From the NCBI RefSeq assembly GCF_000230675.1, contig NZ_AGIK01000001.1, positions 992,001 to 1,056,000 on the forward strand: 64,000 nt of DNA, given 5' to 3'. Every line of letters begins with the position of its first letter. Position 1 is the first letter of the stretch. The notes under the pieces were generated by a model. It ran no database searches, had not been told where the DNA came from, and saw only the letters and a program-made list of their open reading frames with translations. The DNA is from Synechococcus sp. WH 8016 (GTDB lineage: Bacteria > Cyanobacteriota > Cyanobacteriia > PCC-6307 > Cyanobiaceae). This document shows positions 1 to 64,000 of the stretch, piece after piece. The position numbers and the translations under genes were made by a program.

Positions 1-576
1 GAGTCAGATGCAGATGTCACTAGAGCCACAGCAGAAATACGGAGAATTTCACAAAAAATGCTCGAGCAGCAGTCCTTAATCAATGCAAACTCAAGCGACT
101 TAGAAACCGCGAAAATAAACCTCAATTACTCAAAATACTACGCTCCTTTTGACGGCTTTATTAGCAATAAATTTACGATTAGGTCTGGTCAATACGTTAA
201 GCCAGGGCAAGCACTTTTTCAAATCGTTGACAATAGCCAGTGGTGGGTTGACGCTAACTACAAAGAATCACAGATTCATCGAATCCGCCCAGGGATGAAG
301 GCTTCCATCAAACTTGACATGTATCCAGGCAAGAAATTCGAAGGCACAGTCATCAACATCAGCTCAGGAAGCGGTGCTTATTATTCGCTTCTCCCCCCTC
401 AAAATGCCACCGGCAACTGGGTAAAAGTGCCACAACGGTTTCCTGTACGCATCAAGATCAATCAGTCACTCAAGCATCCACTCCGAGCAGGATCTACCGC
501 TTACAGCACTATCAATACAATGAAGACGGTGCCAAACATCAGCTCGAAGCAGAAGGATGCCCCCCCGAATTCGTAG
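1..576 (+). CDS. HlyD/EmrA-family membrane fusion protein, C-terminal part
   Basis: Partial gene: the frame is already open at base 1, so the N-terminal membrane anchor and the first half of the coiled hairpin lie outside the window. The visible part begins in a coiled region and passes into the lipoyl/beta-barrel half (YYAPFDGFISNKF, then a barrel segment with WWVDANYKES). It ends with the region typical of EmrA/AaeA-like adaptors (LPPQNATGNWVKVPQRFPV). Such periplasmic adaptors link an inner-membrane pump to an outer-membrane channel for drug or metabolite export. The pump partner should lie to the left and is not visible. The 3' end overlaps the convergent queD-like gene by 38 nt. Confidence 0.85.
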   Translation, partial: ESDADVTRATAEIRRISQKMLEQQSLINANSSDLETAKINLNYSKYYAPFDGFISNKFTIRSGQYVKPGQALFQIVDNSQWWVDANYKESQIHRIRPGMKASIKLDMYPGKKFEGTVINISSGSGAYYSLLPPQNATGNWVKVPQRFPVRIKINQSLKHPLRAGSTAYSTINTMKTVPNISSKQKDAPPNS

Positions 577-1042
577 GTTCAAACCAGTGAGGGACTGAAT
601 AATAAGTGGCTTCATTGCTGATATTTTCTCTGGCTTCTACTTTCCAACAGCAGGTTCGGCCCTGATCACGTTTTTTCAAGTGTTCATTGGCCCAGTCCCA
701 CAACAATTGTGCGGTATGTTCCATCCCTACATTTTGCATCACCCGAAGATCTAGGGCTCCCTGCTGATGAAGAGATTGCCACTGTTCAAGCAAGGGATCA
801 TCTTGGTTGACCAAAAAAGTGTGATCAAACTGATCGCTCAACTGTTTCTCTAAGGGACGCAAGCTTGAGAAATCCACCACAAAGCCACACGCATCAAGCT
901 GCTTGGCAGCAAACCAAAACGTGAAGCTTCGGCTGTAGCCATGAACAAAATGACAATGGCCAGAGTGTTGCCATTGCCTATGACAACAAGGATACCCCTC
1001 GAAATGCTTGCTGCAGGTGAAGCCGGCGGGAGGCAGAAACAT
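539..1042 (-). CDS. 6-pyruvoyl-tetrahydropterin synthase / QueD-like protein
   Basis: A 167-residue member of the PTPS/QueD fold, which processes dihydroneopterin triphosphate toward tetrahydropterin or queuosine precursors. Seen: a histidine-rich metal-site segment near residues 25-35 (HSGHCHFVHGYS), the conserved VVDFSSLR stretch and the DHTFLVNQDDP segment. It starts at an ATG and is divergent from hisIE. folE, which makes the family's usual substrate, is also in this window but 57 kb away. Whether it is a true QueD or a paralogue with a different pterin product cannot be decided from sequence alone. Confidence 0.8.
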   Translation of the reverse strand: MFLPPAGFTCSKHFEGYPCCHRQWQHSGHCHFVHGYSRSFTFWFAAKQLDACGFVVDFSSLRPLEKQLSDQFDHTFLVNQDDPLLEQWQSLHQQGALDLRVMQNVGMEHTAQLLWDWANEHLKKRDQGRTCCWKVEARENISNEATYYSVPHWFEPTNSGGHPSASS

Positions 1043-1109
1043 CAGCGCGGAAGAGGGGGCACACTGCGGGAGAATTGACCATGTCTACATCTACATGCAC
1101 CGAGTCCCG

Positions 1110-1778
1110 ATGCCAGCTGCTGATGTCGCCTTCATTGACGAACTCCGCTTCAACGACAAGGGGCTAATTCCTGCGATCGCTCAAGACTGGCTCGATGGGG
1201 CCATCCTCATGCAGGCCTGGATGAATCGTGCAGCCCTGGAGCTCACGTTGAGCACCGGTGAAGTGCACTACTGGAGTCGTTCTCGACAAGAGATGTGGCA
1301 CAAAGGAGCAACCAGTGGTCACATCCAACGTCTCAAGGGCTTTCGCTACGACTGCGACGCCGACGTGCTCCTTCTCACCATCGAACAAGCCGGCGATGTG
1401 GCCTGTCACACAGGAGCACGCAGCTGTTTTTACGACGATGGTCCCGTGCCTAGCCAAGGAGGAGACGAGGCCGCAGCCCCTCCAGCCGATGCCTGCACCG
1501 AATTGATGCGAGTGATTGAAGATCGCCGCAATTGCCCAGAAGAAGGCAGTTACACCAATCGATTGCTGGAAGGGGGTGACAATCGGATCCTCAAAAAAAT
1601 CGGTGAAGAAAGCGCAGAATTTGTGATGGCATGCAAAGACAACAACGCCAGCGAAATTGCAGGGGAAGCCGCTGATTTAATTTTTCACCTCCAGGTTGCT
1701 TTGGCCCACCACAACGTCAGTTGGCGAGACGTCCAGACCGTTCTGGCCAATCGCCGTGGAGCACCCAGGCGTTCTTAG
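1110..1778 (+). CDS. hisIE: bifunctional phosphoribosyl-AMP cyclohydrolase / phosphoribosyl-ATP pyrophosphatase
   Basis: Catalyses two successive early steps of histidine synthesis. The N-terminal HisI domain carries the metal-binding segments YDCDADVLLL and CHTGARSCF. The C-terminal HisE domain carries the acidic helices (IGEESAEFVMACKD, EIAGEAADLIFHLQ). The start is uncertain: ATG at 1110 gives the family-like MPAADVAFIDELRF, and an in-frame ATG at 1095 would add five residues. The first step of the pathway, hisG, is at 28 kb, so the his genes are scattered. The stop overlaps the convergent zinc protease gene by 4 nt. Confidence 0.95.
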   Translation: MPAADVAFIDELRFNDKGLIPAIAQDWLDGAILMQAWMNRAALELTLSTGEVHYWSRSRQEMWHKGATSGHIQRLKGFRYDCDADVLLLTIEQAGDVACHTGARSCFYDDGPVPSQGGDEAAAPPADACTELMRVIEDRRNCPEEGSYTNRLLEGGDNRILKKIGEESAEFVMACKDNNASEIAGEAADLIFHLQVALAHHNVSWRDVQTVLANRRGAPRRS

Positions 1779-2413
1779 GGCGGCGCTGGCATGGGCACCC
1801 CAAAGTCACTCGGCTGCTGTCGCATCCACTCCAGGGTGAGCTGATCCCGCGGCGACAACTTCAACACCGGGGAGGCTCCTTGTACGGGAGCCATCGCATC
1901 ACTGGGAACCTGGCTATGGGCCCAAAGTCCGAAGGCGTGGCCCAACTCATGAAGCGCGGTGGCCTGTTGAGACTCGGCTCTCAACTCAGGGGAAACCATC
2001 ACAGTGACGTTCGGCTCAAGACGCCATACCCCCTGCCGTTGCACCTCCAACACCTGAAGCACACTTCTGCCATTGCTGGCTCGCCATCCATCAGCAAGAC
2101 GTCGCCGGGGCGGCCTGCGTCGTTCGATCCGGATATGAGCCCGCTCAGAGTCTTCAACCCGGATGATCGGCAAAACCGCAGACCACTCATCGAGAGCGCG
2201 ATCGATCGAACCGAACCATCGCCGCTCCCAGCGATTGGGCTCAGCCCCTTTGGCTGGCTGAACCCAGACGCACCAGCGCGGCAGAACGGGGAATCCAGAA
2301 TCGCTAATCGCCAATCTGGATCCATACCCTGGGGCATTCGTCAGATCACTACGTCGCAAAGGATCGGTCCTGATCTGCTGAGCCTGAACTGGAGGACAGG
2401 GGTCAACTTGCAT
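1775..2413 (-). CDS. matrixin-like zinc metalloprotease
   Basis: A 212-residue protein with the zincin motif HELGHAFGLWAH at residues 155-166 (HExxH plus a third histidine after an extra residue) and a following Met-turn candidate (DAMAP). This matches bacterial matrixin/M10-like proteases that cleave proteins. An in-frame stop lies just upstream of the ATG and the N-terminus is not hydrophobic, so no signal peptide can be added. This is unusual because matrixins are generally exported. It lies 8 nt downstream of the DUF2214 gene and may be cotranscribed with it. The substrate is unknown. Confidence 0.75.
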   Translation of the reverse strand: MQVDPCPPVQAQQIRTDPLRRSDLTNAPGYGSRLAISDSGFPVLPRWCVWVQPAKGAEPNRWERRWFGSIDRALDEWSAVLPIIRVEDSERAHIRIERRRPPRRRLADGWRASNGRSVLQVLEVQRQGVWRLEPNVTVMVSPELRAESQQATALHELGHAFGLWAHSQVPSDAMAPVQGASPVLKLSPRDQLTLEWMRQQPSDFGVPMPAPP

Positions 2414-2421
2414 GCGTCAAA

Positions 2422-2913
2422 TCAGGTCGCCGGAAGTCCAACTCCACGAGCCATCAGCGTTGCCAACAAGGGCACCAGGGCGAATCCAGCCAGCTCAATG
2501 TTGACAATCCAACCCAGGCGGGTAGCCAGCGCCTCTGACACCTTGGGCAGTTCGCCTTTACGCAAGGGAATCGCCCAAAGGATGTAGGTCACCGTTGGGT
2601 ACAAGGACAAGGCACCCACAGATAGGTACAAACCGACCTTCCACCAAAACAGGGGGTTCGTCGTATAGAACTCGCTGCCTTGCCCGAAATACAGAACACG
2701 AAAAATGCCACTGATCAGCAGTGCCAATGCGGCGATCCCATAGATGATGTCGGTAATCACCATGGCCGTGGCTGCCCGACGATCCGGATCCGGACGCAAG
2801 AGACGCCGCTCCACGACCAGAGCAGCGAAACAGAGCATGAAGCTCAGGTAGTGCACGTAGGCCACACCAGCGCTTTTAGCAATCTCTGGAGTCAGCAAAG
2901 TGGCCAGCGGCAT
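2422..2913 (-). CDS. DUF2214-family membrane protein
   Basis: A protein of about 163 residues with four predicted hydrophobic segments (for example YVHYLSFMLCFAALVVE, IIYGIAALALLISGIF). Charged residues in and near the membrane are typical of the DUF2214 family, and the function is unknown. The start at 2913 is chosen because it places the first membrane segment near the N-terminus. The longer frame to 3024 adds a polar stretch with little family character. It is upstream of the zinc protease gene on the same strand. Confidence 0.7.
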   Translation of the reverse strand: MPLATLLTPEIAKSAGVAYVHYLSFMLCFAALVVERRLLRPDPDRRAATAMVITDIIYGIAALALLISGIFRVLYFGQGSEFYTTNPLFWWKVGLYLSVGALSLYPTVTYILWAIPLRKGELPKVSEALATRLGWIVNIELAGFALVPLLATLMARGVGLPAT

Positions 2914-3139
2914 AACGAGGGATTCAGTGGGGCTGACCGTAGCTGCTGGCTTGCCACACTCGCCAGGGTCAGGCCCCTCTGCCGGCCTCTGACTGACGCG
3001 CAACAAAAAGAAATCATGGAGCAATAATGAATAACGAAAAAAACATTAATTAGGGTGTAAACATAAATTCCGCAGTCTTTATTACGCAAGCTGATTAGAA
3101 AGACTTCCGCCCTAAGTTCAAGAAAACCAGGAGTCACAG

Positions 3140-4066
3140 ATGGTGAGTTCTCTGAGTGCTTTTCTCGGCGAAATCGGTCGGCATCAACTGCTGACACCTG
3201 AGCAGGAATTAACCCTGGGCCGCAAGGTTCAAGCCATGGCAGCTCTGACTGAGCGCTGCACAATGGCAGGTGGCGAAGGCGATGCATGCGTTTACAGCGA
3301 CGAGGAGAAGCGCACGATCAAGCGAGGAGAAAAGGCGAAAAATCAAATGATTACGGCCAATTTAAGGTTGGTTGTCAATCTTGCGAAGCGTTATCAAGGC
3401 AAGGGACTGGACCTTCTTGACCTCATCCAAGAGGGCACGCTCGGGCTCACCAGAGCGGTGGAAAAATATGACCCCACCCGAGGTCATCGTTTTTCTACCT
3501 ACGCCTACTGGTGGATTCGTCAAGGTTTGAACCGCGCTCTGTCGACCCAAAGCAGAACCATTCGCATCCCTGTGAATGTCAATGAAAAACTAACGAAATT
3601 ACGCGCTGCCAAAGCGCGTTTGATGCAGAGCAATGGTCTTGCCCCATCGGCGGAGCAATTGGCCGAGAGCATGAAATTACCGATCAGCGAAGTTGAAGAC
3701 TTACTGGGCTGTGAACTTCGCAGCGTCACCGTGAGCCTTCAGGGAGTGGTGAAGTCGAAATCGGATCCATCTGAATTGGTGGATGTCTTACCAAGTGACG
3801 AAATCCCACCCATGGAGCGGGCCGAAATCGCCGAGCGGACGGACTCCGCTTGGAAGCTGCTCGACAATTCGAACCTGACTCCCAAGGAGAGAACCATCGT
3901 CATGCTGCGGTTTGGGCTTGATGGAAGCCACGAGTGGCGCACCCTTGCCGAAGTTGCCCGACAGATGAACTGCAGCAGGGAGTACTGCCGCCAGGTGGTG
4001 CAAAGAGCTTTACGCAAACTGCGTAAAACCAGCATTCAACATGGCTTGGTGGAACCCGCCCACTGA
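3140..4066 (+). CDS. group 2 RNA polymerase sigma-70 factor
   Basis: A 308-residue sigma-70 protein without the long region 1.1 of the primary factor. Region 2 contains NLRLVVNLAKRYQGKGLDLL, DLIQEG and FSTYAYWWIRQ (core binding and -10 recognition and melting). Region 3 follows, and region 4 holds the C-terminal helix-turn-helix (TLAEVARQMNCSREYCRQVV) for -35 recognition. Cyanobacteria carry several such alternative factors for light, nutrient or circadian responses. Which paralogue this is cannot be told here. The ATG is preceded by a purine-rich segment (aggagtcacag). Confidence 0.92.
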   Translation: MVSSLSAFLGEIGRHQLLTPEQELTLGRKVQAMAALTERCTMAGGEGDACVYSDEEKRTIKRGEKAKNQMITANLRLVVNLAKRYQGKGLDLLDLIQEGTLGLTRAVEKYDPTRGHRFSTYAYWWIRQGLNRALSTQSRTIRIPVNVNEKLTKLRAAKARLMQSNGLAPSAEQLAESMKLPISEVEDLLGCELRSVTVSLQGVVKSKSDPSELVDVLPSDEIPPMERAEIAERTDSAWKLLDNSNLTPKERTIVMLRFGLDGSHEWRTLAEVARQMNCSREYCRQVVQRALRKLRKTSIQHGLVEPAH

Positions 4067-4124
4067 AAATCCGGCGAATTCGGTGATAGTGGACTTGTCA
4101 TGCCCAACCAACGCTGAATCGTTC

Positions 4125-4499
4125 ATGACTGATGCCTCCTCTTTCACGGAACCCATTTTTGAAGCGGATGTGATTGACAGCTCCGTCATCGATGAAGGAG
4201 TTTTTCAACGTCTACTCAGGCGCGCAGGAAGAACGATTGCGGCCCCAGCCCTTGAAGCGCTGGAGATGGTGCTGGATGCGTCCACGCCGGCTCAAGCCAG
4301 GATCACCATGCTGGCAGCCCTGACCTACCTGCTCATACCAACCGATCTCATCCCCGACTTCCTACCTGTCGCGGGATTTAGCGATGACCTCGTTGCCTTG
4401 ACCGCCGTGATCGGTCTCTGCAGCAAACACATCACACCCGTCATCCGTCTACGGGCACAACGCAGACTGGACCGATGGTTTCCCCTCGGTCGCTCATGA
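4125..4499 (+). CDS. DUF1232 (YkvA-like) membrane-associated protein
   Basis: About 124 residues. The DUF1232 core is visible as AALTYLLIPTDLIPDFLPVAGFSDDLVAL, split here by a short membrane-like segment, followed by a basic tail. The family has no defined biochemical role. The start at 4125 (MTDASSF) is preferred over the in-frame ATG at 4041, which lies inside the end of the sigma factor gene. Its stop overlaps the next start (ATGA), indicating translational coupling. Confidence 0.75.
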   Translation: MTDASSFTEPIFEADVIDSSVIDEGVFQRLLRRAGRTIAAPALEALEMVLDASTPAQARITMLAALTYLLIPTDLIPDFLPVAGFSDDLVALTAVIGLCSKHITPVIRLRAQRRLDRWFPLGRS

Positions 4500-4825
4500 A
4501 TTCCTGGTCTGCCGAGGTCGAGGAAGAACTGTCCATCGTCCTGAAGGATTGGCTGAAACAGCAGGGTCGAACTCAAGCCGACCTTCGCCGGAGCCTCCGG
4601 GCAACGTCAACGCGCATGCCCGCTCTGATGGAAGTGCTTGAGCGGGAGCACCGCCTCGGAGGACTTCCCCGTCTCGCGGCAAAGCTCTGCAGCATCGAAG
4701 CCGATTGGATCAACAATGCCCCGGCCCATGCCAGCGCTTCCGCAGGAGACTTAACGACGGAGACAGATCCATTTGGCCAACTCGATCTTCTTCTGCGCGA
4801 AATCCGAGACGATCGCGGCAACTGA
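4496..4825 (+). CDS. conserved hypothetical protein, possible HTH-like region
   Basis: About 109 residues, not recognised as a named family. The middle part (LKQQGRTQADLRRSLRATST) resembles a helix-turn-helix, as in proteins that test 'in this layer, apply repressor'. The C-terminus is acidic and polar. It is coupled to the upstream DUF1232 gene by an ATGA overlap, so it is probably translated from the same message. A DNA-binding role is an inference from the local pattern only. Confidence 0.5.
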   Translation: MNSWSAEVEEELSIVLKDWLKQQGRTQADLRRSLRATSTRMPALMEVLEREHRLGGLPRLAAKLCSIEADWINNAPAHASASAGDLTTETDPFGQLDLLLREIRDDRGN

Positions 4826-5123
4826 ACGAGATCGCAGGCAAAGTGGTACCAGATGCCTTCCTGCCTTGCGTTTATCCGCTTCCCTCGTCTTCAGCGTCGG
4901 ACTCATGGCTGGTGCTGGTCTCTTTGTTGTGGCTCCCCAAATCGCGCAGGCTCAATCAGAGACATGGCTGCTCGGACCCAACAGCCGCTCAGGGCAAGGC
5001 AGCACCGTGGTGCCTACCGATTGCGTGACGGGAGACGATGGATCGATTACCTGCAACACCAAGATCGAAAACCCCGCAGGAACCACCCCTGCCAAGCCTT
5101 ACTACAACCCATTCACCAACTAA
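4773..5123 (+). CDS. small secreted hypothetical protein
   Basis: The supported part is a signal peptide (LRLSASLVFSVGLMAG then VVAPQIAQAQS) followed by a short mature region of about 55 residues with two cysteines (DCVTGDDGSITC) and a Pro/Asn-rich end. The frame opens at an ATG at 4773, inside the preceding gene. A start closer to the signal peptide (a TTG near 4868) is also possible, so the N-terminus is uncertain. It is exported, probably to the periplasm or thylakoid lumen. The function is unknown. Confidence 0.5.
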   Translation: MANSIFFCAKSETIAATERDRRQSGTRCLPALRLSASLVFSVGLMAGAGLFVVAPQIAQAQSETWLLGPNSRSGQGSTVVPTDCVTGDDGSITCNTKIENPAGTTPAKPYYNPFTN

Positions 5124-5129
5124 CCAGCC

Positions 5130-5702
5130 GTGCCTCAGGCCCGTCGTAAGCGTCGATCCTTCCTGCTGCTCGTCGACTCCGCAGAGCAACAAGTAGCCAA
5201 GCTGCTCACGGTTATCACATCCGTGGTGATTGTGGCGGCCCTGATCCAACTCACCATTCGGGTCAGTCTTGCGCTGATTTACACCGATCGAAATTCCTAT
5301 TGGTTGGGTGATGGGCTGATCAAAATTCTTGGGGATCTGCTCACCGTCCTGATTGCCCTGGAAGTCCTTCAGAACGTCACGAGCTACCTGAGGAAACATG
5401 TCATTCAGATTGAACTGGTTCTGGTAACAGCTCTCACGGCTGTTGCCAGAAAAGTCATTGTTTTACCTGCAGGATCAGAAAATAAACCACAACTCCTCAT
5501 TGGGCTGGGGATCGCTTCGATTGCCCTGGCCGGCTCCTACTGGCTGGTCAAACGCTCAAGCCCTCTCTATCCAGCGGCAAGAATGGAGGACTGGAACCCA
5601 CAGGCCAATACAGAGCGAGCCATAGAGTCCCAGGACTCGGATCTGTCCGCTCCAGGCGGTGACGACGATGGGCTGGAATCAAGAGCTGATCACCCACGCT
5701 GA
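5130..5702 (+). CDS. PsiE-family (phosphate-starvation-inducible E) membrane protein
   Basis: About 190 residues starting at a GTG. Four hydrophobic segments occupy residues 20-145 (for example LLTVITSVVIVAALIQLTI, LLTVLIALEVLQNVTSYL, LIGLGIASIALAGSYWLV), in the arrangement of PsiE-like proteins. The function in cyanobacteria is unknown. Residues from about 147 on form a polar, acidic tail (ESQDSDLSAPGGDDDG). This tail is encoded antisense to the cupin domain of the convergent gene for 155 nt, so it is probably overprinted rather than ancestral. Confidence 0.65.
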   Translation: MPQARRKRRSFLLLVDSAEQQVAKLLTVITSVVIVAALIQLTIRVSLALIYTDRNSYWLGDGLIKILGDLLTVLIALEVLQNVTSYLRKHVIQIELVLVTALTAVARKVIVLPAGSENKPQLLIGLGIASIALAGSYWLVKRSSPLYPAARMEDWNPQANTERAIESQDSDLSAPGGDDDGLESRADHPR

Positions 5703-6156
5703 GGTCAAGACATTCATCTGGATCCTTGAATTGCAACCTGGCACTGCCACGCATCAGGGTCAGCCACTCGTTTTCAGCCTGGTCGTACCAGAAGTCTTCG
5801 GGGCTAGAAGCCGCACAAGACTCGATCCGCATCAATCGCCAACCAGGACCTTGGCAAAGCATCCGCTCTTGCTCCTCTCCAGGCTGTAACTCTTGGCTAA
5901 GCAACAAGTTGTTCGCGGGCCGATCCATGGCCGCCTCCTCTCCATCGCCCCATCGCCGAGCGATCTCAAAACCCCAGGAACGGGCAAGCTCAACGACTGA
6001 GTTGTGATCATCACAAGCGGCGAGCTGCTGACGGCGCTCAGGATGCTCGTGCAGGGACTGAACCAAGCCATTCAGATGATTCACCTTCTGCAGGAATCGC
6101 TGAAGATCCTTTTCGGCCAACTGGAACGTCCGTGATTCTTCTAATCCTGCCAACAA
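5548..6156 (-). CDS. Nif11-like domain fused to a cupin domain
   Basis: The N-terminal 60 residues match the Nif11 leader-like family (LQRFLQKVNHLNGLVQSL, then VVELARSWGFEIA) but without the double-glycine cleavage site. The C-terminal half is a cupin: WYDQAENEWLTLMRGSARL is the first motif and GDQLLIPAHRRHRLERT the second, with His/Glu residues able to bind metal. The longest frame begins with TTG at 6156. A second TTG at 6120 would start right at the Nif11 domain (LAEKDLQRF), so the start is unsettled. The role is unknown. The gene is divergent from a cytochrome c gene and overlaps psiE-like antisense. Confidence 0.65.
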   Translation of the reverse strand: MLAGLEESRTFQLAEKDLQRFLQKVNHLNGLVQSLHEHPERRQQLAACDDHNSVVELARSWGFEIARRWGDGEEAAMDRPANNLLLSQELQPGEEQERMLCQGPGWRLMRIESCAASSPEDFWYDQAENEWLTLMRGSARLQFKDPDECLDLSVGDQLLIPAHRRHRLERTDPSPGTLWLALYWPVGSSPPFLPLDREGLSV

Positions 6157-6198
6157 TCGAGACAGGCATCAGCACGGCAGCAAACAAGGCAGCAAACT

Positions 6199-6549
6199 AT
6201 GGCTGTATGGCCATCTGTGAGCATGATTCGACTCCTCTCATCCATCCTGCTGGCCGTGCTGCTCTTGTGGCCATCGACTGCACTTGCCATGGAGTCCGGA
6301 GCCTCGTTATTTCAAAATAATTGTGCTAGTTGCCACCCCAATGGCGAAAACATTATTCGTCGCGGGCGCACACTCAAAATCAAAGCTTTAACCAAGCGTG
6401 GAATTGATAGCAGTGAGGCCATCGCGCAAGTCGCCCGAGAAGGAATCGGACAAATGAGTGGGTACGCCGATGCCCTTGGGGATGGCGGGGATGTGATTGT
6501 GGCCGAATGGGTTTGGCAACAAGCTCAAAATGCCTGGATCCAGGGATAA
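6199..6549 (+). CDS. c-type cytochrome, c6/c553-like
   Basis: About 116 residues: a signal peptide (MIRLLSSILLAVLLLWPSTALA) followed by the haem attachment motif CASCH and a C-terminal methionine region (GIGQMSGYADAL) that can supply the sixth ligand. Size and motifs match the soluble lumenal cytochrome c6 family, which carries electrons from cytochrome b6f to photosystem I or to an oxidase. Several paralogues exist in cyanobacteria, so the exact partner is open. The ATG at 6199 has an AAGG upstream, and the ATG at 6223 is the alternative. It overlaps the convergent YciI-like gene by 25 nt. Confidence 0.85.
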   Translation: MAVWPSVSMIRLLSSILLAVLLLWPSTALAMESGASLFQNNCASCHPNGENIIRRGRTLKIKALTKRGIDSSEAIAQVAREGIGQMSGYADALGDGGDVIVAEWVWQQAQNAWIQG

Positions 6550-6794
6550 ACATCTAGCTGAGTCCAAATTCCTTCGCGCCAATACACGTCTTGTTCGAGC
6601 AGGGCACAAACGCTGTCCTTGCTGTCTGATTCAAAAATCGCAAATACGTGCGTACTGCCCTCTGTGGGACCCAGCGTGATTAAGGTTCCCTGCTCTTTAA
6701 GCACTCGCAGTCCAGCAAGATGCTCGTCTCGAAAAGGCTCACGCTTTTGAAGTGCGCCCTCGCAATAGGTTCCCCATAGAACGAAGCGTGCCAT
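6525..6794 (-). CDS. YciI-like small protein
   Basis: About 89 residues with the ferredoxin-like YciI pattern: MARFVLWGTYCEGALQKREP, then HLAGLRVLKEQGTLITLGP, and an acidic loop before LLEQDVYWREGIW. Family members are small cytosolic proteins of mostly unknown function, some of them dehalogenase-like. The start at 6794 gives the conserved N-terminus. An ATG at 6806 adds four residues. A 14-bp inverted repeat lies about 20 nt upstream and could be an operator. Confidence 0.8.
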   Translation of the reverse strand: MARFVLWGTYCEGALQKREPFRDEHLAGLRVLKEQGTLITLGPTEGSTHVFAIFESDSKDSVCALLEQDVYWREGIWTQLDVYPWIQAF

Positions 6795-6806
6795 TAGTCC
6801 ATCCAC

Positions 6807-6992
6807 CTACAAGTTATTGTTGACAATAGGATGGCATCTTCGAGGCGCACAAATCACTTGTATTCAATGAATTTACATTGGATTTGAATTGAATTTGAAT
6901 TAAATTTTTATGGAATCGCTGTTTGCGATTGTGAGGAGTGAATTGCGATTCGATTTAGTTGCAATAAAGAATTTCATCAACTAGTAAAATCA
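6807..6992. other. AT-rich spacer between trpA and the YciI-like gene, with a candidate small RNA
   Basis: Strikingly AT-rich compared with its neighbours, with repeated GAATT units (6875-6910). On the minus strand it holds ACTCCTCACA (6930-6939) between two hairpins: ATTGC/GCAAT (6942-6946 with 6961-6965) and AATCGC/GCGATT (6914-6919 with 6925-6930). This resembles the layout of the cyanobacterial RNA Yfr1, but there is no clear U-tail. Confidence 0.35.
6815..6828. promoter_or_regulatory. inverted repeat upstream of the YciI-like gene
   Basis: TATTGT-TG-ACAATA is a perfect 6-bp inverted repeat with a 2-nt centre, 21 nt upstream of the preferred start of the YciI-like gene. It could be a dimeric repressor site. 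No other copy was noticed in the window. Confidence 0.3.
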
Positions 6993-7799
6993 TCATCCAG
7001 CAGCATCCCTGAGTTGCCTGCAAAACTCTCCAGCCTCTAATGCAACTTTCCCGGGCGCTGCAGCGGCGATTCGTTTAACAAGAGCACTGCCAACAATTGC
7101 ACCATCAGCTCCCCATTGTTTTACTTGCAAAACTTGTTCAGGACCCGAAATCCCAAACCCGACAGCCACTGGACCACTGTTGCAGGCCTTTAAATCGCTC
7201 ACCAAAGAGGCCACACGATCTTGGAGCTTGACGCGCTCTCCAGTCACACCGGTCACACTCACCAAGTAAGTGAATCCACGGCTGGATTCAGCAATCCTCT
7301 GCATACGATTTTGTGGTGTTGTTGGTGCGACCAATAACACCAAATCCAATCCAAACGTTGCCGCCAAAGGCGACAATCTCTCGGCTTCCTCTAAGGGAAG
7401 ATCGGGCACCACTAATCCTGCAGCGCCAGCAGCAGCAGCTTCCGCAAAAAAACGCTCTGGTCCCCGATTGAGGAGCGGGTTGGTGTAGGTAAACAGAATC
7501 ACAGGCATGCTGAGCTGACCTTTCAAGCCAGCCAGCATCTCGATCACTTTCGCTGGCGTGGTTTTTTGCTCTAAAGCCCGATAGGCAGCAGCCTGAATGA
7601 CAGGCCCATCAGCCAATGGATCCGTATAGGGGATGCCGAGCTCAACAATGTCAGCACCATTGGCTTGAAGGCTCAAAAGCACTTCAGCCGTTGTGCTCAA
7701 GTCTGGATCTCCTGCCATCAAGAATGGCATCAATGCCATGCGTTGTTCCTGAGCCGTTCGGGAGAAAACCGCTTCAATCCTTGAAAGTTGATCCGTCAC
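6993..7799 (-). CDS. trpA: tryptophan synthase alpha subunit
   Basis: A 268-residue TIM-barrel enzyme that splits indole-3-glycerol phosphate and passes indole to TrpB. Seen: [14 protein letters not shown] near the N-terminus, the catalytic-site segment [17 protein letters not shown], and the phosphate-binding end ([24 protein letters not shown]). It lies downstream of ndhL and the DUF3007 gene on the same strand, an order I associate with cyanobacterial genomes. trpF is 50 kb away, so the trp genes are dispersed. Confidence 0.97.
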
Positions 7800-7827
7800 A
7801 AAAAGCAGAGGGTCTGATTAACGGAGC

Positions 7828-8175
7828 CTACGGTTCTGAGGTCTGTTCCGATTCAGACTCATCCAAATTGAGAGAGGCCAGCAGGGCTTGCTGCTCATCC
7901 GGACTCAAGGCATCAAAACGTGCCTGAAGCTGATCGGTTGTGAGTTGGTCGTACTCCTTTCGGTAGCGGCGTCGCTGCTGCATATACGTCATCTGACCAG
8001 TCACAACCCTGAAGAGGTAGGAGCCTGTCCAGCCCACAACAATCACCACCAAAACGGCCTCAGCAGCGATTCCTGCTGAAAACCCCTCAAACCCTGCAGC
8101 CTTAAACAGCCAGAATCCAGCGCCTCCCGCGAGTAAGAGCCCCAGACCCAGCTTGAGAACACCAGCACGCGTCAA
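7828..8175 (-). CDS. DUF3007-family membrane protein
   Basis: A 115-residue protein with two hydrophobic segments (VLKLGLGLLLAGGAGFWLF and AAEAVLVVIVVGWTGSYLF). A charged C-terminal helix follows (YMQQRRRYRKEYDQL, DALSPDEQQALLASL). It matches a cyanobacterial family usually found next to ndhL. Function is unknown. The link to the NDH-1 complex is by position only: it starts 4 nt downstream of ndhL. Confidence 0.75.
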   Translation of the reverse strand: MTRAGVLKLGLGLLLAGGAGFWLFKAAGFEGFSAGIAAEAVLVVIVVGWTGSYLFRVVTGQMTYMQQRRRYRKEYDQLTTDQLQARFDALSPDEQQALLASLNLDESESEQTSEP

Positions 8176-8179
8176 AGAC

Positions 8180-8455
8180 TTAAACCTCTCCTTGACCGCT
8201 GAGGCGGAAATTGAGGAATGGTGCGAACAGAATCATTCCCGGAAAGAAAAAGAAAACCAGCCCGAAGACGAACAGGCGCTCAATCTTGCCCATCACGTGC
8301 CAGCGCCGATTCATCCAAAAGAAGAGTGCCAGTGGCATCACCACGAGGTAAAGGCCACCCAAGGCCAGATAGCCACCGATCACAAGCAGCGTGTCTAAGG
8401 AGACCGAAGACAGGAGATTCTCGATGGACACAGAAGACGACCTGGTTGGGGTCAA
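8180..8455 (-). CDS. ndhL: NAD(P)H-quinone oxidoreductase subunit L
   Basis: A 91-residue cyanobacterial-type NDH-1 subunit. It has two membrane segments ([20 protein letters not shown] and [18 protein letters not shown]) joined by the basic [14 protein letters not shown] loop, matching NdhL. NdhL is a membrane-anchored part of the thylakoid NDH-1 complex used in cyclic electron flow, respiration and CO2 uptake, and it has been linked to inorganic carbon transport. It heads a probable ndhL-DUF3007-trpA unit. Confidence 0.88.
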
Positions 8456-8488
8456 TCTAAGATGTCGAGGCGGGCCTGCATGGCAAGC

Positions 8489-8574
8489 GGGGGCGTGGCG
8501 GAATCGGTAGACGCACGCGACTTAAAATCGTTTGGGATGAAAATCCTGTGGGGGTTCAAGTCCCCCCGCCCCCA
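8489..8574 (+). tRNA. tRNA-Leu (anticodon UAA)
   Basis: An 86-nt type II tRNA. The acceptor arms GGGGGCG (8489-8495) and CGCCCCC (8567-8573) pair perfectly. The T arm is GGGGG-TTCAAGT-CCCCC, and the anticodon loop CTTAAAA gives UAA at 8523-8525. A long variable arm sits before the T arm. There is no intron and CCA is not encoded. Confidence 0.95.
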
Positions 8575-8700
8575 TCCGTCCAGACGCGCACTTGTTGGAG
8601 CCCACATTCCAATGTCCGCAATGGCAACTAGTGAGGCCACTATTGAGGGAGTCAAGCGTGGATCCAGCAGCTTTTGGGAAGCGAATGTGATCCTGATCCC

Positions 8701-9783
8701 TTAGTCCCCACCAGCCAGGTCAACAGACCAAGCCAGAGACTCGCCAGCATGAAAGAACACAGGGGCTTCTCCAGAGTCAAGTTCTCCTAAAAGACCTTGA
8801 GGGAGCGTGAGCTGGTTCGGCACGGTCTGCGGCTGACGCACCAACGCAATGGTGTCTGTGTTGAGGGGCAATCCGTAAAAGCGCGGGCCAAATTCACTCG
8901 CAAAGGCCTCTAAGCGATCCAGTGCACCCTCCTGGTCAAACACAGCGGCATAGCTCTCCATGGCGTGCATGGCGTTGAAGATTCCGGCACAACCACAGGC
9001 TGACTCCTTCCCCGCTCGGGGATGGGGTGCGGAATCGGTGCCAAGGAAAAAGCATGGAAGGCCACTCGTTGCCGCCTTAACCAAGGCACGACGATGACAT
9101 TCTCTTTTGACGACAGGAAGACAGTAAAAATCACTTTTCAAGCCACCCACGAACATCGCATTGCGATTGAGATGGAGGTGATGCGGCGTAATCGTGGCAG
9201 CCAAACGCTGGTCGCCGCTTGCGACATAATCCACGGCCTGCTCTGTGGTGATGTGCTCTAAAACAATCCGCAATCCAGGGTGACGCTGACGCAAAGGGAT
9301 GAGATGTCGTTCAATAAAAACCGCCTCCCGGTCAAACACATCCACATCTGGATCGGTGACCTCTCCATGAATGAGCAAGGGCATGTCGATCGCCTCCATC
9401 CTTTCCAGCAGGGGCGTAATCAAAGCCAGATCGCTCACCCCAGCCGCTGAATTGGTGGTGGCATTGGCGGGGTAAAGCTTTGCAGCAGCAAACACCCCCT
9501 CCGCAAAACCTCGTTCCAGCTCTTCGGGATCAAGGTCATCCGTCAGATACGCAGTCATCAACGGTGTAAAAACCAGGCCGTCTGTCAGCGCGTTCTCAAT
9601 CCTCTGGCGATACCGCTGCGCAGCTTCCACGGTCGTAATCGGTGGGCGCAGGTTAGGCATGACAACAGCCCTTGCGAACACTCTGGCCGTGGCAAACAGC
9701 ACCGCTTCCAACATGGGCCCATCGCGGAGATGGACATGCCAGTCATCCGGACGACGCAAGACCAGACGATCTGAGCAGGTCAT
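8701..9783 (-). CDS. pyrC: dihydroorotase
   Basis: A 360-residue amidohydrolase that cyclises carbamoyl-aspartate in pyrimidine synthesis. Metal and catalytic residues are visible: the HxH of DDWHVHLRDG, the carbamylated-lysine segment AAAKLYPANATTNS, the histidines of LIHGEVTD and VLEHITT, and the catalytic Asp in LGTDSAPH. Length and motifs match the single-domain PyrC class. The start codon abuts the bicA stop (9783/9784), so the two may be cotranscribed, although the functions are not obviously linked. Confidence 0.96.
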   Translation of the reverse strand: MTCSDRLVLRRPDDWHVHLRDGPMLEAVLFATARVFARAVVMPNLRPPITTVEAAQRYRQRIENALTDGLVFTPLMTAYLTDDLDPEELERGFAEGVFAAAKLYPANATTNSAAGVSDLALITPLLERMEAIDMPLLIHGEVTDPDVDVFDREAVFIERHLIPLRQRHPGLRIVLEHITTEQAVDYVASGDQRLAATITPHHLHLNRNAMFVGGLKSDFYCLPVVKRECHRRALVKAATSGLPCFFLGTDSAPHPRAGKESACGCAGIFNAMHAMESYAAVFDQEGALDRLEAFASEFGPRFYGLPLNTDTIALVRQPQTVPNQLTLPQGLLGELDSGEAPVFFHAGESLAWSVDLAGGD

Positions 9784-11460
9784 CTAGGAAGAAAGCTCCT
9801 GAAGCTGAGGCAATTGATTGACGGCACGCAACAACACCTCATAACGACTGGCGCTGACGTGATCTTCGGGAAGAAGGTCAAGAAGCTTGAGTTTCTCCAA
9901 GCGCTTGCGTGTCGCCCCAGGGTGGACAACGATATACACCAAACGGCCTACTTCAATGGCTTCTTTGATCGCATTTTCAAGGGCCAGGGAGGCCGTTACA
10001 CCGAGGTGAGACACTTCACTGAGATCAAACAACACAGCCTCACAAGCCTCAATCGCATTGTGCTCACGATTGATGGTTTTAGCGACACCAAAAATCATCG
10101 GCCCGGTTAGCTGAAAGAGCAAAAGTCGTCCAGATGCACGATCGAGCAGCGCTTGTTCATCAAGCGGCAGCGTCACATCATCATCGGTTGTACTAATTGT
10201 CTTCACCCCCTTGGACTGAAGGGCCGTCATCCGTTCAATCGTTAGAACATTGGCAACAAAAACTCCAATGAACACGGCCCAAATCAAATCGACGAGAACA
10301 GTGAGACCAATCACTCCATACGTAATGCATGCTGCTTTCATCGAAAGATGATGAGCGCGCATCAAAAAACTCCAATCGATAATGTCAAAACCAACCTTCA
10401 GGGCAATCCCGGCCAGCACAGCCAAGGGAATCAGCGAAGCCCAAGGTGCTGCCACCAAAATGACAAGCATCAAAATGATCGCTCTCACAATTCCCGACAG
10501 GGCAGAACGTCCGCCTGCCTGGATGTTGACAACCGTTCCCATCGTGGCGCCAGCGCCCGGGAGGCCACCAAATAAACCAGACACTAAATTACCTAGACCC
10601 TGGCCGATGAGTTCCTTATTGGAGTCGTGTTCTGTGCGCGTAAGGCTATCTGCCACAACAGAAGTGAGGAGGGCATCAATACAACCAAGCATTCCCAACA
10701 CGGCCCCATTCACCACCATCAGCCGCAGCAAATCTGGAGTAATTCCAGAGAATGTAGGTGGCTGAAAACGAGGAAACTCAGCGGAAAACTCAGGAATTCG
10801 GCTTAAACCAGCATCCGAAAAGATGCTGAGAGATAACGCTGTTCCAACAACGAGGGCGAGAAGCTGGGGAGGACAAAAACGCTTCCAACTTTCAGGGGTA
10901 AACCAAAGAATCAGCAGCGTGATGAGCGCAAGTAAAAACTCCAGCGGTTGTGCACCGGAAATCAACTGAGGCAGACTGGATAAGGTGCCAATCACACCGC
11001 CCGTTGGACTGGTCTGACCCAAAAATGGGGCCAGCTGAAGGATGACAAGAATCACCCCAATTCCAGACATAAAGCCTGAAATCACGGTGTAAGGCATCAT
11101 CGTGATGTATCGGCCTAATCGACAAAGTCCGAACAGGATCTGGAAGAGACCTGCGAGCATCACCACCATGAAAGCCAGCGCCAGCGCTGTCGATCGGTCG
11201 GGGATTTGGCTGGTGAAATTGAGGATCACCGCTGTGAAGACCACCGTCATCGGACCAGTGGGCTCAGAGATCAGCGTGGATGTCCCACCAAACAGAGCCG
11301 CCACCAGGCCAATAATCACTGCACCCCAAAGACCTGCAGCCGCACCAGCTCCAGAAGCCACGCCGAAAGCCAGCGCCATTGGAAGTGCCACCACAGCAGC
11401 CGTGAGCCCACCAAAGGCATCACCACGGATGTTGCGAGTGCTGATGTAATTAAGGAGCAC
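9784..11460 (-). CDS. bicA: SulP-family bicarbonate transporter, BicA type
   Basis: A 558-residue SulP permease with about 12-14 membrane segments and a C-terminal STAS domain (residues about 430-550, LLLFQLTGPMIFGVAKTINR, DLSEVSHLGVTASLALENAI). The transmembrane part carries SulP signatures such as SEPTGPMTVVFTAVI and PGAGATMGTVVNIQAGGRS. BicA proteins are low-affinity, high-flux Na+-dependent bicarbonate importers of the plasma membrane and are typical of marine Synechococcus. A sulfate-transporting SulP cannot be excluded. The divergent antiporter gene next to it fits a sodium-coupled role. Confidence 0.8.
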   Translation of the reverse strand: MLLNYISTRNIRGDAFGGLTAAVVALPMALAFGVASGAGAAAGLWGAVIIGLVAALFGGTSTLISEPTGPMTVVFTAVILNFTSQIPDRSTALALAFMVVMLAGLFQILFGLCRLGRYITMMPYTVISGFMSGIGVILVILQLAPFLGQTSPTGGVIGTLSSLPQLISGAQPLEFLLALITLLILWFTPESWKRFCPPQLLALVVGTALSLSIFSDAGLSRIPEFSAEFPRFQPPTFSGITPDLLRLMVVNGAVLGMLGCIDALLTSVVADSLTRTEHDSNKELIGQGLGNLVSGLFGGLPGAGATMGTVVNIQAGGRSALSGIVRAIILMLVILVAAPWASLIPLAVLAGIALKVGFDIIDWSFLMRAHHLSMKAACITYGVIGLTVLVDLIWAVFIGVFVANVLTIERMTALQSKGVKTISTTDDDVTLPLDEQALLDRASGRLLLFQLTGPMIFGVAKTINREHNAIEACEAVLFDLSEVSHLGVTASLALENAIKEAIEVGRLVYIVVHPGATRKRLEKLKLLDLLPEDHVSASRYEVLLRAVNQLPQLQELSS

Positions 11461-11563
11461 CAGAGTCCCGTCTTTGAAGTTGGATAATGCTAAGTCTCTT
11501 CCTCTTTGCAGCCGTCAAGGCGAGCAAGGAAGATGGTTCTGAATCTGAAGAAGCACGGAGTCG

Positions 11564-12667
11564 ATGCCTGACTTTCTGATCTCTACCCTCGAGCTCTTGG
11601 TGGGAATCGGACTTCTGTTCGGCGGGGGCGAGTTATTCGTCCAAGGTGCGGTCATTCTTGCCGTCATCCTCGGCGTCCCTCAGCTGGTCATTGGCCTGAC
11701 GGTGGTTTCGCTTGGGACGAGCGCACCAGAATTTTTTGTCAGCATCAGTTCCGTGGTGCAAGGGGCTGATGCGCTGGCCGTCAGCAACGTGGTGGGGAGC
11801 AACATTTTCAATGTGTTGGTCGTGCTCGGCTGCAGCGCCCTCGTTCTGCCGCTGAAAGTGGAAAGCCGTTTGGTGAGAAGGGATGTCCCGCTCCTCCTTG
11901 CCGTTTCGGCGGCGGCTTGGGGGATGGCATCGGCGGGACGTGTGACCTGGCAATCAGGCGTTGCACTCTTGCTGGGTCTGGTGATTAACACCGTCTGGGA
12001 AATCCGCACAGCACGGGAGGAACCAGAGGAAATGGAGCCCGCTGAACCAGAGGTTGACTTGGAAACCGCCCAACAGGGCTGGATCAAAGCCATGGTTCGG
12101 CTGTTGGTCGGCATTGTTGTTCTTGGCTTCGGTGCCCATCTGTTGGTGAAAGGAGCCAGCGCGGTTGCCTTAAGCCTCGGTGTGAGTGAGGCCGTGATCG
12201 GACTCACCATTGTTTCGGCTGGCACCTCGATGCCTGAATTAATTACCTCTTTGGTCGCCGCATTGCGCGGGAGAACCGATCTCGCCATTGGCAATGTGGT
12301 TGGCAGCTGTCTTCTGAATCTTCTTCTGGTGCTGGCTGGAGGTGCCTTGGCCGCAGGAGCAAGGGGTCTCAATGTCTCTCCGGATTTAATCCATGACGAC
12401 ATGCCTGTGATGATCCTGACCAGCCTGGCGTGCCTGCCAATCTTCTGGACAAAAGGGAGAGTTTCCAGGATTGAAGGTGGATTACTCGTTGCCTTATACG
12501 TTCTTTACATCACCGATAACGTTCTCCCTCGCACAGGGCTTTCGTCTTGGTCGGACGAATTTCGGCTGATCATGCTTTGTGTTGTGCTACCAGCCGTTGT
12601 GATTCTGATTGTGGTGCAGGCCGCTCGTTACTGGAGACAGCTCAAACGCAAAGGTGTTTCAAGCTGA
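11564..12667 (+). CDS. calcium/sodium antiporter, CaCA family
   Basis: A 367-residue membrane protein with the two inverted alpha-repeats of the CaCA superfamily: VSLGTSAPEFFVSISSVV with VVGSNIFNVL in the first half, and VSAGTSMPELITSLVAAL with NVVGSCLLNLLLV in the second. The acidic residues of these repeats bind the cation. An acidic cytoplasmic loop (EEPEEMEPAEPEVDLE) separates the halves. Divergent from bicA across about 100 nt. Extruding Na+ or Ca2+ to support BicA is plausible but inferred from position. Confidence 0.88.
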   Translation: MPDFLISTLELLVGIGLLFGGGELFVQGAVILAVILGVPQLVIGLTVVSLGTSAPEFFVSISSVVQGADALAVSNVVGSNIFNVLVVLGCSALVLPLKVESRLVRRDVPLLLAVSAAAWGMASAGRVTWQSGVALLLGLVINTVWEIRTAREEPEEMEPAEPEVDLETAQQGWIKAMVRLLVGIVVLGFGAHLLVKGASAVALSLGVSEAVIGLTIVSAGTSMPELITSLVAALRGRTDLAIGNVVGSCLLNLLLVLAGGALAAGARGLNVSPDLIHDDMPVMILTSLACLPIFWTKGRVSRIEGGLLVALYVLYITDNVLPRTGLSSWSDEFRLIMLCVVLPAVVILIVVQAARYWRQLKRKGVSS

Positions 12668-12754
12668 ACAAAGACTTCTTCTTGTATTCCGTTATGGAGG
12701 GATGACTGCGGAGCAAAAGATGTACATGCTTGAAAGGCGTCAGTCAGCATTTCG

Positions 12755-13255
12755 ATGATTGGGCTGCTCCCCACGCTCAACGACAAGAATCTCCCCTGGC
12801 TAGATGTCATTCATCCAATCGTGGTGCACTTCGTGATCGCGATGGCGATGATCACGGTGGTCTTCGACCTGCTTGGAGTGTTCACAGGGCGTCGCAACCT
12901 GTTTGAGGTGAGCTTCTGGAACTTGCTGGTAGCGACCGTGGCCATCTTCGTCGCCATCATCTTTGGACAGATCGAAGCCGGCCTAGCCACTCCTTATGGA
13001 GCTTCAAGAGACATTTTGAATTACCACAGCACCCTTGGCTGGTCGCTTGCTGCGATTCTCAGCCTCCTGACGGGGTGGCGATATGTCGCAAGACAAAAAG
13101 ACCCCACAGTGCTGCCACGAGGATTTCTGATCATTGATTCAGTATTAGCAATCCTGGTGTTTTGCCAGGTTTACCTAGGCGACAAACTCGTTTGGATTTA
13201 TGGCCTCCATACGGTCCCGGTGGTCGAAGCCGTCCGTAGTGGAGCTCTGTCATGA
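12755..13255 (+). CDS. DUF2231-family membrane protein (first copy)
   Basis: 166 residues with four hydrophobic segments and the family-like VIHPIVVHFVIAMAMITVVFD start, in which two histidines sit at the membrane edge. Histidines also occur in LNYHSTLGW and YGLHTVPV, so haem or metal binding is conceivable but not shown. It overlaps the second DUF2231 gene by ATGA and is the first gene of the operon with the alternative oxidase. Confidence 0.75.
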   Translation: MIGLLPTLNDKNLPWLDVIHPIVVHFVIAMAMITVVFDLLGVFTGRRNLFEVSFWNLLVATVAIFVAIIFGQIEAGLATPYGASRDILNYHSTLGWSLAAILSLLTGWRYVARQKDPTVLPRGFLIIDSVLAILVFCQVYLGDKLVWIYGLHTVPVVEAVRSGALS

Positions 13256-13872
13256 CGGTCATCAGCACCATTCTCTCGCCGGTGAACGAAATCGCCGACA
13301 AACTTGGGGCGAATGATCTCCCCTACGCGATCCCGATTCATCCCAATTTGGTGCACTTCACCATTGGCTTGTTTGCTATCGGAATCGCCTTTGATTTTGC
13401 CGGAGCCTTTTACCCACTTGAGAAACGAGTTTTTCGTTTCTTAGCACTACCAGCAACACGAAGTGGGTTTCACGATGTTGGCTGGTACAACCTTCTCGCT
13501 TGCAGCGTGATCACCTTTTTCACCGTTGCGGCTGGCTTTTACGAAATGCTGCTTGCCGTTCCACTGCAAGGAGTTCGCAGCATCATTGGCCAAAACGCGA
13601 TCGACACCATGCTGTGGCATGCGATCGGAGGCGTCGCCCTGCTTCTGATCATTGTGGTGATGACCATCTGGCGTGGGTTTCAACGATTTTTGTGGCGAAA
13701 AGACTTTGGTCGTCAGGTGAGCTGGCTCTATCTGGGATGCGGTGCTGTCGTGCTCCTCGTCATGGGCGTCCATGGAAGTCTTGGAGCCTGGCTTGCCAGT
13801 GAATTTGGTGTTCACATCACAGCCGATCAGCTCCTTGCTGCCGGGGCCGATCTCAATGAGGTCTTGCCATGA
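13252..13872 (+). CDS. DUF2231-family membrane protein (second copy)
   Basis: 206 residues, clearly related to the preceding gene: IPIHPNLVHFTIGLFAIGIAFDF aligns with its HPIVVHF segment, and MLWHAIGGVALL with its YHSTLGW segment. Several conserved histidines lie near membrane ends. It overlaps both neighbours by 4 nt (ATGA), so all are translationally coupled with coxB. The tandem pair upstream of the oxidase suggests an accessory or electron-entry role for ARTO. That role is an inference. Confidence 0.75.
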   Translation: MTVISTILSPVNEIADKLGANDLPYAIPIHPNLVHFTIGLFAIGIAFDFAGAFYPLEKRVFRFLALPATRSGFHDVGWYNLLACSVITFFTVAAGFYEMLLAVPLQGVRSIIGQNAIDTMLWHAIGGVALLLIIVVMTIWRGFQRFLWRKDFGRQVSWLYLGCGAVVLLVMGVHGSLGAWLASEFGVHITADQLLAAGADLNEVLP

Positions 13873-14804
13873 CGAGCGCAACTCCCAAGAAGGGGCCAAA
13901 TATTGGCGCCATTGTGATCATCACTGTCGCCGTCGCTATCAATCTGGTCATCTCGAAATTGATGGCGACCTGGTCTCTGAGTTGGTTCCCACCCCAAGCA
14001 TCCAGTGCCGCACCTTACGTCGACAATCTGTTCGCACTGGAGACGGGGATCGGCTCATTCATCTTTTTTGGATGCACCGGCTTTATGGGCTGGGTGTTGT
14101 TATTCAACCGGGCTGGAAAGTACGACGAAAGTGATGGGGCACCGATCGAAGGCAACACCAAATTAGAAATCACCTGGACGATCATTCCCCTGGTGACGGT
14201 CTTCCTGATCGCCACTTATTCGATGAACGTCAATATGAAGCTTCAAACCCTCGGGCCGAAGCACAAATACGCCATCGGAACCGATCCAACTCTGCTGATG
14301 GAGGCAGATCCGATTGCTGAGGTGGGACCGATCGATGTCATTGCCCGTCAGTGGAGTTGGGAATTCGTTTACCCCGACGGAGTGCGCAGCTCTGAGCTGC
14401 ATCTCCCGATTGATCAGCGTGTGAATTTCCGAATGATTTCGGAAGACGTGCTCCACAGTTTCTTCGTCCCGGCCTTCCGGCTCAAACAAGACATCATTCC
14501 CGGAAGCATTATTTCTTACAGCCTTACTCCAACAAAAGAAGGGCGATTCCGACTCCGAGACGCCATGTTCAGCGGTGCCTACTTCTCACAGAATCAAACG
14601 GACGTGATTGTCGAAACCCAACAGGATTTCGCCGAATGGTTAAAGACAACGGCACAACAACCGCTCCAACAGGGTCTTGATCCAAGTCGCGACCTCTATA
14701 ACCGCCGCATCGCCCGTGGTGACAAGGGCTGGGCCACGGTGCCGCCCGCTCCAGCACCGATGGTGAACGACCCCGGTGATCCCTCCATTCCACACGACGC
14801 CTGA
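13869..14804 (+). CDS. alternative respiratory terminal oxidase subunit II, CuA site lost
   Basis: 311 residues with two membrane segments (about 12-30 and 60-80, plus a third near 103-120) and a cupredoxin domain. QWSWEFVYPDG (161-171) and the copper-site histidine region DVLHSFFVPAF (H196) are kept. In place of the family's C-x3-C-x3-H-x2-M, the sequence reads D231, S235, F239 and N242, so CuA cannot form. This is the hallmark of the cyanobacterial ARTO subunit II, thought to take electrons from quinol or another donor rather than cytochrome c. Confidence 0.9.
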   Translation: MTSATPKKGPNIGAIVIITVAVAINLVISKLMATWSLSWFPPQASSAAPYVDNLFALETGIGSFIFFGCTGFMGWVLLFNRAGKYDESDGAPIEGNTKLEITWTIIPLVTVFLIATYSMNVNMKLQTLGPKHKYAIGTDPTLLMEADPIAEVGPIDVIARQWSWEFVYPDGVRSSELHLPIDQRVNFRMISEDVLHSFFVPAFRLKQDIIPGSIISYSLTPTKEGRFRLRDAMFSGAYFSQNQTDVIVETQQDFAEWLKTTAQQPLQQGLDPSRDLYNRRIARGDKGWATVPPAPAPMVNDPGDPSIPHDA

Positions 14805-14812
14805 GACATGCC

Positions 14813-16501
14813 ATGACGACGAACACCTACGACCTTCGCATTCTCAAGGCACCACATCCAGTTCCTGGGGCCCCGGACAACTGGAAGCGCTTCTTCAGTT
14901 TCAACACCGACGCAAAGGTGATTGGAATTCAATACATCGCCACGGCCCTTTTCTTCCTTTTAGTGGGTGGCCTATTGGCCATGATCGTGCGGGGCGAACT
15001 GATCACTCCTCCAGCCGATCTTGTTGACCCAACCGTCTACAACGGCCTCTACACCATGCACGGAACAGTGATGTTGTTCCTGTTTCTTTTTCCCATTCTC
15101 AACGGTTTCAACAATCTGTTGATCCCCACGATGATCGGGGCACCAGACATGGCATTTCCGAAGCTGAATGCCGCTGCTTTCTGGCTGGTGCCAGTGTTCT
15201 CCATCGTCTTGATGGGAAGCTTTTTCGCCCCAGGCGGACCCGCTTCATCGGGATGGTGGTCGTACCCACCGATGAGTTTGCAAAATCCACTCGGCCATTT
15301 CATCAATGGAGAGTTTCTCTGGATTCTTGCGGTGGCCCTGTCCGGCATCTCCTCGATCATGGGCGCCATCAATTTCGTGACGACCATCATCCGGATGAGA
15401 GCCCCAGGGATGGGCTTCTTCCGAATGCCGATTTTTGTTTGGACGGCATGGGCCGCCCAGACCATCCAGTTGATAGGACTGCCGGCTCTCACAGGCGGTG
15501 CCGTAATGCTGCTGTTTGACCTCAGCTTCGGTACCAGCTTTTTCAGGCCGGAAGGTGGCGGTGATCCAGTGTTGTTTCAGCACTTTTTCTGGTTCTATTC
15601 CCACCCGGCCGTTTACGTGCTGGTGTTGCCAGTGTTTGGAATTTTCTCTGAGCTCTTTCCCGTTTATGCACGCAAACCTTTATTTGGCTATCGCTTTGTA
15701 GCAATTGCCTCTTTCGGAATCACCTTTCTGAGCCTGATTGTGTGGGCTCACCACATGTTTTACACGGGCACACCGAACTGGATGCGTCACATCTTCATGT
15801 TCACCACGATGCTTATTGCCATCCCAACTGGAGTGAAGGTATTCGCCTGGTTGGGAACACTCTGGGCAGGAAATTTACGCTTGAGCACACCAATGCTGTT
15901 CTGCATCGGCGGTCTCATTAATTTCATTTTCGCGGGAATTACTGGGGTGATGCTAGCCACCGTGCCCATTGATATTCATGTAGGCAACACCTACTTCGTT
16001 GTAGCCCACTTCCACTATGTCATCTTCAACACCATTGTTTTTGGTGTTTTCGCCGGTATTTACCACTGGTTCCCAAAATTCACAGGAAAGATGTATTACG
16101 AAGGCCTTGGGAAAGTCCATTTCGTTCTCACCTTCATCGGAGCCACGCTCAACTGGCTTCCACTTCACTGGGCCGGCTTGCTAGGCATGCCCCGTCGCGT
16201 GGCCTCCTACGACCCAGAATTCGCCATCTGGAACGTGATTGCAAGCATCGGCGCCTTCATGCTTGGCGTCGCCTCAATCCCCTTCATCCTGAACATGGTG
16301 AGTTCCTGGGCTCGCGGACCCAAGGCTCCTCCCAACCCTTGGCGAGCGATTGGTCTGGAATGGCTGCTGCCATCCCCGCCTCCGGCCGAAAACTTCGAAG
16401 ACGACATTCCGACTGTGATTAGTGAGCCCTACGGCTATGGCTTAGGCAAGCCCTTAGTCGAAGACCAAGACTTCTATATCCGTCGCTCCATGGAGGCCTA
16501 A
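14813..16501 (+). CDS. alternative respiratory terminal oxidase subunit I
   Basis: 562 residues with 12 or more membrane segments. Haem and CuB ligands are present: the low-spin haem histidine in YTMHGTVML, the CuB histidine in YSHPAVY (262-268), the pair in WAHHMFYTG, and the two histidines of VVAHFHYVIFN. The YSHPAVY form places it with A2-type oxidases, in which Tyr-Ser replaces the D-channel glutamate. It reduces O2 to water. It lies between the subunit II and III genes with short spacers. Confidence 0.93.
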   Translation: MTTNTYDLRILKAPHPVPGAPDNWKRFFSFNTDAKVIGIQYIATALFFLLVGGLLAMIVRGELITPPADLVDPTVYNGLYTMHGTVMLFLFLFPILNGFNNLLIPTMIGAPDMAFPKLNAAAFWLVPVFSIVLMGSFFAPGGPASSGWWSYPPMSLQNPLGHFINGEFLWILAVALSGISSIMGAINFVTTIIRMRAPGMGFFRMPIFVWTAWAAQTIQLIGLPALTGGAVMLLFDLSFGTSFFRPEGGGDPVLFQHFFWFYSHPAVYVLVLPVFGIFSELFPVYARKPLFGYRFVAIASFGITFLSLIVWAHHMFYTGTPNWMRHIFMFTTMLIAIPTGVKVFAWLGTLWAGNLRLSTPMLFCIGGLINFIFAGITGVMLATVPIDIHVGNTYFVVAHFHYVIFNTIVFGVFAGIYHWFPKFTGKMYYEGLGKVHFVLTFIGATLNWLPLHWAGLLGMPRRVASYDPEFAIWNVIASIGAFMLGVASIPFILNMVSSWARGPKAPPNPWRAIGLEWLLPSPPPAENFEDDIPTVISEPYGYGLGKPLVEDQDFYIRRSMEA

Positions 16502-16505
16502 ACCT

Positions 16506-17111
16506 ATGACCACAACCAATCCCGACTTACCCCTTAATCATCAACCCGGCCACATCAAACATGATGGGCACAACCTCACAGGTTTTATCATTTTCCTGTG
16601 TTCAGAAAGCATTATTTTCCTAGCCTTTTTCACTGGATTTGCACTGCTCAAAATCACCGCACCAGAGTGGCTTCCTGAAGGCGTTGAAGGGCTGGAAACA
16701 CGCATGCCTTTGATCAACACAATTGTGCTGGTGAGTTCAAGCTTTGTAGCCTATTTTGCTGAACGGTATTTACACCAGAAAAACCTTTGGGGCTTTCGAG
16801 CTCTATGGCTTCTCACGATGGCGATGGGAACCTACTTCGTTTATGGGCAATATGTGGAGTGGTCCGAACTTCAGTTCGGACTTAGCAGTGGTGTTTTTGG
16901 CGGTACGTTTTTTCTGCTAACGGGATTCCATGGCCTGCATGTGATTACAGGCATTCTCTTAATGGGAATCATGCTGCTTCGGTCCTTTAGGCCAAACAAT
17001 TACGAGAAAGGCGATATGGGTGTCACTTCAGTGAGCTTGTTTTGGCATTTTGTGGATGTTATTTGGATCATTCTTTTCCTCCTAATTTACGTCTGGCAAC
17101 GCACCACCTAA
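16506..17111 (+). CDS. alternative respiratory terminal oxidase subunit III
   Basis: 201 residues with five hydrophobic segments, as in the short CoxC class. Recognisable parts are FLCSESIIFLAFFTGFALL near residue 30, the GFHGLHVITGILLMGI segment and the C-terminal WHFVDVIWIILFLLIYV. Subunit III stabilises the catalytic core. It begins 4 nt after subunit I, so it is part of the same message. Confidence 0.93.
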   Translation: MTTTNPDLPLNHQPGHIKHDGHNLTGFIIFLCSESIIFLAFFTGFALLKITAPEWLPEGVEGLETRMPLINTIVLVSSSFVAYFAERYLHQKNLWGFRALWLLTMAMGTYFVYGQYVEWSELQFGLSSGVFGGTFFLLTGFHGLHVITGILLMGIMLLRSFRPNNYEKGDMGVTSVSLFWHFVDVIWIILFLLIYVWQRTT

Positions 17112-17150
17112 TCCGTCTGAGTTTTTAGATCTGCCTTCATTTTCCCCATC

Positions 17151-18668
17151 ATGATCATCGACGACCGCCATTACGACGTCATCATTATCGGCAGTGGTGC
17201 CGGTGGTGGAACGCTTGCCGGTGCCCTAAGCAGGCAGGGGCATTCCGTGCTCATGCTCGAGCGGGGCGAGGCCATGGCGCTCGAAGATCAAAACGTGGCC
17301 GATGTGGATCTGTTCCGGAAAGATCGTTACCACCCCAAGAGTGAACGCTGGTTTGGCCCTGACGGGGATCCGTTCGCACCACAAACCACCTATTCCCTCG
17401 GCGGCAACACCAAAATCTGGGGCGCCGTGCTGGAACGCATGCGCGAACAGGATTTTGGGGAAGTCCCGTTGCAAGAGGGGATTTCACCGTCCTGGCCAAT
17501 CGATTACGACCAGCTCTCCCCTTATTACTCAGCCGCTGAAAAGCTGTACCGGGTCCACGGTCGCTCTGGCGTTGACCCAACCGAACCAAGCCGCTCTTCC
17601 CCTTTTGACCATGAGCCAAAACCCCTGGTTCCCTTTCTTGAGCCCCTGCGAGAAGCGCTCAAACGCCAGGGATGTCAGCCCTATGACCTACCGCTGAGCT
17701 GGTCCAATAGCCAGGAAGATCCGAGTGGAGATTCCCAGCTGTATGGCCTCGATAATGCCGATCCTTCTCACCTAGAGATCCGAACGCAAGCCACGGTCAA
17801 GCGTTTGCACGTGAATCCGAGCGGCAGCTCCGTCAAGGGAGTGGAAGCGGAAGTAGCTGGAGAAACATGGCTTTTCAAAGCGGATCTCATCGTGCTTGCC
17901 GCAGGTGCCATCAACACTCCGGCCATCCTGCTGCGATCGCAATCCAGCCATCATCCCCGCGGCCTCAGCAACGGGTCCGATCAAGTTGGTCGCAACTTGA
18001 TGAATCTGCAACTCACCTCCATCCTGCAGCTCGCGAGCGAACGCAACGACGGACGCTATGCGCGGTCGCTCGGAATCAATGACTACTACTGGGGGGACAA
18101 AAACGTCTCCTTCCCCCTCGGCCACATTCAAGCCGCGGGAGGCGTCCTACAAGACGCCCTGTTTGCAGAGTCACCGCCGGTGTTGTCCCTTGTCACCAAG
18201 ATGATTCCCGACTTTGGACTGGAGCGACTGGCGTCCCGCTCGGTGGCTTGGTGGGCCATGTCTGAGGTCTTGCCCGACACCCACAACAAGGTGTGGCTCA
18301 ATAACGATCAGATCCGCATCAACTACATCCACAACAACCGCGAGGCGCATGACCGACTGGTCTATCGCTGGATTGACACTCTCAAAGCGATCGAAGCCGA
18401 CCCACTCACGCGCGTCGTCAATCCAGCCCCAACCCACCCCCGCGGCGAAGCACCCTTAAGCGTGGTGGGCTACGCATGCGGCACCTGTTGCATGGGCAGC
18501 AATCCAGCGGCCTCTGTGGTCGATGCCACAGGGAAATGCCATGAACTCGACAATCTCTACATCGCCGACACGAGCGTGTTCCCAAGCTGTCCCAGTGTTG
18601 GGCCGGGTCTGACGACGATCGCCTTAGCCCTGCGCTTAGCTGACACTCTCAGCGATCGCATGAGCTGA
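17151..18668 (+). CDS. GMC-family flavoprotein oxidoreductase
   Basis: 505 residues. The FAD-binding motif IIIGSGAGGGTLAGALS lies at the N-terminus, followed by the GGNTKIWGAVLERM segment. The C-terminus has the usual NLYIADTSVFP block. It is cysteine-rich where GMC enzymes read HxxGTCRMG: here ACGTCCMG (442-449), with another Cys in SCPSVGPG (479-486), where the usual catalytic His/Asn region would be. It lies 39 nt after oxidase subunit III in the same direction, so it may feed electrons into the oxidase. Substrate unknown. Confidence 0.85.
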   Translation: MIIDDRHYDVIIIGSGAGGGTLAGALSRQGHSVLMLERGEAMALEDQNVADVDLFRKDRYHPKSERWFGPDGDPFAPQTTYSLGGNTKIWGAVLERMREQDFGEVPLQEGISPSWPIDYDQLSPYYSAAEKLYRVHGRSGVDPTEPSRSSPFDHEPKPLVPFLEPLREALKRQGCQPYDLPLSWSNSQEDPSGDSQLYGLDNADPSHLEIRTQATVKRLHVNPSGSSVKGVEAEVAGETWLFKADLIVLAAGAINTPAILLRSQSSHHPRGLSNGSDQVGRNLMNLQLTSILQLASERNDGRYARSLGINDYYWGDKNVSFPLGHIQAAGGVLQDALFAESPPVLSLVTKMIPDFGLERLASRSVAWWAMSEVLPDTHNKVWLNNDQIRINYIHNNREAHDRLVYRWIDTLKAIEADPLTRVVNPAPTHPRGEAPLSVVGYACGTCCMGSNPAASVVDATGKCHELDNLYIADTSVFPSCPSVGPGLTTIALALRLADTLSDRMS

Positions 18669-18690
18669 CCCAACCCAAGGGATTGAGGGA

Positions 18691-20052
18691 TCAGGTCATC
18701 GTCACAAACTCCTCTGAAACCGTCGGGTGCAAGGCCATCGTGCGGTCGAAATCAGCCTTGGTCGCCCCCATCCCGACAGCGATTGCAGCCATCTGGATGA
18801 TTTCAGCTGCATGCTCTCCAACCATGTGACATCCGAGCACCTTCCCGCTGCTCGCCTCCAAGACCAGCTTCAACAAACAACGGGGACCGTGTTTTGGCAA
18901 AGCCTGAGCCATGGAGCGAAAACGGGCGCGATGAACCACAATCCGATCCGCACCGAGCTTGGCGATCGCCTCCTCTTCCGATAGGCCCACCGTGGCCAGC
19001 TCCGGCTGGCTAAAGACAGCACTCGCCACTAAGTCGTAATTCACCTGTCGAGCCGTGCTTCCAAACACGCTGTCTGCAAAGGCACGACCCTCATCCACAG
19101 CAACGGGGGTCAAGCAAATGCGATCCGTCACATCTCCCACGGCAAAAATGTGGGAGAGATTGGTGGCTTGATCTGCATTGACCGGGATCCGACGGCCCTC
19201 CACCACCACGCCAGCAGCCTCGAGCCCTAGGCCTGAAAGGAATGGTTGACGCCCAGTCGCCAACAGAACCCCGCCACAGGGCAGCCGATCCCCACTTTTG
19301 GTGACAACAGTCAAATCGTTCGGTCGGCCCTCAATCGCAGCGAGGCCTTCCCCAAAGCGAAGATCGATGCCCTTCTCCTGCATGCCCTCCTGCACAACGC
19401 CTGAAAGCTCGCTGTCGAAACCTCGTAAAAGCTGTTCACCCCGCACCAGCTGGGTCACCCCAACGCCGAGGCCTCGCAGGATGCCCGCAAATTCACAAGC
19501 AATAAATCCGGCGCCAACCACCACCACCTTGTCCGGGAAACGCTCCTGCAGAAACATGTCATCGCTCACCCAAGCGAGCTCCGCCCCTGGGACCTCCGGC
19601 CGAACAGGGCGCCCACCCACGGAAATCATCACGCGCTTGGCCTTCAGCACCTGATCGATCTCGCCCTCGCACAGCCTCGAAACGCCAATGCGATGGGGAT
19701 CGAGAAATCGCCCCCAGCCTTTGATCAGCTCCACCCCCGCTTTGGCCAAAAACTCGATGTGAAGCGCATTCAGGCGATCCACTTCGTGACGAACATTGCT
19801 CAGAAGCACAGACGTATCAAACGTTGCCCCCTCCACACTCACGCCATAACTGGATGCCCCATCGAGTTGTTCGGAGAGAAGAGAGCCGTACACCAACAGC
19901 TTTTTCGGCACACAGCCACGTATGACACAGGTGCCGCCAACGCGATCTCCCTCCACAATCGCCACCTTGGCTCCATAACGGGCCGCCCGTTTGGCAGCCG
20001 CCAGACCTCCAGACCCAGCACCGAGAACCACAAGATCAAAGATTGGTTCCAT
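18691..20052 (-). CDS. gor: glutathione-disulfide reductase
   Basis: 453 residues from the ATG at 20052 (MEPIFDLVVLGAGSGGLAAA, the FAD site). The redox-active disulfide is GGTCVIRGCVPKK, the NADP-binding Rossmann motif is VVVGAGFIACEFAG, and the C-terminal dimer end contains the catalytic histidine (ALHPTVSEEF). It regenerates reduced glutathione using NADPH. The longer frame to 20106 adds a basic stretch with no family match. It is convergent with the GMC gene, with a 22-nt gap. Confidence 0.93.
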   Translation of the reverse strand: MEPIFDLVVLGAGSGGLAAAKRAARYGAKVAIVEGDRVGGTCVIRGCVPKKLLVYGSLLSEQLDGASSYGVSVEGATFDTSVLLSNVRHEVDRLNALHIEFLAKAGVELIKGWGRFLDPHRIGVSRLCEGEIDQVLKAKRVMISVGGRPVRPEVPGAELAWVSDDMFLQERFPDKVVVVGAGFIACEFAGILRGLGVGVTQLVRGEQLLRGFDSELSGVVQEGMQEKGIDLRFGEGLAAIEGRPNDLTVVTKSGDRLPCGGVLLATGRQPFLSGLGLEAAGVVVEGRRIPVNADQATNLSHIFAVGDVTDRICLTPVAVDEGRAFADSVFGSTARQVNYDLVASAVFSQPELATVGLSEEEAIAKLGADRIVVHRARFRSMAQALPKHGPRCLLKLVLEASSGKVLGCHMVGEHAAEIIQMAAIAVGMGATKADFDRTMALHPTVSEEFVTMT

Positions 20053-20262
20053 GGAGCGCACTGTTTTCTCACATCTTGCCCGCAGGCTTCGGCGCAGGAA
20101 CACCACAACAATCGAAGCCCAGTCAGCTCACAGGTGATGAGCAACTCAATTCAGATCTCAACCTCGGCATAGTGGGATGCATGCAGCGTTGAGATCTGCC
20201 CTCTGCATCTTCCTGAATACGCCCCGATACCTGACCACAGCAAAGGGTTCAAACTCTTTGAG

Positions 20263-20856
20263 GTGGCCGTTGCTGACCTTCAACCCACACAGATGTGTGT
20301 GGGGATGGCTGAGGTATGGAATCGGCAACGCGATTTCCGTGAGGAAAGTTCCGAGGAGCGTCGTCGCTATCTCAATCGCAAGCCAGTCCCTCTGGTGCGC
20401 AATCAGCTTGGACATCTCTGGATGGTGGATCGTCATCACCGCCTCCGAGCCTTGCTCGAAATGGTTCCCAGCATCAAGACGTTCGGCTACGTGATCGACG
20501 AGCTGCCCCATAAAACCAGGGAGGAAGCGCTTCAGGCCCTGCATCAAAAGGGGTGGCTTTATCTTCACGACGGACGTGGCAATGGCCCTTGGCCGGCGCA
20601 CGACCTGCCCGTCAGCTTGCTTGGCCTCCAGGATGATCCTTACCGCAGCCTGGTTTGGAAACTCAAGCAGGAGGGAGTGATCAAGCCTCAGCCCTTAATT
20701 CCATATCACGAATTCCGTTGGGGGCTTTGGTTGCGAACACGGCCCATGCCTCCCTTTAGCTCTCAACATTTGGATCCCGCCCTGCCTGCAGCGCGCCGAC
20801 TTGCTCGCTCATCGGCTGCATCCCACTTAGCGGGCTGGAAGGGTGGTGATCCCTAA
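20263..20856 (+). CDS. ParB-like nuclease domain protein
   Basis: About 197 residues. The segment [14 protein letters not shown] and the following [29 protein letters not shown] fit the ParB/sulfiredoxin-like fold of the putative ParB-like nuclease family (ParBc_2). It has no DNA-partitioning partner ParA nearby. The GTG at 20263 is the only standard start near the domain. The frame stays open upstream to 20073 without an ATG, and the encoded residues look coding, so the true start may be further upstream and non-standard. Its stop overlaps the dnaA stop. Confidence 0.7.
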
Positions 20857-22250
20857 CGCCTGCGGCGAGAGTCAATTTGCAATAGATCCTTCACCCGTTG
20901 AACCTGACTCGCGAGTTGAGGGTCGGTCGCCAGCTTTTTTTCTACTTGTTCAATGGCATAAATCACAGTGGTGTGATCCTTGCCTCCGAAGGTGTCGCCA
21001 ATTCTCGGCAAGCTCAAATCTGTCCCTTGCCGCATCAGGAACATCCCCACCTGACGCGCCTGACTCACCGCCCGACGCCGGCTGCTGCTGCGCATGTCAT
21101 CCGCCGTGACGTCGAACACCTCCGACACCTTTTCGATCACTTGCTGCGGTGTGACATCAACGCCCTGCCCGCTGGGATCGAGCATCGGAGCCACCGATTC
21201 CACGGTCATCGGGATGCCTGTGATCGATGAAAACGCAACAGCCCGAGTGAGCGCTCCCTCAAGCTCGCGAATGTTGGAGGTGAAGCGTCCAGAAATGTAT
21301 TGGATTAAATCTCTAGGGAGAGCGACGCGCTCTTGCTCTGCTTTTTTCTGAAGAATCGCCATTCGCGTTTCCAGATCAGGGGCCTGGATATCAGCGATCA
21401 ATCCCATCGAGAACCGAGAGATCAATCTCTCCTGCAGCCGGGGGATCTGGCTGGGTGGCCTATCGCTGGCAATCACAATCTGTCTCCCTGCATCATGCAA
21501 AGCATTGAAGGTGTGAAAGAACTCTTCTTGGGTGTATTCCTTCCCCTCAATGAATTGAATGTCATCCACCAAGATGAGATCCGCAGCCCGATAACGGTCT
21601 CGGAAAGCCTGCATGCCGTCCTTACGAATCGCCGTGATCAAATCATTGGTGAACGTTTCGGTCGACACATAAAACACCCGTGCTTCCGGATCAATCTCCA
21701 GGCGGTAGTGCCCAATTGCCTGCATGAGATGGGTCTTCCCTAGGCCCACACCACCACAGATGAACAGCGGATTGAATTCACGGCCTGGGGCCTCAGCGAC
21801 GGCCAAAGCAGCGGCATGGGCCATCCGGCTGTTCGGTCCCACCACAAATCGATTGAACACATAGCGCATGTTCAAGCCGGGGAGCCGTCGAGGAGGGCGG
21901 CTGCTCGGCGGCGCAGCCGCTGCTGCAGCCGTTGAGGCCGGCGGCTGGCTAGACGGCGACGCCTCCGACACAGGAGTGCCCCCAGAGCCCGCGTCTTCAT
22001 CGTCTTGAGCGAGCACGATCACCTCGATCGGATGACCGATGATCTCCTGCGCTACTTCAGCGATCGTGCTGGCGTAGTTCTTGCGCAGCCAATTGCTGGC
22101 GAAACTATTGGGAGCCTGCAGGGTGAGCGTTCGATCCTGAAAGGAACTGCAGCGTGCAGGACGAATCCACGTTTCAAAGGTGGGCTTACTGAGATTGCTC
22201 TGAAGGGCGTGCTGCACCTTGTTCCACAGCTCACTGCCCGTCAGAACCAC
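20853..22250 (-). CDS. dnaA: chromosomal replication initiator protein DnaA
   Basis: 465 residues with the four DnaA domains. The N-terminal domain I begins [22 protein letters not shown] Ala/Ser/Pro-rich linker of about 60 residues follows. The AAA+ core has Walker [16 protein letters not shown] and Walker [13 protein letters not shown]. The C-terminal DNA-binding domain carries the signature [19 protein letters not shown]. It initiates replication by melting the origin. dnaN is not adjacent, and I saw no cluster of DnaA boxes in the 86 nt upstream, so an origin at this site is not supported. Confidence 0.97.
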
Positions 22251-22336
22251 ATCCCACCTTCTGCGAATGCCGAATCTACGCGCCTCATGCCGAGTGGCCC
22301 GTCTTTAATGAGACCAGTTTCAACACGTTTCTGTTC

Positions 22337-23494
22337 ATGGCAGCTGCCGTCTCCCGCACCCTGGCACGATCCCTGCCCTGGATCGGGATCGGATTGGTCA
22401 GCTTGGCCATGGGAGGGTGTAGTTCGTCCTGGCGTCAACGCCTTGGCTTAGAGCCTGAAGCGAAGGCACCCGCAACCGTGCCCGAAGTCAGTGATGGGCC
22501 TCGTTCGGCCCCTCTACAACCAGGCCGTAACGTCATTGTCCAAGCCGTCGAAAGGGTGGGTCCATCGGTCGTACGCATCGACACGGTGAAACGCGTCTCG
22601 AATCCCTTGGGCAGCCTGTTTGGAGCTGGCCCAACCACCCAAAAACAGGCCGGTCAAGGTTCAGGATTCATCACACGCTCTGATGGTCTGATCTTCACGA
22701 ATGCGCACGTGGTGGAGGGCGCCGACAAAGTGGCGGTCACCTTGCCTGACGGTCGCAGCTTCAATGGACGCGTTCTTGGCGGCGACCCCTTAACCGATGT
22801 GGCCGTGGTGCGGGTTGTGGCTGAAAAGCTGCCCGTCGCCCCTCTTGGCAACTCGAACGACCTCAAACCTGGTGAATGGGCGATCGCGATCGGCAATCCC
22901 CTCGGGCTCAACAACACGGTCACAGCGGGGATCATCAGTGCTGTGGATCGGACCAACGCCGTAGGGGAAGGTCAGCGTGTCCCTTACATCCAAACCGACG
23001 CTGCTGTGAATCCAGGGAACAGCGGGGGGCCCCTCATTAATGCTGCCGGGCAAGTGATCGGCATCAACACAGCCATTCGCCAAGCTCCAGGCGCGGGACT
23101 GAGTTTTGCCATTCCAATCAACCTGGCCAAACGCATTGCCCAACAGATCATCAGCACCGGTCAGGCCTCTCACCCCTTTATCGGTGTACGACTGCAGAGC
23201 CTGACCCCCCAGTTAGCCAAGGAAATCAACGCCACTAGCAACCTTTGCAAAGTCCCAGAACTCAACGGCGTGCTTGTGATTGAAGTGGTGGAGGGCAGCC
23301 CTGCAGCCAAGGCTGGAATTAAGCCTTGTGATCTCATCCGAGATGTGAATGGCTCCGCCGTCAACGACCCCTCGGAAGTGCAGCTTGCCGTTGACCGAGG
23401 ACAGGTGGGTCAGGCCATGCCGCTGATTGTGGAACGAGATGGAGAAAAGCAAACCCTGGAGGTCATCCCAGAGGAGCTGCCAAGACAAAGATGA
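22337..23494 (+). CDS. HtrA/Deg-family serine protease with PDZ domain
   Basis: 385 residues. The N-terminus is a signal sequence with a possible lipobox (SLAMGGCS), so the protein may be a lipid-anchored periplasmic or lumenal protease. The trypsin-like triad is visible as His in TNAHVVEG, Asp in DPLTDVAVVRV and Ser in NPGNSGGPL. A single C-terminal PDZ domain follows (VLVIEVVEGSPAAKAGIKPCD). The family degrades or refolds damaged proteins. Its stop overlaps the next gene by ATGA. Confidence 0.93.
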   Translation: MAAAVSRTLARSLPWIGIGLVSLAMGGCSSSWRQRLGLEPEAKAPATVPEVSDGPRSAPLQPGRNVIVQAVERVGPSVVRIDTVKRVSNPLGSLFGAGPTTQKQAGQGSGFITRSDGLIFTNAHVVEGADKVAVTLPDGRSFNGRVLGGDPLTDVAVVRVVAEKLPVAPLGNSNDLKPGEWAIAIGNPLGLNNTVTAGIISAVDRTNAVGEGQRVPYIQTDAAVNPGNSGGPLINAAGQVIGINTAIRQAPGAGLSFAIPINLAKRIAQQIISTGQASHPFIGVRLQSLTPQLAKEINATSNLCKVPELNGVLVIEVVEGSPAAKAGIKPCDLIRDVNGSAVNDPSEVQLAVDRGQVGQAMPLIVERDGEKQTLEVIPEELPRQR

Positions 23495-24129
23495 GTCGAT
23501 CCCCCATCCCAACACTCGTTGTGATGGCACGCTGGCCAGCCAGCGGTCGCTGCAAACGCCGCCTGGCCGTCGACATCGGAACGGAGCAGGCGGCCATCAT
23601 TCAGCAACGTCTCACCGCCCATACCTTTGCCGTAGCTGAAGCCCTAACCGAGCGTGGGGATGTGGATCTACAGGTGGCGATGAGCGGCGTCAGCCTCCGA
23701 TCAGCCCAACGTTCGCTGCCTTGCCTACCGCCATGCACCCTTGTCGATCAGGGGCATGGATCGCTAGGGGCTCGCATGCTCCGCCAGATTTATCGTGCGC
23801 GCTTCGGGCAGCGCAACAAGCCTGTGATCGTGATCGGAACCGATCTTGCCGATCTTTGCCAAAACGATCTGATCCAGGCGGTCCAAACACTGCACAGCCA
23901 ACCGTTGGTGATTGGCCCCTCCGCCGACGGTGGGTATTGGTTGCTGGGGCTGGGCCCTGGATTAACGCGGCCACAGCTCGATGCACTCTTTGCTGCCGTG
24001 CCATGGGGAAGCAACAAGGTGTTCGACATCACCTGCGCGCGCGCGCGCAGGCTGGGGATCACCCCCCATCAGCTCAGCCTGAAAAACGACATTGATTGTC
24101 TTGCTGATCTCGGTTTATGGCAGCGATGA
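23491..24129 (+). CDS. DUF2064 / TIGR04282-type glycosyltransferase-like protein
   Basis: 212 residues. The nucleotide-diphosphate-sugar transferase-like start TLVVMARWPASGRCKRRL, the VIVIGTDLADL metal-binding segment and IGPSADGGYWLLGLGP match the family annotated as arsenosugar biosynthesis-associated (TIGR04282). It is followed by a TIGR04283-like partner, which supports the pairing. No arsM-like gene is nearby, so the arsenosugar role is only by family name. A 20-bp perfect palindrome at 24032-24051 encodes ARAR. Confidence 0.8.
   Translation: MSRSPIPTLVVMARWPASGRCKRRLAVDIGTEQAAIIQQRLTAHTFAVAEALTERGDVDLQVAMSGVSLRSAQRSLPCLPPCTLVDQGHGSLGARMLRQIYRARFGQRNKPVIVIGTDLADLCQNDLIQAVQTLHSQPLVIGPSADGGYWLLGLGPGLTRPQLDALFAAVPWGSNKVFDITCARARRLGITPHQLSLKNDIDCLADLGLWQR
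24032..24051. repeat. 20-bp perfect palindrome with alternating CG
   Basis: CCTGCGCGCGCGCGCGCAGG is a perfect inverted repeat inside the DUF2064 gene. The alternating purine-pyrimidine centre could extrude a cruciform or adopt Z-DNA. It lies in frame, encoding Ala-Arg repeats. Confidence 0.7.
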
Positions 24130-24881
24130 ACGCTGACACCCCCACGCTCAGCGTGGTGATTCCTTGCCTCAACGAGGCGGAGCGTCTTCCGCTTCTCCTC
24201 GCGGACCTGCAACGTTGGCCTCTCTCGATCTCGATCACGGTGGTGGATGGTGGCAGCACCGACCACTGCCAGCGCATCAGCGCTCTCGCTGGCGGTCAGT
24301 TCATCACGGAACATCCAGCAGGGCGGGGCCGGCAACTGGCGGCAGGGGCCGAGCACGCCCTCCAGCAAACCGAAAGTGACTGGCTCCTCTTTCTGCATGC
24401 CGACAGCCGCCTACCCAGTCACTGGGGAAGCCGCGTGCTGCGTCGCATTGAGCATCCCGATGCCCAACGATTCGCATGGTTTTTTGACTTGCGTATTCAC
24501 CCCAGCACACCGGCCCGACGCCTGCTGGGAGGGGTGATCGCGCTTCGTAGCCGCTGCGGCCAAAGACCCTATGGAGATCAGGGGCTCCTGTTGCACAGGT
24601 CTCTCTATGCACGCAGTGGTGGCTATCAACCCCTGCCGCTCATGGAGGATCTCGACCTCGTGCAGAGACTCAGCCAACTCACACGCTTGCGTGCCCTTGG
24701 GCTGGCGATCACCACCGATGGCCGTCGCTGGCAGCGGGGGGGGGTTCTGCGCCGCGGCCTTGAGAACGCCAGATTGCGGCAGCGCTGGCGGCGCGGGGAA
24801 TCCCCAGCACGCTTGGCAGCGGAGTACTACGGGAAGCCCCTTTCAGCCACTCAATTGGAGTACCAAAAGCCACAACGATGA
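24126..24881 (+). CDS. TIGR04283-type family 2 glycosyltransferase
   Basis: About 251 residues of the GT-A fold. Seen: LSVVIPCLNEAERLP, the acidic VVDGGSTDHC and FLHADSRLP segments for nucleotide-sugar and metal binding, and MEDLDLVQRL in the acceptor part. It matches the family usually paired with the preceding DUF2064-type gene. Two in-frame ATGs exist (24117 and 24126). Either start overlaps the preceding gene by a few bases. Its end overlaps the convergent acetyltransferase gene by 31 nt. Confidence 0.85.
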   Translation: MNADTPTLSVVIPCLNEAERLPLLLADLQRWPLSISITVVDGGSTDHCQRISALAGGQFITEHPAGRGRQLAAGAEHALQQTESDWLLFLHADSRLPSHWGSRVLRRIEHPDAQRFAWFFDLRIHPSTPARRLLGGVIALRSRCGQRPYGDQGLLLHRSLYARSGGYQPLPLMEDLDLVQRLSQLTRLRALGLAITTDGRRWQRGGVLRRGLENARLRQRWRRGESPARLAAEYYGKPLSATQLEYQKPQR

Positions 24882-25318
24882 CCATTGGGCTCTAAGTCCC
24901 AGCCAAGACGGTCGTAAAAAGGCAACACCCCCGGATCGGCGAAGAGCGTGGCGCGTTCCGTTCCCATCTCTGTCAGAGCTTCGAGGATGTAATCCATCAA
25001 CTGACGACCAAGCCCGGCCCCCTGATAGAGGGGATGGACCGCCACATCCCAAATCGTGGCTTCAAGCACACCATCTCCAGTGCAGCGAGCGAAACCCACC
25101 AAGCGTGGAATGCGTGGGTCATGGCGCCACAGCCCCACCCTGAGCAAGCTGTTATCGAGGGCCTTACGCACGCGGCGAACCGGTCTGCGACTCCAGCCCA
25201 CGGCCTCTAAGAGCTGCTCCAGCTCGACCAAATCCATCGGACGAGACTGGCTAAACACCAGGCAGAGATTCGTATTGGGTGTTTCACAGATCCGAGCCTC
25301 TTTCCCGTAGGAATGCAC
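24851..25318 (-). CDS. GNAT-family N-acetyltransferase
   Basis: About 155 residues from a GTG at 25318. The acetyl-CoA site is DVAVHPLYQGAGLGRQLMDY, followed by the C-terminal VLPFYDRLGWDLEP segment typical of GNAT. Upstream, MDLVELEQLLEAVGWSRRP is the conserved N-terminal part of this cyanobacterial and plastid-like group. The frame extends to an ATG at 25423, but that would overlap the divergent hydrolase start, so the shorter start is preferred. Acceptor substrate unknown. Confidence 0.8.
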   Translation of the reverse strand: MHSYGKEARICETPNTNLCLVFSQSRPMDLVELEQLLEAVGWSRRPVRRVRKALDNSLLRVGLWRHDPRIPRLVGFARCTGDGVLEATIWDVAVHPLYQGAGLGRQLMDYILEALTEMGTERATLFADPGVLPFYDRLGWDLEPNGHRCGFWYSN

Positions 25319-25390
25319 CAAAATCTGTTGGGTGAGAGAGGAAGTGCTAGTCACCCTGTCCTGCGACGATGGCTTAATCCTGACGCACCG

Positions 25391-26137
25391 ATGACCTCTG
25401 ATCTGCTGCTGATCGCCGTACACGGTTGGATGCTGAGCCGAAAGGTCTGGGCACCGTTTGAAAAAAGCTGGACGCGCTTAGATACCTCCATTCCTTTGTG
25501 GTGTCCTGATTTACCAGGATTTGGACTGGAGTCTCGCCCTCGCCACCTTCGACCGACCTTGGCGTCCTACGGGCAATGGCTTGCGGAGCACATTCATGCG
25601 CAAGCCAAGGGTCGCCATGTGGTGTTGATGGGTCACTCGCTGGGAGGAAGCATTGCTCTGCATGCGGATACCTATCTGCGGCGACATTGGGGTGAGCCCC
25701 TGTCGGGCCTGGTGATGTTGGCGGCCGGAGGCGGGATCTACCAACCGAGACCGTTTCGCCGTCTCAGGTTTGGAGGGCAATTAATTCTGAAACTTCGTCC
25801 CGCAGACCTGCCAGGGCCCATCGGCACGTTGGGGCCATTTCAAGCGGAACAGCGCGCTGCCCTGGGGCTTCTGGTGAACAGCACCACCCGCGGAGCGGTC
25901 AAACAGATTCCAAACCTGGTGGCCAATTTGGAGACAGAAAACCTATGGATTAGCGGTGAACAAGACCGTGTGATGGAACCCGGCTATGTGCAACACCTTG
26001 CCGAATACAGCGACAAACATTGCCTGAAAGAACTCAAACAGTGCGGCCATCTGGCCATGCAGAGCCATCCAGACCTTCTTGCTCAAACCATCCAGACCTG
26101 GCTCAGCGATCAAAGCCTGGCCAGTCCTCGCTCCTGA
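25391..26137 (+). CDS. alpha/beta-hydrolase
   Basis: About 248 residues. The oxyanion-region start LLLIAVHGWMLSRKVW, the nucleophile elbow GHSLGGS and the C-terminal catalytic histidine (KQCGHLAMQSHP) define an alpha/beta-hydrolase. The acid residue is probably in SGEQDRVM. The start at 25391 (MTSDLLL) is favoured because the upstream frame lies over the divergent gene's start. Substrate unknown. It overlaps the convergent ABC exporter gene by 28 nt. Confidence 0.85.
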   Translation: MTSDLLLIAVHGWMLSRKVWAPFEKSWTRLDTSIPLWCPDLPGFGLESRPRHLRPTLASYGQWLAEHIHAQAKGRHVVLMGHSLGGSIALHADTYLRRHWGEPLSGLVMLAAGGGIYQPRPFRRLRFGGQLILKLRPADLPGPIGTLGPFQAEQRAALGLLVNSTTRGAVKQIPNLVANLETENLWISGEQDRVMEPGYVQHLAEYSDKHCLKELKQCGHLAMQSHPDLLAQTIQTWLSDQSLASPRS

Positions 26138-27927
26138 AGATCAGCAAGTTCGGCATACAACCCTCCACTGGCACGCAGCTGCAGATGGGTGCCCTGCTCG
26201 ATCAGGCTTCCTCGGCGAAGCACCAAAATCCGATCAGCAGCTTCAACCGTGGCAAGTCGGTGGGCAATGACCACGGCGGTGCGGCGGTTGAGGAGACGAT
26301 CTAAGTCGCGCTGCAGGGTGGCTTCCGTAGAAGGGTCCATAAACGCCGTGGCTTCATCCATCACCAGGACCGTTGGATTGCGAATCGCCACCCTGGCCAC
26401 GGCCAGCAGCTGTCTTTCCCCAGAGCTGAGATTGCCTCCCCTCTCTCTCAATTCGGTTTTCAAGCCTTCGGGCAATCGACCTAACAGGGGGTCGAGGCCG
26501 AGGTCACGGCAAACCTCCTGCAGTTTCTGATCATCGAGAGGCTGATCCAAACGCAAGTTGTCAGCCACCGTTCCACTGAAAAGAAAGGTGTCTTGAAGAA
26601 CCACACCCAGCTGACGACGCAGCTCTTGCAAAGGCAAACTGCGGATGTCTTGGCCATCGAGAAGAATTCGTCCCCGCTGGGGCTCGTACAACCTGCACAG
26701 GAGCCGAATCACCGTGGTCTTGCCAGAACCTGTGGGTCCAACCAGCGCAACATGCTCACCAGGTGCGATCCGGAAACTGAGATTGCGCAGAATCGGTTCG
26801 TCTTTTCTGTAAGCAAAATCCACCTCGTCAAAGATCACCTCACCACGGGCTTGTGAAGGTGAAGCGTTCTGGAGAAGCGCGGAACCAGGTGTGGCGCCAT
26901 GGTCAACAATCTCAAGAGGTTCCTCCAGGAGCTCGCCGATTCGTTCCACAGCGGTGAGTCCCCCCTGAATCTGGGTAAACCGCTCAGCCATTTGGCGCAA
27001 AGGGTCAAAGAGGCGCTGTGAATACAGGATGAAGGTCGTCAGCGTGCCCAGTCCCATCGCCCCTGCTGTCACCATCCATCCACCGAGAGCGAGCACCAGG
27101 GCAACCGCGCCTAACGACACCCATTCCAAAAAGGCAGAGATGCTGCTGTCAAAAAAAATCGTGCCATTCACAGCGCTTCGATAGGCCAAACCGGTTCTCT
27201 GAAACCGATCTCCATTCACAGCTTCCCGGCGAAACATCTGCACAACCTCCAGACCTTGCAGGTTCTCCTGAAAATCAGCATTGAGTTGAGAAAGCTCCTC
27301 CCTCACTCGATAGTTGGCCTTGCGATAGCGCCTTTGGAGCCAAACAATCACGAGGGTGACAGGCACTTGGGTCACCAACAACAACAATCCCAAACGCCAC
27401 TCGATCAGCAGCATCGAAACCGCAATCACCAAGAGGCTGACGAGATCGCCGAGCACGCCGACAGCACCACTTCCAAACACCTCGGCCAAGGCATCGACAT
27501 CGCTCGTAAGGCGGGTCAGCAGCTTGCCCACAGGCATGCGGTCGTGAAACCGCAGGGACAAACTCATCGCATGGGCAAACAAATCCTTGCGGATTCGAGC
27601 GGTGAGTCGCTGGCCAACGGCTTGGATATTGAACGTCTGGACCCCCTGAAGAGCCAAGCGAACCAGAACGGAGCCCAGCAACATCAGGATGATCAGCCGG
27701 ATCGCAACCGTGCTGTCGAGACCCTGAAAGAGGGGAATCACCGATTCGTTGGCAGCGCCTCCGACCCGACGCAGCACGGCAATCGCCTGGCCCACCAAGA
27801 GCGGCTGAATCGCGCCGGCAAGAGCCACCGGAATGAGAAGCACCAACGTGAGCGTGAGTCGTCGTCGGTCTTGGCCCAAATAACGGCCGAGCCGCTTCAC
27901 CCTCTGAAAATCCGAACCAGCCATCAA
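26110..27927 (-). CDS. ABC-type exporter half-transporter (permease-ATPase fusion)
   Basis: 605 residues. An N-terminal six-helix exporter domain (residues about 20-310) is followed by an ATPase domain with Walker [13 protein letters not shown], signature [13 protein letters not shown] and Walker B VLVMDEAT. This is the layout of MsbA/multidrug-type homodimeric or heterodimeric exporters of lipids, peptides or drugs. Substrate cannot be inferred. The start overlaps the hisG stop (ATGA), and it is transcribed after hisG. Confidence 0.93.
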
Positions 27928-28577
27928 CTGGCCACCTGGGACGCGGGTGTTGCCGACCGCATCGCTTCCACGATCTGGCGCAGATCGCCTTGATCAAGGC
28001 GCAGGGACAAGGGATGCCCCACCAAACGCGCTGTGGTGTGGAACAGATCTTCGATCGCCACTAAACCGTTATCACGAAGCGTCCTGCCCGTCGCCACCAG
28101 ATCCACAATCGCTTCAGCGATCCCAGTGATCGGGCCAAGCTCGACCGAACCGGTGAGATGGACGAGTTCCACAGGCAAATCGATGGCATCAAAGTGGTCG
28201 CGGGCACAGCGGGTGAATTTGCTTGCCACTCGGCAATGGGGAGGCAGATCCGTCGCCCGTTGATATCCGCTGCTGGCCTTCACAGCCACTGCCATACGGC
28301 ACCCTCCAAAGCCCAGGTCCACCAACTGCGCCACAGGCATCTGGTGCTCCCGCAAAACGTCATAACCAACCACCCCAAGCTGCGCCTGCCCATACGCCAC
28401 ATACACAGGAACATCTCCGTTCCGCACAAGCAACGCTCGGGCTCGCCCACACGCTGATGGAACCATCAGTTGCCTGTTATCGGGGTCGAGAACTGCAGAA
28501 AAATCGAGCCCAGCCGCTGCAAAGCGGGCCACTGAATCTTTCAGAAGCGCTCCCTTGGCTAGGGCAACAGTGATCAT
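27924..28577 (-). CDS. hisG: ATP phosphoribosyltransferase, short form
   Basis: 217 residues, first step of histidine synthesis. It begins [15 protein letters not shown] and contains [17 protein letters not shown] and the PRPP-site segment [18 protein letters not shown]. It lacks the C-terminal regulatory domain of the long form, so it should need the HisRS-like partner HisZ, which is not in this window. It is upstream of and overlapping the ABC exporter gene, and divergent from gloB. Confidence 0.96.
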
Positions 28578-28606
28578 GGAATCAAGCGTTGAGTAGAACT
28601 TTAACG

Positions 28607-29371
28607 ATGGCGATGGCCTCCACGATTGATGGCATCCACCCAGTTGCCGTCCTCAACGACAACATCGTCTGGGTATGGGTGCATGGCGATCAGGCCATCG
28701 TCATCGATCCAGCCGTCGCGGACCCCATCGTCGCCTGGCTGGAGACGCGTGGATTGCAGCTCGTTGCCGTGCTTCAAACCCATCATCATTCCGACCATAT
28801 CGGCGGCACTCCTGGACTTCTTCAACGCTGGGCAGGCGCTGACGTCGTCGCCGCCGCGGACGACCAAGAGCGGATCCCATTGCAAACGCTGTCCGTTCGC
28901 GATGGAGATGAAATCGAGCTCTTGGGCAGGCCCGTCAGGGTTCTGGATGTCCGTGCCCATACACGCGCTCACATCGCTTACTGGTTGCCCCAGGGAGCGG
29001 TCTCAACCTCTCCAACCGGTGTGTTGTTCTGCGGCGACACCCTGTTCAGCGCTGGATGTGGACGACTGTTTGAGGGAACACCGGCTGACATGCACCGCGC
29101 CTTACAAAAGCTGGGAGCACTGCCACCAGAAACCCTGGTCTGCTGCGCGCACGAATACACCGAGGCCAATCTGCGCTGGGCCGCGCAGCAGGTCCCTGAC
29201 GATGCCCTGATCACAAACCGACTGCAGGAGGTGCAAGCAAAACGGCGATCAGGCTCCCTAAGCCTTCCCAGCAGCATTGCCGAAGAATGGCGCTCCAACT
29301 TGTTTTTACGCGCTACCAGCTCTGAACAACTGGGGCGTCTGCGTCAACACAAAGACCACTGGAGAGGCTGA
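28607..29371 (+). CDS. gloB: hydroxyacylglutathione hydrolase (glyoxalase II)
   Basis: About 254 residues of the metallo-beta-lactamase fold. The metal-binding motif [10 protein letters not shown] is intact, with further ligands in [30 protein letters not shown] and [14 protein letters not shown]. It hydrolyses S-lactoylglutathione in methylglyoxal detoxification. ATGs at 28607 and 28613 are both possible starts, and a TTG at 28589 is less likely. It is divergent from hisG. Confidence 0.93.
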
Positions 29372-29376
29372 TCAAA

Positions 29377-30453
29377 TCAAGGCAAGACCTGAAGCGATAA
29401 GCACTGGGGATGGAGCAAGACTTCACTGTTCTGTTGCAGCGAGAGCCTGCAGCGCAATCCCCTCTGATGGTCTTCCCCGAGCGGCCTGATCAGACGCAAC
29501 TGCTGATCTCCGATCTGAATGCGATAAAGCCAGGAGCGACCCAAAAACTCCCGCCCCATCACACAGGCATCTCCTGCAGCATCCGGTTCCAAATCAATCA
29601 ACCCCGGATCAATTAACACCGTGGCATCGTCTGGAAGCTTCATGGAGCGCTGCCCCTCTGGAATCTCCAGATCACCCAGCAAACAACGCAACAACGCCGT
29701 CGCTCCATCCCGCCAAACAGGCAGAACATTGCGTTGCAGCACAAACCGCCCGACAAAGGGCGTTGCCGGGACCTCAACCAATTCGCGGGGAGTCGCGCAT
29801 TGATGAAGTTGACCGTCGCGAAGAATGGCAACCCGCCCGCAGATCGCAAGGGCCTCTTCCGGGTCATGGGTCACCAGCAACCCACTGGCCCCGCAGGCAC
29901 TGAGCACACCAGGCAGCTCGCTGCGCAAACGCAAACGCACTTCAACATCCAGATTGGAAAAGGGTTCGTCCAGCAACACAACGGAGGGGGCTGGAGCGAG
30001 AGCCCTTGCGAGAGCCAAACGCTGACGTTGCCCCCCAGACAATTCGTGCGGGTAACGACCTCTGAGAGCCGTCAGCCCCAAAAGTTCAAGCAACCATGAC
30101 GCCCGGCTGGTGTCCTGACCGCGACGCAGTCCAAAGCAAGCGTTCTCCCAAGCATTGAGGTGGGGAAAGAGGGCGTAGTCCTGGAAGACCATGCCCACAC
30201 CACGGCGTTCCGGAGCAAGGCGCACGCGGGATGAGGCGACGTCGTTCCCATGCAGGCGAACCACGCCCTGACTGGGATGTTCAAAGCCAGCGATTAAACG
30301 CAACAGCGTGGTTTTTCCGCAACCGGATGGCCCCAGCAACCCCACAAGCTCACCCGCCTTCAGTTGAAGATTGATGTCTTTCAAAGTCCAAGCTTCATTG
30401 GCGCCGCCGTAGCGGTGCCAAAGACCATCAAGCTCAACCGGGCACGACTCCAT
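29377..30453 (-). CDS. ABC transporter ATP-binding protein, iron/sulfate/spermidine import type
   Basis: 358 residues from the ATG at 30453 (MESCPVELDGLWHRYGG). The ATPase domain has Walker A GPSGCGKTTLL, signature LSGGQRQRLALARAL and Walker B VVLLDEPFSNLD. The C-terminal 120 residues form a TOBE-like domain (VLIDPGLIDLEPD onward). This layout is that of FutC/FbpC- or PotA/CysA-like import ATPases. An iron(III) role is likely but not proven, and no permease gene is adjacent. A longer start at 30498 would overlap ridA. Confidence 0.85.
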   Translation of the reverse strand: MESCPVELDGLWHRYGGANEAWTLKDINLQLKAGELVGLLGPSGCGKTTLLRLIAGFEHPSQGVVRLHGNDVASSRVRLAPERRGVGMVFQDYALFPHLNAWENACFGLRRGQDTSRASWLLELLGLTALRGRYPHELSGGQRQRLALARALAPAPSVVLLDEPFSNLDVEVRLRLRSELPGVLSACGASGLLVTHDPEEALAICGRVAILRDGQLHQCATPRELVEVPATPFVGRFVLQRNVLPVWRDGATALLRCLLGDLEIPEGQRSMKLPDDATVLIDPGLIDLEPDAAGDACVMGREFLGRSWLYRIQIGDQQLRLIRPLGEDHQRGLRCRLSLQQNSEVLLHPQCLSLQVLP

Positions 30454-30496
30454 CAACACGGAACGCGAAAATGAAGTTTCATTCTGAGCCGTAACC

Positions 30497-30895
30497 ATGT
30501 CATCCACCCCACTCCAGGCTGTGATCACCCAAGAGGCACCAGCGCCAGTGGGGCCTTACAACCAGGCTGTGATCGCCGGTGGTTGGCTGTATTGCTCCGG
30601 TCAAATTCCGCTAGATCCTGCCACTGGAGCGATGGTGGGGGATGGAGATGTGGAGGCTGAGACTCGCCAAGTGTTGCGCAACTTGAAAGCGGTGCTTCAG
30701 GAGGCCGGCACCGACCCCTCAAAAGTCGTGCGCACCACCGTATTTCTGGTGGATCTCGGTGACTTTCAAGCCGTGAATGCCATTTATGCCGAAATGTTTG
30801 GTGATGGAGTCAGTCCTGCCAGGGCTTGCGTCCAGGTTGCTGCGTTACCAAAGGGCTCAAAGGTAGAAATCGATTGCATTGCCTGGCTCAACTGA
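30497..30895 (+). CDS. ridA: RidA-family reactive intermediate/imine deaminase
   Basis: 132 residues, with GPYNQAVIAGGWLYCSGQIPLDP, VLRNLKAVLQEAG and the C-terminal RACVQVAALPKGSKVEID block characteristic of RidA/YjgF. The conserved arginine of the active site is in this last segment. It hydrolyses toxic enamine/imine intermediates from pyridoxal-phosphate enzymes. Divergent from the ABC ATPase gene. Confidence 0.95.
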   Translation: MSSTPLQAVITQEAPAPVGPYNQAVIAGGWLYCSGQIPLDPATGAMVGDGDVEAETRQVLRNLKAVLQEAGTDPSKVVRTTVFLVDLGDFQAVNAIYAEMFGDGVSPARACVQVAALPKGSKVEIDCIAWLN

Positions 30896-30965
30896 CACTG
30901 CGATGGGTCCTCCTCAAGAGGGGGGCCCCGCGGTTTCTTAGGTTGAGACGAAGCTGAGAGATCCT

Positions 30966-31190
30966 ATGGCCCAAGCCAAGCTGACCATTGGCGAACTCGA
31001 AGCGGGCTACCCCCTGTACTGCAAAGCCTTACGCAGACTTCTGAAAGAAGGTCGAAGTATCAAGGACATTGAACGAACGGTGTGCTGGGGACACCTGGAA
31101 ACACTCAATCGTTGCCTGCCAGGGCGTTACAAAGCACCGTCCTACTTGCTGGCACTGATTCGGAGAGATCTGGATCAGCCCAAGCACTAA
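30966..31190 (+). CDS. DUF3136-family small protein
   Basis: 74 residues, basic and soluble. It has a compact helical pattern (LTIGELEAGYPLYCKALRRL and IERTVCWGHLETLNRCLPG) that matches a small family found in alpha-cyanobacteria beside cbbX. The three cysteines and a His could bind metal, but nothing proves this. The gene runs toward cbbX and stops 7 nt from its end. Its position at the edge of the carbon-concentrating region suggests a linked role, by location only. Confidence 0.75.
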   Translation: MAQAKLTIGELEAGYPLYCKALRRLLKEGRSIKDIERTVCWGHLETLNRCLPGRYKAPSYLLALIRRDLDQPKH

Positions 31191-31197
31191 CAACCGC

Positions 31198-32121
31198 TCA
31201 AGGAGCATCCAGAATCGTTGTTAAAGGCTGAGAAGGATCTCGACCCTCGATCTCACCCTGAAAGACACGACTCGCCAAGACATCCTCAGCTTCGATGGTG
31301 GTCAGATCATCGCGACTAAGAGGTTGCTCCAGACGAGAAAACAAGCGATTGGCTTGACGAAGCCTCAGGCGATCAAGAGCATTTCGAATCGAACGAGCAT
31401 TCGCAAAAAATGGCAACTGTCGTCGCCTTTGGATGTAACGACTAAAGGCATCATGCGCTGATTCACTGAAGTGATAATCCTGCTGATTAAGAAGAAGAAG
31501 GGCAATCGCCATGAGCTCCTCCTCGCTGTAATCAGGGAAATCAATATGGTGAACGACCCGTGAGGAAAGGCCAGGATTTGATTGATAAAACTCCGCCATT
31601 CGATCCTTATAACCAGCAAAAATCACAACAAAATCTGATCGTTGCCGCTCCATATCTTGCAAGAGGATTTCAATCGCTTCTGCTCCGTAATCACGTTCAT
31701 TATCAGATTTGTAGAGATAATAGGCTTCATCAATAAACAGAACGCCACCCAAGGCACGCTTGACCATCTCACGAGTCTTCGGCGCCGTGTGCCCGACATA
31801 TTGCCCCACAAGATCATCACGCGTCACGGTGACAACATGTCCCTTACGCAAATAGCCAAGCCGATGAAGAATTTGCGATATTCGCTTGGCAACCGTGGTC
31901 TTCCCCGTCCCCGGTCTGCCAGTAAAAGACATATGCAAACCAGGGGCTGTGCTTTGCAAATCCAACTGCTGGCGAGCTCGATCCACCAGAAGCAACGCCG
32001 CTATTTCACGAATGCGCGTCTTCACTGGCCGCAAACCAATCAACTCCTGGTCAAGCTGCTGAAGGACCTCCGCAACACCTGAATCGGCATACGCTGCCGC
32101 CAGGTCAACTGAAGAGGGCAT
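31198..32121 (-). CDS. cbbX: CbbX-like AAA+ Rubisco activase
   Basis: About 307 residues from the ATG at 32121 ([15 protein letters not shown]). Walker A is [13 protein letters not shown] and Walker B is [13 protein letters not shown]. The pore loop segment is YVGHTAPKT and the RuBP-site region follows. CbbX remodels inhibited Rubisco, and the best-studied proteins act on red-type (form IC/ID) enzymes. Here the only Rubisco in the window is form IA. Its start overlaps the acRAF-like gene by 17 nt. Confidence 0.92.
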
Positions 32122-32356
32122 CAATTTCTGAAGCAAAGCAACGATCATCATCACTCAGCTGACTGTCATTGCCTTCAGCGTCTGGGCGAAGAGTGATATT
32201 CACATAGGTTCGACCAAAACTAATATCAGGAAATCTCTGCTTAGCCTCGCTGAAGTCGCCAAGCCGATCAAGAAAATCACGGGTGGCAGCATAGCTTTCA
32301 AACTCAAATCGGCGTTCTAGGCAAACTGGCCTCTTGCGCTCATGCCATTGGTCCAT
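32105..32356 (-). CDS. acRAF-like pterin-carbinolamine-dehydratase-fold Rubisco assembly factor
   Basis: 83 residues of the PCD/DCoH fold: [21 protein letters not shown], then [17 protein letters not shown]. The catalytic histidine pair of true dehydratases (HHPD) is replaced here by RFPD, so enzyme activity is unlikely. Small PCD-like proteins in alpha-carboxysome loci are Rubisco assembly factors (acRAF). The gene lies just upstream of cbbX, which supports that role. Confidence 0.8.
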
Positions 32357-32646
32357 AAAACCATCCTTCCATCACCTACAAACCTAGTAGAGAACGGGCC
32401 AACAACCAAACAAATAAATCTTAAAACTCAACCTACAACTGACAGAGAAATTGAAAATCAATCATCTCAACCAAAAGAGTTTGAAGTCAAAAACCCAGAG
32501 CATCATCGGCTTGCCAACAGCAAAACAGATGCACATGTTCCAGCGAGACTAAATTTTTCAGCAAAAGTAAAAGAAGAGGCAAAGACTGAAAAAGAATCTC
32601 CTTGATTCAGAAGATGTTCAAAACAGGCTAGTTTTTACAGCACGGA
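32357..32646. other. 290-nt spacer between chpX and the acRAF-like gene
   Basis: No convincing gene. A plus-strand frame of 87 codons (32342-32605) is very polar and low in hydrophobic residues, and overlaps the acRAF start antisense, so I do not call it. It probably holds the promoter for acRAF-cbbX and the end of the chpX transcript. Confidence 0.4.
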
Positions 32647-33789
32647 TTAGAGAAGAGCCCCTCGCTGACACCCCATCAAGCGCTCAGCCCATGATTCGGC
32701 ATAAGCCCGATTGGCCTGTTGCTGATCGGCATCTGTCGTATCGAGGGGATGGGGCATCGTGCCAGCGATTGCACCATTGGTGACACAAAACATCGATTTT
32801 TGAAAACTGATGCAGATCTGCACATGAACATCATGCATTCCCCTGCCATGGGACTTATACCAATCACTGAGCTCCTCAGGAAGATTTCGGTACATATCTT
32901 GCATGCACAAACTTGGAGGAATCCCAGCTCCCATGCTCGGGATCGGATCTGCGTACAAGGCTCCGTACTTGAAATCTCCGATGTCAGCTGAAATCTGTCG
33001 AGCCTGTGCGTTGTAGGACACAGTCCCAAGGAAGGGCATGCCCCTAAAAAAGACCGCCTCCACGTAGGGCACAGCCACATCAACCAAAAATGTCAGTCCG
33101 GCCTCTGGTGGTAGAACCCATACCTCTTCATTCCCCACCGTGACTTTGTAAGTCATCGGATTTCCAGCAGCAGCGACTAATCCATCTCTGATGTGATGAA
33201 CAGCATCGATCACACAACCAATTTCACCGTTGCGATAGCGGCGAGAGAGGTCGAGGAACAGGTCACTCATCACCCGCCAAAAAAGCCCAAGGGCGTAAAT
33301 GGTGGTCATCGAGCGGATTGCCTCAGGGGCAAACCCTGGATAGAGCCGATGCACCAATGCCAACAATGGATCCCGGCGACTACGCAATGCAATGATCTTC
33401 TGACAAGCCTCGAGAAAAGGCTCTGAATCGAAATACGCATCCATTCCGCCTGTTCCGTGCCAAAACATTGCTTTTTGGCAATATTCGGCATATTCAAAGT
33501 TGATGCGATCACCGCGAAGGTGCTGCCATAAGCGCTCCACGCTGAAACCTTCGTGAAAGAATCGCATCACGGGGAATGGATTCAGTAACTGGGTTTCACC
33601 CTGATTCACCAGGTTCTTGCTGTAGGCATCAAGAACGATTCCGTAGCTGTCGAGAACATTGACAATCTGTAGGAGATGGTCGGGTGTATCGGCCAATAAC
33701 GGTTGATCAGAGAGCAAACGACGAACCAGCTCTTCACGATCAGGGAGGGTTGGAAGCGTTGGGACATCAGTGATCTTGGTAGCAGTCAT
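32647..33789 (-). CDS. chpX: CO2 hydration protein ChpX (CupB type)
   Basis: 380 residues, matching the ChpX/ChpY (CupB/CupA) family that turns CO2 into bicarbonate on the NDH-1MS complexes of thylakoids. Seen: HLLQIVNVLDSYGIVLDAYS, LNPFPVMRFFHEGFS and KAMFWHGTGGMDAYF with a conserved His. The gene overlaps ndhD4 by ATGA and follows ndhF4, the layout of the constitutive, low-affinity CO2-uptake module. This partnership favours the CupB/ChpX assignment. Confidence 0.92.
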   Translation of the reverse strand: MTATKITDVPTLPTLPDREELVRRLLSDQPLLADTPDHLLQIVNVLDSYGIVLDAYSKNLVNQGETQLLNPFPVMRFFHEGFSVERLWQHLRGDRINFEYAEYCQKAMFWHGTGGMDAYFDSEPFLEACQKIIALRSRRDPLLALVHRLYPGFAPEAIRSMTTIYALGLFWRVMSDLFLDLSRRYRNGEIGCVIDAVHHIRDGLVAAAGNPMTYKVTVGNEEVWVLPPEAGLTFLVDVAVPYVEAVFFRGMPFLGTVSYNAQARQISADIGDFKYGALYADPIPSMGAGIPPSLCMQDMYRNLPEELSDWYKSHGRGMHDVHVQICISFQKSMFCVTNGAIAGTMPHPLDTTDADQQQANRAYAESWAERLMGCQRGALL

Positions 33790-35294
33790 GAAAGTCCTCC
33801 TGTGATGGGTAAGAGCGCTAATTCGCTGAGACCGGTTGTGGCCGCCTGACTCATCCCCACCAAGAGATCAGGCGCTAGACCAAGGAGCAGAACCAGCAAA
33901 GACAGCGCGATCGCCGGAAGCTGCTCATGGAGCGGCACGATCGAAAGAATGGTTGGATTGGAGACGCTGCCTGCAGCAATGGCCAAGCGCCCAAAGAAGG
34001 CTCTGTTCACAAGCAACAGGAAATACACAGCGGTCAAACCTGATCCCACCATGCAGAGCAAGGTGGCAATGGGGAATGGCTGAAGACTTCCCCTGAAAAC
34101 GAGAAATTCAGAAATAAAGCCCGCCATCCCTGGGATTCCAGCACTGGCCATCACACCCACGATCATCAACGTTCCTGTTAGGGGTAAGCCTCGCTGGGGG
34201 TTAAGAAGTCCGCGAAGAACGTTCAGATCTCTTGTACCCGTTCGTTCATAAACAACACCCACGGCAAGGAAAAGAATCGCTGAAATCAAGCCGTGGCTCA
34301 CCATTTGGAAGAGCGCACCGATCAAACCCAATGGTGTTGCCGCGGCAGCCGCGAGCAAGACGTACCCCATATGTCCAACAGAGCTGTAGGCCACCATCCG
34401 CTTCATGTCTGATTGCGCAATCGCAGCTAATGAGCCGTACAACACAGAAATGGCTGCCCAAAGGGCCAGCCAGGGGGCCGCAACCTCCCACGCTTCAGGG
34501 AAGAGACCCAAGCAAAATCGCAACAACCCATAGGTCCCAAGCTTGAGGAGAACGCCAGCGAGAAGAACCGACACGGGAGTGGAGGCTTCGGTGTGAGCAT
34601 CGGGAAGCCAGGTGTGAAATGGAAAGAGAGGGATCTTGATCCCAAAGCCAATCAACAAGGCCCCCATCAAGAGAAGCTGCGACGTCAGCCCCATCTCTCC
34701 AGACAAAATGGGACGAATGCCAAAGTCAACGCTTCCAGTGACGAGAGCAATCCCAAGGAATGCTCCCAAAATCAAAACCCCAGAAACTGCGGTAACAATC
34801 AGAAACTTCGTGGACGCATAGGCTCGATTAGCACCACCCCAAATCGCAATTAACAACCACAATGGAATGAGTTCAAGCTCATAAAAAATGAAAAAGAGTA
34901 AAAGATTCTGAGCCAAAAAGGCCCCATTCACAGCTCCACTAATAATCAATAAAAGTGCAAAATAAATTCTTGGTCGGTTCTCGATCTTTCGCGATGCCAA
35001 TGCTGCCACAAGGCAAAGAACCGCATTCATCAAAACAAGCGGAAGGGAGATTCCATCGACCGCAAGGGAATAATCAAGGCCAACGCTAGGAAGCCATGAG
35101 AAGCGTTCCTGAAGCTGCAAGCCAGGGTTGCTCGGATCAAACCAGAAAAAGACTGCGAAGCTTGCAAGGCATTGAAGCGAAAGAATCACCAGGGTGAGAC
35201 GTCTTAAATGAGCTGAAGTGGATCCCTCAGGCCAAAGGGACAACAAGAGGGCCCCTAAGAAAGGAATGATCAGTAGCAGAGAGAGAATCATCAT
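33786..35294 (-). CDS. ndhD4: NAD(P)H-quinone oxidoreductase subunit 4, CO2-uptake form
   Basis: 502 residues with about 14 membrane segments of the NuoM/antiporter-like type. Key charged residues of the proton path are visible in FFIFYELELIPLWLLIAIWGG and in KIPLFPFHTWLPDAHTEA, and the GAFLAQNLLL part is typical. Because it sits between ndhF4 and chpX, it belongs to the NDH-1MS' complex that powers CO2 hydration, not the respiratory form. It is translationally coupled to chpX. Confidence 0.9.
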   Translation of the reverse strand: MMILSLLLIIPFLGALLLSLWPEGSTSAHLRRLTLVILSLQCLASFAVFFWFDPSNPGLQLQERFSWLPSVGLDYSLAVDGISLPLVLMNAVLCLVAALASRKIENRPRIYFALLLIISGAVNGAFLAQNLLLFFIFYELELIPLWLLIAIWGGANRAYASTKFLIVTAVSGVLILGAFLGIALVTGSVDFGIRPILSGEMGLTSQLLLMGALLIGFGIKIPLFPFHTWLPDAHTEASTPVSVLLAGVLLKLGTYGLLRFCLGLFPEAWEVAAPWLALWAAISVLYGSLAAIAQSDMKRMVAYSSVGHMGYVLLAAAAATPLGLIGALFQMVSHGLISAILFLAVGVVYERTGTRDLNVLRGLLNPQRGLPLTGTLMIVGVMASAGIPGMAGFISEFLVFRGSLQPFPIATLLCMVGSGLTAVYFLLLVNRAFFGRLAIAAGSVSNPTILSIVPLHEQLPAIALSLLVLLLGLAPDLLVGMSQAATTGLSELALLPITGGLS

Positions 35295-35298
35295 TAAT

Positions 35299-37143
35299 TC
35301 AGTTCAACCACCAGCTCAGGGATGACAAAAGCAAGACAATGGCCGCGATGACGGTTAATAGATAGCTTTGACTTCGACCGCTAATACTCAACTTCAGGCC
35401 TTCAGCACTCTGAAGTGAAAATCGAGCGAGACCATGGAGAACTCCATCCACAACATTGCGGTCAAAGCTGTAAGCAAGCTTTGAGAACAAGGCCACGACA
35501 TTCACAATCGTCACCCGATAGAACCTTTCTGTATAAAAATCATTTTCAAGCAGGTCCTGGAACCAACGCAGCACTGGATTGAGGGAGCGTGACCAGGCTT
35601 TGTTGAGGGGAATGAAAGCTCCTACCAACAGCCCGATCAGTCCGCTGCCAACGACGACTCCACCTGCCCAAAGAGGGAAAGCAAGCAAACCATCCAGAGA
35701 CTCCAGACGAATCAATAGGAGCGGGGTTAAGACAACGATCACGGCAAGGGCCACCATCGGGAAGGCCATCTGCCAATTCACCTCCGCAGCTCGACGGGTC
35801 TTGGTTAAGGAGCGTCCAAGAAACACCTGTCGGTAAATCCTGGTGAGATTGAGAGCTGTTAGCGCATTGGTGAGCAGAAACACCGGTACAAAAATCACTG
35901 AGCGAGCTCCCACCAGCTCAACGGCCTGCGCTAAACAAAGAAATCCTCCGAGGGGAAGAAGACCCACCAGCCCAGCACTCCCCACCAGGTAGGAACCCGT
36001 GGTGGCAGGCATCCTTCCGCCAAGGCCACCCAGCTCAGTGATGTCCTGACAATTTGTGGACGCGATCACTCCACCCACACTCATGGAAAGCAACGCCTTG
36101 GAAACGGCGTGGGCGAATAGGAGCAGCAGGGCCAGCACGGGCACCTGCAAGGAAATAGCAATAAAGACCAGCCCTAAGTAAGCAGTCGTGGAATACGACA
36201 GCGTGCGTTTGATATCCACTTGAGCGATCGAGACAAGAGATCCTCCAATCGCACTGATGGTTCCAATCACTTGCAGCACAACGAGCGTGACGGGCGCGTT
36301 CTGAAGCAGAGGCATCACCTTGAGCAAAACAATGGCGCCACAGGTCACCACCACTGAATTGCGAAGAATCGAGGCTGGGTTAGGACCTTCCATGGCTTCA
36401 TCAAGCCAGAGATGCATTGGGAATTGGGCGCATTTGCCCGTCGGGCCAGCAATCAGACCCAGGCCAAGCAACGTCGCCGCCAACGGGCTAAGGGTTTCTG
36501 CAGCAGACCAGGCATAGAGGTCGTCAAAGCTGGTCACACCCGACCAAGTGGCTAAAGCGACCATTCCCATCAAGAGCATCACATCACCAACGCGCTTGGT
36601 GAGGAAGGCATCCCTTGCAGCCGTCACAACCAGAGGTTGGGCGTACCAAAAACCAACCAAGAGGTAGGTAGAAAGCGTGAGCATTTCCAGCAGGAAATAG
36701 CTCTGGAACAAGGAATCGCTCAAGACCACCCCTGACATCGCCCCTTCGAAGAAGCCAAGCAAGGCAAAGAATCTGGCTAAGGCCCACTCCTTATCGAGGT
36801 AGCCAAGGGAATACAACTGAGAGAAAAAACTCAAACCCGTAATCAGCTCAAGGGCAGACACATTGGTGAGAGAGAGGCTGAAGCTGATCTCAAGATTGAG
36901 ATCAGCCACGCTGAGCCATGGGAACGTCAGAAGGGTGGGTCCACCTGCCATGACATCGCGCAACACGAGGCTTCCATGGATGAAAGCGAGCAGTGTGAGC
37001 AGGATGTTGAGGTAAGCCGCAGGGCGATGGGAATCACGCCTAAATAACCCCAAAGCCCAAGGCAATGAGATCAACATCCCGGCGAACCCATAGAGAGGGA
37101 TCAACCAGGCGGTTTGCAGAGGCAGCGTTGCAGCTGAGATCAA
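35299..37143 (-). CDS. ndhF4: NAD(P)H-quinone oxidoreductase subunit 5, CO2-uptake form
   Basis: 614 residues of the NuoL type with about 15 membrane segments. Seen: the acidic FFEGAMSGVVLSDSL segment, GPTGKCAQFPMHLWLDEAMEGP (lysine- and histidine-bearing channel segment) and a long amphipathic C-terminal helix before the last membrane segment. Neighbours ndhD4 and chpX identify it as the F4 form of the CO2-uptake NDH-1 complex. It is located 79 nt downstream of csoS1E, possibly in one long operon with the carboxysome genes. Confidence 0.9.
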   Translation of the reverse strand: MISAATLPLQTAWLIPLYGFAGMLISLPWALGLFRRDSHRPAAYLNILLTLLAFIHGSLVLRDVMAGGPTLLTFPWLSVADLNLEISFSLSLTNVSALELITGLSFFSQLYSLGYLDKEWALARFFALLGFFEGAMSGVVLSDSLFQSYFLLEMLTLSTYLLVGFWYAQPLVVTAARDAFLTKRVGDVMLLMGMVALATWSGVTSFDDLYAWSAAETLSPLAATLLGLGLIAGPTGKCAQFPMHLWLDEAMEGPNPASILRNSVVVTCGAIVLLKVMPLLQNAPVTLVVLQVIGTISAIGGSLVSIAQVDIKRTLSYSTTAYLGLVFIAISLQVPVLALLLLFAHAVSKALLSMSVGGVIASTNCQDITELGGLGGRMPATTGSYLVGSAGLVGLLPLGGFLCLAQAVELVGARSVIFVPVFLLTNALTALNLTRIYRQVFLGRSLTKTRRAAEVNWQMAFPMVALAVIVVLTPLLLIRLESLDGLLAFPLWAGGVVVGSGLIGLLVGAFIPLNKAWSRSLNPVLRWFQDLLENDFYTERFYRVTIVNVVALFSKLAYSFDRNVVDGVLHGLARFSLQSAEGLKLSISGRSQSYLLTVIAAIVLLLSSLSWWLN

Positions 37144-37222
37144 AGGAAACGGGGCGTTTGCGCCGTTGAGAGGAATGTTGGCTGGGGAATCTAAACGGAG
37201 TTAGAGAGAGGTGACGTCGGAC

Positions 37223-37762
37223 TCACATCCGCCGAGTCACATTCGTACAGGAGAGAGCTGGCTCCACTTCATCGTGGGGGCGGGCAATGATGTGAGCAGC
37301 CACAAGCCCATCACCAACCCGCTCACAAGCATCGGCTCCTGCGCGCACGGCAGCGTTCACCGCACCGGTCTCACCACGCACCATCACCGTGACGTATCCA
37401 CCTCCTACATATTCACGACTAATGAGCTGCACTTCAGCAGCCTTCGTCATTGCATCAGCGGCCTCAATGGCAGGCACCATGCCACGGGTTTCAATCATCC
37501 CAAGGGCAATCCCAAAGGCACGTTTCGGGGAAGAACTCTTGGATGCCTGAAGGCTGGAGCCTTTTCCACCGCCTCCACTCGGAGGGGTCGCTCGCGAGGA
37601 GCTGCGAGCGGGAGAGCTGGCTGCAGGAGCGGAGGCACTCTCGACAGGCTTCACGTCAACGGTTGCTTTTGCTGCTGCTGAGGAGGGGGTAGCGGCTTTG
37701 TTCGCTGGGGTTGATGCTGCGGAATCTGAGCTGGAACGACGACGGGGTGTAGGAGTGGCCAT
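37223..37762 (-). CDS. csoS1E: carboxysome shell hexamer protein CsoS1E, with N-terminal extension
   Basis: 179 residues. A BMC domain (about residues 81-170, RAFGIALGMIETRG, EYVGGGYVTVMVRGETGAV) is preceded by 80 residues rich in Ala, Ser, Pro and Lys and predicted disordered. The BMC part is very close to CsoS1. This extended paralogue is known from marine alpha-cyanobacteria (CsoS1E). The tail may bind cargo or the shell interior. It is between csoS4B and ndhF4 on the same strand. Confidence 0.88.
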   Translation of the reverse strand: MATPTPRRRSSSDSAASTPANKAATPSSAAAKATVDVKPVESASAPAASSPARSSSRATPPSGGGGKGSSLQASKSSSPKRAFGIALGMIETRGMVPAIEAADAMTKAAEVQLISREYVGGGYVTVMVRGETGAVNAAVRAGADACERVGDGLVAAHIIARPHDEVEPALSCTNVTRRM

Positions 37763-37808
37763 TGGCTGGATTGGGTTGAGAGGGGACGGAGAGCAGGAGG
37801 TGACTTAG

Positions 37809-38060
37809 TTATCCATCTGGCATCCAGTAGTCGATGATTCCACCGATGGTGAGATCCGTAAGAACAGTGTTGTCGGGACAGGCATGCCGTGCGGCAGAAC
37901 CGCTGGCGGTAAAGACCCAGTTGCCTTCGCGGGCTCCCACAGGATCCACTGCAACGAGTTTTTTACCCTTGTTGTTTTTAAGGATTCGCAGGTGCATGTG
38001 ATCCAGACCTCCGACGCGGAAGGTACAAACCAGAGTTCCCATCACCTGCATGATTTCCAT
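37809..38060 (-). CDS. csoS4B: carboxysome vertex pentamer protein CsoS4B
   Basis: 83 residues of the BMC-P (EutN/CcmL) fold: MEIMQVMGTLVCTFRVGG, then GKKLVAVDPVGAREGNWVF and TDLTIGGIIDYW. Pentamers of this kind cap the vertices of the icosahedral carboxysome shell. The start at 38060 overlaps the csoS4A stop by 1 nt (TAATG), so translation is coupled. Confidence 0.92.
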   Translation of the reverse strand: MEIMQVMGTLVCTFRVGGLDHMHLRILKNNKGKKLVAVDPVGAREGNWVFTASGSAARHACPDNTVLTDLTIGGIIDYWMPDG

Positions 38061-38344
38061 TAGCTCTTTGCCTCCTTCGCTGAAGACGATGGCTTTGGTG
38101 CATCCGGATCCCAATGATCAATGATCCCAACAATGGTGAGGTCGCTGGGATAGGACTTACTACCGGCAGCTTCCCTAGCAGCAGAACTGCTAACACAAAT
38201 CACCCAATCACCTGGCTTTGCACCAACAGCATCGACGGCAACCTTTTGCGTGCTCCCGTCTAAAACAACTTGAAGGTGCTTGTGTTCGAAATCTGGGATG
38301 CGGTTGGTAGAAACCAGTGGCTTGATGACCTTGACGATAAGCAT
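38060..38344 (-). CDS. csoS4A: carboxysome vertex pentamer protein CsoS4A
   Basis: 94 residues of the BMC-P fold: MLIVKVIKPLVSTNRIPDFE, then VAVDAVGAKPGDWVICVSSSAA and SDLTIVGIIDHW. It is the partner of CsoS4B in the vertices. The C-terminal SSSAKEAKS tail is specific to this copy. It starts 2 nt after the csoSCA stop. Confidence 0.95.
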   Translation of the reverse strand: MLIVKVIKPLVSTNRIPDFEHKHLQVVLDGSTQKVAVDAVGAKPGDWVICVSSSAAREAAGSKSYPSDLTIVGIIDHWDPDAPKPSSSAKEAKS

Positions 38345-38346
38345 GA

Positions 38347-40251
38347 TCAGTGAGCCTCCTGAACGTCAGGATCGAGAGTGGACCCTACAACTTCTGCAGG
38401 AGCAGTTTGACTGCGATCTCGGATCGTCAAACAGGTATGGAGTAAACCATCACGAACGAGGTCTGAGTATCGATTTGAAATAGCCGAATCAACTCTCTGA
38501 CAATCCGAAATGGCTCGTTCGCGCGCACCAGGGACGGAACTGGAGTAATCAAAACGGATCACAACAGGGATCGGCAAATCTCGCGAAACGTTTAAACCTT
38601 TGAAGATTTTTACACCGACATCCAAATCGGGTGCCCCCTCTTCGACGGTATCTAAATGCGCAAAGTAAGTGAGATTTCGCAAATGAACTTCTTTAAAACC
38701 GATGCCTACACCAATAAAACGTTCGGCATGACCCGCATCGGGATAAGGACCAGCATGAAGCTCGGTAACGTAATCAATCTGAGAGATGTTATTCGCAATT
38801 AAACGCGTAATCAAGGACACCATTCCCGAGTCCATCGATCCGGGTGCACCAGATTCAACGGCTTCAGCGATTTGAATCAACGCCTGATCAGGAGACATCG
38901 TGGACGTTGTCTCGTAGAGATCTTGAGCTGACACCCATCGATCTAATTGTGTTGAACTATCGCTTGAGGGGGGATGAACCCTGATCGCATCGGTATCGGT
39001 ATCAAGTCCAATCAACAACAAGTCAACGGAAGCGCCGCAGCAAAAACTATTTTCGACAGCCTGTCGAAAATCAAGAAGACGCTGATATCCAGCAGAGGCC
39101 GCCAATTTGTCATCACTTCCATGGGCAGCACAGCCTTGATGACTGGGATCCAAGGAACTGAAGTGGTAGGTCACGACCTTGAGGTAGCGGGTGTCCTGGC
39201 TGCCGGCATTAGGGATCGCCTCGCGATAACGCCGATGCTCGGTCTTGACCCATCGATTGACCGTATTTTCGACGTCAAACATCGCTCCGGCATGGGAACG
39301 TCGACGCACGGAACTGAATGGAATACGTAAGGCGTAAGCAATCGAATGAGCCAAACGACCATCCGCACAAGGCGTCACATCAAGGAGATGAAAACCACAA
39401 TCGAGAAGGAAGGACTCAAACGTCTTGGCTGCTTCACTCCCTGAAGAAGCAGCGAGGGGATCTTTCTGAAAAAAGCAATCACTAAAAACACGGTGCGATT
39501 CAAAAACACACCACGCATAGAGCGCTCTCATATCCAAAGGACGTACCCAGGCACGCTCAAGAATGTGCTTGGGAAGGTCAAATCCCAGCTCGCGACAGGC
39601 TAAAAGCTGAGCCTGATCAATAAAATCAGCATGATGTTGAAGCGCTGAAATCTTTTGAAGAACAGGAACAATCCTTTCAAACCGCCCTTTGACTTCTAGT
39701 TCGTAGGAACGTAAATGGTCATTAGCAACCCGATCCGTTAAAGGATGTAGGCGATGAGCGACTGAGCGCTTGGATGTTTGACGATTAGATGTTTGACGAT
39801 TAGATGTTTGACGATTAGATGTTTGACGATTAGATGTTTGGCGATTAGATGTTTGGCGATTGGATATTGAGCGCTTAGACGTTGGGAGCGTTGTGGTCGA
39901 TTGGGTCGAGCGATTTGAACGACTCAGTGGTGCATTTGAAGACTTTTGATCGCGACGAACCCAGGCGGGTTGTTGCGGGACTGAACGCCTGCTGTCTTGG
40001 CTTGTCCTGACCCGACCAGCACCAAGCGTGCCTTGAGCCAAGACGGCGGCCTTACCGGATGTGGTGAGTGCTCGCCTTCTTTCAAGCGAAGCTGCACGCG
40101 CCGAGGGGGGATTGGGATCAGCTTGCTTGGACTGATCTTGATTGGAATCAGAGGAAGCCGAAGACTCGGCTCTCCTTTGTTGCAACTGACGTCGCGTCGG
40201 AGCGGAGGGGGACAGAGGTCGCCCGCCACGGGAAGGCATAGAGCGGACCAT
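38347..40251 (-). CDS. csoSCA: carboxysomal carbonic anhydrase CsoSCA (CsoS3)
   Basis: 634 residues. The catalytic domain has the zinc ligands Cys295, His363 and Cys374 (VTPCADGR, TYHFSSLDPSHQGC) and the Asp297/Arg299 pair, spaced as in Halothiobacillus CsoSCA. It converts bicarbonate to CO2 inside the carboxysome. The 180-residue N-terminal tail is disordered and basic. It contains LERRRALTTSGK (56-67), very like the Rubisco-binding repeat of CsoS2, and six copies of NRQTS (131-160). The ATG at 40239 is an alternative start. Confidence 0.93.
   Translation of the reverse strand: MVRSMPSRGGRPLSPSAPTRRQLQQRRAESSASSDSNQDQSKQADPNPPSARAASLERRRALTTSGKAAVLAQGTLGAGRVRTSQDSRRSVPQQPAWVRRDQKSSNAPLSRSNRSTQSTTTLPTSKRSISNRQTSNRQTSNRQTSNRQTSNRQTSNRQTSKRSVAHRLHPLTDRVANDHLRSYELEVKGRFERIVPVLQKISALQHHADFIDQAQLLACRELGFDLPKHILERAWVRPLDMRALYAWCVFESHRVFSDCFFQKDPLAASSGSEAAKTFESFLLDCGFHLLDVTPCADGRLAHSIAYALRIPFSSVRRRSHAGAMFDVENTVNRWVKTEHRRYREAIPNAGSQDTRYLKVVTYHFSSLDPSHQGCAAHGSDDKLAASAGYQRLLDFRQAVENSFCCGASVDLLLIGLDTDTDAIRVHPPSSDSSTQLDRWVSAQDLYETTSTMSPDQALIQIAEAVESGAPGSMDSGMVSLITRLIANNISQIDYVTELHAGPYPDAGHAERFIGVGIGFKEVHLRNLTYFAHLDTVEEGAPDLDVGVKIFKGLNVSRDLPIPVVIRFDYSSSVPGARERAISDCQRVDSAISNRYSDLVRDGLLHTCLTIRDRSQTAPAEVVGSTLDPDVQEAH
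39757..39876 (-). repeat. 15-nt tandem repeat in csoSCA encoding NRQTS units
   Basis: Six in-frame 15-nt units at 39772-39861, nearly identical at DNA level (two carry a G for A change), encode NRQTS. Degenerate units at both edges encode KRSIS and KRSVA. The similarity suggests recent slippage expansion. Confidence 0.9.
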
Positions 40252-40258
40252 TCGTTGA

Positions 40259-42652
40259 TCAGCCCCGTGCTCCGCCAGAGACGGTAATCAGTGAACCCTT
40301 TGAAGTGCTGCCGCTGGAACCCGTTACACGACTTTCAGGCCACTCAGACTGCTCGTTGCGCTTTCGTTCGAAGGGGGGCATGGCTCCCATCGCGCCAGAA
40401 CGGCTTGGATTACGACGACGAGCAGACACACCTTCCGTGCCCGTCACATGTTCACCACGATCCCAGTCATCACCCGTCACTTTGGTGGACGAGCCCTCTC
40501 CGGTGACCCGGGAAGCAGGTTCTTGCGTGGCGACTTCAACCTCAGGGGTGGTGGGTTGAAATTGACGTTGGGGCTGAAGTTGGTTGTGACGCTCTTGAAA
40601 TTCACGATTATCAAATCGGAATTGCTCTGTGCCGGTGATTTTGCCACCGGCCAAATCAAAAGGGCCTGTAATACGGCTGCTGTCTTCATAAGCGGTGCCG
40701 GTGACACCTTTGCTGGTCTCACGCTGCTGTTGCGCAGCTCGGGCAGGCGACACCACACTGAATCGCGTCCAACTCGATCCCTCTGGTGATTGGCCATGGG
40801 TCTCTGTACCGAGCGGTGCCTCAGCACCACACGCTGCTGACAACTGATCAGCACCGATATAAGGAGTTCCTGTCACCGCTTCGCAGGCGCCGCGTTCGCC
40901 ACCTGTCATCACTCCTCCAATCCCTGGCTGAAGACCTGTCATCGGAGAGGAGGGCGTACCGGGACGAACGGGAGTCCGTTCGCGGATCGCTTGAACAGCA
41001 GAGTTACCGCAGTATTGGCCTGCTTGCTCGAGACCTGCGTAGGGAGTTCCCGTGACTGCTTTGCAGCTTCCTGGCTCGTCACCCGTGACCTTTTCGGAAC
41101 GGCCGGTGCGAGTGCCGCTCACAACTTGATTCCGATTGGTGACGCTGAATCCAACCTTGGCGGCTTCTGGATCCGGCTTCGCACCACAGAATGAATTGAC
41201 TTGTTCGGAACTGATGTATTGATTACCAGTCACCCGATGACAAGATCCGAATTCATTTCCAGTGACACTGGAAGAACGGCCCACCATCGTGCCGGTCACA
41301 CCCGTACCTGAAAGGGTTTCAGACAGACCAACCTTGGCAGCTGGACGCCCTTCAGGAAGGGGATCAGACCCTAAATATTGATCACCAGTAAGAGAGCGAT
41401 TCGCACCAGCTTCATCGCCAGTCACGCTGGAGGATCGTCCCACCATCACCCCACTCACTGGGCGACCTTGCTGCGTCAGGCTATGGCCAACCTTGCGCGG
41501 AGAGGGGTTGCTTCCACCGCAATAGGCGGCGCTTTGATTCGCAGAAATATATTCCGTGCCTGTCACGCTTTTGCAGGTGCCAGGCTCATCCCCAGTCACT
41601 TTCTCCGAGCGCCCAACTTCGTTTCCTGTGACCCGATTGCCATGGCTGGTGGCAGACACACGAACCTTGGCGGGTGTGGTTGGCGTTGGAGCGCTCTGAC
41701 AGAAGGTCTGAAAGACCTCCGCACCGAGATATTCCGTACCAGTAATGGAACGACAAGTGCTGGCTTCATTACCCGTCGTCTTGACGGAGCGATTGGCCTG
41801 CGTGCCTGTCACAGTCTGACCTCCCGTCGTCTCAGACTCACCCACCTTCCAGTGAGCATCAGCGGCGGCGGATTGCTTGGCTCCGTTTCGATTTGGGCCA
41901 GTTGGACGCGTTACTCCAGCGCTTTGCTTGCTACGGGCTCCGGACTTCGCGCGAAGCTCACGCACCTGTTGAGCCAGCTCTCGGCTGGTGAGATCAGGAT
42001 TGGCCTGACGGGCCACTGCGGCAGCACTTGTGGGTTGTTTTCCTGCAGTTTTTCCGTGTTTAGACATCGCTTCACGACGAGCCAACACCAGGGAACGGCT
42101 TGGGTTGTCGATGGCACGTCGCTTTGGAGCTTTGCTCCGGCGAGAAGAATTGTTGGTTGAAAGATCAACAGTTGCCGCTTGTCGGCTTAGACGCGTTGGT
42201 GTTTCGCCTGCGCTAGCGCCGCCACAACCACAGTCTTTTTTAGCGGCTGCTGGCGCTGATGTGGCTGCCGTGGTCGCTGTTTTACGAGCGACCTCAGCCC
42301 GATTTCTGTCTTTGGTTGTATCTGCTGATTTCCCACGACGTGACAGGGCTTCTCTCCGAGCAAGCACGAGCTCTCGACTGGGTTGGCTCACAGGTTTCAC
42401 CCGAGAACGATGGGCACCAGATGATGCAGATGTCAGTGATTGATTTCTTGGTCGCTCAACAGCGACGGGGGTTGCGGCCTTCGAAGGGGCTGCTGCCGCA
42501 ATTGGATCTGCATTGGTGCGCGTCTTGCGAGCATCGCCGGCCGACCGAACGCGATTCGCACCTGCTGATACAGCAACGGATGCCTTTTTGCCAGCAGTGG
42601 TGAGAGCCTTACGGCGCTCGAGTGCTAGTTCGCGACTAGAAAGTCTTGCCAT
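40259..42652 (-). CDS. csoS2: carboxysome scaffold protein CsoS2
   Basis: 797 residues, intrinsically disordered, in three parts. N-terminal region: repeats such as SRELALERRKALTTAGK, SRELVLARREALSRRGK and SRSLVLARREAMSKHGK, which bind Rubisco. Middle region: five full repeats opening with KVGxS/KVRVS and carrying VTG triplets with a terminal Cys (the third copy lacks the Cys), plus a shorter sixth. C-terminal region: VTG/ITG motifs and a terminal tail that anchors to the shell. It links Rubisco to the shell during assembly. Confidence 0.95.
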   Translation of the reverse strand: MARLSSRELALERRKALTTAGKKASVAVSAGANRVRSAGDARKTRTNADPIAAAAPSKAATPVAVERPRNQSLTSASSGAHRSRVKPVSQPSRELVLARREALSRRGKSADTTKDRNRAEVARKTATTAATSAPAAAKKDCGCGGASAGETPTRLSRQAATVDLSTNNSSRRSKAPKRRAIDNPSRSLVLARREAMSKHGKTAGKQPTSAAAVARQANPDLTSRELAQQVRELRAKSGARSKQSAGVTRPTGPNRNGAKQSAAADAHWKVGESETTGGQTVTGTQANRSVKTTGNEASTCRSITGTEYLGAEVFQTFCQSAPTPTTPAKVRVSATSHGNRVTGNEVGRSEKVTGDEPGTCKSVTGTEYISANQSAAYCGGSNPSPRKVGHSLTQQGRPVSGVMVGRSSSVTGDEAGANRSLTGDQYLGSDPLPEGRPAAKVGLSETLSGTGVTGTMVGRSSSVTGNEFGSCHRVTGNQYISSEQVNSFCGAKPDPEAAKVGFSVTNRNQVVSGTRTGRSEKVTGDEPGSCKAVTGTPYAGLEQAGQYCGNSAVQAIRERTPVRPGTPSSPMTGLQPGIGGVMTGGERGACEAVTGTPYIGADQLSAACGAEAPLGTETHGQSPEGSSWTRFSVVSPARAAQQQRETSKGVTGTAYEDSSRITGPFDLAGGKITGTEQFRFDNREFQERHNQLQPQRQFQPTTPEVEVATQEPASRVTGEGSSTKVTGDDWDRGEHVTGTEGVSARRRNPSRSGAMGAMPPFERKRNEQSEWPESRVTGSSGSTSKGSLITVSGGARG

Positions 42653-42700
42653 GTCCGCCCGAGAGTGTCGTCGTGAGTTGAAGGGAACGAGTCCCTACAG

Positions 42701-42731
42701 AAAAAGTTGAGCCCTGAATGATTCAGGGCTC
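42701..42731 (-). terminator. intrinsic terminator between cbbS and csoS2
   Basis: On the minus strand the RNA forms GAGCCCTGAAT-C-ATTCAGGGCTC, a near-perfect 11-bp palindromic stem, followed by AAC and TTTTT. It lies 20 nt after the cbbS stop and 48 nt before the csoS2 start, inside the operon. It probably causes partial termination or 3' stabilisation. Confidence 0.8.
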
Positions 42732-42751
42732 GAAATCGTGAGACCGAAAGA

Positions 42752-43093
42752 TCAGCGACCTTCGAAAACCACGAAGCAGGAGCCTTGGCCCTGGGTGTAG
42801 GCGTCGTAACCAACGATGCGAACGTGATGGTCGGGGTATGCGCGATGGCAAGCCTCGAGTTCACTCACAACAACGTTGAGATCCTTCTCACCGAAGAACG
42901 GGAGCTTCCAATAAGACCAGTAAGTGGCCATGGAATTGGAAGGATGGACATGCTCAACGAGCGGGCTCCAACCTTGGGCAATGATGTAAGCGATCTGGTC
43001 ATAGATCTCGTCCTGGGTCATCGGCGGAAGGAAGCCGAATGTCTCCAGGGTGGCGACTGTTTGGTAGTCACCCACGGTGCTCTGAAAAGGCAT
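42752..43093 (-). CDS. cbbS: Rubisco small subunit, form IA
   Basis: 113 residues from the ATG at 43093 (MPFQSTVGDYQTVATL). The segments ETFGFLPPMTQDEIYDQIAY, MATYWSYWKLPFFGEKDLNV and HVRIVGYDAYTQGQGSCFVV match the cyanobacterial form IA small subunit, which completes the L8S8 holoenzyme. It lies 100 nt downstream of cbbL across two hairpins. Confidence 0.97.
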   Translation of the reverse strand: MPFQSTVGDYQTVATLETFGFLPPMTQDEIYDQIAYIIAQGWSPLVEHVHPSNSMATYWSYWKLPFFGEKDLNVVVSELEACHRAYPDHHVRIVGYDAYTQGQGSCFVVFEGR

Positions 43094-43118
43094 GGGGATC
43101 ACGCTATAAAAATGTTTT

Positions 43119-43141
43119 GGCCGGATCTAATGCTTCCGGCC
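43119..43141 (-). other. hairpin in the cbbL-cbbS spacer
   Basis: GGCCGGA and TCCGGCC (7-bp perfect stem, 9-nt loop), followed on the minus strand by AAAACATTTTT. It is terminator-like, but the U-tract is displaced by five bases, so it may instead be an RNA stability element before cbbS. Confidence 0.6.
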
Positions 43142-43166
43142 GGAGTCATCGAGAGGCTCGGGTAAA

Positions 43167-43183
43167 GGGTGAAAAAATCACCC
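43167..43183 (-). other. hairpin just after the cbbL stop
   Basis: GGGTGA-AAAAA-TCACCC (6-bp perfect stem, 5-nt loop), 11 nt past the cbbL stop on the minus strand. It may protect the 3' end of the cbbL segment against exonucleases. Confidence 0.55.
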
Positions 43184-43193
43184 CTTGCACCGA

Positions 43194-44606
43194 TCACTGA
43201 ACGTCGAGCTTGTCGACGGTGTCGAACTCAAACTTGATCTCCTTCCAGGTCTCGAGAGCGATGGCCAGCTCGGGGCTGTGCTTGCCGGCTTCCATGAGGA
43301 TGTCGCGGCTTTCTTTCTCGATCTCGCGACCAGCGTTGCGTGCCTTGACGCAGGCCTCGAGGGCCACACGGTTGGCAGCAGCACCAGCTGCGGAGCCCCA
43401 GGGGTGACCGTGGGTACCACCACCGAACTGGAGAACGGAGTCGTCACCGAAGATGGCAACCAGTGCGGGCATGTGCCACACGTGGATACCGCCGGAAGCA
43501 ACGGCGAACACACCAGGCATGGAACCCCAGTCCTGATCGAAGAAGTTGCCGCGGCTGCGATCTTCAGGAACGAAGGATTCGCGGAGCTGGTCGATATAGC
43601 CGAGGGTGGTCTGACGATCACCTTCCAGCTTTCCGACCACGGTGCCGGTGTGGAGTTGGTCACCACCGGAGAGACGCAGGCACTTCGCTAAAACGCGGAA
43701 GTGAATGCCGTGCTTGGGATGACGGTCAATCACAGCGTGCATGGCACGGTGAATGTGCAGCAGCATGCCGTTCGCACGACACCACTTCGACAAACCGGTG
43801 TTGGCGGTGAAGCCACCGGTGATGAAGTCGTGCATGATGATCGGCTGCTTGAGTTCCTTAGCGAACTCAGCGCGCTCATACATCTCTTCGGGAGTGTTCG
43901 CGGTCACGTTGAGGTAGTGACCCTTGCGCTCACCGGTCTCCTGCTCAGCCAGCTTGATGGCTTCCGCAACGAATTCGAAGCGGTTCTGCCAACGCTGGAA
44001 CGGCTGGGAGTTGATGTTCTCGTCGTCCTTGGTGAAGTCCAGACCGCCACGCAGGCACTCATAGACAACACGGCCATAGTTCTTGCCGCTCAAGCCAAGT
44101 TTTGGCTTGATGGTGCAACCCAACAGTGGACGGCCGTACTTGTTCATACGGTCACGCTCAACGGCAATGCCGTTTGGTGGGCCTGCACAGCACTTGATGA
44201 ATGCAATCGGGAAGCGAATGTCTTCCAGACGCAGGTGGCGCAAAGCTTTGAAGCCGAAGACGTTACCGACCAATGAGGTCAGAACGTTGGTGATCGAACC
44301 CTCTTCGAACAGGTCGAGGGGGTAAGCGATGAAGGCATAGAAAGCCTCCTTGTCACCAGGAACGTCTTCGATGCGATAGCAACGTCCTTTGTAGAAATCG
44401 AGGTCGGTGAGGAGCTCGGACCACACAGTGGACCATGTACCAGTTGAAGATTCAGCAGCAACAGCAGCTGCCACTTCTTCTTTGGGGACACCTTCTTGGC
44501 CGGTGCACTTGAAGCAGGCCAGCAGGTCGGTGTCTAGGGGAACGTAATCGGGAGTCCAGTAAGTGTCTCTGTACTCCTTGACCCCAGCGTCGTACTTCTT
44601 GCTCAT
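43194..44606 (-). CDS. cbbL: Rubisco large subunit, form IA
   Basis: 470 residues. Seen: the catalytic-lysine loop segment [17 protein letters not shown], the carbamylated-lysine segment [17 protein letters not shown], the [13 protein letters not shown] segment and the C-terminal [12 protein letters not shown]. It fixes CO2 to ribulose bisphosphate inside the carboxysome. The form IA type follows from its cso-type locus and from sequence. It is preceded by csoS1, 68 nt upstream. Confidence 0.99.
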
Positions 44607-44646
44607 GGATTAATTCCGTTAAGTCGGTAAGGGAAATGAGAGGCGC

Positions 44647-44663
44647 AACCCCATCAGGGGGTT
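44647..44663 (-). other. hairpin in the csoS1-cbbL spacer
   Basis: AACCCC-ATCAG-GGGGTT (6-bp stem, 5-nt loop), 11 nt after the csoS1 stop and without a U-tract. Probably a processing or stability element within the operon message. Confidence 0.5.
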
Positions 44664-44674
44664 AACGGCTGATC

Positions 44675-44986
44675 TCAGTCCTTTTGTCCGAGGAAGTTGC
44701 CGTTGCCGAGCGCTGGCTCAACTTCGCGATGAGGGCGAGCAATGATGTGAGCCGCTACGAGGCCGTCGCCGACACGTTCGCAAGCATCTGCACCTGCACG
44801 CACAGCTGCGTTGACGGCACCAGTTTCGCCACGCACCAAAACTGTGACGTAGCCACCGCCGACGAATTCACGTCCAATCAGGCGCACTTCAGCAGCCTTG
44901 GTCATTGCATCAGCTGCTTCGATCGCTGGGACCAGGCCGCGTGTCTCGATCATGCCGAGAGCGATACCCATGGTTTCGTTAGCCAT
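44675..44986 (-). CDS. csoS1: carboxysome major shell hexamer protein CsoS1
   Basis: 103 residues, a single BMC domain (IALGMIETRGLVPAIEAADA, EFVGGGYVTVLVRGETGAVN, AHIIARPHREVEPAL). It forms hexamers that tile the shell facets. It is the first gene of the cso operon, and only one BMC-H gene of this type is present before cbbL, which is the marine alpha-cyanobacterial arrangement. Confidence 0.97.
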   Translation of the reverse strand: MANETMGIALGMIETRGLVPAIEAADAMTKAAEVRLIGREFVGGGYVTVLVRGETGAVNAAVRAGADACERVGDGLVAAHIIARPHREVEPALGNGNFLGQKD

Positions 44987-45305
44987 TGCCTACCGAGTAA
45001 GGGGGGTGGAATGTTCGCCGATGACATTGGTCTGCCGGAGGCCAACTCGTCAAGCTGTTTGGGGCCTTTGCAAGATCATTGTCCATACTGAACCTCATAA
45101 GCACTGCTGATCACCCTTGCCCGAACTGATCTGAAGCCCTGTGCTGGTTCGGGTGAGCACACCAACACAAGCGCTAGGCAAGGGCCGCCAAACCCCATAT
45201 CTTTCGCCACGAAGCAAAGTTTTCCGCGTAAGCGGAGTGGAATGTTCAACCGCAACTGAGCTTCGTTTTCGAATCTGAGCGATATTTTTACCCTTACCCC
45301 ACACA
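44987..45305. promoter_or_regulatory. divergent promoter region of the carboxysome operon and rdgB
   Basis: A 319-nt gene-free region. An exact 11-nt direct repeat GTGGAATGTTC occurs at 45006-45016 and 45237-45247 (231 bp apart, an integral number of 10.5-bp turns). One copy is 20 nt before the csoS1 start and the other 59 nt before the rdgB start. No other gene is seen here. Confidence 0.6.
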
Positions 45306-45908
45306 ATGGGACTCTCTCGATCCCCTTCAGTGCTCACTCTGACGATTGCCAGTGGCAATCCACGCAAAGTTGCTGAAATTGAGGCAATGCTTGGGCCTCT
45401 TCCTCTGAAGGTGGTGCTTCAACCACCCGAGCTGGAGGTTGAAGAGACTGGTACGTCCTATTTCGAAAACGCGCTCCTTAAAGCCTCTGCAGCCGCCCAG
45501 CTGACGGGGACCTGGTCTCTTGCTGACGACTCAGGGCTTGAGGTAGATGCCCTTGACGGGGCTCCTGGCCTCTACACAGCCCGTCTCGCTCCTACAGACG
45601 ACGAGAAGATTGCAAAACTGCTGCAATCGATGGCGGACCAGCCCTACCGCAGTGCTCGTTTTTGCAGCACCATGGTTCTGTGCTCTCCAGATGGAGAGTC
45701 GATTGAAAGCTCGGAGGGTATTTGCTGGGGTGAAATCCTCAAATCTGTTGCCTATCCAGGTGGCGGATTGGAGTCGCTCTTCTGGATTCGCGAAACGCGA
45801 TGCAGCTATGGAGAGATGACAGCCGCCCAACTCAGCCGCCTTGGGAGCCGCGGAAAAGCCGCGAGGGAGATGGCACCTCGCTTACGTGCGCAGTTAGGAA
45901 TTCGCTGA
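45306..45908 (+). CDS. rdgB: non-canonical purine NTP pyrophosphatase (RdgB/HAM1 family)
   Basis: 200 residues. The nucleotide-binding start TIASGNPRKVAEIEAML and the catalytic LADDSGLEVDALDGAPGLYT segment define the family, which removes dITP and XTP from the nucleotide pool. It sits on the opposite strand between csoS1 and csoS1D, a position I recall from other alpha-cyanobacterial carboxysome loci. The functional link to carbon fixation is unclear. Confidence 0.93.
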   Translation: MGLSRSPSVLTLTIASGNPRKVAEIEAMLGPLPLKVVLQPPELEVEETGTSYFENALLKASAAAQLTGTWSLADDSGLEVDALDGAPGLYTARLAPTDDEKIAKLLQSMADQPYRSARFCSTMVLCSPDGESIESSEGICWGEILKSVAYPGGGLESLFWIRETRCSYGEMTAAQLSRLGSRGKAAREMAPRLRAQLGIR

Positions 45909-45952
45909 CGCATCCACTTTCATCAAAAAAGTGAGTTAGCCAGCAAAAAACA

Positions 45953-46738
45953 TCACCTCGACGAACAATTGCGATTGATCGATTCAATCGCGCGCATCGC
46001 CGCTGCGGCAGCCTCTTCAACATCTCCTTCTCTGCCAGCGAGCGTGAGGCGTCCAAACGCACCAACCGCTTTGACATCCACCAAGGTGATGTTTGAGGAC
46101 TTTTCAGCCTCATTGGCAGCGATCAGAACGTAGCCAGCAGGCTCCGTCTCGAGAATGAACATGCTCATCCCCGCCTCGATCATCGATCCTCTGCGGTTCA
46201 GACGATTGATGAGAACGGCATGGTCAGGAGTGATGGCCCGAATCACTTCTGTCCAACTGACATCGGCGGGGGTTCGTCGATCGACGGAACTGCCAATCGC
46301 CTCTAAAACCACATCACCGGAATGAATCACCGTGCTCTGGTCTCGGTGATAAAGAGCCATGGAGCCAAAGGCGCGCTCAACAACCATCTGTCCAAGACGA
46401 ACATTGCTGGCCTTGAGAGCAATATCGGTGACGCGATGGACGGCCATCCCAGGTGAGACCTCCATCCATAGACAAGCGTCACCTGGAATCGGCAAAAAAC
46501 CTTGACTCACCGTGCCCATGTAGGCAGCGAGCTGGGGTTGGAGAGAATCGAGAAAGACATAGGTGCGCAGTTCAATGGACTGCACATGACTGTTTTGCCT
46601 CAACAGTCGTGGGGATTCACTGTCGGTCGTGACAACACAGCTGGCTCCGCTCGCTGAGGTGTGAACCTCAGTTCCGGTGACGAGAGCGCTTCCGCCTACT
46701 CGCCGCTCCCGGGCATCGAAGCTGGCGAAGCGATTCAT
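45953..46738 (-). CDS. csoS1D: carboxysome tandem-BMC trimer protein CsoS1D
   Basis: 261 residues. After a 50-residue polar N-terminus, two BMC domains follow in tandem ([31 protein letters not shown]; then [37 protein letters not shown]). Pseudo-hexameric trimers of this type form double-layer shell tiles with gated central pores, thought to pass larger metabolites such as RuBP. It is separated from the main operon by rdgB on the other strand. Confidence 0.93.
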
Positions 46739-46834
46739 TGCGGCGATGTTACCGGAAGGTTGCTCACAAAATTCGTCTCGCGACTTGCATCAGCCAACGG
46801 AACCGATACCGTCCGCGCAAATCGGGAGCGCAGC

Positions 46835-47239
46835 ATGGCAGCCAATCAGACCCATAACCCAGAAACAACCGCGTTAAGTTCCGATCTCAGCGCCGAACAA
46901 GCGCTGGGGATGATCGGAATGGGCTTAATGCAAAAGCTCAACCAGGAAGGTCCCGGTCGTTGGATTTGGAGCGATGCTGAAGATGGTGGAGCTGCCAATC
47001 TTGTCGAGCTGCGCCAGAGACTCGAGCTCACCGACCTAGCCCTCAAAACGGGAGCGCCATTGAGTACGGCGGAAGTCACTCAATTGCTAGGAATCCGCCC
47101 AGGATCAGAGCGCGTTGAAAGAGGAGGCCTACGGGCGAGCCGTTTGAGCAGAAATGTTTGGCGTCTGACCCAGATCGACAGGGATTCATCTCAATCAACA
47201 GGGGGATTCGGCGACGATCGTTTTCGTCGTCGCCTTTGA
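46835..47239 (+). CDS. conserved hypothetical protein with an HTH-like C-terminal half
   Basis: 134 residues, no family recognised. The N-terminal helix region is LSAEQALGMIGMGLMQKLNQ. The second half (APLSTAEVTQLLGIRPGSER followed by basic LSRNVWRL) has the spacing of a helix-turn-helix DNA-binding domain. It is adjacent and divergent to csoS1D. The start at 46835 (MAANQTHNP) is chosen because the upstream frame is antisense to csoS1D. A regulatory role is inference. Confidence 0.6.
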   Translation: MAANQTHNPETTALSSDLSAEQALGMIGMGLMQKLNQEGPGRWIWSDAEDGGAANLVELRQRLELTDLALKTGAPLSTAEVTQLLGIRPGSERVERGGLRASRLSRNVWRLTQIDRDSSQSTGGFGDDRFRRRL

Positions 47240-47256
47240 TCAATGCCGTTGATCAA
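47236..47256. terminator. possible bidirectional terminator hairpin
   Basis: TTGATCAA-TGCCG-TTGATCAA: an 8-bp perfect stem with a 5-nt loop between two convergent genes, with AT-rich flanks. The stem is AT-rich and there is no long T-run, so confidence is moderate. Confidence 0.45.
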
Positions 47257-47271
47257 CGCAATTGATTGAAA

Positions 47272-47796
47272 TTATTCGGAATCAGCCTTGTCGGGTCCTT
47301 CGTCCTTCGACTTATCCCGAGAGGCTTCATCCTCTGAATTAGTCAAATTTTCAACGTCGATACAAGCCGTGGTTTCGGCCAGTTGCTCTCGAGCTGCAAG
47401 CACGGGAGCAACTTTTGCTTTGAGTTGCTGAGCGGCATCCTCGAGCGTCATCGATTTGTTCTGTCGAACCTGACCCACAAATTTTTCGTAGATCGCCACT
47501 TGGTCGCGATATTCCTTCCACTGTGAGGTTTGAAGTTCAGCTTCAGCCTCATCAAGTTTGGCGAGGGCTTTTTTGAGCGACGCACCCGCTGCTTCAGCAT
47601 CAGCCACCGTTGAAGCAGGTGTTAGATCATCCACTTGCTCCAGGGCTTTTTCCACCTCAGCCGTTGCACTGCAGACAAGAGCAGAGTCGGAGAGCACCTG
47701 GGCTTGGTCTGTTTCTGCCTTTTTCTCGACTGACTGACAGGCCGCCAAGGTCAAACCCAGAGCAAGAACGGCAGGGAAAGCTCGTAAGGACAACAT
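47272..47796 (-). CDS. putative lipoprotein with coiled-coil region
   Basis: 174 residues. The signal peptide ends in a lipobox (LGLTLAAC), so it should be lipid-anchored after cleavage at Cys20. The mature part is mainly charged helix (DAEAAGASLKKALAKLDEAE) followed by an acidic tail (SRDKSKDEGPDKADSE). One Cys pair may form a disulfide (VCSATAE, TACIDVE). No family recognised. It is divergent from chlN. Confidence 0.7.
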   Translation of the reverse strand: MLSLRAFPAVLALGLTLAACQSVEKKAETDQAQVLSDSALVCSATAEVEKALEQVDDLTPASTVADAEAAGASLKKALAKLDEAEAELQTSQWKEYRDQVAIYEKFVGQVRQNKSMTLEDAAQQLKAKVAPVLAAREQLAETTACIDVENLTNSEDEASRDKSKDEGPDKADSE

Positions 47797-47923
47797 CTGA
47801 TCGAAGGCCTCATTTGCGCTGAAATGTAGTCATCTCCGGCAAATCTGGCCCAACTGGAAATCAACACCGATCCCGAAGAATTTTGTTAGGTCTGAGCACT
47901 ACGTGAATCTGGCGTCATCGTGA

Positions 47924-49234
<1,311 letters not shown>

Positions 49235-49239
49235 AAACC

Positions 49240-50808
49240 ATGCAACTCACCCTCTGGACATACGAAGGACCACCTCATGTCGGCGCCATGCGCATTGCGG
49301 CCTCCATGGAAGGTGTGCATTACGTGCTGCACGCACCGCAAGGGGATACCTATGCCGATCTCTTGTTCACGATGATCGAGCGTCGAGATCAACGCCCCCC
49401 CGTCACCTACACCACGTTTCAAGCCAGAGACCTTGGCGGTGACACCGCGGAACTGGTGAAACGCCACGTGCGCGAAGCCGTTGATCGCTTCCAACCCGAT
49501 GCCCTCCTCGTTGGCGAAAGCTGCACGGCGGAATTGATTCAGGACCAGCCTGGTTCTTTAGCTGCTGGCATGGGCTTGACCATGCCAATCGTGAATTTAG
49601 AGCTGCCGGCTTACAGCAAAAAAGAGAATTGGGGTGCCGCAGAAACGTTCTATCAACTGGTTCGGACTCTGTTGAAAGATCAGGCTCCTGCTGAGCTGAC
49701 CCATGACCCCAAGGCATGGCAAAACGAAGGACGGCGACCCCGCGTGAATCTGCTGGGACCATCGTTGCTCGGCTTTCGCTGTCGAGACGATGTGCTCGAA
49801 ATTCAACGGCTGTTAAGCATGCATGGCATCGACGTGGGGGTCGTCGCTCCGTTGGGCGCCACGGTGGCGGATGTGCTTCGACTCCCAGAAGCCGACCTCA
49901 ATGTGTGCCTCTACCCAGAGATCGCCGAATCAAGCTGCGCTTGGCTCGAGCGCAGCTTTGGAATCCCCTTCACCAGCACCGTCCCGATTGGAATCGGCGC
50001 AACCCAAGACTTCCTTGTTGAAGTTCACACGCTGCTGGGGATGACACCACCTTCCCCCCAAGAGGGAATTCGTCAGTCCAGGCTGCCCTGGTACTCAGAA
50101 TCCGTCGACTCCACCTACCTAACCGGGAAAAGGGTGTTCATCTTTGGAGATGGAACCCATGCCTTGGCAGCAGCACGAATCTGCAAACAGGAGCTTGGCT
50201 TTGAAGTGGTTGGCCTAGGCACCTACAGCAGAGAAATGGCTCGACCCGTGCGAGCGGCAGCAAAAGCGATGGGGCTTGAAGCTCTTATCAGTGATGACTA
50301 CCTCGCCGTCGAGGCCGCCATGGCCGCCGCTTCTCCGGAACTGGTGCTCGGCACCCAAATGGAGCGCCATAGCGCCAAACGACTCGGCCTCCCCTGTGCC
50401 GTGATCAGCACGCCGATGCATGTCCAAGATGTGCCGGCCCGAAACAGTCCTCAAATGGGCTGGGAAGGCGCAAACGTGATCTTCGACAGCTGGGTGCACC
50501 CGCTGATGATGGGTCTAGAGGAACACCTCATCGGCATGTTCCGACACGATTTTGAGTTCGTGGATGGGCATCAAAGCCACCTTGGCCATGCGGGAGGTTC
50601 TGGAGCTGCTGCAGAAACGGAGGTCGCTGTCGGCACCCTCGAAAATGAGCTGGTGTGGACGGCTGATGGGGAAGCAGAGCTGAAAAAGATCCCCTTCTTC
50701 GTTCGGGGAAAAGTACGCCGAAACACCGAAACATTTGCCAAATCCACTGGGCGTAACCAAATCGACAGCGAAACGCTGTACGACGCGAAAGCCCACTTCA
50801 GCGCCTAA
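49240..50808 (+). CDS. chlB: dark-operative protochlorophyllide reductase subunit B
   Basis: 522 residues starting [16 protein letters not shown]. Asp36 ([11 protein letters not shown]) is the unusual aspartate ligand of the NB cluster known from this family. The C-terminal domain closes over the substrate in the family's structures ([17 protein letters not shown] region). It pairs with ChlN. chlL follows after 220 nt, so it may have its own promoter. Confidence 0.97.
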
Positions 50809-50947
50809 CCATCCACACAACCATTTTTAGCCGCAATTGCTTACCTGCAACGAGGCATGATCGGCTGAGTCTTTGTACTCATTGACCCAGCTATTTTCAT
50901 GCCAATTCGCCCAATCCTCGTCAGTCTTTCAACACCATCAGTCCTGA

Positions 50948-52882
<1,935 letters not shown>

Positions 52883-52956
52883 TTATCTGATCCCAGTTTG
52901 ACCTTTCAAGTGTCGTTGGCGGCGAATCTCAAAGAGCCACTCAAAGAGCCACGGCT

Positions 52957-53391
52957 TCAGCGCCAGATAATGCGCAAACGGTTTGGAGCAATCCATTGAT
53001 CCTGTTCATCCATCAGGCGATCTCTGCCGCCGAGGGTGAACAAACGGTCAAACCGTTGCTGTAGGCCACGCAGCTTGTTGGTCTCCACATCCACAACAGC
53101 AGCCAGCTCTCCATGGCGGTCTAAGCGCTCCTGGTAAGCCATCGAAAGCCTGACAAGACTGACGCCACCAAGGCTGATCAGACCAATTTTCACTGCTAGT
53201 GCCAGGCCACTGCACAGCATGTCTCTGCGATCGCCCTGACTTTGAATCAGGGCGGCACGGGTCACAGCATCGACCGGTTCCTTAGCAGAGCGATCAGATG
53301 ACTTGGATCGTTGTCGTGTTGGCGATGAAGCTGCCTTAGCCATATCCGCTTTTAACGCAGCGGAGAAAGACTGCAAGAGCCCATCGCTCAA
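52957..53391 (-). CDS. conserved membrane protein of unknown function
   Basis: 144 residues. A polar, basic N-terminal half (TRQRSKSSDRSAKEPVDA) is followed by one hydrophobic segment (LALAVKIGLISLGGVSLV) and a charged amphipathic C-terminal helix. No family recognised. It is 13 nt downstream of psaM on the same strand, so it may share its message. A role near photosystem I cannot be claimed from position alone. Confidence 0.6.
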   Translation of the reverse strand: MSDGLLQSFSAALKADMAKAASSPTRQRSKSSDRSAKEPVDAVTRAALIQSQGDRRDMLCSGLALAVKIGLISLGGVSLVRLSMAYQERLDRHGELAAVVDVETNKLRGLQQRFDRLFTLGGRDRLMDEQDQWIAPNRLRIIWR

Positions 53392-53404
53392 CCCATACGT
53401 CCGT

Positions 53405-53509
53405 TCACGCCCGATACAGGCTCACACAAAGGCGAACAGCCAACACGCCGGCATGGGCAGCCACCACTAAAGCGATGAAAATCTCAGTTTGAGTAATAGA
53501 ACTGACCAT
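53405..53509 (-). CDS. psaM: photosystem I reaction centre subunit XII (PsaM)
   Basis: 34 residues with one membrane helix: EIFIALVVAAHAGVLAVRLC, then VSLYRA, the PsaM pattern. PsaM is a small peripheral PSI helix that binds chlorophyll or carotenoid at the trimer interface. It is too short for usual gene finders. GGAGGAG lies 12-16 nt before the start. It precedes the membrane protein gene by 13 nt. Confidence 0.93.
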   Translation of the reverse strand: MVSSITQTEIFIALVVAAHAGVLAVRLCVSLYRA

Positions 53510-53588
53510 GACGGATGCGTAACGCTCCTCCATTCTTTCTCCTCACCCCCTCTACAAGCCATCATTCGCAAAGGCCTGTCACACCCCC

Positions 53589-54080
53589 ATGGATGCCCAA
53601 AGCCGAACGCAACCCGTTGTTATCGATGCCGTTGCCATTCAGACGCTTGATCTCAGGGCGCTGAACCCATGGATGGAACGGCCGCTCACAGATCTTCTTA
53701 GCGATGGTGCGGGGTTAGAGCTGCAGTACAACTGGCCGCGGGATGCCGACGATCCCAGAGAGCTAAGTGAATGCCCGGAGCCCCGACTTTGGGCCCTCAG
53801 GGCCGATGCCGTGCACCCCTGGCTCCCGCTCGTGCTGGAGCGATCTGGCGGAAGCCTGATCCAACACGTGGCGATGGTGGTCCCCCACGACTTCAGTCCC
53901 AGTGAAGGGATTCGCTTCGACCCTCAAGCCCTGGAGATCTGGATCACCCACCGGTTCATGCTTCTCGATCACCTGGGGAAACACCTTCCCCAATCTCAGC
54001 GGGGCAACTTGCTCCAGATGGCCGCCACCATTGGCTACGAAGTGGATGCAGCGTTCTGGACTCTCCTTGATCAACGCTGA
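53589..54080 (+). CDS. CRR6-like (DUF1817) NdhI maturation factor
   Basis: 163 residues. YNWPRDADDPRELSECPEPR, the WLPLVLERSGGSLIQHVAMV segment and PHDFSPSEGIRFDPQALEIW match CRR6, a stromal/cytosolic protein needed to mature the NdhI subunit of chloroplast and cyanobacterial NDH-1. It is divergent from psaM. Confidence 0.82.
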   Translation: MDAQSRTQPVVIDAVAIQTLDLRALNPWMERPLTDLLSDGAGLELQYNWPRDADDPRELSECPEPRLWALRADAVHPWLPLVLERSGGSLIQHVAMVVPHDFSPSEGIRFDPQALEIWITHRFMLLDHLGKHLPQSQRGNLLQMAATIGYEVDAAFWTLLDQR

Positions 54081-54197
54081 GGGAGATCGCGCGTGGATGG
54101 TGATCGGCTGCTGGCCGCCTGTCGCAATGCTTGCCCTTACGGCCTTGAGTTCAACATCTGAGTCAAGCCATCTGGGAAGCGGGCGTTGGCCCCAGAA

Positions 54198-54965
54198 TCA
54201 CCCAAGGAGCGCAAGCTGGAATGCTCGGCGAGCACTATCCAACGCCAACAGAATGGCCAGGCCGCGCAGCATCCAGGCCAGCCGATCAGCCCTCACATCG
54301 TCCAAGCGCGAGGCACTCCACTGAGCGCCCACTGCAGCCACTCCCCCCAAGAGCAAACCCAGGGTGGGTTGTCCTCTCCCTTCAGAAAGAAACTGAAGAG
54401 ATGCCGCCGCCGTGGAACACGCCACTGCCACCGTGCTCAATCGGATCGCAAGTCGAATGGGGACGGCCAACCCACGAACCATCACGGGCACCATCACGAG
54501 CCCACCGCCCAAGCCCAGCATTCCGCCGGCGAATCCCGCCAAGCCACCGACGGATGTCAGTCCTGGCAGAGAGAAGGTCTGATCCAGCTCAGATTCCGAA
54601 TCATCCGGACGGGACTGAATCGTGCAAGCCAAAAACAAATAAAGCAGTGATTGCAGCGCTAACAAGTGCCATCCATCGACCAAACGCCCCAGGCGGCTGA
54701 AGACAAGGGCCGTCACAAACGCGGCGATCCCAATGGCCCATCCAGCCGGAGCAGGCACCGTTCGCGCGCGTAGATGGGTCGCCGTGCCGCTGATCGCTGT
54801 CGGCACAATGGCGAAGGTGCTTGTCGCCAGAGCCTGATGGGGTGTTAATCCCATCCAGAGCAACAGAGGAGCGAAAATCAACCCACCGCCAATCCCCAGC
54901 AGACCAGCCAAGCCCCCGGCAAGCAGTCCCAGAGGCACCACCAGGAGCCAATCCAAAATCTCCAT
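54198..54965 (-). CDS. TauE/SafE-family sulfite/organosulfonate exporter-like permease
   Basis: 255 residues with about eight membrane segments. Two glycine-rich repeats (GLLAGGLAGLLGIGGGLIFA and GGLAGFAGGMLGLGGGLVMV) mark the two halves of the TauE/SafE fold. Exported substrate may be sulfite, sulfoacetate or other anions, so the physiological role is open. The start at 54965 (MEILDWLL) avoids overlap with the divergent gene. An alternative ATG at 54974 would share CATG with the lipoate ligase start. Confidence 0.85.
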   Translation of the reverse strand: MEILDWLLVVPLGLLAGGLAGLLGIGGGLIFAPLLLWMGLTPHQALATSTFAIVPTAISGTATHLRARTVPAPAGWAIGIAAFVTALVFSRLGRLVDGWHLLALQSLLYLFLACTIQSRPDDSESELDQTFSLPGLTSVGGLAGFAGGMLGLGGGLVMVPVMVRGLAVPIRLAIRLSTVAVACSTAAASLQFLSEGRGQPTLGLLLGGVAAVGAQWSASRLDDVRADRLAWMLRGLAILLALDSARRAFQLALLG

Positions 54966-54972
54966 TCCGGCC

Positions 54973-55809
54973 ATGTCGATTCCTGCATCCTGCCGGTCTG
55001 AGTTCGGAACCCACGGCCGACTGATCCCAACGCTCGCCGGCAGCGGTCCAGAACAGATGGCCTTTGACGCCCTGTTGTTGGAGCATTGCCAAAACACAAA
55101 CAACCCTGGCCCCGTGCTCCGCTTCTATCTCTGGGAAGGGTCCTGGCTGTCACTCGGGCGCCATCAAACACCACGGTCGAATCATTGGCTAGATCTGGTG
55201 AAAAGCGGACGCTTAGCCATGGTCCGACGCCCCAGCGGTGGAGGCGCTGTCCTGCATGGTGGTGGACTCACCTACGCCTTGATCTGGCCGCATCCCCCCC
55301 GACAACGCCGCGAAGCCTATCGCCGTGTGAACAGCTGGATCGCATCTGGATTAGCCCGACTCGGCCTCGAGCTTCACCCAGGAGATGACCCGGCCCTCGC
55401 TGGAAGCCGAAATTGCTTCGCCAGCGCCACCACGGCGGATTTAGTCGATCCTGCGGGGCATAAACGCATCGGCAGCGCCCAGTTTTGGCAGAGGGGGCAC
55501 CTGCTGCAGCACGGTGAAATCCCCTTGGCCCCCTCCAAACAGCTTTGGCAAGACGTCTTTGGAACGGCTCCACCCTGCTGGCAGCCCTGCGCACCTTCGG
55601 CGGCCAGCGTGGAAGCGGCTCTGACCGAAGCCATTGCCGAGCTTTGGCCAGGACTCAGCTGGGACGTGACGCCAATCAGCAGCAGGGAGCGGCAGCTGAT
55701 CACCGAACGGGCGGCTGGTTATGAGGTCAACGAATCCGAGGTCTCATCCAACATTCCAGAGGCACGCATGGACGTAACCGCTTGGAGAAGCGGTAAGCCA
55801 AAGGGATAG
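54973..55809 (+). CDS. lipoate-protein ligase A family protein
   Basis: 278 residues of the biotin/lipoate ligase fold. LGRHQTPRSNHWLD, RRPSGGGAVLHGGGLTYALI and the lysine-bearing GHKRIGSAQF segment are the substrate-binding motifs. It attaches lipoate or octanoate to dehydrogenase subunits, or salvages lipoate. The last 30 residues are encoded antisense to the site-2 protease gene, a 91-nt overlap, so the tail may be overprinted. Confidence 0.88.
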   Translation: MSIPASCRSEFGTHGRLIPTLAGSGPEQMAFDALLLEHCQNTNNPGPVLRFYLWEGSWLSLGRHQTPRSNHWLDLVKSGRLAMVRRPSGGGAVLHGGGLTYALIWPHPPRQRREAYRRVNSWIASGLARLGLELHPGDDPALAGSRNCFASATTADLVDPAGHKRIGSAQFWQRGHLLQHGEIPLAPSKQLWQDVFGTAPPCWQPCAPSAASVEAALTEAIAELWPGLSWDVTPISSRERQLITERAAGYEVNESEVSSNIPEARMDVTAWRSGKPKG

Positions 55810-56984
55810 TCGTTGCGGCGCCTTGAGGCTTCGAGCAAGGGTGGCGGCAATTTGAGGGACAGCCCCTTCAAAACCGCTTCGCCCACATCACTGCGATCCA
55901 GAGTTCCGGAGGGAAGCCCCGCCGCACCCGTAACAAGCAGTCGGCCATGTTCACTTTGCTCGAGGGCAAGCACGGCCTTCCAAAGGGGAGCCGACTCTTG
56001 AAGAGAAGGGAGTTCAGCGAGCGGGCGCATGTGCTCACCAACGGTTTGTTGATCCCAGTACTGAACCGATAAGTCCTTGAGGGGCTGATCGGTCACATAC
56101 CCGATCCAGCGCCCAGAGCGGCAAACCAGCACCCAGTCGGGCAGCAGATCACTCTCCGACTCAGCGCCTCTCAGACGCATTTGGCTCAGGCTGCGCAAGC
56201 TTTGATCGGCTTCCAACACCCGGTAACGCTTGGAGGAGGCAGGTCCTACACGCAAATTGATCAAGAGCTGCTGCAGCGCGAGGGTCTGAGACTGGGAGCG
56301 CGAGGCTCCCATGCCAAACCAACCCAGCATCACCAGCCAAAGGCCTGTGAATCCCCCACCACGAAGGAAGATATAGACCCCGATCATGATCGCGCTCAGC
56401 GACAGAAGACGTCCTGTGGCCGTCGCCACCTGAATCCCGCGGCGTTGGCTCCCCGTGAACTGCCACACAAGCGCTTTAAGGATCAAGCCTCCATCAAGGG
56501 GCAGTCCCGGCAAAAGATTGAACACTGCCAAGACCAAATTCAGGGCACCAAGCTGACCAACAAGATTGCCCAGCAATGGATTGGCATGGGTTGCAGCGTG
56601 CTGACTAGCCAACAACAAACCAGCCAAAGCAAAGCTGACGGCTGGTCCAGCAGCGGCCACCCGAAAAGATCCCATCGGCGTAGAGCATTCCCGTTCCACG
56701 CGAGCAACGCCACCAAGCAAAAACAGCGTGATGCTGTTCACCTTGACCCCTTCCCTTAGGGCGACAAGGGAATGGCCTAGTTCGTGCAAAAGCACGGAGA
56801 CAAACAGCAGGAGTGCCGTGGCCAAACCCAACATCCAGCTAAGGAGTGGCGCACCAGACCCTTCTGGAAGAGCCGCGGCCTGTTGCTGAAAAGCAAGGGT
56901 GAACAACACCAAAATGATGAACCAGCTGGGGTGAACCCTCAGCGGAATGCCGCGAATCTGCATCAGCTGCCAGCCTTCGCCCAT
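55719..56984 (-). CDS. site-2 protease family metalloprotease (M50) with CBS-like region
   Basis: 421 residues. The zinc motif HELGH lies in the second membrane segment (LLFVSVLLHELGHSLVAL) and the NLLPGLPLDGG motif in a later one, as in S2P/SpoIVFB proteases that cut within membranes. The C-terminal half resembles a CBS-type regulatory domain (WVLVCRSGRWIGYVTDQPL, VGEHMRPLAELPSLQES). It probably processes a membrane-bound regulator. It overlaps the lipoate ligase gene at the 3' end. Confidence 0.88.
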   Translation of the reverse strand: MGEGWQLMQIRGIPLRVHPSWFIILVLFTLAFQQQAAALPEGSGAPLLSWMLGLATALLLFVSVLLHELGHSLVALREGVKVNSITLFLLGGVARVERECSTPMGSFRVAAAGPAVSFALAGLLLASQHAATHANPLLGNLVGQLGALNLVLAVFNLLPGLPLDGGLILKALVWQFTGSQRRGIQVATATGRLLSLSAIMIGVYIFLRGGGFTGLWLVMLGWFGMGASRSQSQTLALQQLLINLRVGPASSKRYRVLEADQSLRSLSQMRLRGAESESDLLPDWVLVCRSGRWIGYVTDQPLKDLSVQYWDQQTVGEHMRPLAELPSLQESAPLWKAVLALEQSEHGRLLVTGAAGLPSGTLDRSDVGEAVLKGLSLKLPPPLLEASRRRNDYPFGLPLLQAVTSMRASGMLDETSDSLTS

Positions 56985-57058
56985 GGGCTCCTCCTTTGGG
57001 CACTGCCGTGGCCCGATGATTCAATCCTAGAAAGGATCCACCCGAGCACCTCGATCGA

Positions 57059-57742
57059 ATGTCCGATGCGGCTATCGCTCTGAAGATCTGTGGCCTCACC
57101 GATCGCTCTCAAGCCTGTTCGATCGCAGCGATGGGAGTGCAGGCGATCGGGGTGATCGGCGTTGACAACACCCCCCGTTTCGTCGAGGAGCCGCTCCGAC
57201 GATCCATCTTTATGGAATTGGAAAAGCAACATTCCGACGTTGAGCGTGTCTGGGTTGTCGCGGATTGCTCCGATCACGCCATCCAAAGCGCCCTTCAAGG
57301 GGATGGCACACCAACCATCGTTCAACTGCATGGATCGGAAACGCCAGAGCGCTGCCTTGAACTAAAGCAGCGCCATCCAACGGTGCGCTGGTGGAAAGCC
57401 CTGAGACTGCGCACGGAACAAGATCTGCGTGAATTGGGCTCCTTTGAAACCCATAGCGACGCCCTTTTACTCGATGCCTGGAGCCCTGATCAACTTGGCG
57501 GCACCGGCCATCGACTGGACCCAAACTGGTTCACCCATTTGGATCAGCAGCTCCAACCAGACACCATCTGGTGGTTGGCTGGAGGAATCAGCGCTGAATG
57601 GGTCCCTGACCTTCTCGGACTGGTTTCCCCCTATGGACTCGATGCCTCAAGCCGACTGGAAACGAAGCCGGGAGTGAAAGACCTGGACAAAGTTCGCGCC
57701 CTTGTTCAAGCCGTTCATGACAACAGACCACTTCGGCAATAA
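57059..57742 (+). CDS. trpF: phosphoribosylanthranilate isomerase
   Basis: 227 residues, a TIM barrel. ALKICGLTDRSQACSIAAMG (with the catalytic Cys), VIGVDNTPRFV, VQLHGSET and DAWSPDQLGGTGH match TrpF, which isomerises PRA in tryptophan synthesis. Dispersed from trpA. It overlaps the start of the next frame only at an unlikely upstream ATG. Confidence 0.93.
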   Translation: MSDAAIALKICGLTDRSQACSIAAMGVQAIGVIGVDNTPRFVEEPLRRSIFMELEKQHSDVERVWVVADCSDHAIQSALQGDGTPTIVQLHGSETPERCLELKQRHPTVRWWKALRLRTEQDLRELGSFETHSDALLLDAWSPDQLGGTGHRLDPNWFTHLDQQLQPDTIWWLAGGISAEWVPDLLGLVSPYGLDASSRLETKPGVKDLDKVRALVQAVHDNRPLRQ

Positions 57743-57767
57743 GTTGCCATCAACAAGACCAATTTCC

Positions 57768-58265
57768 ATGGCCTATCGGGCTGCAGCATCTGTATGTCTT
57801 CTCGCGTGGATCAGTCTTTTGCCTGCGGCCACGCAAGCGCAAGGAATGCTTCCAGGTTGTCGCCTCGAAGGCGGGAGTTTGCAATGCGTGCCTGGTTTAA
57901 CAGCAGATCCTCAACAGCAAATCAATGTTCTCAATAAGGAGATCTCAACAGACGTCCAGGCAGAAGGTCGGATCAAACAAACGATCCAAGGACTAAAACA
58001 ATTTGTCCTGATCGGAGAGGCGAGAGAAGGACAACTCATCAAGACAAAATTTGATCTCCAGGGAGAACAAATCAACAGCGTTCATATTCACTGGTACCAA
58101 CGCCAAGGGGATGGCCATTGGAAACTCGTCTCTGATCGCAGCGAGGAAACCTATCAAATCAGCCAAGACGACCAAGGCTCACAAATCATGGCCGTGATGG
58201 TCGTTGCAACCAGCGATGGCGAAGTCCAGCGGGTGAGCAGCAACGTGATCGGTCCGATTCGATAA
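57768..58265 (+). CDS. secreted hypothetical protein
   Basis: 165 residues from the ATG at 57768 (MAYRAAASVCLLAW). A signal peptide ends near TQAQG, and the mature region begins with a cysteine pair (PGCRLEGGSLQCVPG). The rest is a beta-rich domain with an amphipathic pattern (IHWYQRQGDGHWKLVSDRS). No family recognised. It is 25 nt downstream of trpF, perhaps on the same transcript, but the function is unrelated. Confidence 0.65.
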   Translation: MAYRAAASVCLLAWISLLPAATQAQGMLPGCRLEGGSLQCVPGLTADPQQQINVLNKEISTDVQAEGRIKQTIQGLKQFVLIGEAREGQLIKTKFDLQGEQINSVHIHWYQRQGDGHWKLVSDRSEETYQISQDDQGSQIMAVMVVATSDGEVQRVSSNVIGPIR

Positions 58266-58308
58266 AACCGATTCAACCGCGCTGATCACCCTCAGCTCAA
58301 ATGAACAA

Positions 58309-59052
58309 TCAGGTGCTAAGCATGGCTTCCTGTTGGCGCACAAGCTCGAAAAATTCTTGCTTGAGGCTGGGGTCATGACGGAAATCACCACGAACCACTG
58401 AATTCACCATGCTGGTTTGCGGTTCACGCACACCTCTCCATTTCATGCAGTAGTGCTGAGCCTTGATGATGATGCCCAAACCCTGAGGAGCACAGAGCCG
58501 TTCAATTTCGTCAGCAAGGATCATCACCGCTTCCTCTTGGATGTGCGGCCTTGAGAACACCCAATCAGCCACACGGGTGAACTTGGAGAGACCAATCACA
58601 CGATCGCCAGGCTTGATGCCGATCCAGCAGTTCCCCATGATTGGGACGAGATGGTGGGAGCAGGCAGAGCGGACGGTGATGGGGCCAACGGTATAAATCT
58701 CGTCGAGCTGCTTGACGTTGGGGAAACTCGCCACCTTGGGTTGATGGTGATAGCGACCCTTAAACACCTCACGGAGATACATCCGAGCCACACGCTCGGC
58801 CGTTTCAGCTGTGTTGTGATCATTTTCGATATCAATGACCAGGCTGCGCAGAAGCTCCCTGACACGATCAGCAACCTCTATCTCGAGTTCATCGAGCTCA
58901 CCGGTTTGGATGAATGCCGCAACGTTGTCATTGGCCAGGAAAGAAACACCCTGATCGATGAGACGCTGGCGAATTCTCTGAGAAACGGGTTGAACTTCAG
59001 CATTCAGTGAAGTCAAAGTGCCGTTGGAGATAGCTGGAATTGTAGAAGTCAT
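58309..59052 (-). CDS. folE: GTP cyclohydrolase I
   Basis: 247 residues. The zinc ligands are visible (VRSACSHHLVPIMG and QHYCMKWRGV), with the GWIGIKPG-like GNCWIGIKPGDRV segment and GLSKFTRVAD. It makes dihydroneopterin triphosphate, the precursor of folate and pterins including the QueD-like substrate. The stop is 43 nt from the convergent hypothetical gene. It is downstream of the SDR gene. Confidence 0.95.
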   Translation of the reverse strand: MTSTIPAISNGTLTSLNAEVQPVSQRIRQRLIDQGVSFLANDNVAAFIQTGELDELEIEVADRVRELLRSLVIDIENDHNTAETAERVARMYLREVFKGRYHHQPKVASFPNVKQLDEIYTVGPITVRSACSHHLVPIMGNCWIGIKPGDRVIGLSKFTRVADWVFSRPHIQEEAVMILADEIERLCAPQGLGIIIKAQHYCMKWRGVREPQTSMVNSVVRGDFRHDPSLKQEFFELVRQQEAMLST

Positions 59053-59064
59053 GTCAGGGGTGTT

Positions 59065-59772
59065 TTAAAAGGCACCAGTAGCTGGCATCAAAGTGAGGTC
59101 TTCAATAATTTGTGTGGACGGTTGCTGCGCAAGATGAAGAAGCGTAACAGCAGCTTGCTCGACTGGAAGCATGGCACGCCGGTCAAACGTGCTCTGAACC
59201 GTTGGAGAATCCCAAAGTGACGTATCAACAGCACCGAGGGTGAGCGTGCAGGCACGAATCCCGTGCGCCCTTTCCTCTTCAGCAAGGCAGCGCGTGAAGC
59301 TGGCTAAGGCGGCCTTCACCGTGCAGTACGCCCCCCAGTCCGGGAAAGCATTTCGTGCGGCATGGCTACTGATGTTGATCACAAGTCCTCCTTGAGGACG
59401 CATGGCAGGAACCACAGCAGCGCACATCTGAAACACGCTGGTGAGGTTGAGTTGCATCAGCCAATTCCAGCGATCCAAGGGCATCTCAAGCAGCCCTCCG
59501 GTCCAAGCAGCGCCAGCATTGTTAATCAGTACAGACGGTGTAAGCCCCTGACTGAGCAAGGTTGCCACCCCTGAAGCGATCTCCTCAGGTTTGGTGAGAT
59601 CAACAGCTCCGTACACGATGCGTTGACCCGTTGAAGCCAATTCAGACGCTAGGGATTGGAGAGAAGCTTCGTCTCGCGACAGAAGGATGAGATCCCAGCC
59701 AGCTTCAGCAAACGTAAAGGCAGCACTGCGGCCAATGCCGCGTGATGCTCCGGTAATTAGTACAGAGGGCAA
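59065..59772 (-). CDS. short-chain dehydrogenase/reductase
   Basis: 235 residues. The NAD(P)-binding motif VLITGASRGIGRSAAF, NAG segment (VLINNAGAAW) and catalytic Ser/Tyr/Lys (ISSHAARNAFPDWGAYCTVKA) define a classical SDR. Substrate unknown. It lies between accA and folE, and its start is 24 nt after the accA stop, so the two may be cotranscribed. A link to fatty acid metabolism is positional. Confidence 0.88.
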   Translation of the reverse strand: MPSVLITGASRGIGRSAAFTFAEAGWDLILLSRDEASLQSLASELASTGQRIVYGAVDLTKPEEIASGVATLLSQGLTPSVLINNAGAAWTGGLLEMPLDRWNWLMQLNLTSVFQMCAAVVPAMRPQGGLVINISSHAARNAFPDWGAYCTVKAALASFTRCLAEEERAHGIRACTLTLGAVDTSLWDSPTVQSTFDRRAMLPVEQAAVTLLHLAQQPSTQIIEDLTLMPATGAF

Positions 59773-59796
59773 TGAGCCTCAGCGATCGCGGCAATC

Positions 59797-60786
59797 CTAA
59801 GAAGCTGAATCAGCATCTGACGCGGTGGGATCAAGGAAGCGGCCCATCGCCCGGAACTTTCGGTAACGCTGATCCCGCAATTCTTGGGGCGGGAGTGCTG
59901 AAAGCTCAGCAAGATTTCGTTCGAGAGCTTCCCGCAGCGTTGCTCCTGCCTCAAGTGGGGCCCAATTGTTTCCACCTGACGGTTCTGCAAGCACCTCATC
60001 CACCACGCCAAGGCTGAGTAAGTCTTTGCCGGTGATGCGCAACGCCGCCGCTGCTTCCGGTGCTTTCGCTGCATCACGCCACAGAATCGAGGCGCAGGCC
60101 TCAGGACTCGCCACCGTGTAGACGCTGTGTTCGAACATCAGCAGACGGTCAGCAACACCGATTCCAAGAGCACCGCCAGATCCCCCTTCCCCAATCACCG
60201 TGGCGATGATGGGCACTCTCAGGCGGAACATCTCGCGAAGGTTGACGGCAATCGCCTCCCCCTGGCCCTGCTCCTCAGCCAGCAAGCCTGCATAGGCACC
60301 AGGCGTGTCGATAAAAGCAAGAATGGGCAGGCCAAAACGATCGGCATGCTCCATCAATCGCAGGGCTTTGCGATAACCGCCTGGGGTCGCCATCCCAAAG
60401 TTCCGAGCCACGTTTTCCTTGGTGTCACGCCCCTTTTGATGGCCTAATAAGACCACCGAGCGATCACCCAACCGACCGAGGCCACCCACCAAAGCCTGAT
60501 CGTCGCTCCCGCGACGGTCACCATGGAGCTCAACCCAGTCATCGCAAAACATCTGAATGAAATCCAGAGTGCTCGGACGATGAGGGTGGCGAGCAACCTG
60601 AATTTTCTGCGCTGGAGTCAGATTTTGAAAAATCTCTTCGCGTCTGCGAGCAGCAAGGGTTTCCAGCTGAAGCAACTGCTGGCTTACATCAACTTCTGAA
60701 TCCCTTGCCAACTGGCGGATCTGCTCAATCTGCTGTTCAAGCTCAATCAGGGGCTTTTCAAACTCAAGCAGGGGGCGACGTGCCAT
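59797..60786 (-). CDS. accA: acetyl-CoA carboxylase carboxyltransferase subunit alpha
   Basis: 329 residues of the AccA type. [39 protein letters not shown] and [20 protein letters not shown] are typical. It transfers the carboxyl group to acetyl-CoA to make malonyl-CoA, the first step of fatty acid synthesis. It is 21 nt downstream of aar, the enzyme that turns fatty acyl-ACP into aldehyde. Confidence 0.96.
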
Positions 60787-60806
60787 GAAAACCAGATCTG
60801 TGAACG

Positions 60807-61853
60807 TCAGGCAGCGGCAGCCTGAAGCTGCCCCTGAAGGTTGAGCGTGGTGAAACCGTGCCTCATCGAGGCAGCACCAATGAAGTCCATTTTTTCAAGG
60901 GTGATGTTGTTCCTACCCCAGCTGAAGTTGGTGTGGCAAGCCTCAAATTCGAGAAGAATGGCTTCAGCGAAGCAAGCAAACATCTGCCGCTGAGGCTTCT
61001 CCATTTGCCATTCAGCATTTTCCATCATCGTCCAGCCGATATCGGACACAAATTCAACGATGCCTCCTTTAAGAATGTGAACGCCTTTTCCAGCCACCCT
61101 GGAATCAAGGTTCTTCGGATACCCACCGTCAATCATCAAGCAGGGTTTCTGTAGTCGATCCGCATCAATTTCCAAGGTGCGGGGCATGCTCGCTACCCAG
61201 GCAACAACATCAGCCTCAGGAAGCGCTTCATCCAGGCTGAGGATGCGGCCCCCACCTAATTCCTGTTGCAGGTCTTGCAGGGGCTGCTGCTGACGAGCGA
61301 CCATCAGCAGCTCTTTAACTCCAGTGCGCTTGGTTAACCAACGGCAAACGGCACTTCCGATATCTCCAGTGGCTCCCACCACCGCGACCCGAGCCTTGCT
61401 GAGATCAATGCCAAGCAAAGGAGCATTGATTTCAACTTGTCGACTGATCACCCAAGCCGTATGGGTGTTTCCAGTCGTAAACCGTTCCCACTCCAGGGTG
61501 GTGCTGCGAATGGTTTGATGCTTGAGCAGGTTGAAATTCTCAAAAATAATTGAGGTAAAGCCGCCTAGAGCAGTGATATTGATGCCTTTCTTCTGAGCTA
61601 GCTCCATGGCGTTCAGCACCTTGCGTCTTGCCGTTTTGAAGCGGCTCAGCATTTCGGGCACAAAACACGAATCGATATAGGCCCCTTCGATTGTTTTTCC
61701 AGTCAGGCTCGTGACTTCCAGATGCTCGACCAACTGAGGGGGAGCACTGCACCAGACATCCAGGTCACCCTCTGCAATGTGATCGAAACCCAGCTCTAAA
61801 GCTTTACGCCTAGCAGCTTCAAAACTGGTGGAATGTCCGATCAGACCAAACAT
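60807..61853 (-). CDS. aar: long-chain acyl-[acyl-carrier-protein] reductase
   Basis: 348 residues from the ATG at 61853 ([16 protein letters not shown]). The NADPH-binding motif is [16 protein letters not shown], and a catalytic Cys is likely in [11 protein letters not shown]. It reduces fatty acyl-ACP to fatty aldehyde, the first step of cyanobacterial alkane synthesis. The longer frame to 61928 encodes a polar stretch with a tRNA-T-arm-like RNA sequence, so the ATG at 61853 is preferred. ado lies upstream on the same strand. Confidence 0.95.
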
Positions 61854-61914
61854 GTGCTGCCGACGGTCGTACTTAGAAGTAGGGATCCGAACCACATGCA
61901 CCGATAAGGCGATG

Positions 61915-61994
61915 GGATTCGAACCCACCTAAGCACGGGTCGGGTTCAGGATGAACGGACAGGAACGAAATTGACGCCCGCCATCCGTCCATCC
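61915..61994 (-). promoter_or_regulatory. structured aar leader region (ado-aar spacer)
   Basis: Minus-strand RNA can form a hairpin from 61984-61994 with 61949-61959 (10 of 11 bp plus one G-U). A second possible stem is GAACCC/GGGTTC (61921-61926 with 61942-61947). A T-arm-like GGGTTCGAATCCC lies at 61914-61926. It may be a leader element or the ado terminator. Confidence 0.4.
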
Positions 61995-62011
61995 TCAGGG
62001 TTAAAACCCAG

Positions 62012-62740
62012 TTAAACCGTAAGAGCTGCTGCCGCCATGCGAGCGATATCCCGGGAGCTGAAACCGATTTCGTTCAAGGCTTCCTGATAAGCGATCAAAA
62101 AGTCTTCGATCAAATCTTCCTTTTCCATGTGCAGGACAGAAGCATCAGCAGCCACCTGCTCAAGCATCGAGCGAATCAGCGGAAGATTCACCTTGTTGGC
62201 TTCCATCAACTCGTCGCGGCTTGCCTCGAAATTGGCCTTGAGCCACTCTTGTCCGTAGTTGAGGTGGGTGTATTCGTCCTTAACGACCCCCTCGGTAATT
62301 TTGCGCGCGAAGGGGTCAGCAACAGGGATGTAGATGTGATAGGCCGAAATCGCGAAGGCCTCGATCAAGAGGGCCTGAATCAGCAGGCAGGTCACCACCT
62401 TGCCCTCTTTGAGAGCGGATTGAAAATTGCCATGCAAAGGAGCAAAAAACTCCTGAGCGAAGGGCATATCAGCCACAACGTTGAGGTTTTTTGCACAGGC
62501 GGTAAAGCCCTTCATGTGCTTCATTTCCATCTTCGCCAGCTTGGCGAGTTCCTCAGCCTGATCAGGGATCAGCGTGCCTAAGGAGATGTAATTGTCATGA
62601 GCTTCCTGCTCACCTTCGATCACGATGGCGTTGATGCGGCTATAGGCATCCTTGTAAGCATCCGTCGTGAAATCAGGTAGCTCTGCCAAACCCTGCTGAT
62701 CATCGAGCACAGCGACTGCTGTGGAGTCAAGGGTTGACAT
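62012..62740 (-). CDS. ado: aldehyde-deformylating oxygenase (aldehyde decarbonylase)
   Basis: 242 residues. The ferritin-like di-iron ligands are present: Glu44 ([11 protein letters not shown]), Glu72 and His75 ([10 protein letters not shown]), then the later [12 protein letters not shown] pair. Spacing matches the Synechococcus enzyme. It converts fatty aldehyde to alkane plus formate using ferredoxin and O2. It pairs with aar downstream, together the hydrocarbon pathway. Confidence 0.96.
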
Positions 62741-62811
62741 GATTCTCTTCCGGTTATCAGCAATGCTGACGACTGTAACCAGTGTTCACCTCAACAGACG
62801 TGCTTGAAGGG

Positions 62812-63657
62812 TCAGTTGACAACCGCAACAGGTTGAGAAGGGGGCCAATTACTGGCCAACAAACTGCCAAAGAGATTGGCCCAATGGCTCACCAGGCAGC
62901 GTTCCAAGGCTTCCCCAAGTTCGGCACTGGCTGCGCGTGAATCACCGATCACACCACTGCTACTGAGGTCAGATGTCAGCCAGGCCGTAGGGGCCGCTCC
63001 TTCCAGGCTCCAACCAGGAGGTGGAGTGGCGAGAGAGGCGGGCTGGCGATGGTCACCGTCGACGGGACGAGCCTCCCCCACCAACCGCGGCTCAAGAGCC
63101 AGCATCAAACTGGTTTCAGCCTGCGCGGCATGCAATCCGCCCCGTAGCTCTTCCTCAGGAATCAACGCAGCCAAACCAGATACGCCACTCCACAAGAAGC
63201 AGGGAAGAACCGCCATAGATGGCGACTGAACACGAAGTTCCCTTGCCGCAGCCTGAAGCAATCCAATCTGCCCCCCATGGGCGTTGAACAACACCAAGCG
63301 CTTCACCCCTTGGGCACTCAACTGCGTTCCCACCTCGATGATCAGTTGGGTCAACAAGCCCGAGGACACGCTCAAGGTTCCAGGAAAGCCTGCATGCTCT
63401 GGAGAAAATCCAATGGATTGTGAGGGCAGGCTCCAAATCGGAGCATTTGCTGCGAGCTCTGACAACACAGAGGCGAGGATCCGCTCAGAAAACAGAGCAT
63501 CGGTGGCAAGAGGGAGATGGGGGCCGTGTTGTTCAAAAGCGCCCATCGGCCAAACCACGGTGGAACCGGATTGCTGTAAGGCTTTCTCCGCCTCTGGCCA
63601 ACTCAAGCTGTCCAAGCGCCGTGTGGCGGAAAGACCCAAGTGAGCTTGTGCAGTCAT
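62812..63657 (-). CDS. creatininase-family amidohydrolase
   Basis: 281 residues from the ATG at 63657. The metal-binding segments are WPMGAFEQHGPHLPLATDAL, NAHGGQIGLLQ and the HAAQAETSLMLAL region. Family members hydrolyse small cyclic or acyl amides such as creatinine or flavin and mycofactocin intermediates, but the cyanobacterial substrate is unknown. The frame extends upstream to 63882, but only a non-homologous leader is added. Divergent from the partial gene at the right edge. Confidence 0.85.
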   Translation of the reverse strand: MTAQAHLGLSATRRLDSLSWPEAEKALQQSGSTVVWPMGAFEQHGPHLPLATDALFSERILASVLSELAANAPIWSLPSQSIGFSPEHAGFPGTLSVSSGLLTQLIIEVGTQLSAQGVKRLVLFNAHGGQIGLLQAAARELRVQSPSMAVLPCFLWSGVSGLAALIPEEELRGGLHAAQAETSLMLALEPRLVGEARPVDGDHRQPASLATPPPGWSLEGAAPTAWLTSDLSSSGVIGDSRAASAELGEALERCLVSHWANLFGSLLASNWPPSQPVAVVN

Positions 63658-63713
63658 CGGCCGACACGCCTCCCATTTGCTGCCAGACTGACTGATCGAG
63701 GACATTGAGACCC

Positions 63714-64000
63714 ATGGCGGGATCAGAAAGCCAACAATCCATGGACAGCAAAGGGCAAAGCCCGGCAGCTCAGCCTCCGCGCAAGCCCCTGCAGGTGATG
63801 CATATAAGTCGCAAAGACGAACAGGATCGCCTTCGGCGTGAGGCAGAAGAAGCGAGGACGGCCGCCGATGCCGCGATGGCACGGGCTGTTGAATTAGAGA
63901 AAGCGGCGCAAATCGCTCAAAACACCACGGCTAGGCCCCCCATGGCCCCAACGTCGTCGTCAACGGCGGCGGCAAAGCCATCAGTCGTTGACGACGACGA
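63714..64000 (+). CDS. partial gene, coiled-coil N-terminus, function unknown
   Basis: The frame is open to the end of the window, giving at least 95 residues from the ATG at 63714. An in-frame ATG at 63741 is an alternative start. A GAGG lies about 10 nt upstream of 63714. The N-terminus is Ser/Gln/Pro-rich, then a strongly charged heptad pattern (SRKDEQDRLRREAEEARTAA) that should form a coiled coil, then a Ser/Thr/Ala-rich stretch before an acidic DDD. No family recognised. Divergent from the creatininase-like gene. Confidence 0.55.
   Translation, partial: MAGSESQQSMDSKGQSPAAQPPRKPLQVMHISRKDEQDRLRREAEEARTAADAAMARAVELEKAAQIAQNTTARPPMAPTSSSTAAAKPSVVDDD

Follow-up and report, generated by a model that had tools for sequence, protein, structure and literature searches.

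According to the available text of Blikstad et al. (2023; PMC10614612), in Halothiobacillus the disordered tail of the carboxysomal carbonic anhydrase CsoSCA binds Rubisco at the CsoS2-N* site, with another motif, and the two proteins compete. The Halothiobacillus element, PRLDLIEQA, differs from the CsoS2 repeats both in motif and in binding mode, being buried deeper and hydrogen-bonded, and a stack formed by R10, Y72 and Y96 was shown at the Rubisco site. A single sentence of the same paper mentions the CsoS2 motif in "a handful" of CsoSCA proteins from Prochlorococcus, suggesting an evolutionary relationship, and the paper proposes PTAPx[R/K]R as a possible binding motif of cyanobacterial CsoSCA. 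The available parts of PMC11086599 and PMC12646314 describe CsoSCA as hexameric in Cyanobium and Halothiobacillus.

Here we analyse the CsoSCA of Synechococcus sp. WH 8016, encoded in a 64,000-nucleotide stretch of DNA (the window). As in the cases of Blikstad et al. (2023), a CsoS2 pattern is present in its tail, and the basic observation is therefore already published in the text available to us (PMC10614612). Its lineage-wide presence in Synechococcus, its N1 source, the single gain, the losses and the lack of gene conversion were not found in the available text of that paper or of later papers and reviews; the accessible portions of PMC12918739, PMC13370225, PMC13249358, PMC11086599, PMC12646314, PMC11365436 and PMC9164163 added nothing to it. 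In the literature searched, which did not extend to preprints and most subscription papers, we found no experiment that probed the tail of a cyanobacterial CsoSCA against Rubisco.

Results

The cso operon lies on the minus strand of the window, as do all its features given below, and contains cbbL (43194-44606), cbbS, csoS2 and csoSCA in that order, followed by small genes that we take to be shell-protein genes. The scaffold protein CsoS2 (797 residues, 40259-42652) was identified by its ORF and a domain search, and CsoSCA (634 residues, 38347-40251) by its ORF and Pfam domains PF20687, PF20686 and PF08936; the csoSCA start codon is 7 bases past the csoS2 stop. CsoSCA_N, CsoSCA_cat and CsoSCA_C are all present (131, 379.5 and 184.6 bits, each above its cut-off) and the first of them starts at residue 169, so residues 1-168 constitute the tail. 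Downstream of csoSCA, a 179-residue ORF (37223-37762) shows by eye a long Ser/Ala/Pro-rich N-terminal extension and looks like a CsoS1-type shell protein carrying such an extension, presumably the one called CsoS1E.

CsoS2 of the window contains the N1 repeat (residues 5-46, 42515-42640), the N2 and N3 repeat cores (residues 93-108, 42329-42376, and 186-201, 42050-42097) and, as read from the sequence, a degenerate fourth N repeat (residues 223-238, 41939-41986). The CsoSCA tail carries an N1-like block at residues 50-89 (39985-40104), and the interval of 39985-40101 that a previous sequence-only reading had given for it was right. Within the block are a match to the published Rubisco-binding motif of CsoS2, RxxxxxRRxxxxxxGK (residues 52-67, 40051-40098), which reads RAASLERRRALTTSGK, and a GRVR element (residues 79-82, 40006-40017). 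The near-identity to N1 claimed by that reading is borne out, as the 12-residue cores of CsoSCA and CsoS2 N1, LERRRALTTSGK and LERRKALTTAGK, share 10 of 12 residues, and over 20 residues the two cores have 13 residues but just 50% of nucleotides in common. RVR follows the pattern in both proteins, so the order of elements is shared as proposed; the spacing is not, since in the alignment RVR stands one residue further from the pattern in CsoSCA. The block resembles the CsoS2 N-repeats in pattern, N1-type sequence and downstream RVR and, as far as the low-confidence structure prediction given below indicates, in its disordered setting and helix. It differs from them in being present once, and in an enzyme, whereas the scaffold has several copies.

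We collected 80 named loci and 100 genome stretches that, together with the window and after excluding 30 short loci (L081-L110), yielded 169 distinct Cyanobiaceae CsoSCA. The strict pattern was present in 46 of these tails (hereafter, positives), all of them in genus codes g1 (that of the window) and g5 or in Synechococcus-titled loci; by their strain names, these are the marine Synechococcus. All 22 Synechococcus-titled loci had the pattern, which was absent from all 53 Prochlorococcus-titled loci, from the Cyanobium-titled ones and from the other genera sampled. This contrasts with the genus label Prochlorococcus given in the available text of Blikstad et al. (2023). Absence from other alpha-cyanobacterial tails, which the sequence-only reading regarded as evidence against its claim, is therefore what was observed for other genera, for Prochlorococcus and Cyanobium titles and in two losses described below, but not otherwise within the clade that carries the motif.

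A census of 400 Cyanobiaceae whole genomes with a motif profile agrees with this distribution. In g1, 28 of 31 genomes had any match: 25 with four sites, G181 and G193 with three, and the fragmented G307 with the CsoSCA site only. Among the 32 g5 genomes listed with matches, 31 had four sites and G162 three. The intact pattern was found in the CsoSCA tail of all 20 further g5 genomes, chosen among those with four profile sites (10 of these tails were new), and, judging from the site count, the fourth site of the remaining four-site g5 genomes would also lie in CsoSCA. Outside g1 and g5, four sites were present in G025, G125, G236 and G325; in the first three a CsoSCA copy was rejected, as the sites are in CsoS2 frames or on split contigs, and the fourth site of G325 falls within a frame of 42 residues on a separate contig. 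The CsoS2 of G025 (locus L182, a sister lineage) has four N-type repeats in one frame, versus three in most genomes, and two of them are inside a long, apparently identical duplicated stretch. In the genome of the window, the four sites at E <= 1e-4 are three in CsoS2 and one in CsoSCA, and at this threshold no other protein carried the motif either there or in nine further genomes.

A Smith-Waterman alignment of the 169-residue tail with CsoS2 of the window scored 107, a value reached by 1 of 2000 shuffled tails, and this margin is modest because both the tail and CsoS2 are rich in Ser, Arg and Ala. As this test was only moderately convincing, we built N1, N2 and N3 profiles (102, 92 and 83 sequences) using only genomes with a pattern-free CsoSCA. 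The N1 profile matched 45 of 45 scanned positive tails (L146 was outside the scanned set) with E values from 4e-7 to 2e-13, and 1.9e-10 for the window, which refer to a search of the collected CsoSCA tails only; it outscored N2 and N3 in all 45. None of the three profiles found anything below E 0.65 in the 123 scanned negative tails. In profile-profile comparisons the block matched N1 with E 2.4e-14, N2 with 2.9e-6 and N3 with 1.3e-5, and the part after GK alone gave 1.7e-4, 0.019 and 0.11, respectively, so that a likeness beyond the core, also claimed previously, holds; scanned tail by tail, this downstream part was significant (E < 0.01) for just 11 of the 45 positives, and for no negative among 123. 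N2 and N3 were rejected as the source repeat, N1 being best both in the profile scans and in the profile-profile comparisons. A PDB sequence search with the block returned weak matches only (PsaQ, E 0.5; a CsoS2 chain, E 1.6). When the 45 positives were aligned with their own CsoS2, the median z was 5.5 and the minimum 2.0, and whole-tail alignment alone does not separate every positive from the negatives: some of 121 negatives from other genera reached high z (L181, 4.4; L155, 4.1). These were rejected as CsoS2-like stretches, as their alignments are gapped, of low-complexity Pro/Ser/Arg composition and without the pattern, and the profiles found nothing in them below the value given above. 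Altogether, the comparisons confirm at the sequence level that CsoSCA residues 50-89 carry a real CsoS2 N1-type motif that is similar beyond its core.

Because the positives were selected by the pattern, they agree in its R, RR, G and K residues by construction; this agreement is no evidence of conservation, and therefore only the clade-wide, all-or-nothing state counts. A clade of 48 sequences, delimited on the folded part without regard to the motif, comprises 46 with the complete pattern, two without the block and none with a substituted pattern; a loosened-pattern search in the 123 negative tails found nothing. The block is either kept intact or deleted, and no substituted version was seen. 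A61, L62, A69, R80 and R82 (the last two in the GRVR element) are invariant in the 46 copies even though they were not used for selection, while the tail stretches around the block vary widely. A QQPAWVRR element (residues 93-100, 39952-39975) is kept in the same clade.

In a FastTree phylogeny of 118 CsoSCA cores, the positives together with L119 and L120 form the clade of 48, with two state changes; its support is just 49 on CsoSCA alone, and 85 when its sister L182 is included. An IQ-TREE phylogeny of 47 rows based on CsoSCA, CsoS2 and CbbL recovered the positive clade (25 rows) with an SH-aLRT of 99, again with two state changes, with L182 as its sister (99) and five short-tailed rows (G071, G152, G058, G010 and G052) as the next group out (99). 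On both trees, the history is one gain and one loss. The loss corresponds to L119 and L120 (genomes G181 and G193), close relatives in which the block is gone between QLQQ and PAWVRR, the latter part of the QQPAWVRR element, in what looks like a clean deletion. G162, which is on neither tree, represents a second loss: the helix core is gone while GGGRVRSAGD and QPGWVRR are kept. The tail of L222 (G112) is similar to that of G162 and still has the core. Assembly gaps are unlikely to explain these losses because G181, G193 and G162 are single-contig genomes. The motif is dispensable, as it was lost in two sublineages and other sampled genera do without it.

A further invariant group in the 46 positives (P15, A17, P18, R20 and Q22) belongs to SPSAPTRRQ (residues 14-22, 40186-40212), the PxAPx[RK] element of cyanobacterial CsoSCA tails, present in 161 of the 169 tails (46/46 positive and 115/123 negative). 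It is close to the PTAPx[R/K]R motif in the available text of Blikstad et al. (2023). Since one invariant element is general and the other, N1-like, is bound to the clade, the tail is bipartite, with an older PxAPx[RK] element and an acquired CsoS2-type one. PRLDLIEQA is absent from the 168-residue tail of the window. The linker from the motif to the folded domain contains a 15-bp tandem array coding for NRQTS (39773-39865; 6.2 copies, 97% matches), in whose place L114, a close relative, has a far shorter stretch; the length of the CsoSCA tether varies between relatives, probably by slippage. In the long tails of other genera SKVLRQRELA recurs in L136-L144, and RGTRARA in L159-L163, L166 and L167; neither stretch matched the N1-N3 profiles, and both are candidates for lineage-specific docking motifs.

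At the Rubisco site, F71 in the CbbL stretch DLDFYKG (44385-44405) occupies the position of Halothiobacillus CbbL Y72, and the second tyrosine of CbbS GYDAYTQ (Y102; 42791-42811) that of CbbS Y96, according to hand counts on the alignments. The CbbS tyrosine is present in 163 of 163 sequences sampled, and the CbbL position in Cyanobiaceae is F in 86 and Y in one of 87, although Y72 is called conserved in alpha-carboxysome Rubisco in the available text of Blikstad et al. (2023; PMC10614612). As far as the alignments indicate, the aromatic ring needed for the stack is kept in CbbL and the tyrosine hydroxyl is not. F71 occurs both with and without the CsoSCA motif, with no co-variation, and hence the site residues are only permissive. 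An AlphaFold model of a single chain without partner, from 40 CsoSCA sequences, had pLDDT below 50 in residues 1-23, 25-49 and 61-165, and a helix at residues 51-64 that coincides with the motif and spans all but its end, with a mean pLDDT of just 56 over residues 51-60.

Finally, we compared the CsoSCA cores of 45 genomes with N1 of the same and of other genomes. Identity to the own N1 was 0.660 for amino acids and 0.574 for nucleotides, versus 0.663 and 0.584 for N1 of other genomes, and the own-genome values were reached in a fraction of 0.85 (amino acids) and 0.99 (nucleotides) of the permutations. Own-genome nucleotide identity ranged from 0.48 to 0.72 (0.50 in the window). All 45 N1 repeats carry E4, L5 and K19, which recur in only 2, 1 and 0, respectively, of the 46 CsoSCA copies. 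In L149, V precedes GK in the CsoSCA copy (ATVGK) as well as in N1 (TIVGK); the change is rare, and its occurrence in both is probably due to chance.

Discussion

Our preferred explanation, to which we assign a probability of about 0.7, is that a Rubisco-docking motif was copied once, long ago, from the N1 repeat of the neighbouring csoS2 into the csoSCA tail, that it has diverged since then without gene conversion, and that it tethers CsoSCA to Rubisco. The motif, in a disordered tail, would probably form a short helix upon binding and would dock, like CsoS2 N1, where the CsoS2 N-repeats bind, in the groove that two CbbL subunits form with CbbS; R59, the second R of the pair and the equivalent of R10, would stack between CbbL F71 and the CbbS tyrosine. 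The motif, its best-matching source repeat, its distribution, the single gain, the losses and the lack of conversion are shown by the sequences, whereas we infer the binding, its site, the helix and the function. The motif would join the older PxAPxR element in the tail as a second one and, as CsoSCA is a hexamer in Cyanobium and Halothiobacillus, six such tails would be displayed together, which could tether the enzyme to Rubisco and draw it into the Rubisco-CsoS2 condensate. The Halothiobacillus precedent invoked by the sequence-only reading holds for the binding of a CsoSCA tail to Rubisco, but not for this motif, as that of Halothiobacillus differs from the CsoS2 one in the available text (PMC10614612). 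By analogy, CsoSCA and CsoS2 probably share a docking place on the Rubisco of this Synechococcus group, and that they compete for this one site is a reasonable inference.

It is conceivable, though we consider it improbable, that the tail evolved the same short motif independently, selected by the same Rubisco groove and with no DNA copied. Short linear motifs arise easily, the two segments show low identity at the nucleotide level, and in Halothiobacillus CsoSCA evolved a motif of its own to bind this site (available text of PMC10614612); however, the likeness extends past the pattern and is specific for N1, both over the block and in its downstream part, and the trees show a single gain, which makes convergence less likely than a single old duplication. 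Somewhat more doubtful is that PxAPxR alone docks Rubisco, with the block serving as basic, disordered filler or as a binding element for the shell, CsoS2 or nucleic acid. The near-universal presence of PxAPx[RK], the two losses of the N1-like core and the CsoSCA shell contacts reported in the available text of Ng et al. (2025; PMC12646314) would agree with it, whereas 46 of the 48 clade members retain an unbroken CsoS2 pattern and the remaining two have no block at all, and at E <= 1e-4 the motif occurs in the window's genome only in CsoS2 and CsoSCA. Recurrent gene conversion keeping the copies alike, the other origin put forward by the sequence-only reading together with duplication, is very improbable despite the adjacency of the two genes, the likeness of the copies and the shared V of L149, since the CsoSCA core is no closer to its own N1 than to the N1 of other genomes, no own nucleotide identity is above 0.72 and the residues fixed in N1 are nearly absent from CsoSCA. 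A single old event with independent evolution of the two copies afterwards fits these comparisons; gene conversion does not.

A bolder version of the single old copy, which we regard as speculative, is that capture of the N1 motif would have turned the CsoSCA hexamer of this clade into a second multivalent scaffold for Rubisco. Its six N1-type stickers and six PxAPxR elements could then cross-link Rubisco and, by competing directly with CsoS2, adjust how cargo is packed and how much enzyme is loaded; two sublineages would later have given up this division of labour.

The N1-like motif is thus real, intact through a clade and lost twice, and its function, by analogy with CsoS2, is likely with good support. 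The way in which carbonic anhydrase is recruited to cyanobacterial alpha-carboxysomes is not yet established, as the solved tail-Rubisco complex is that of Halothiobacillus, whose motif is not conserved (available text of Blikstad et al. 2023). This group provides a whole clade with a defined motif whose key residues are known, strains that have lost it naturally (G181, G193 and G162) and motif-free relatives, and the question of recruitment therefore becomes testable with a short peptide. The N1-like block is also a candidate targeting tag for engineered carboxysomes.
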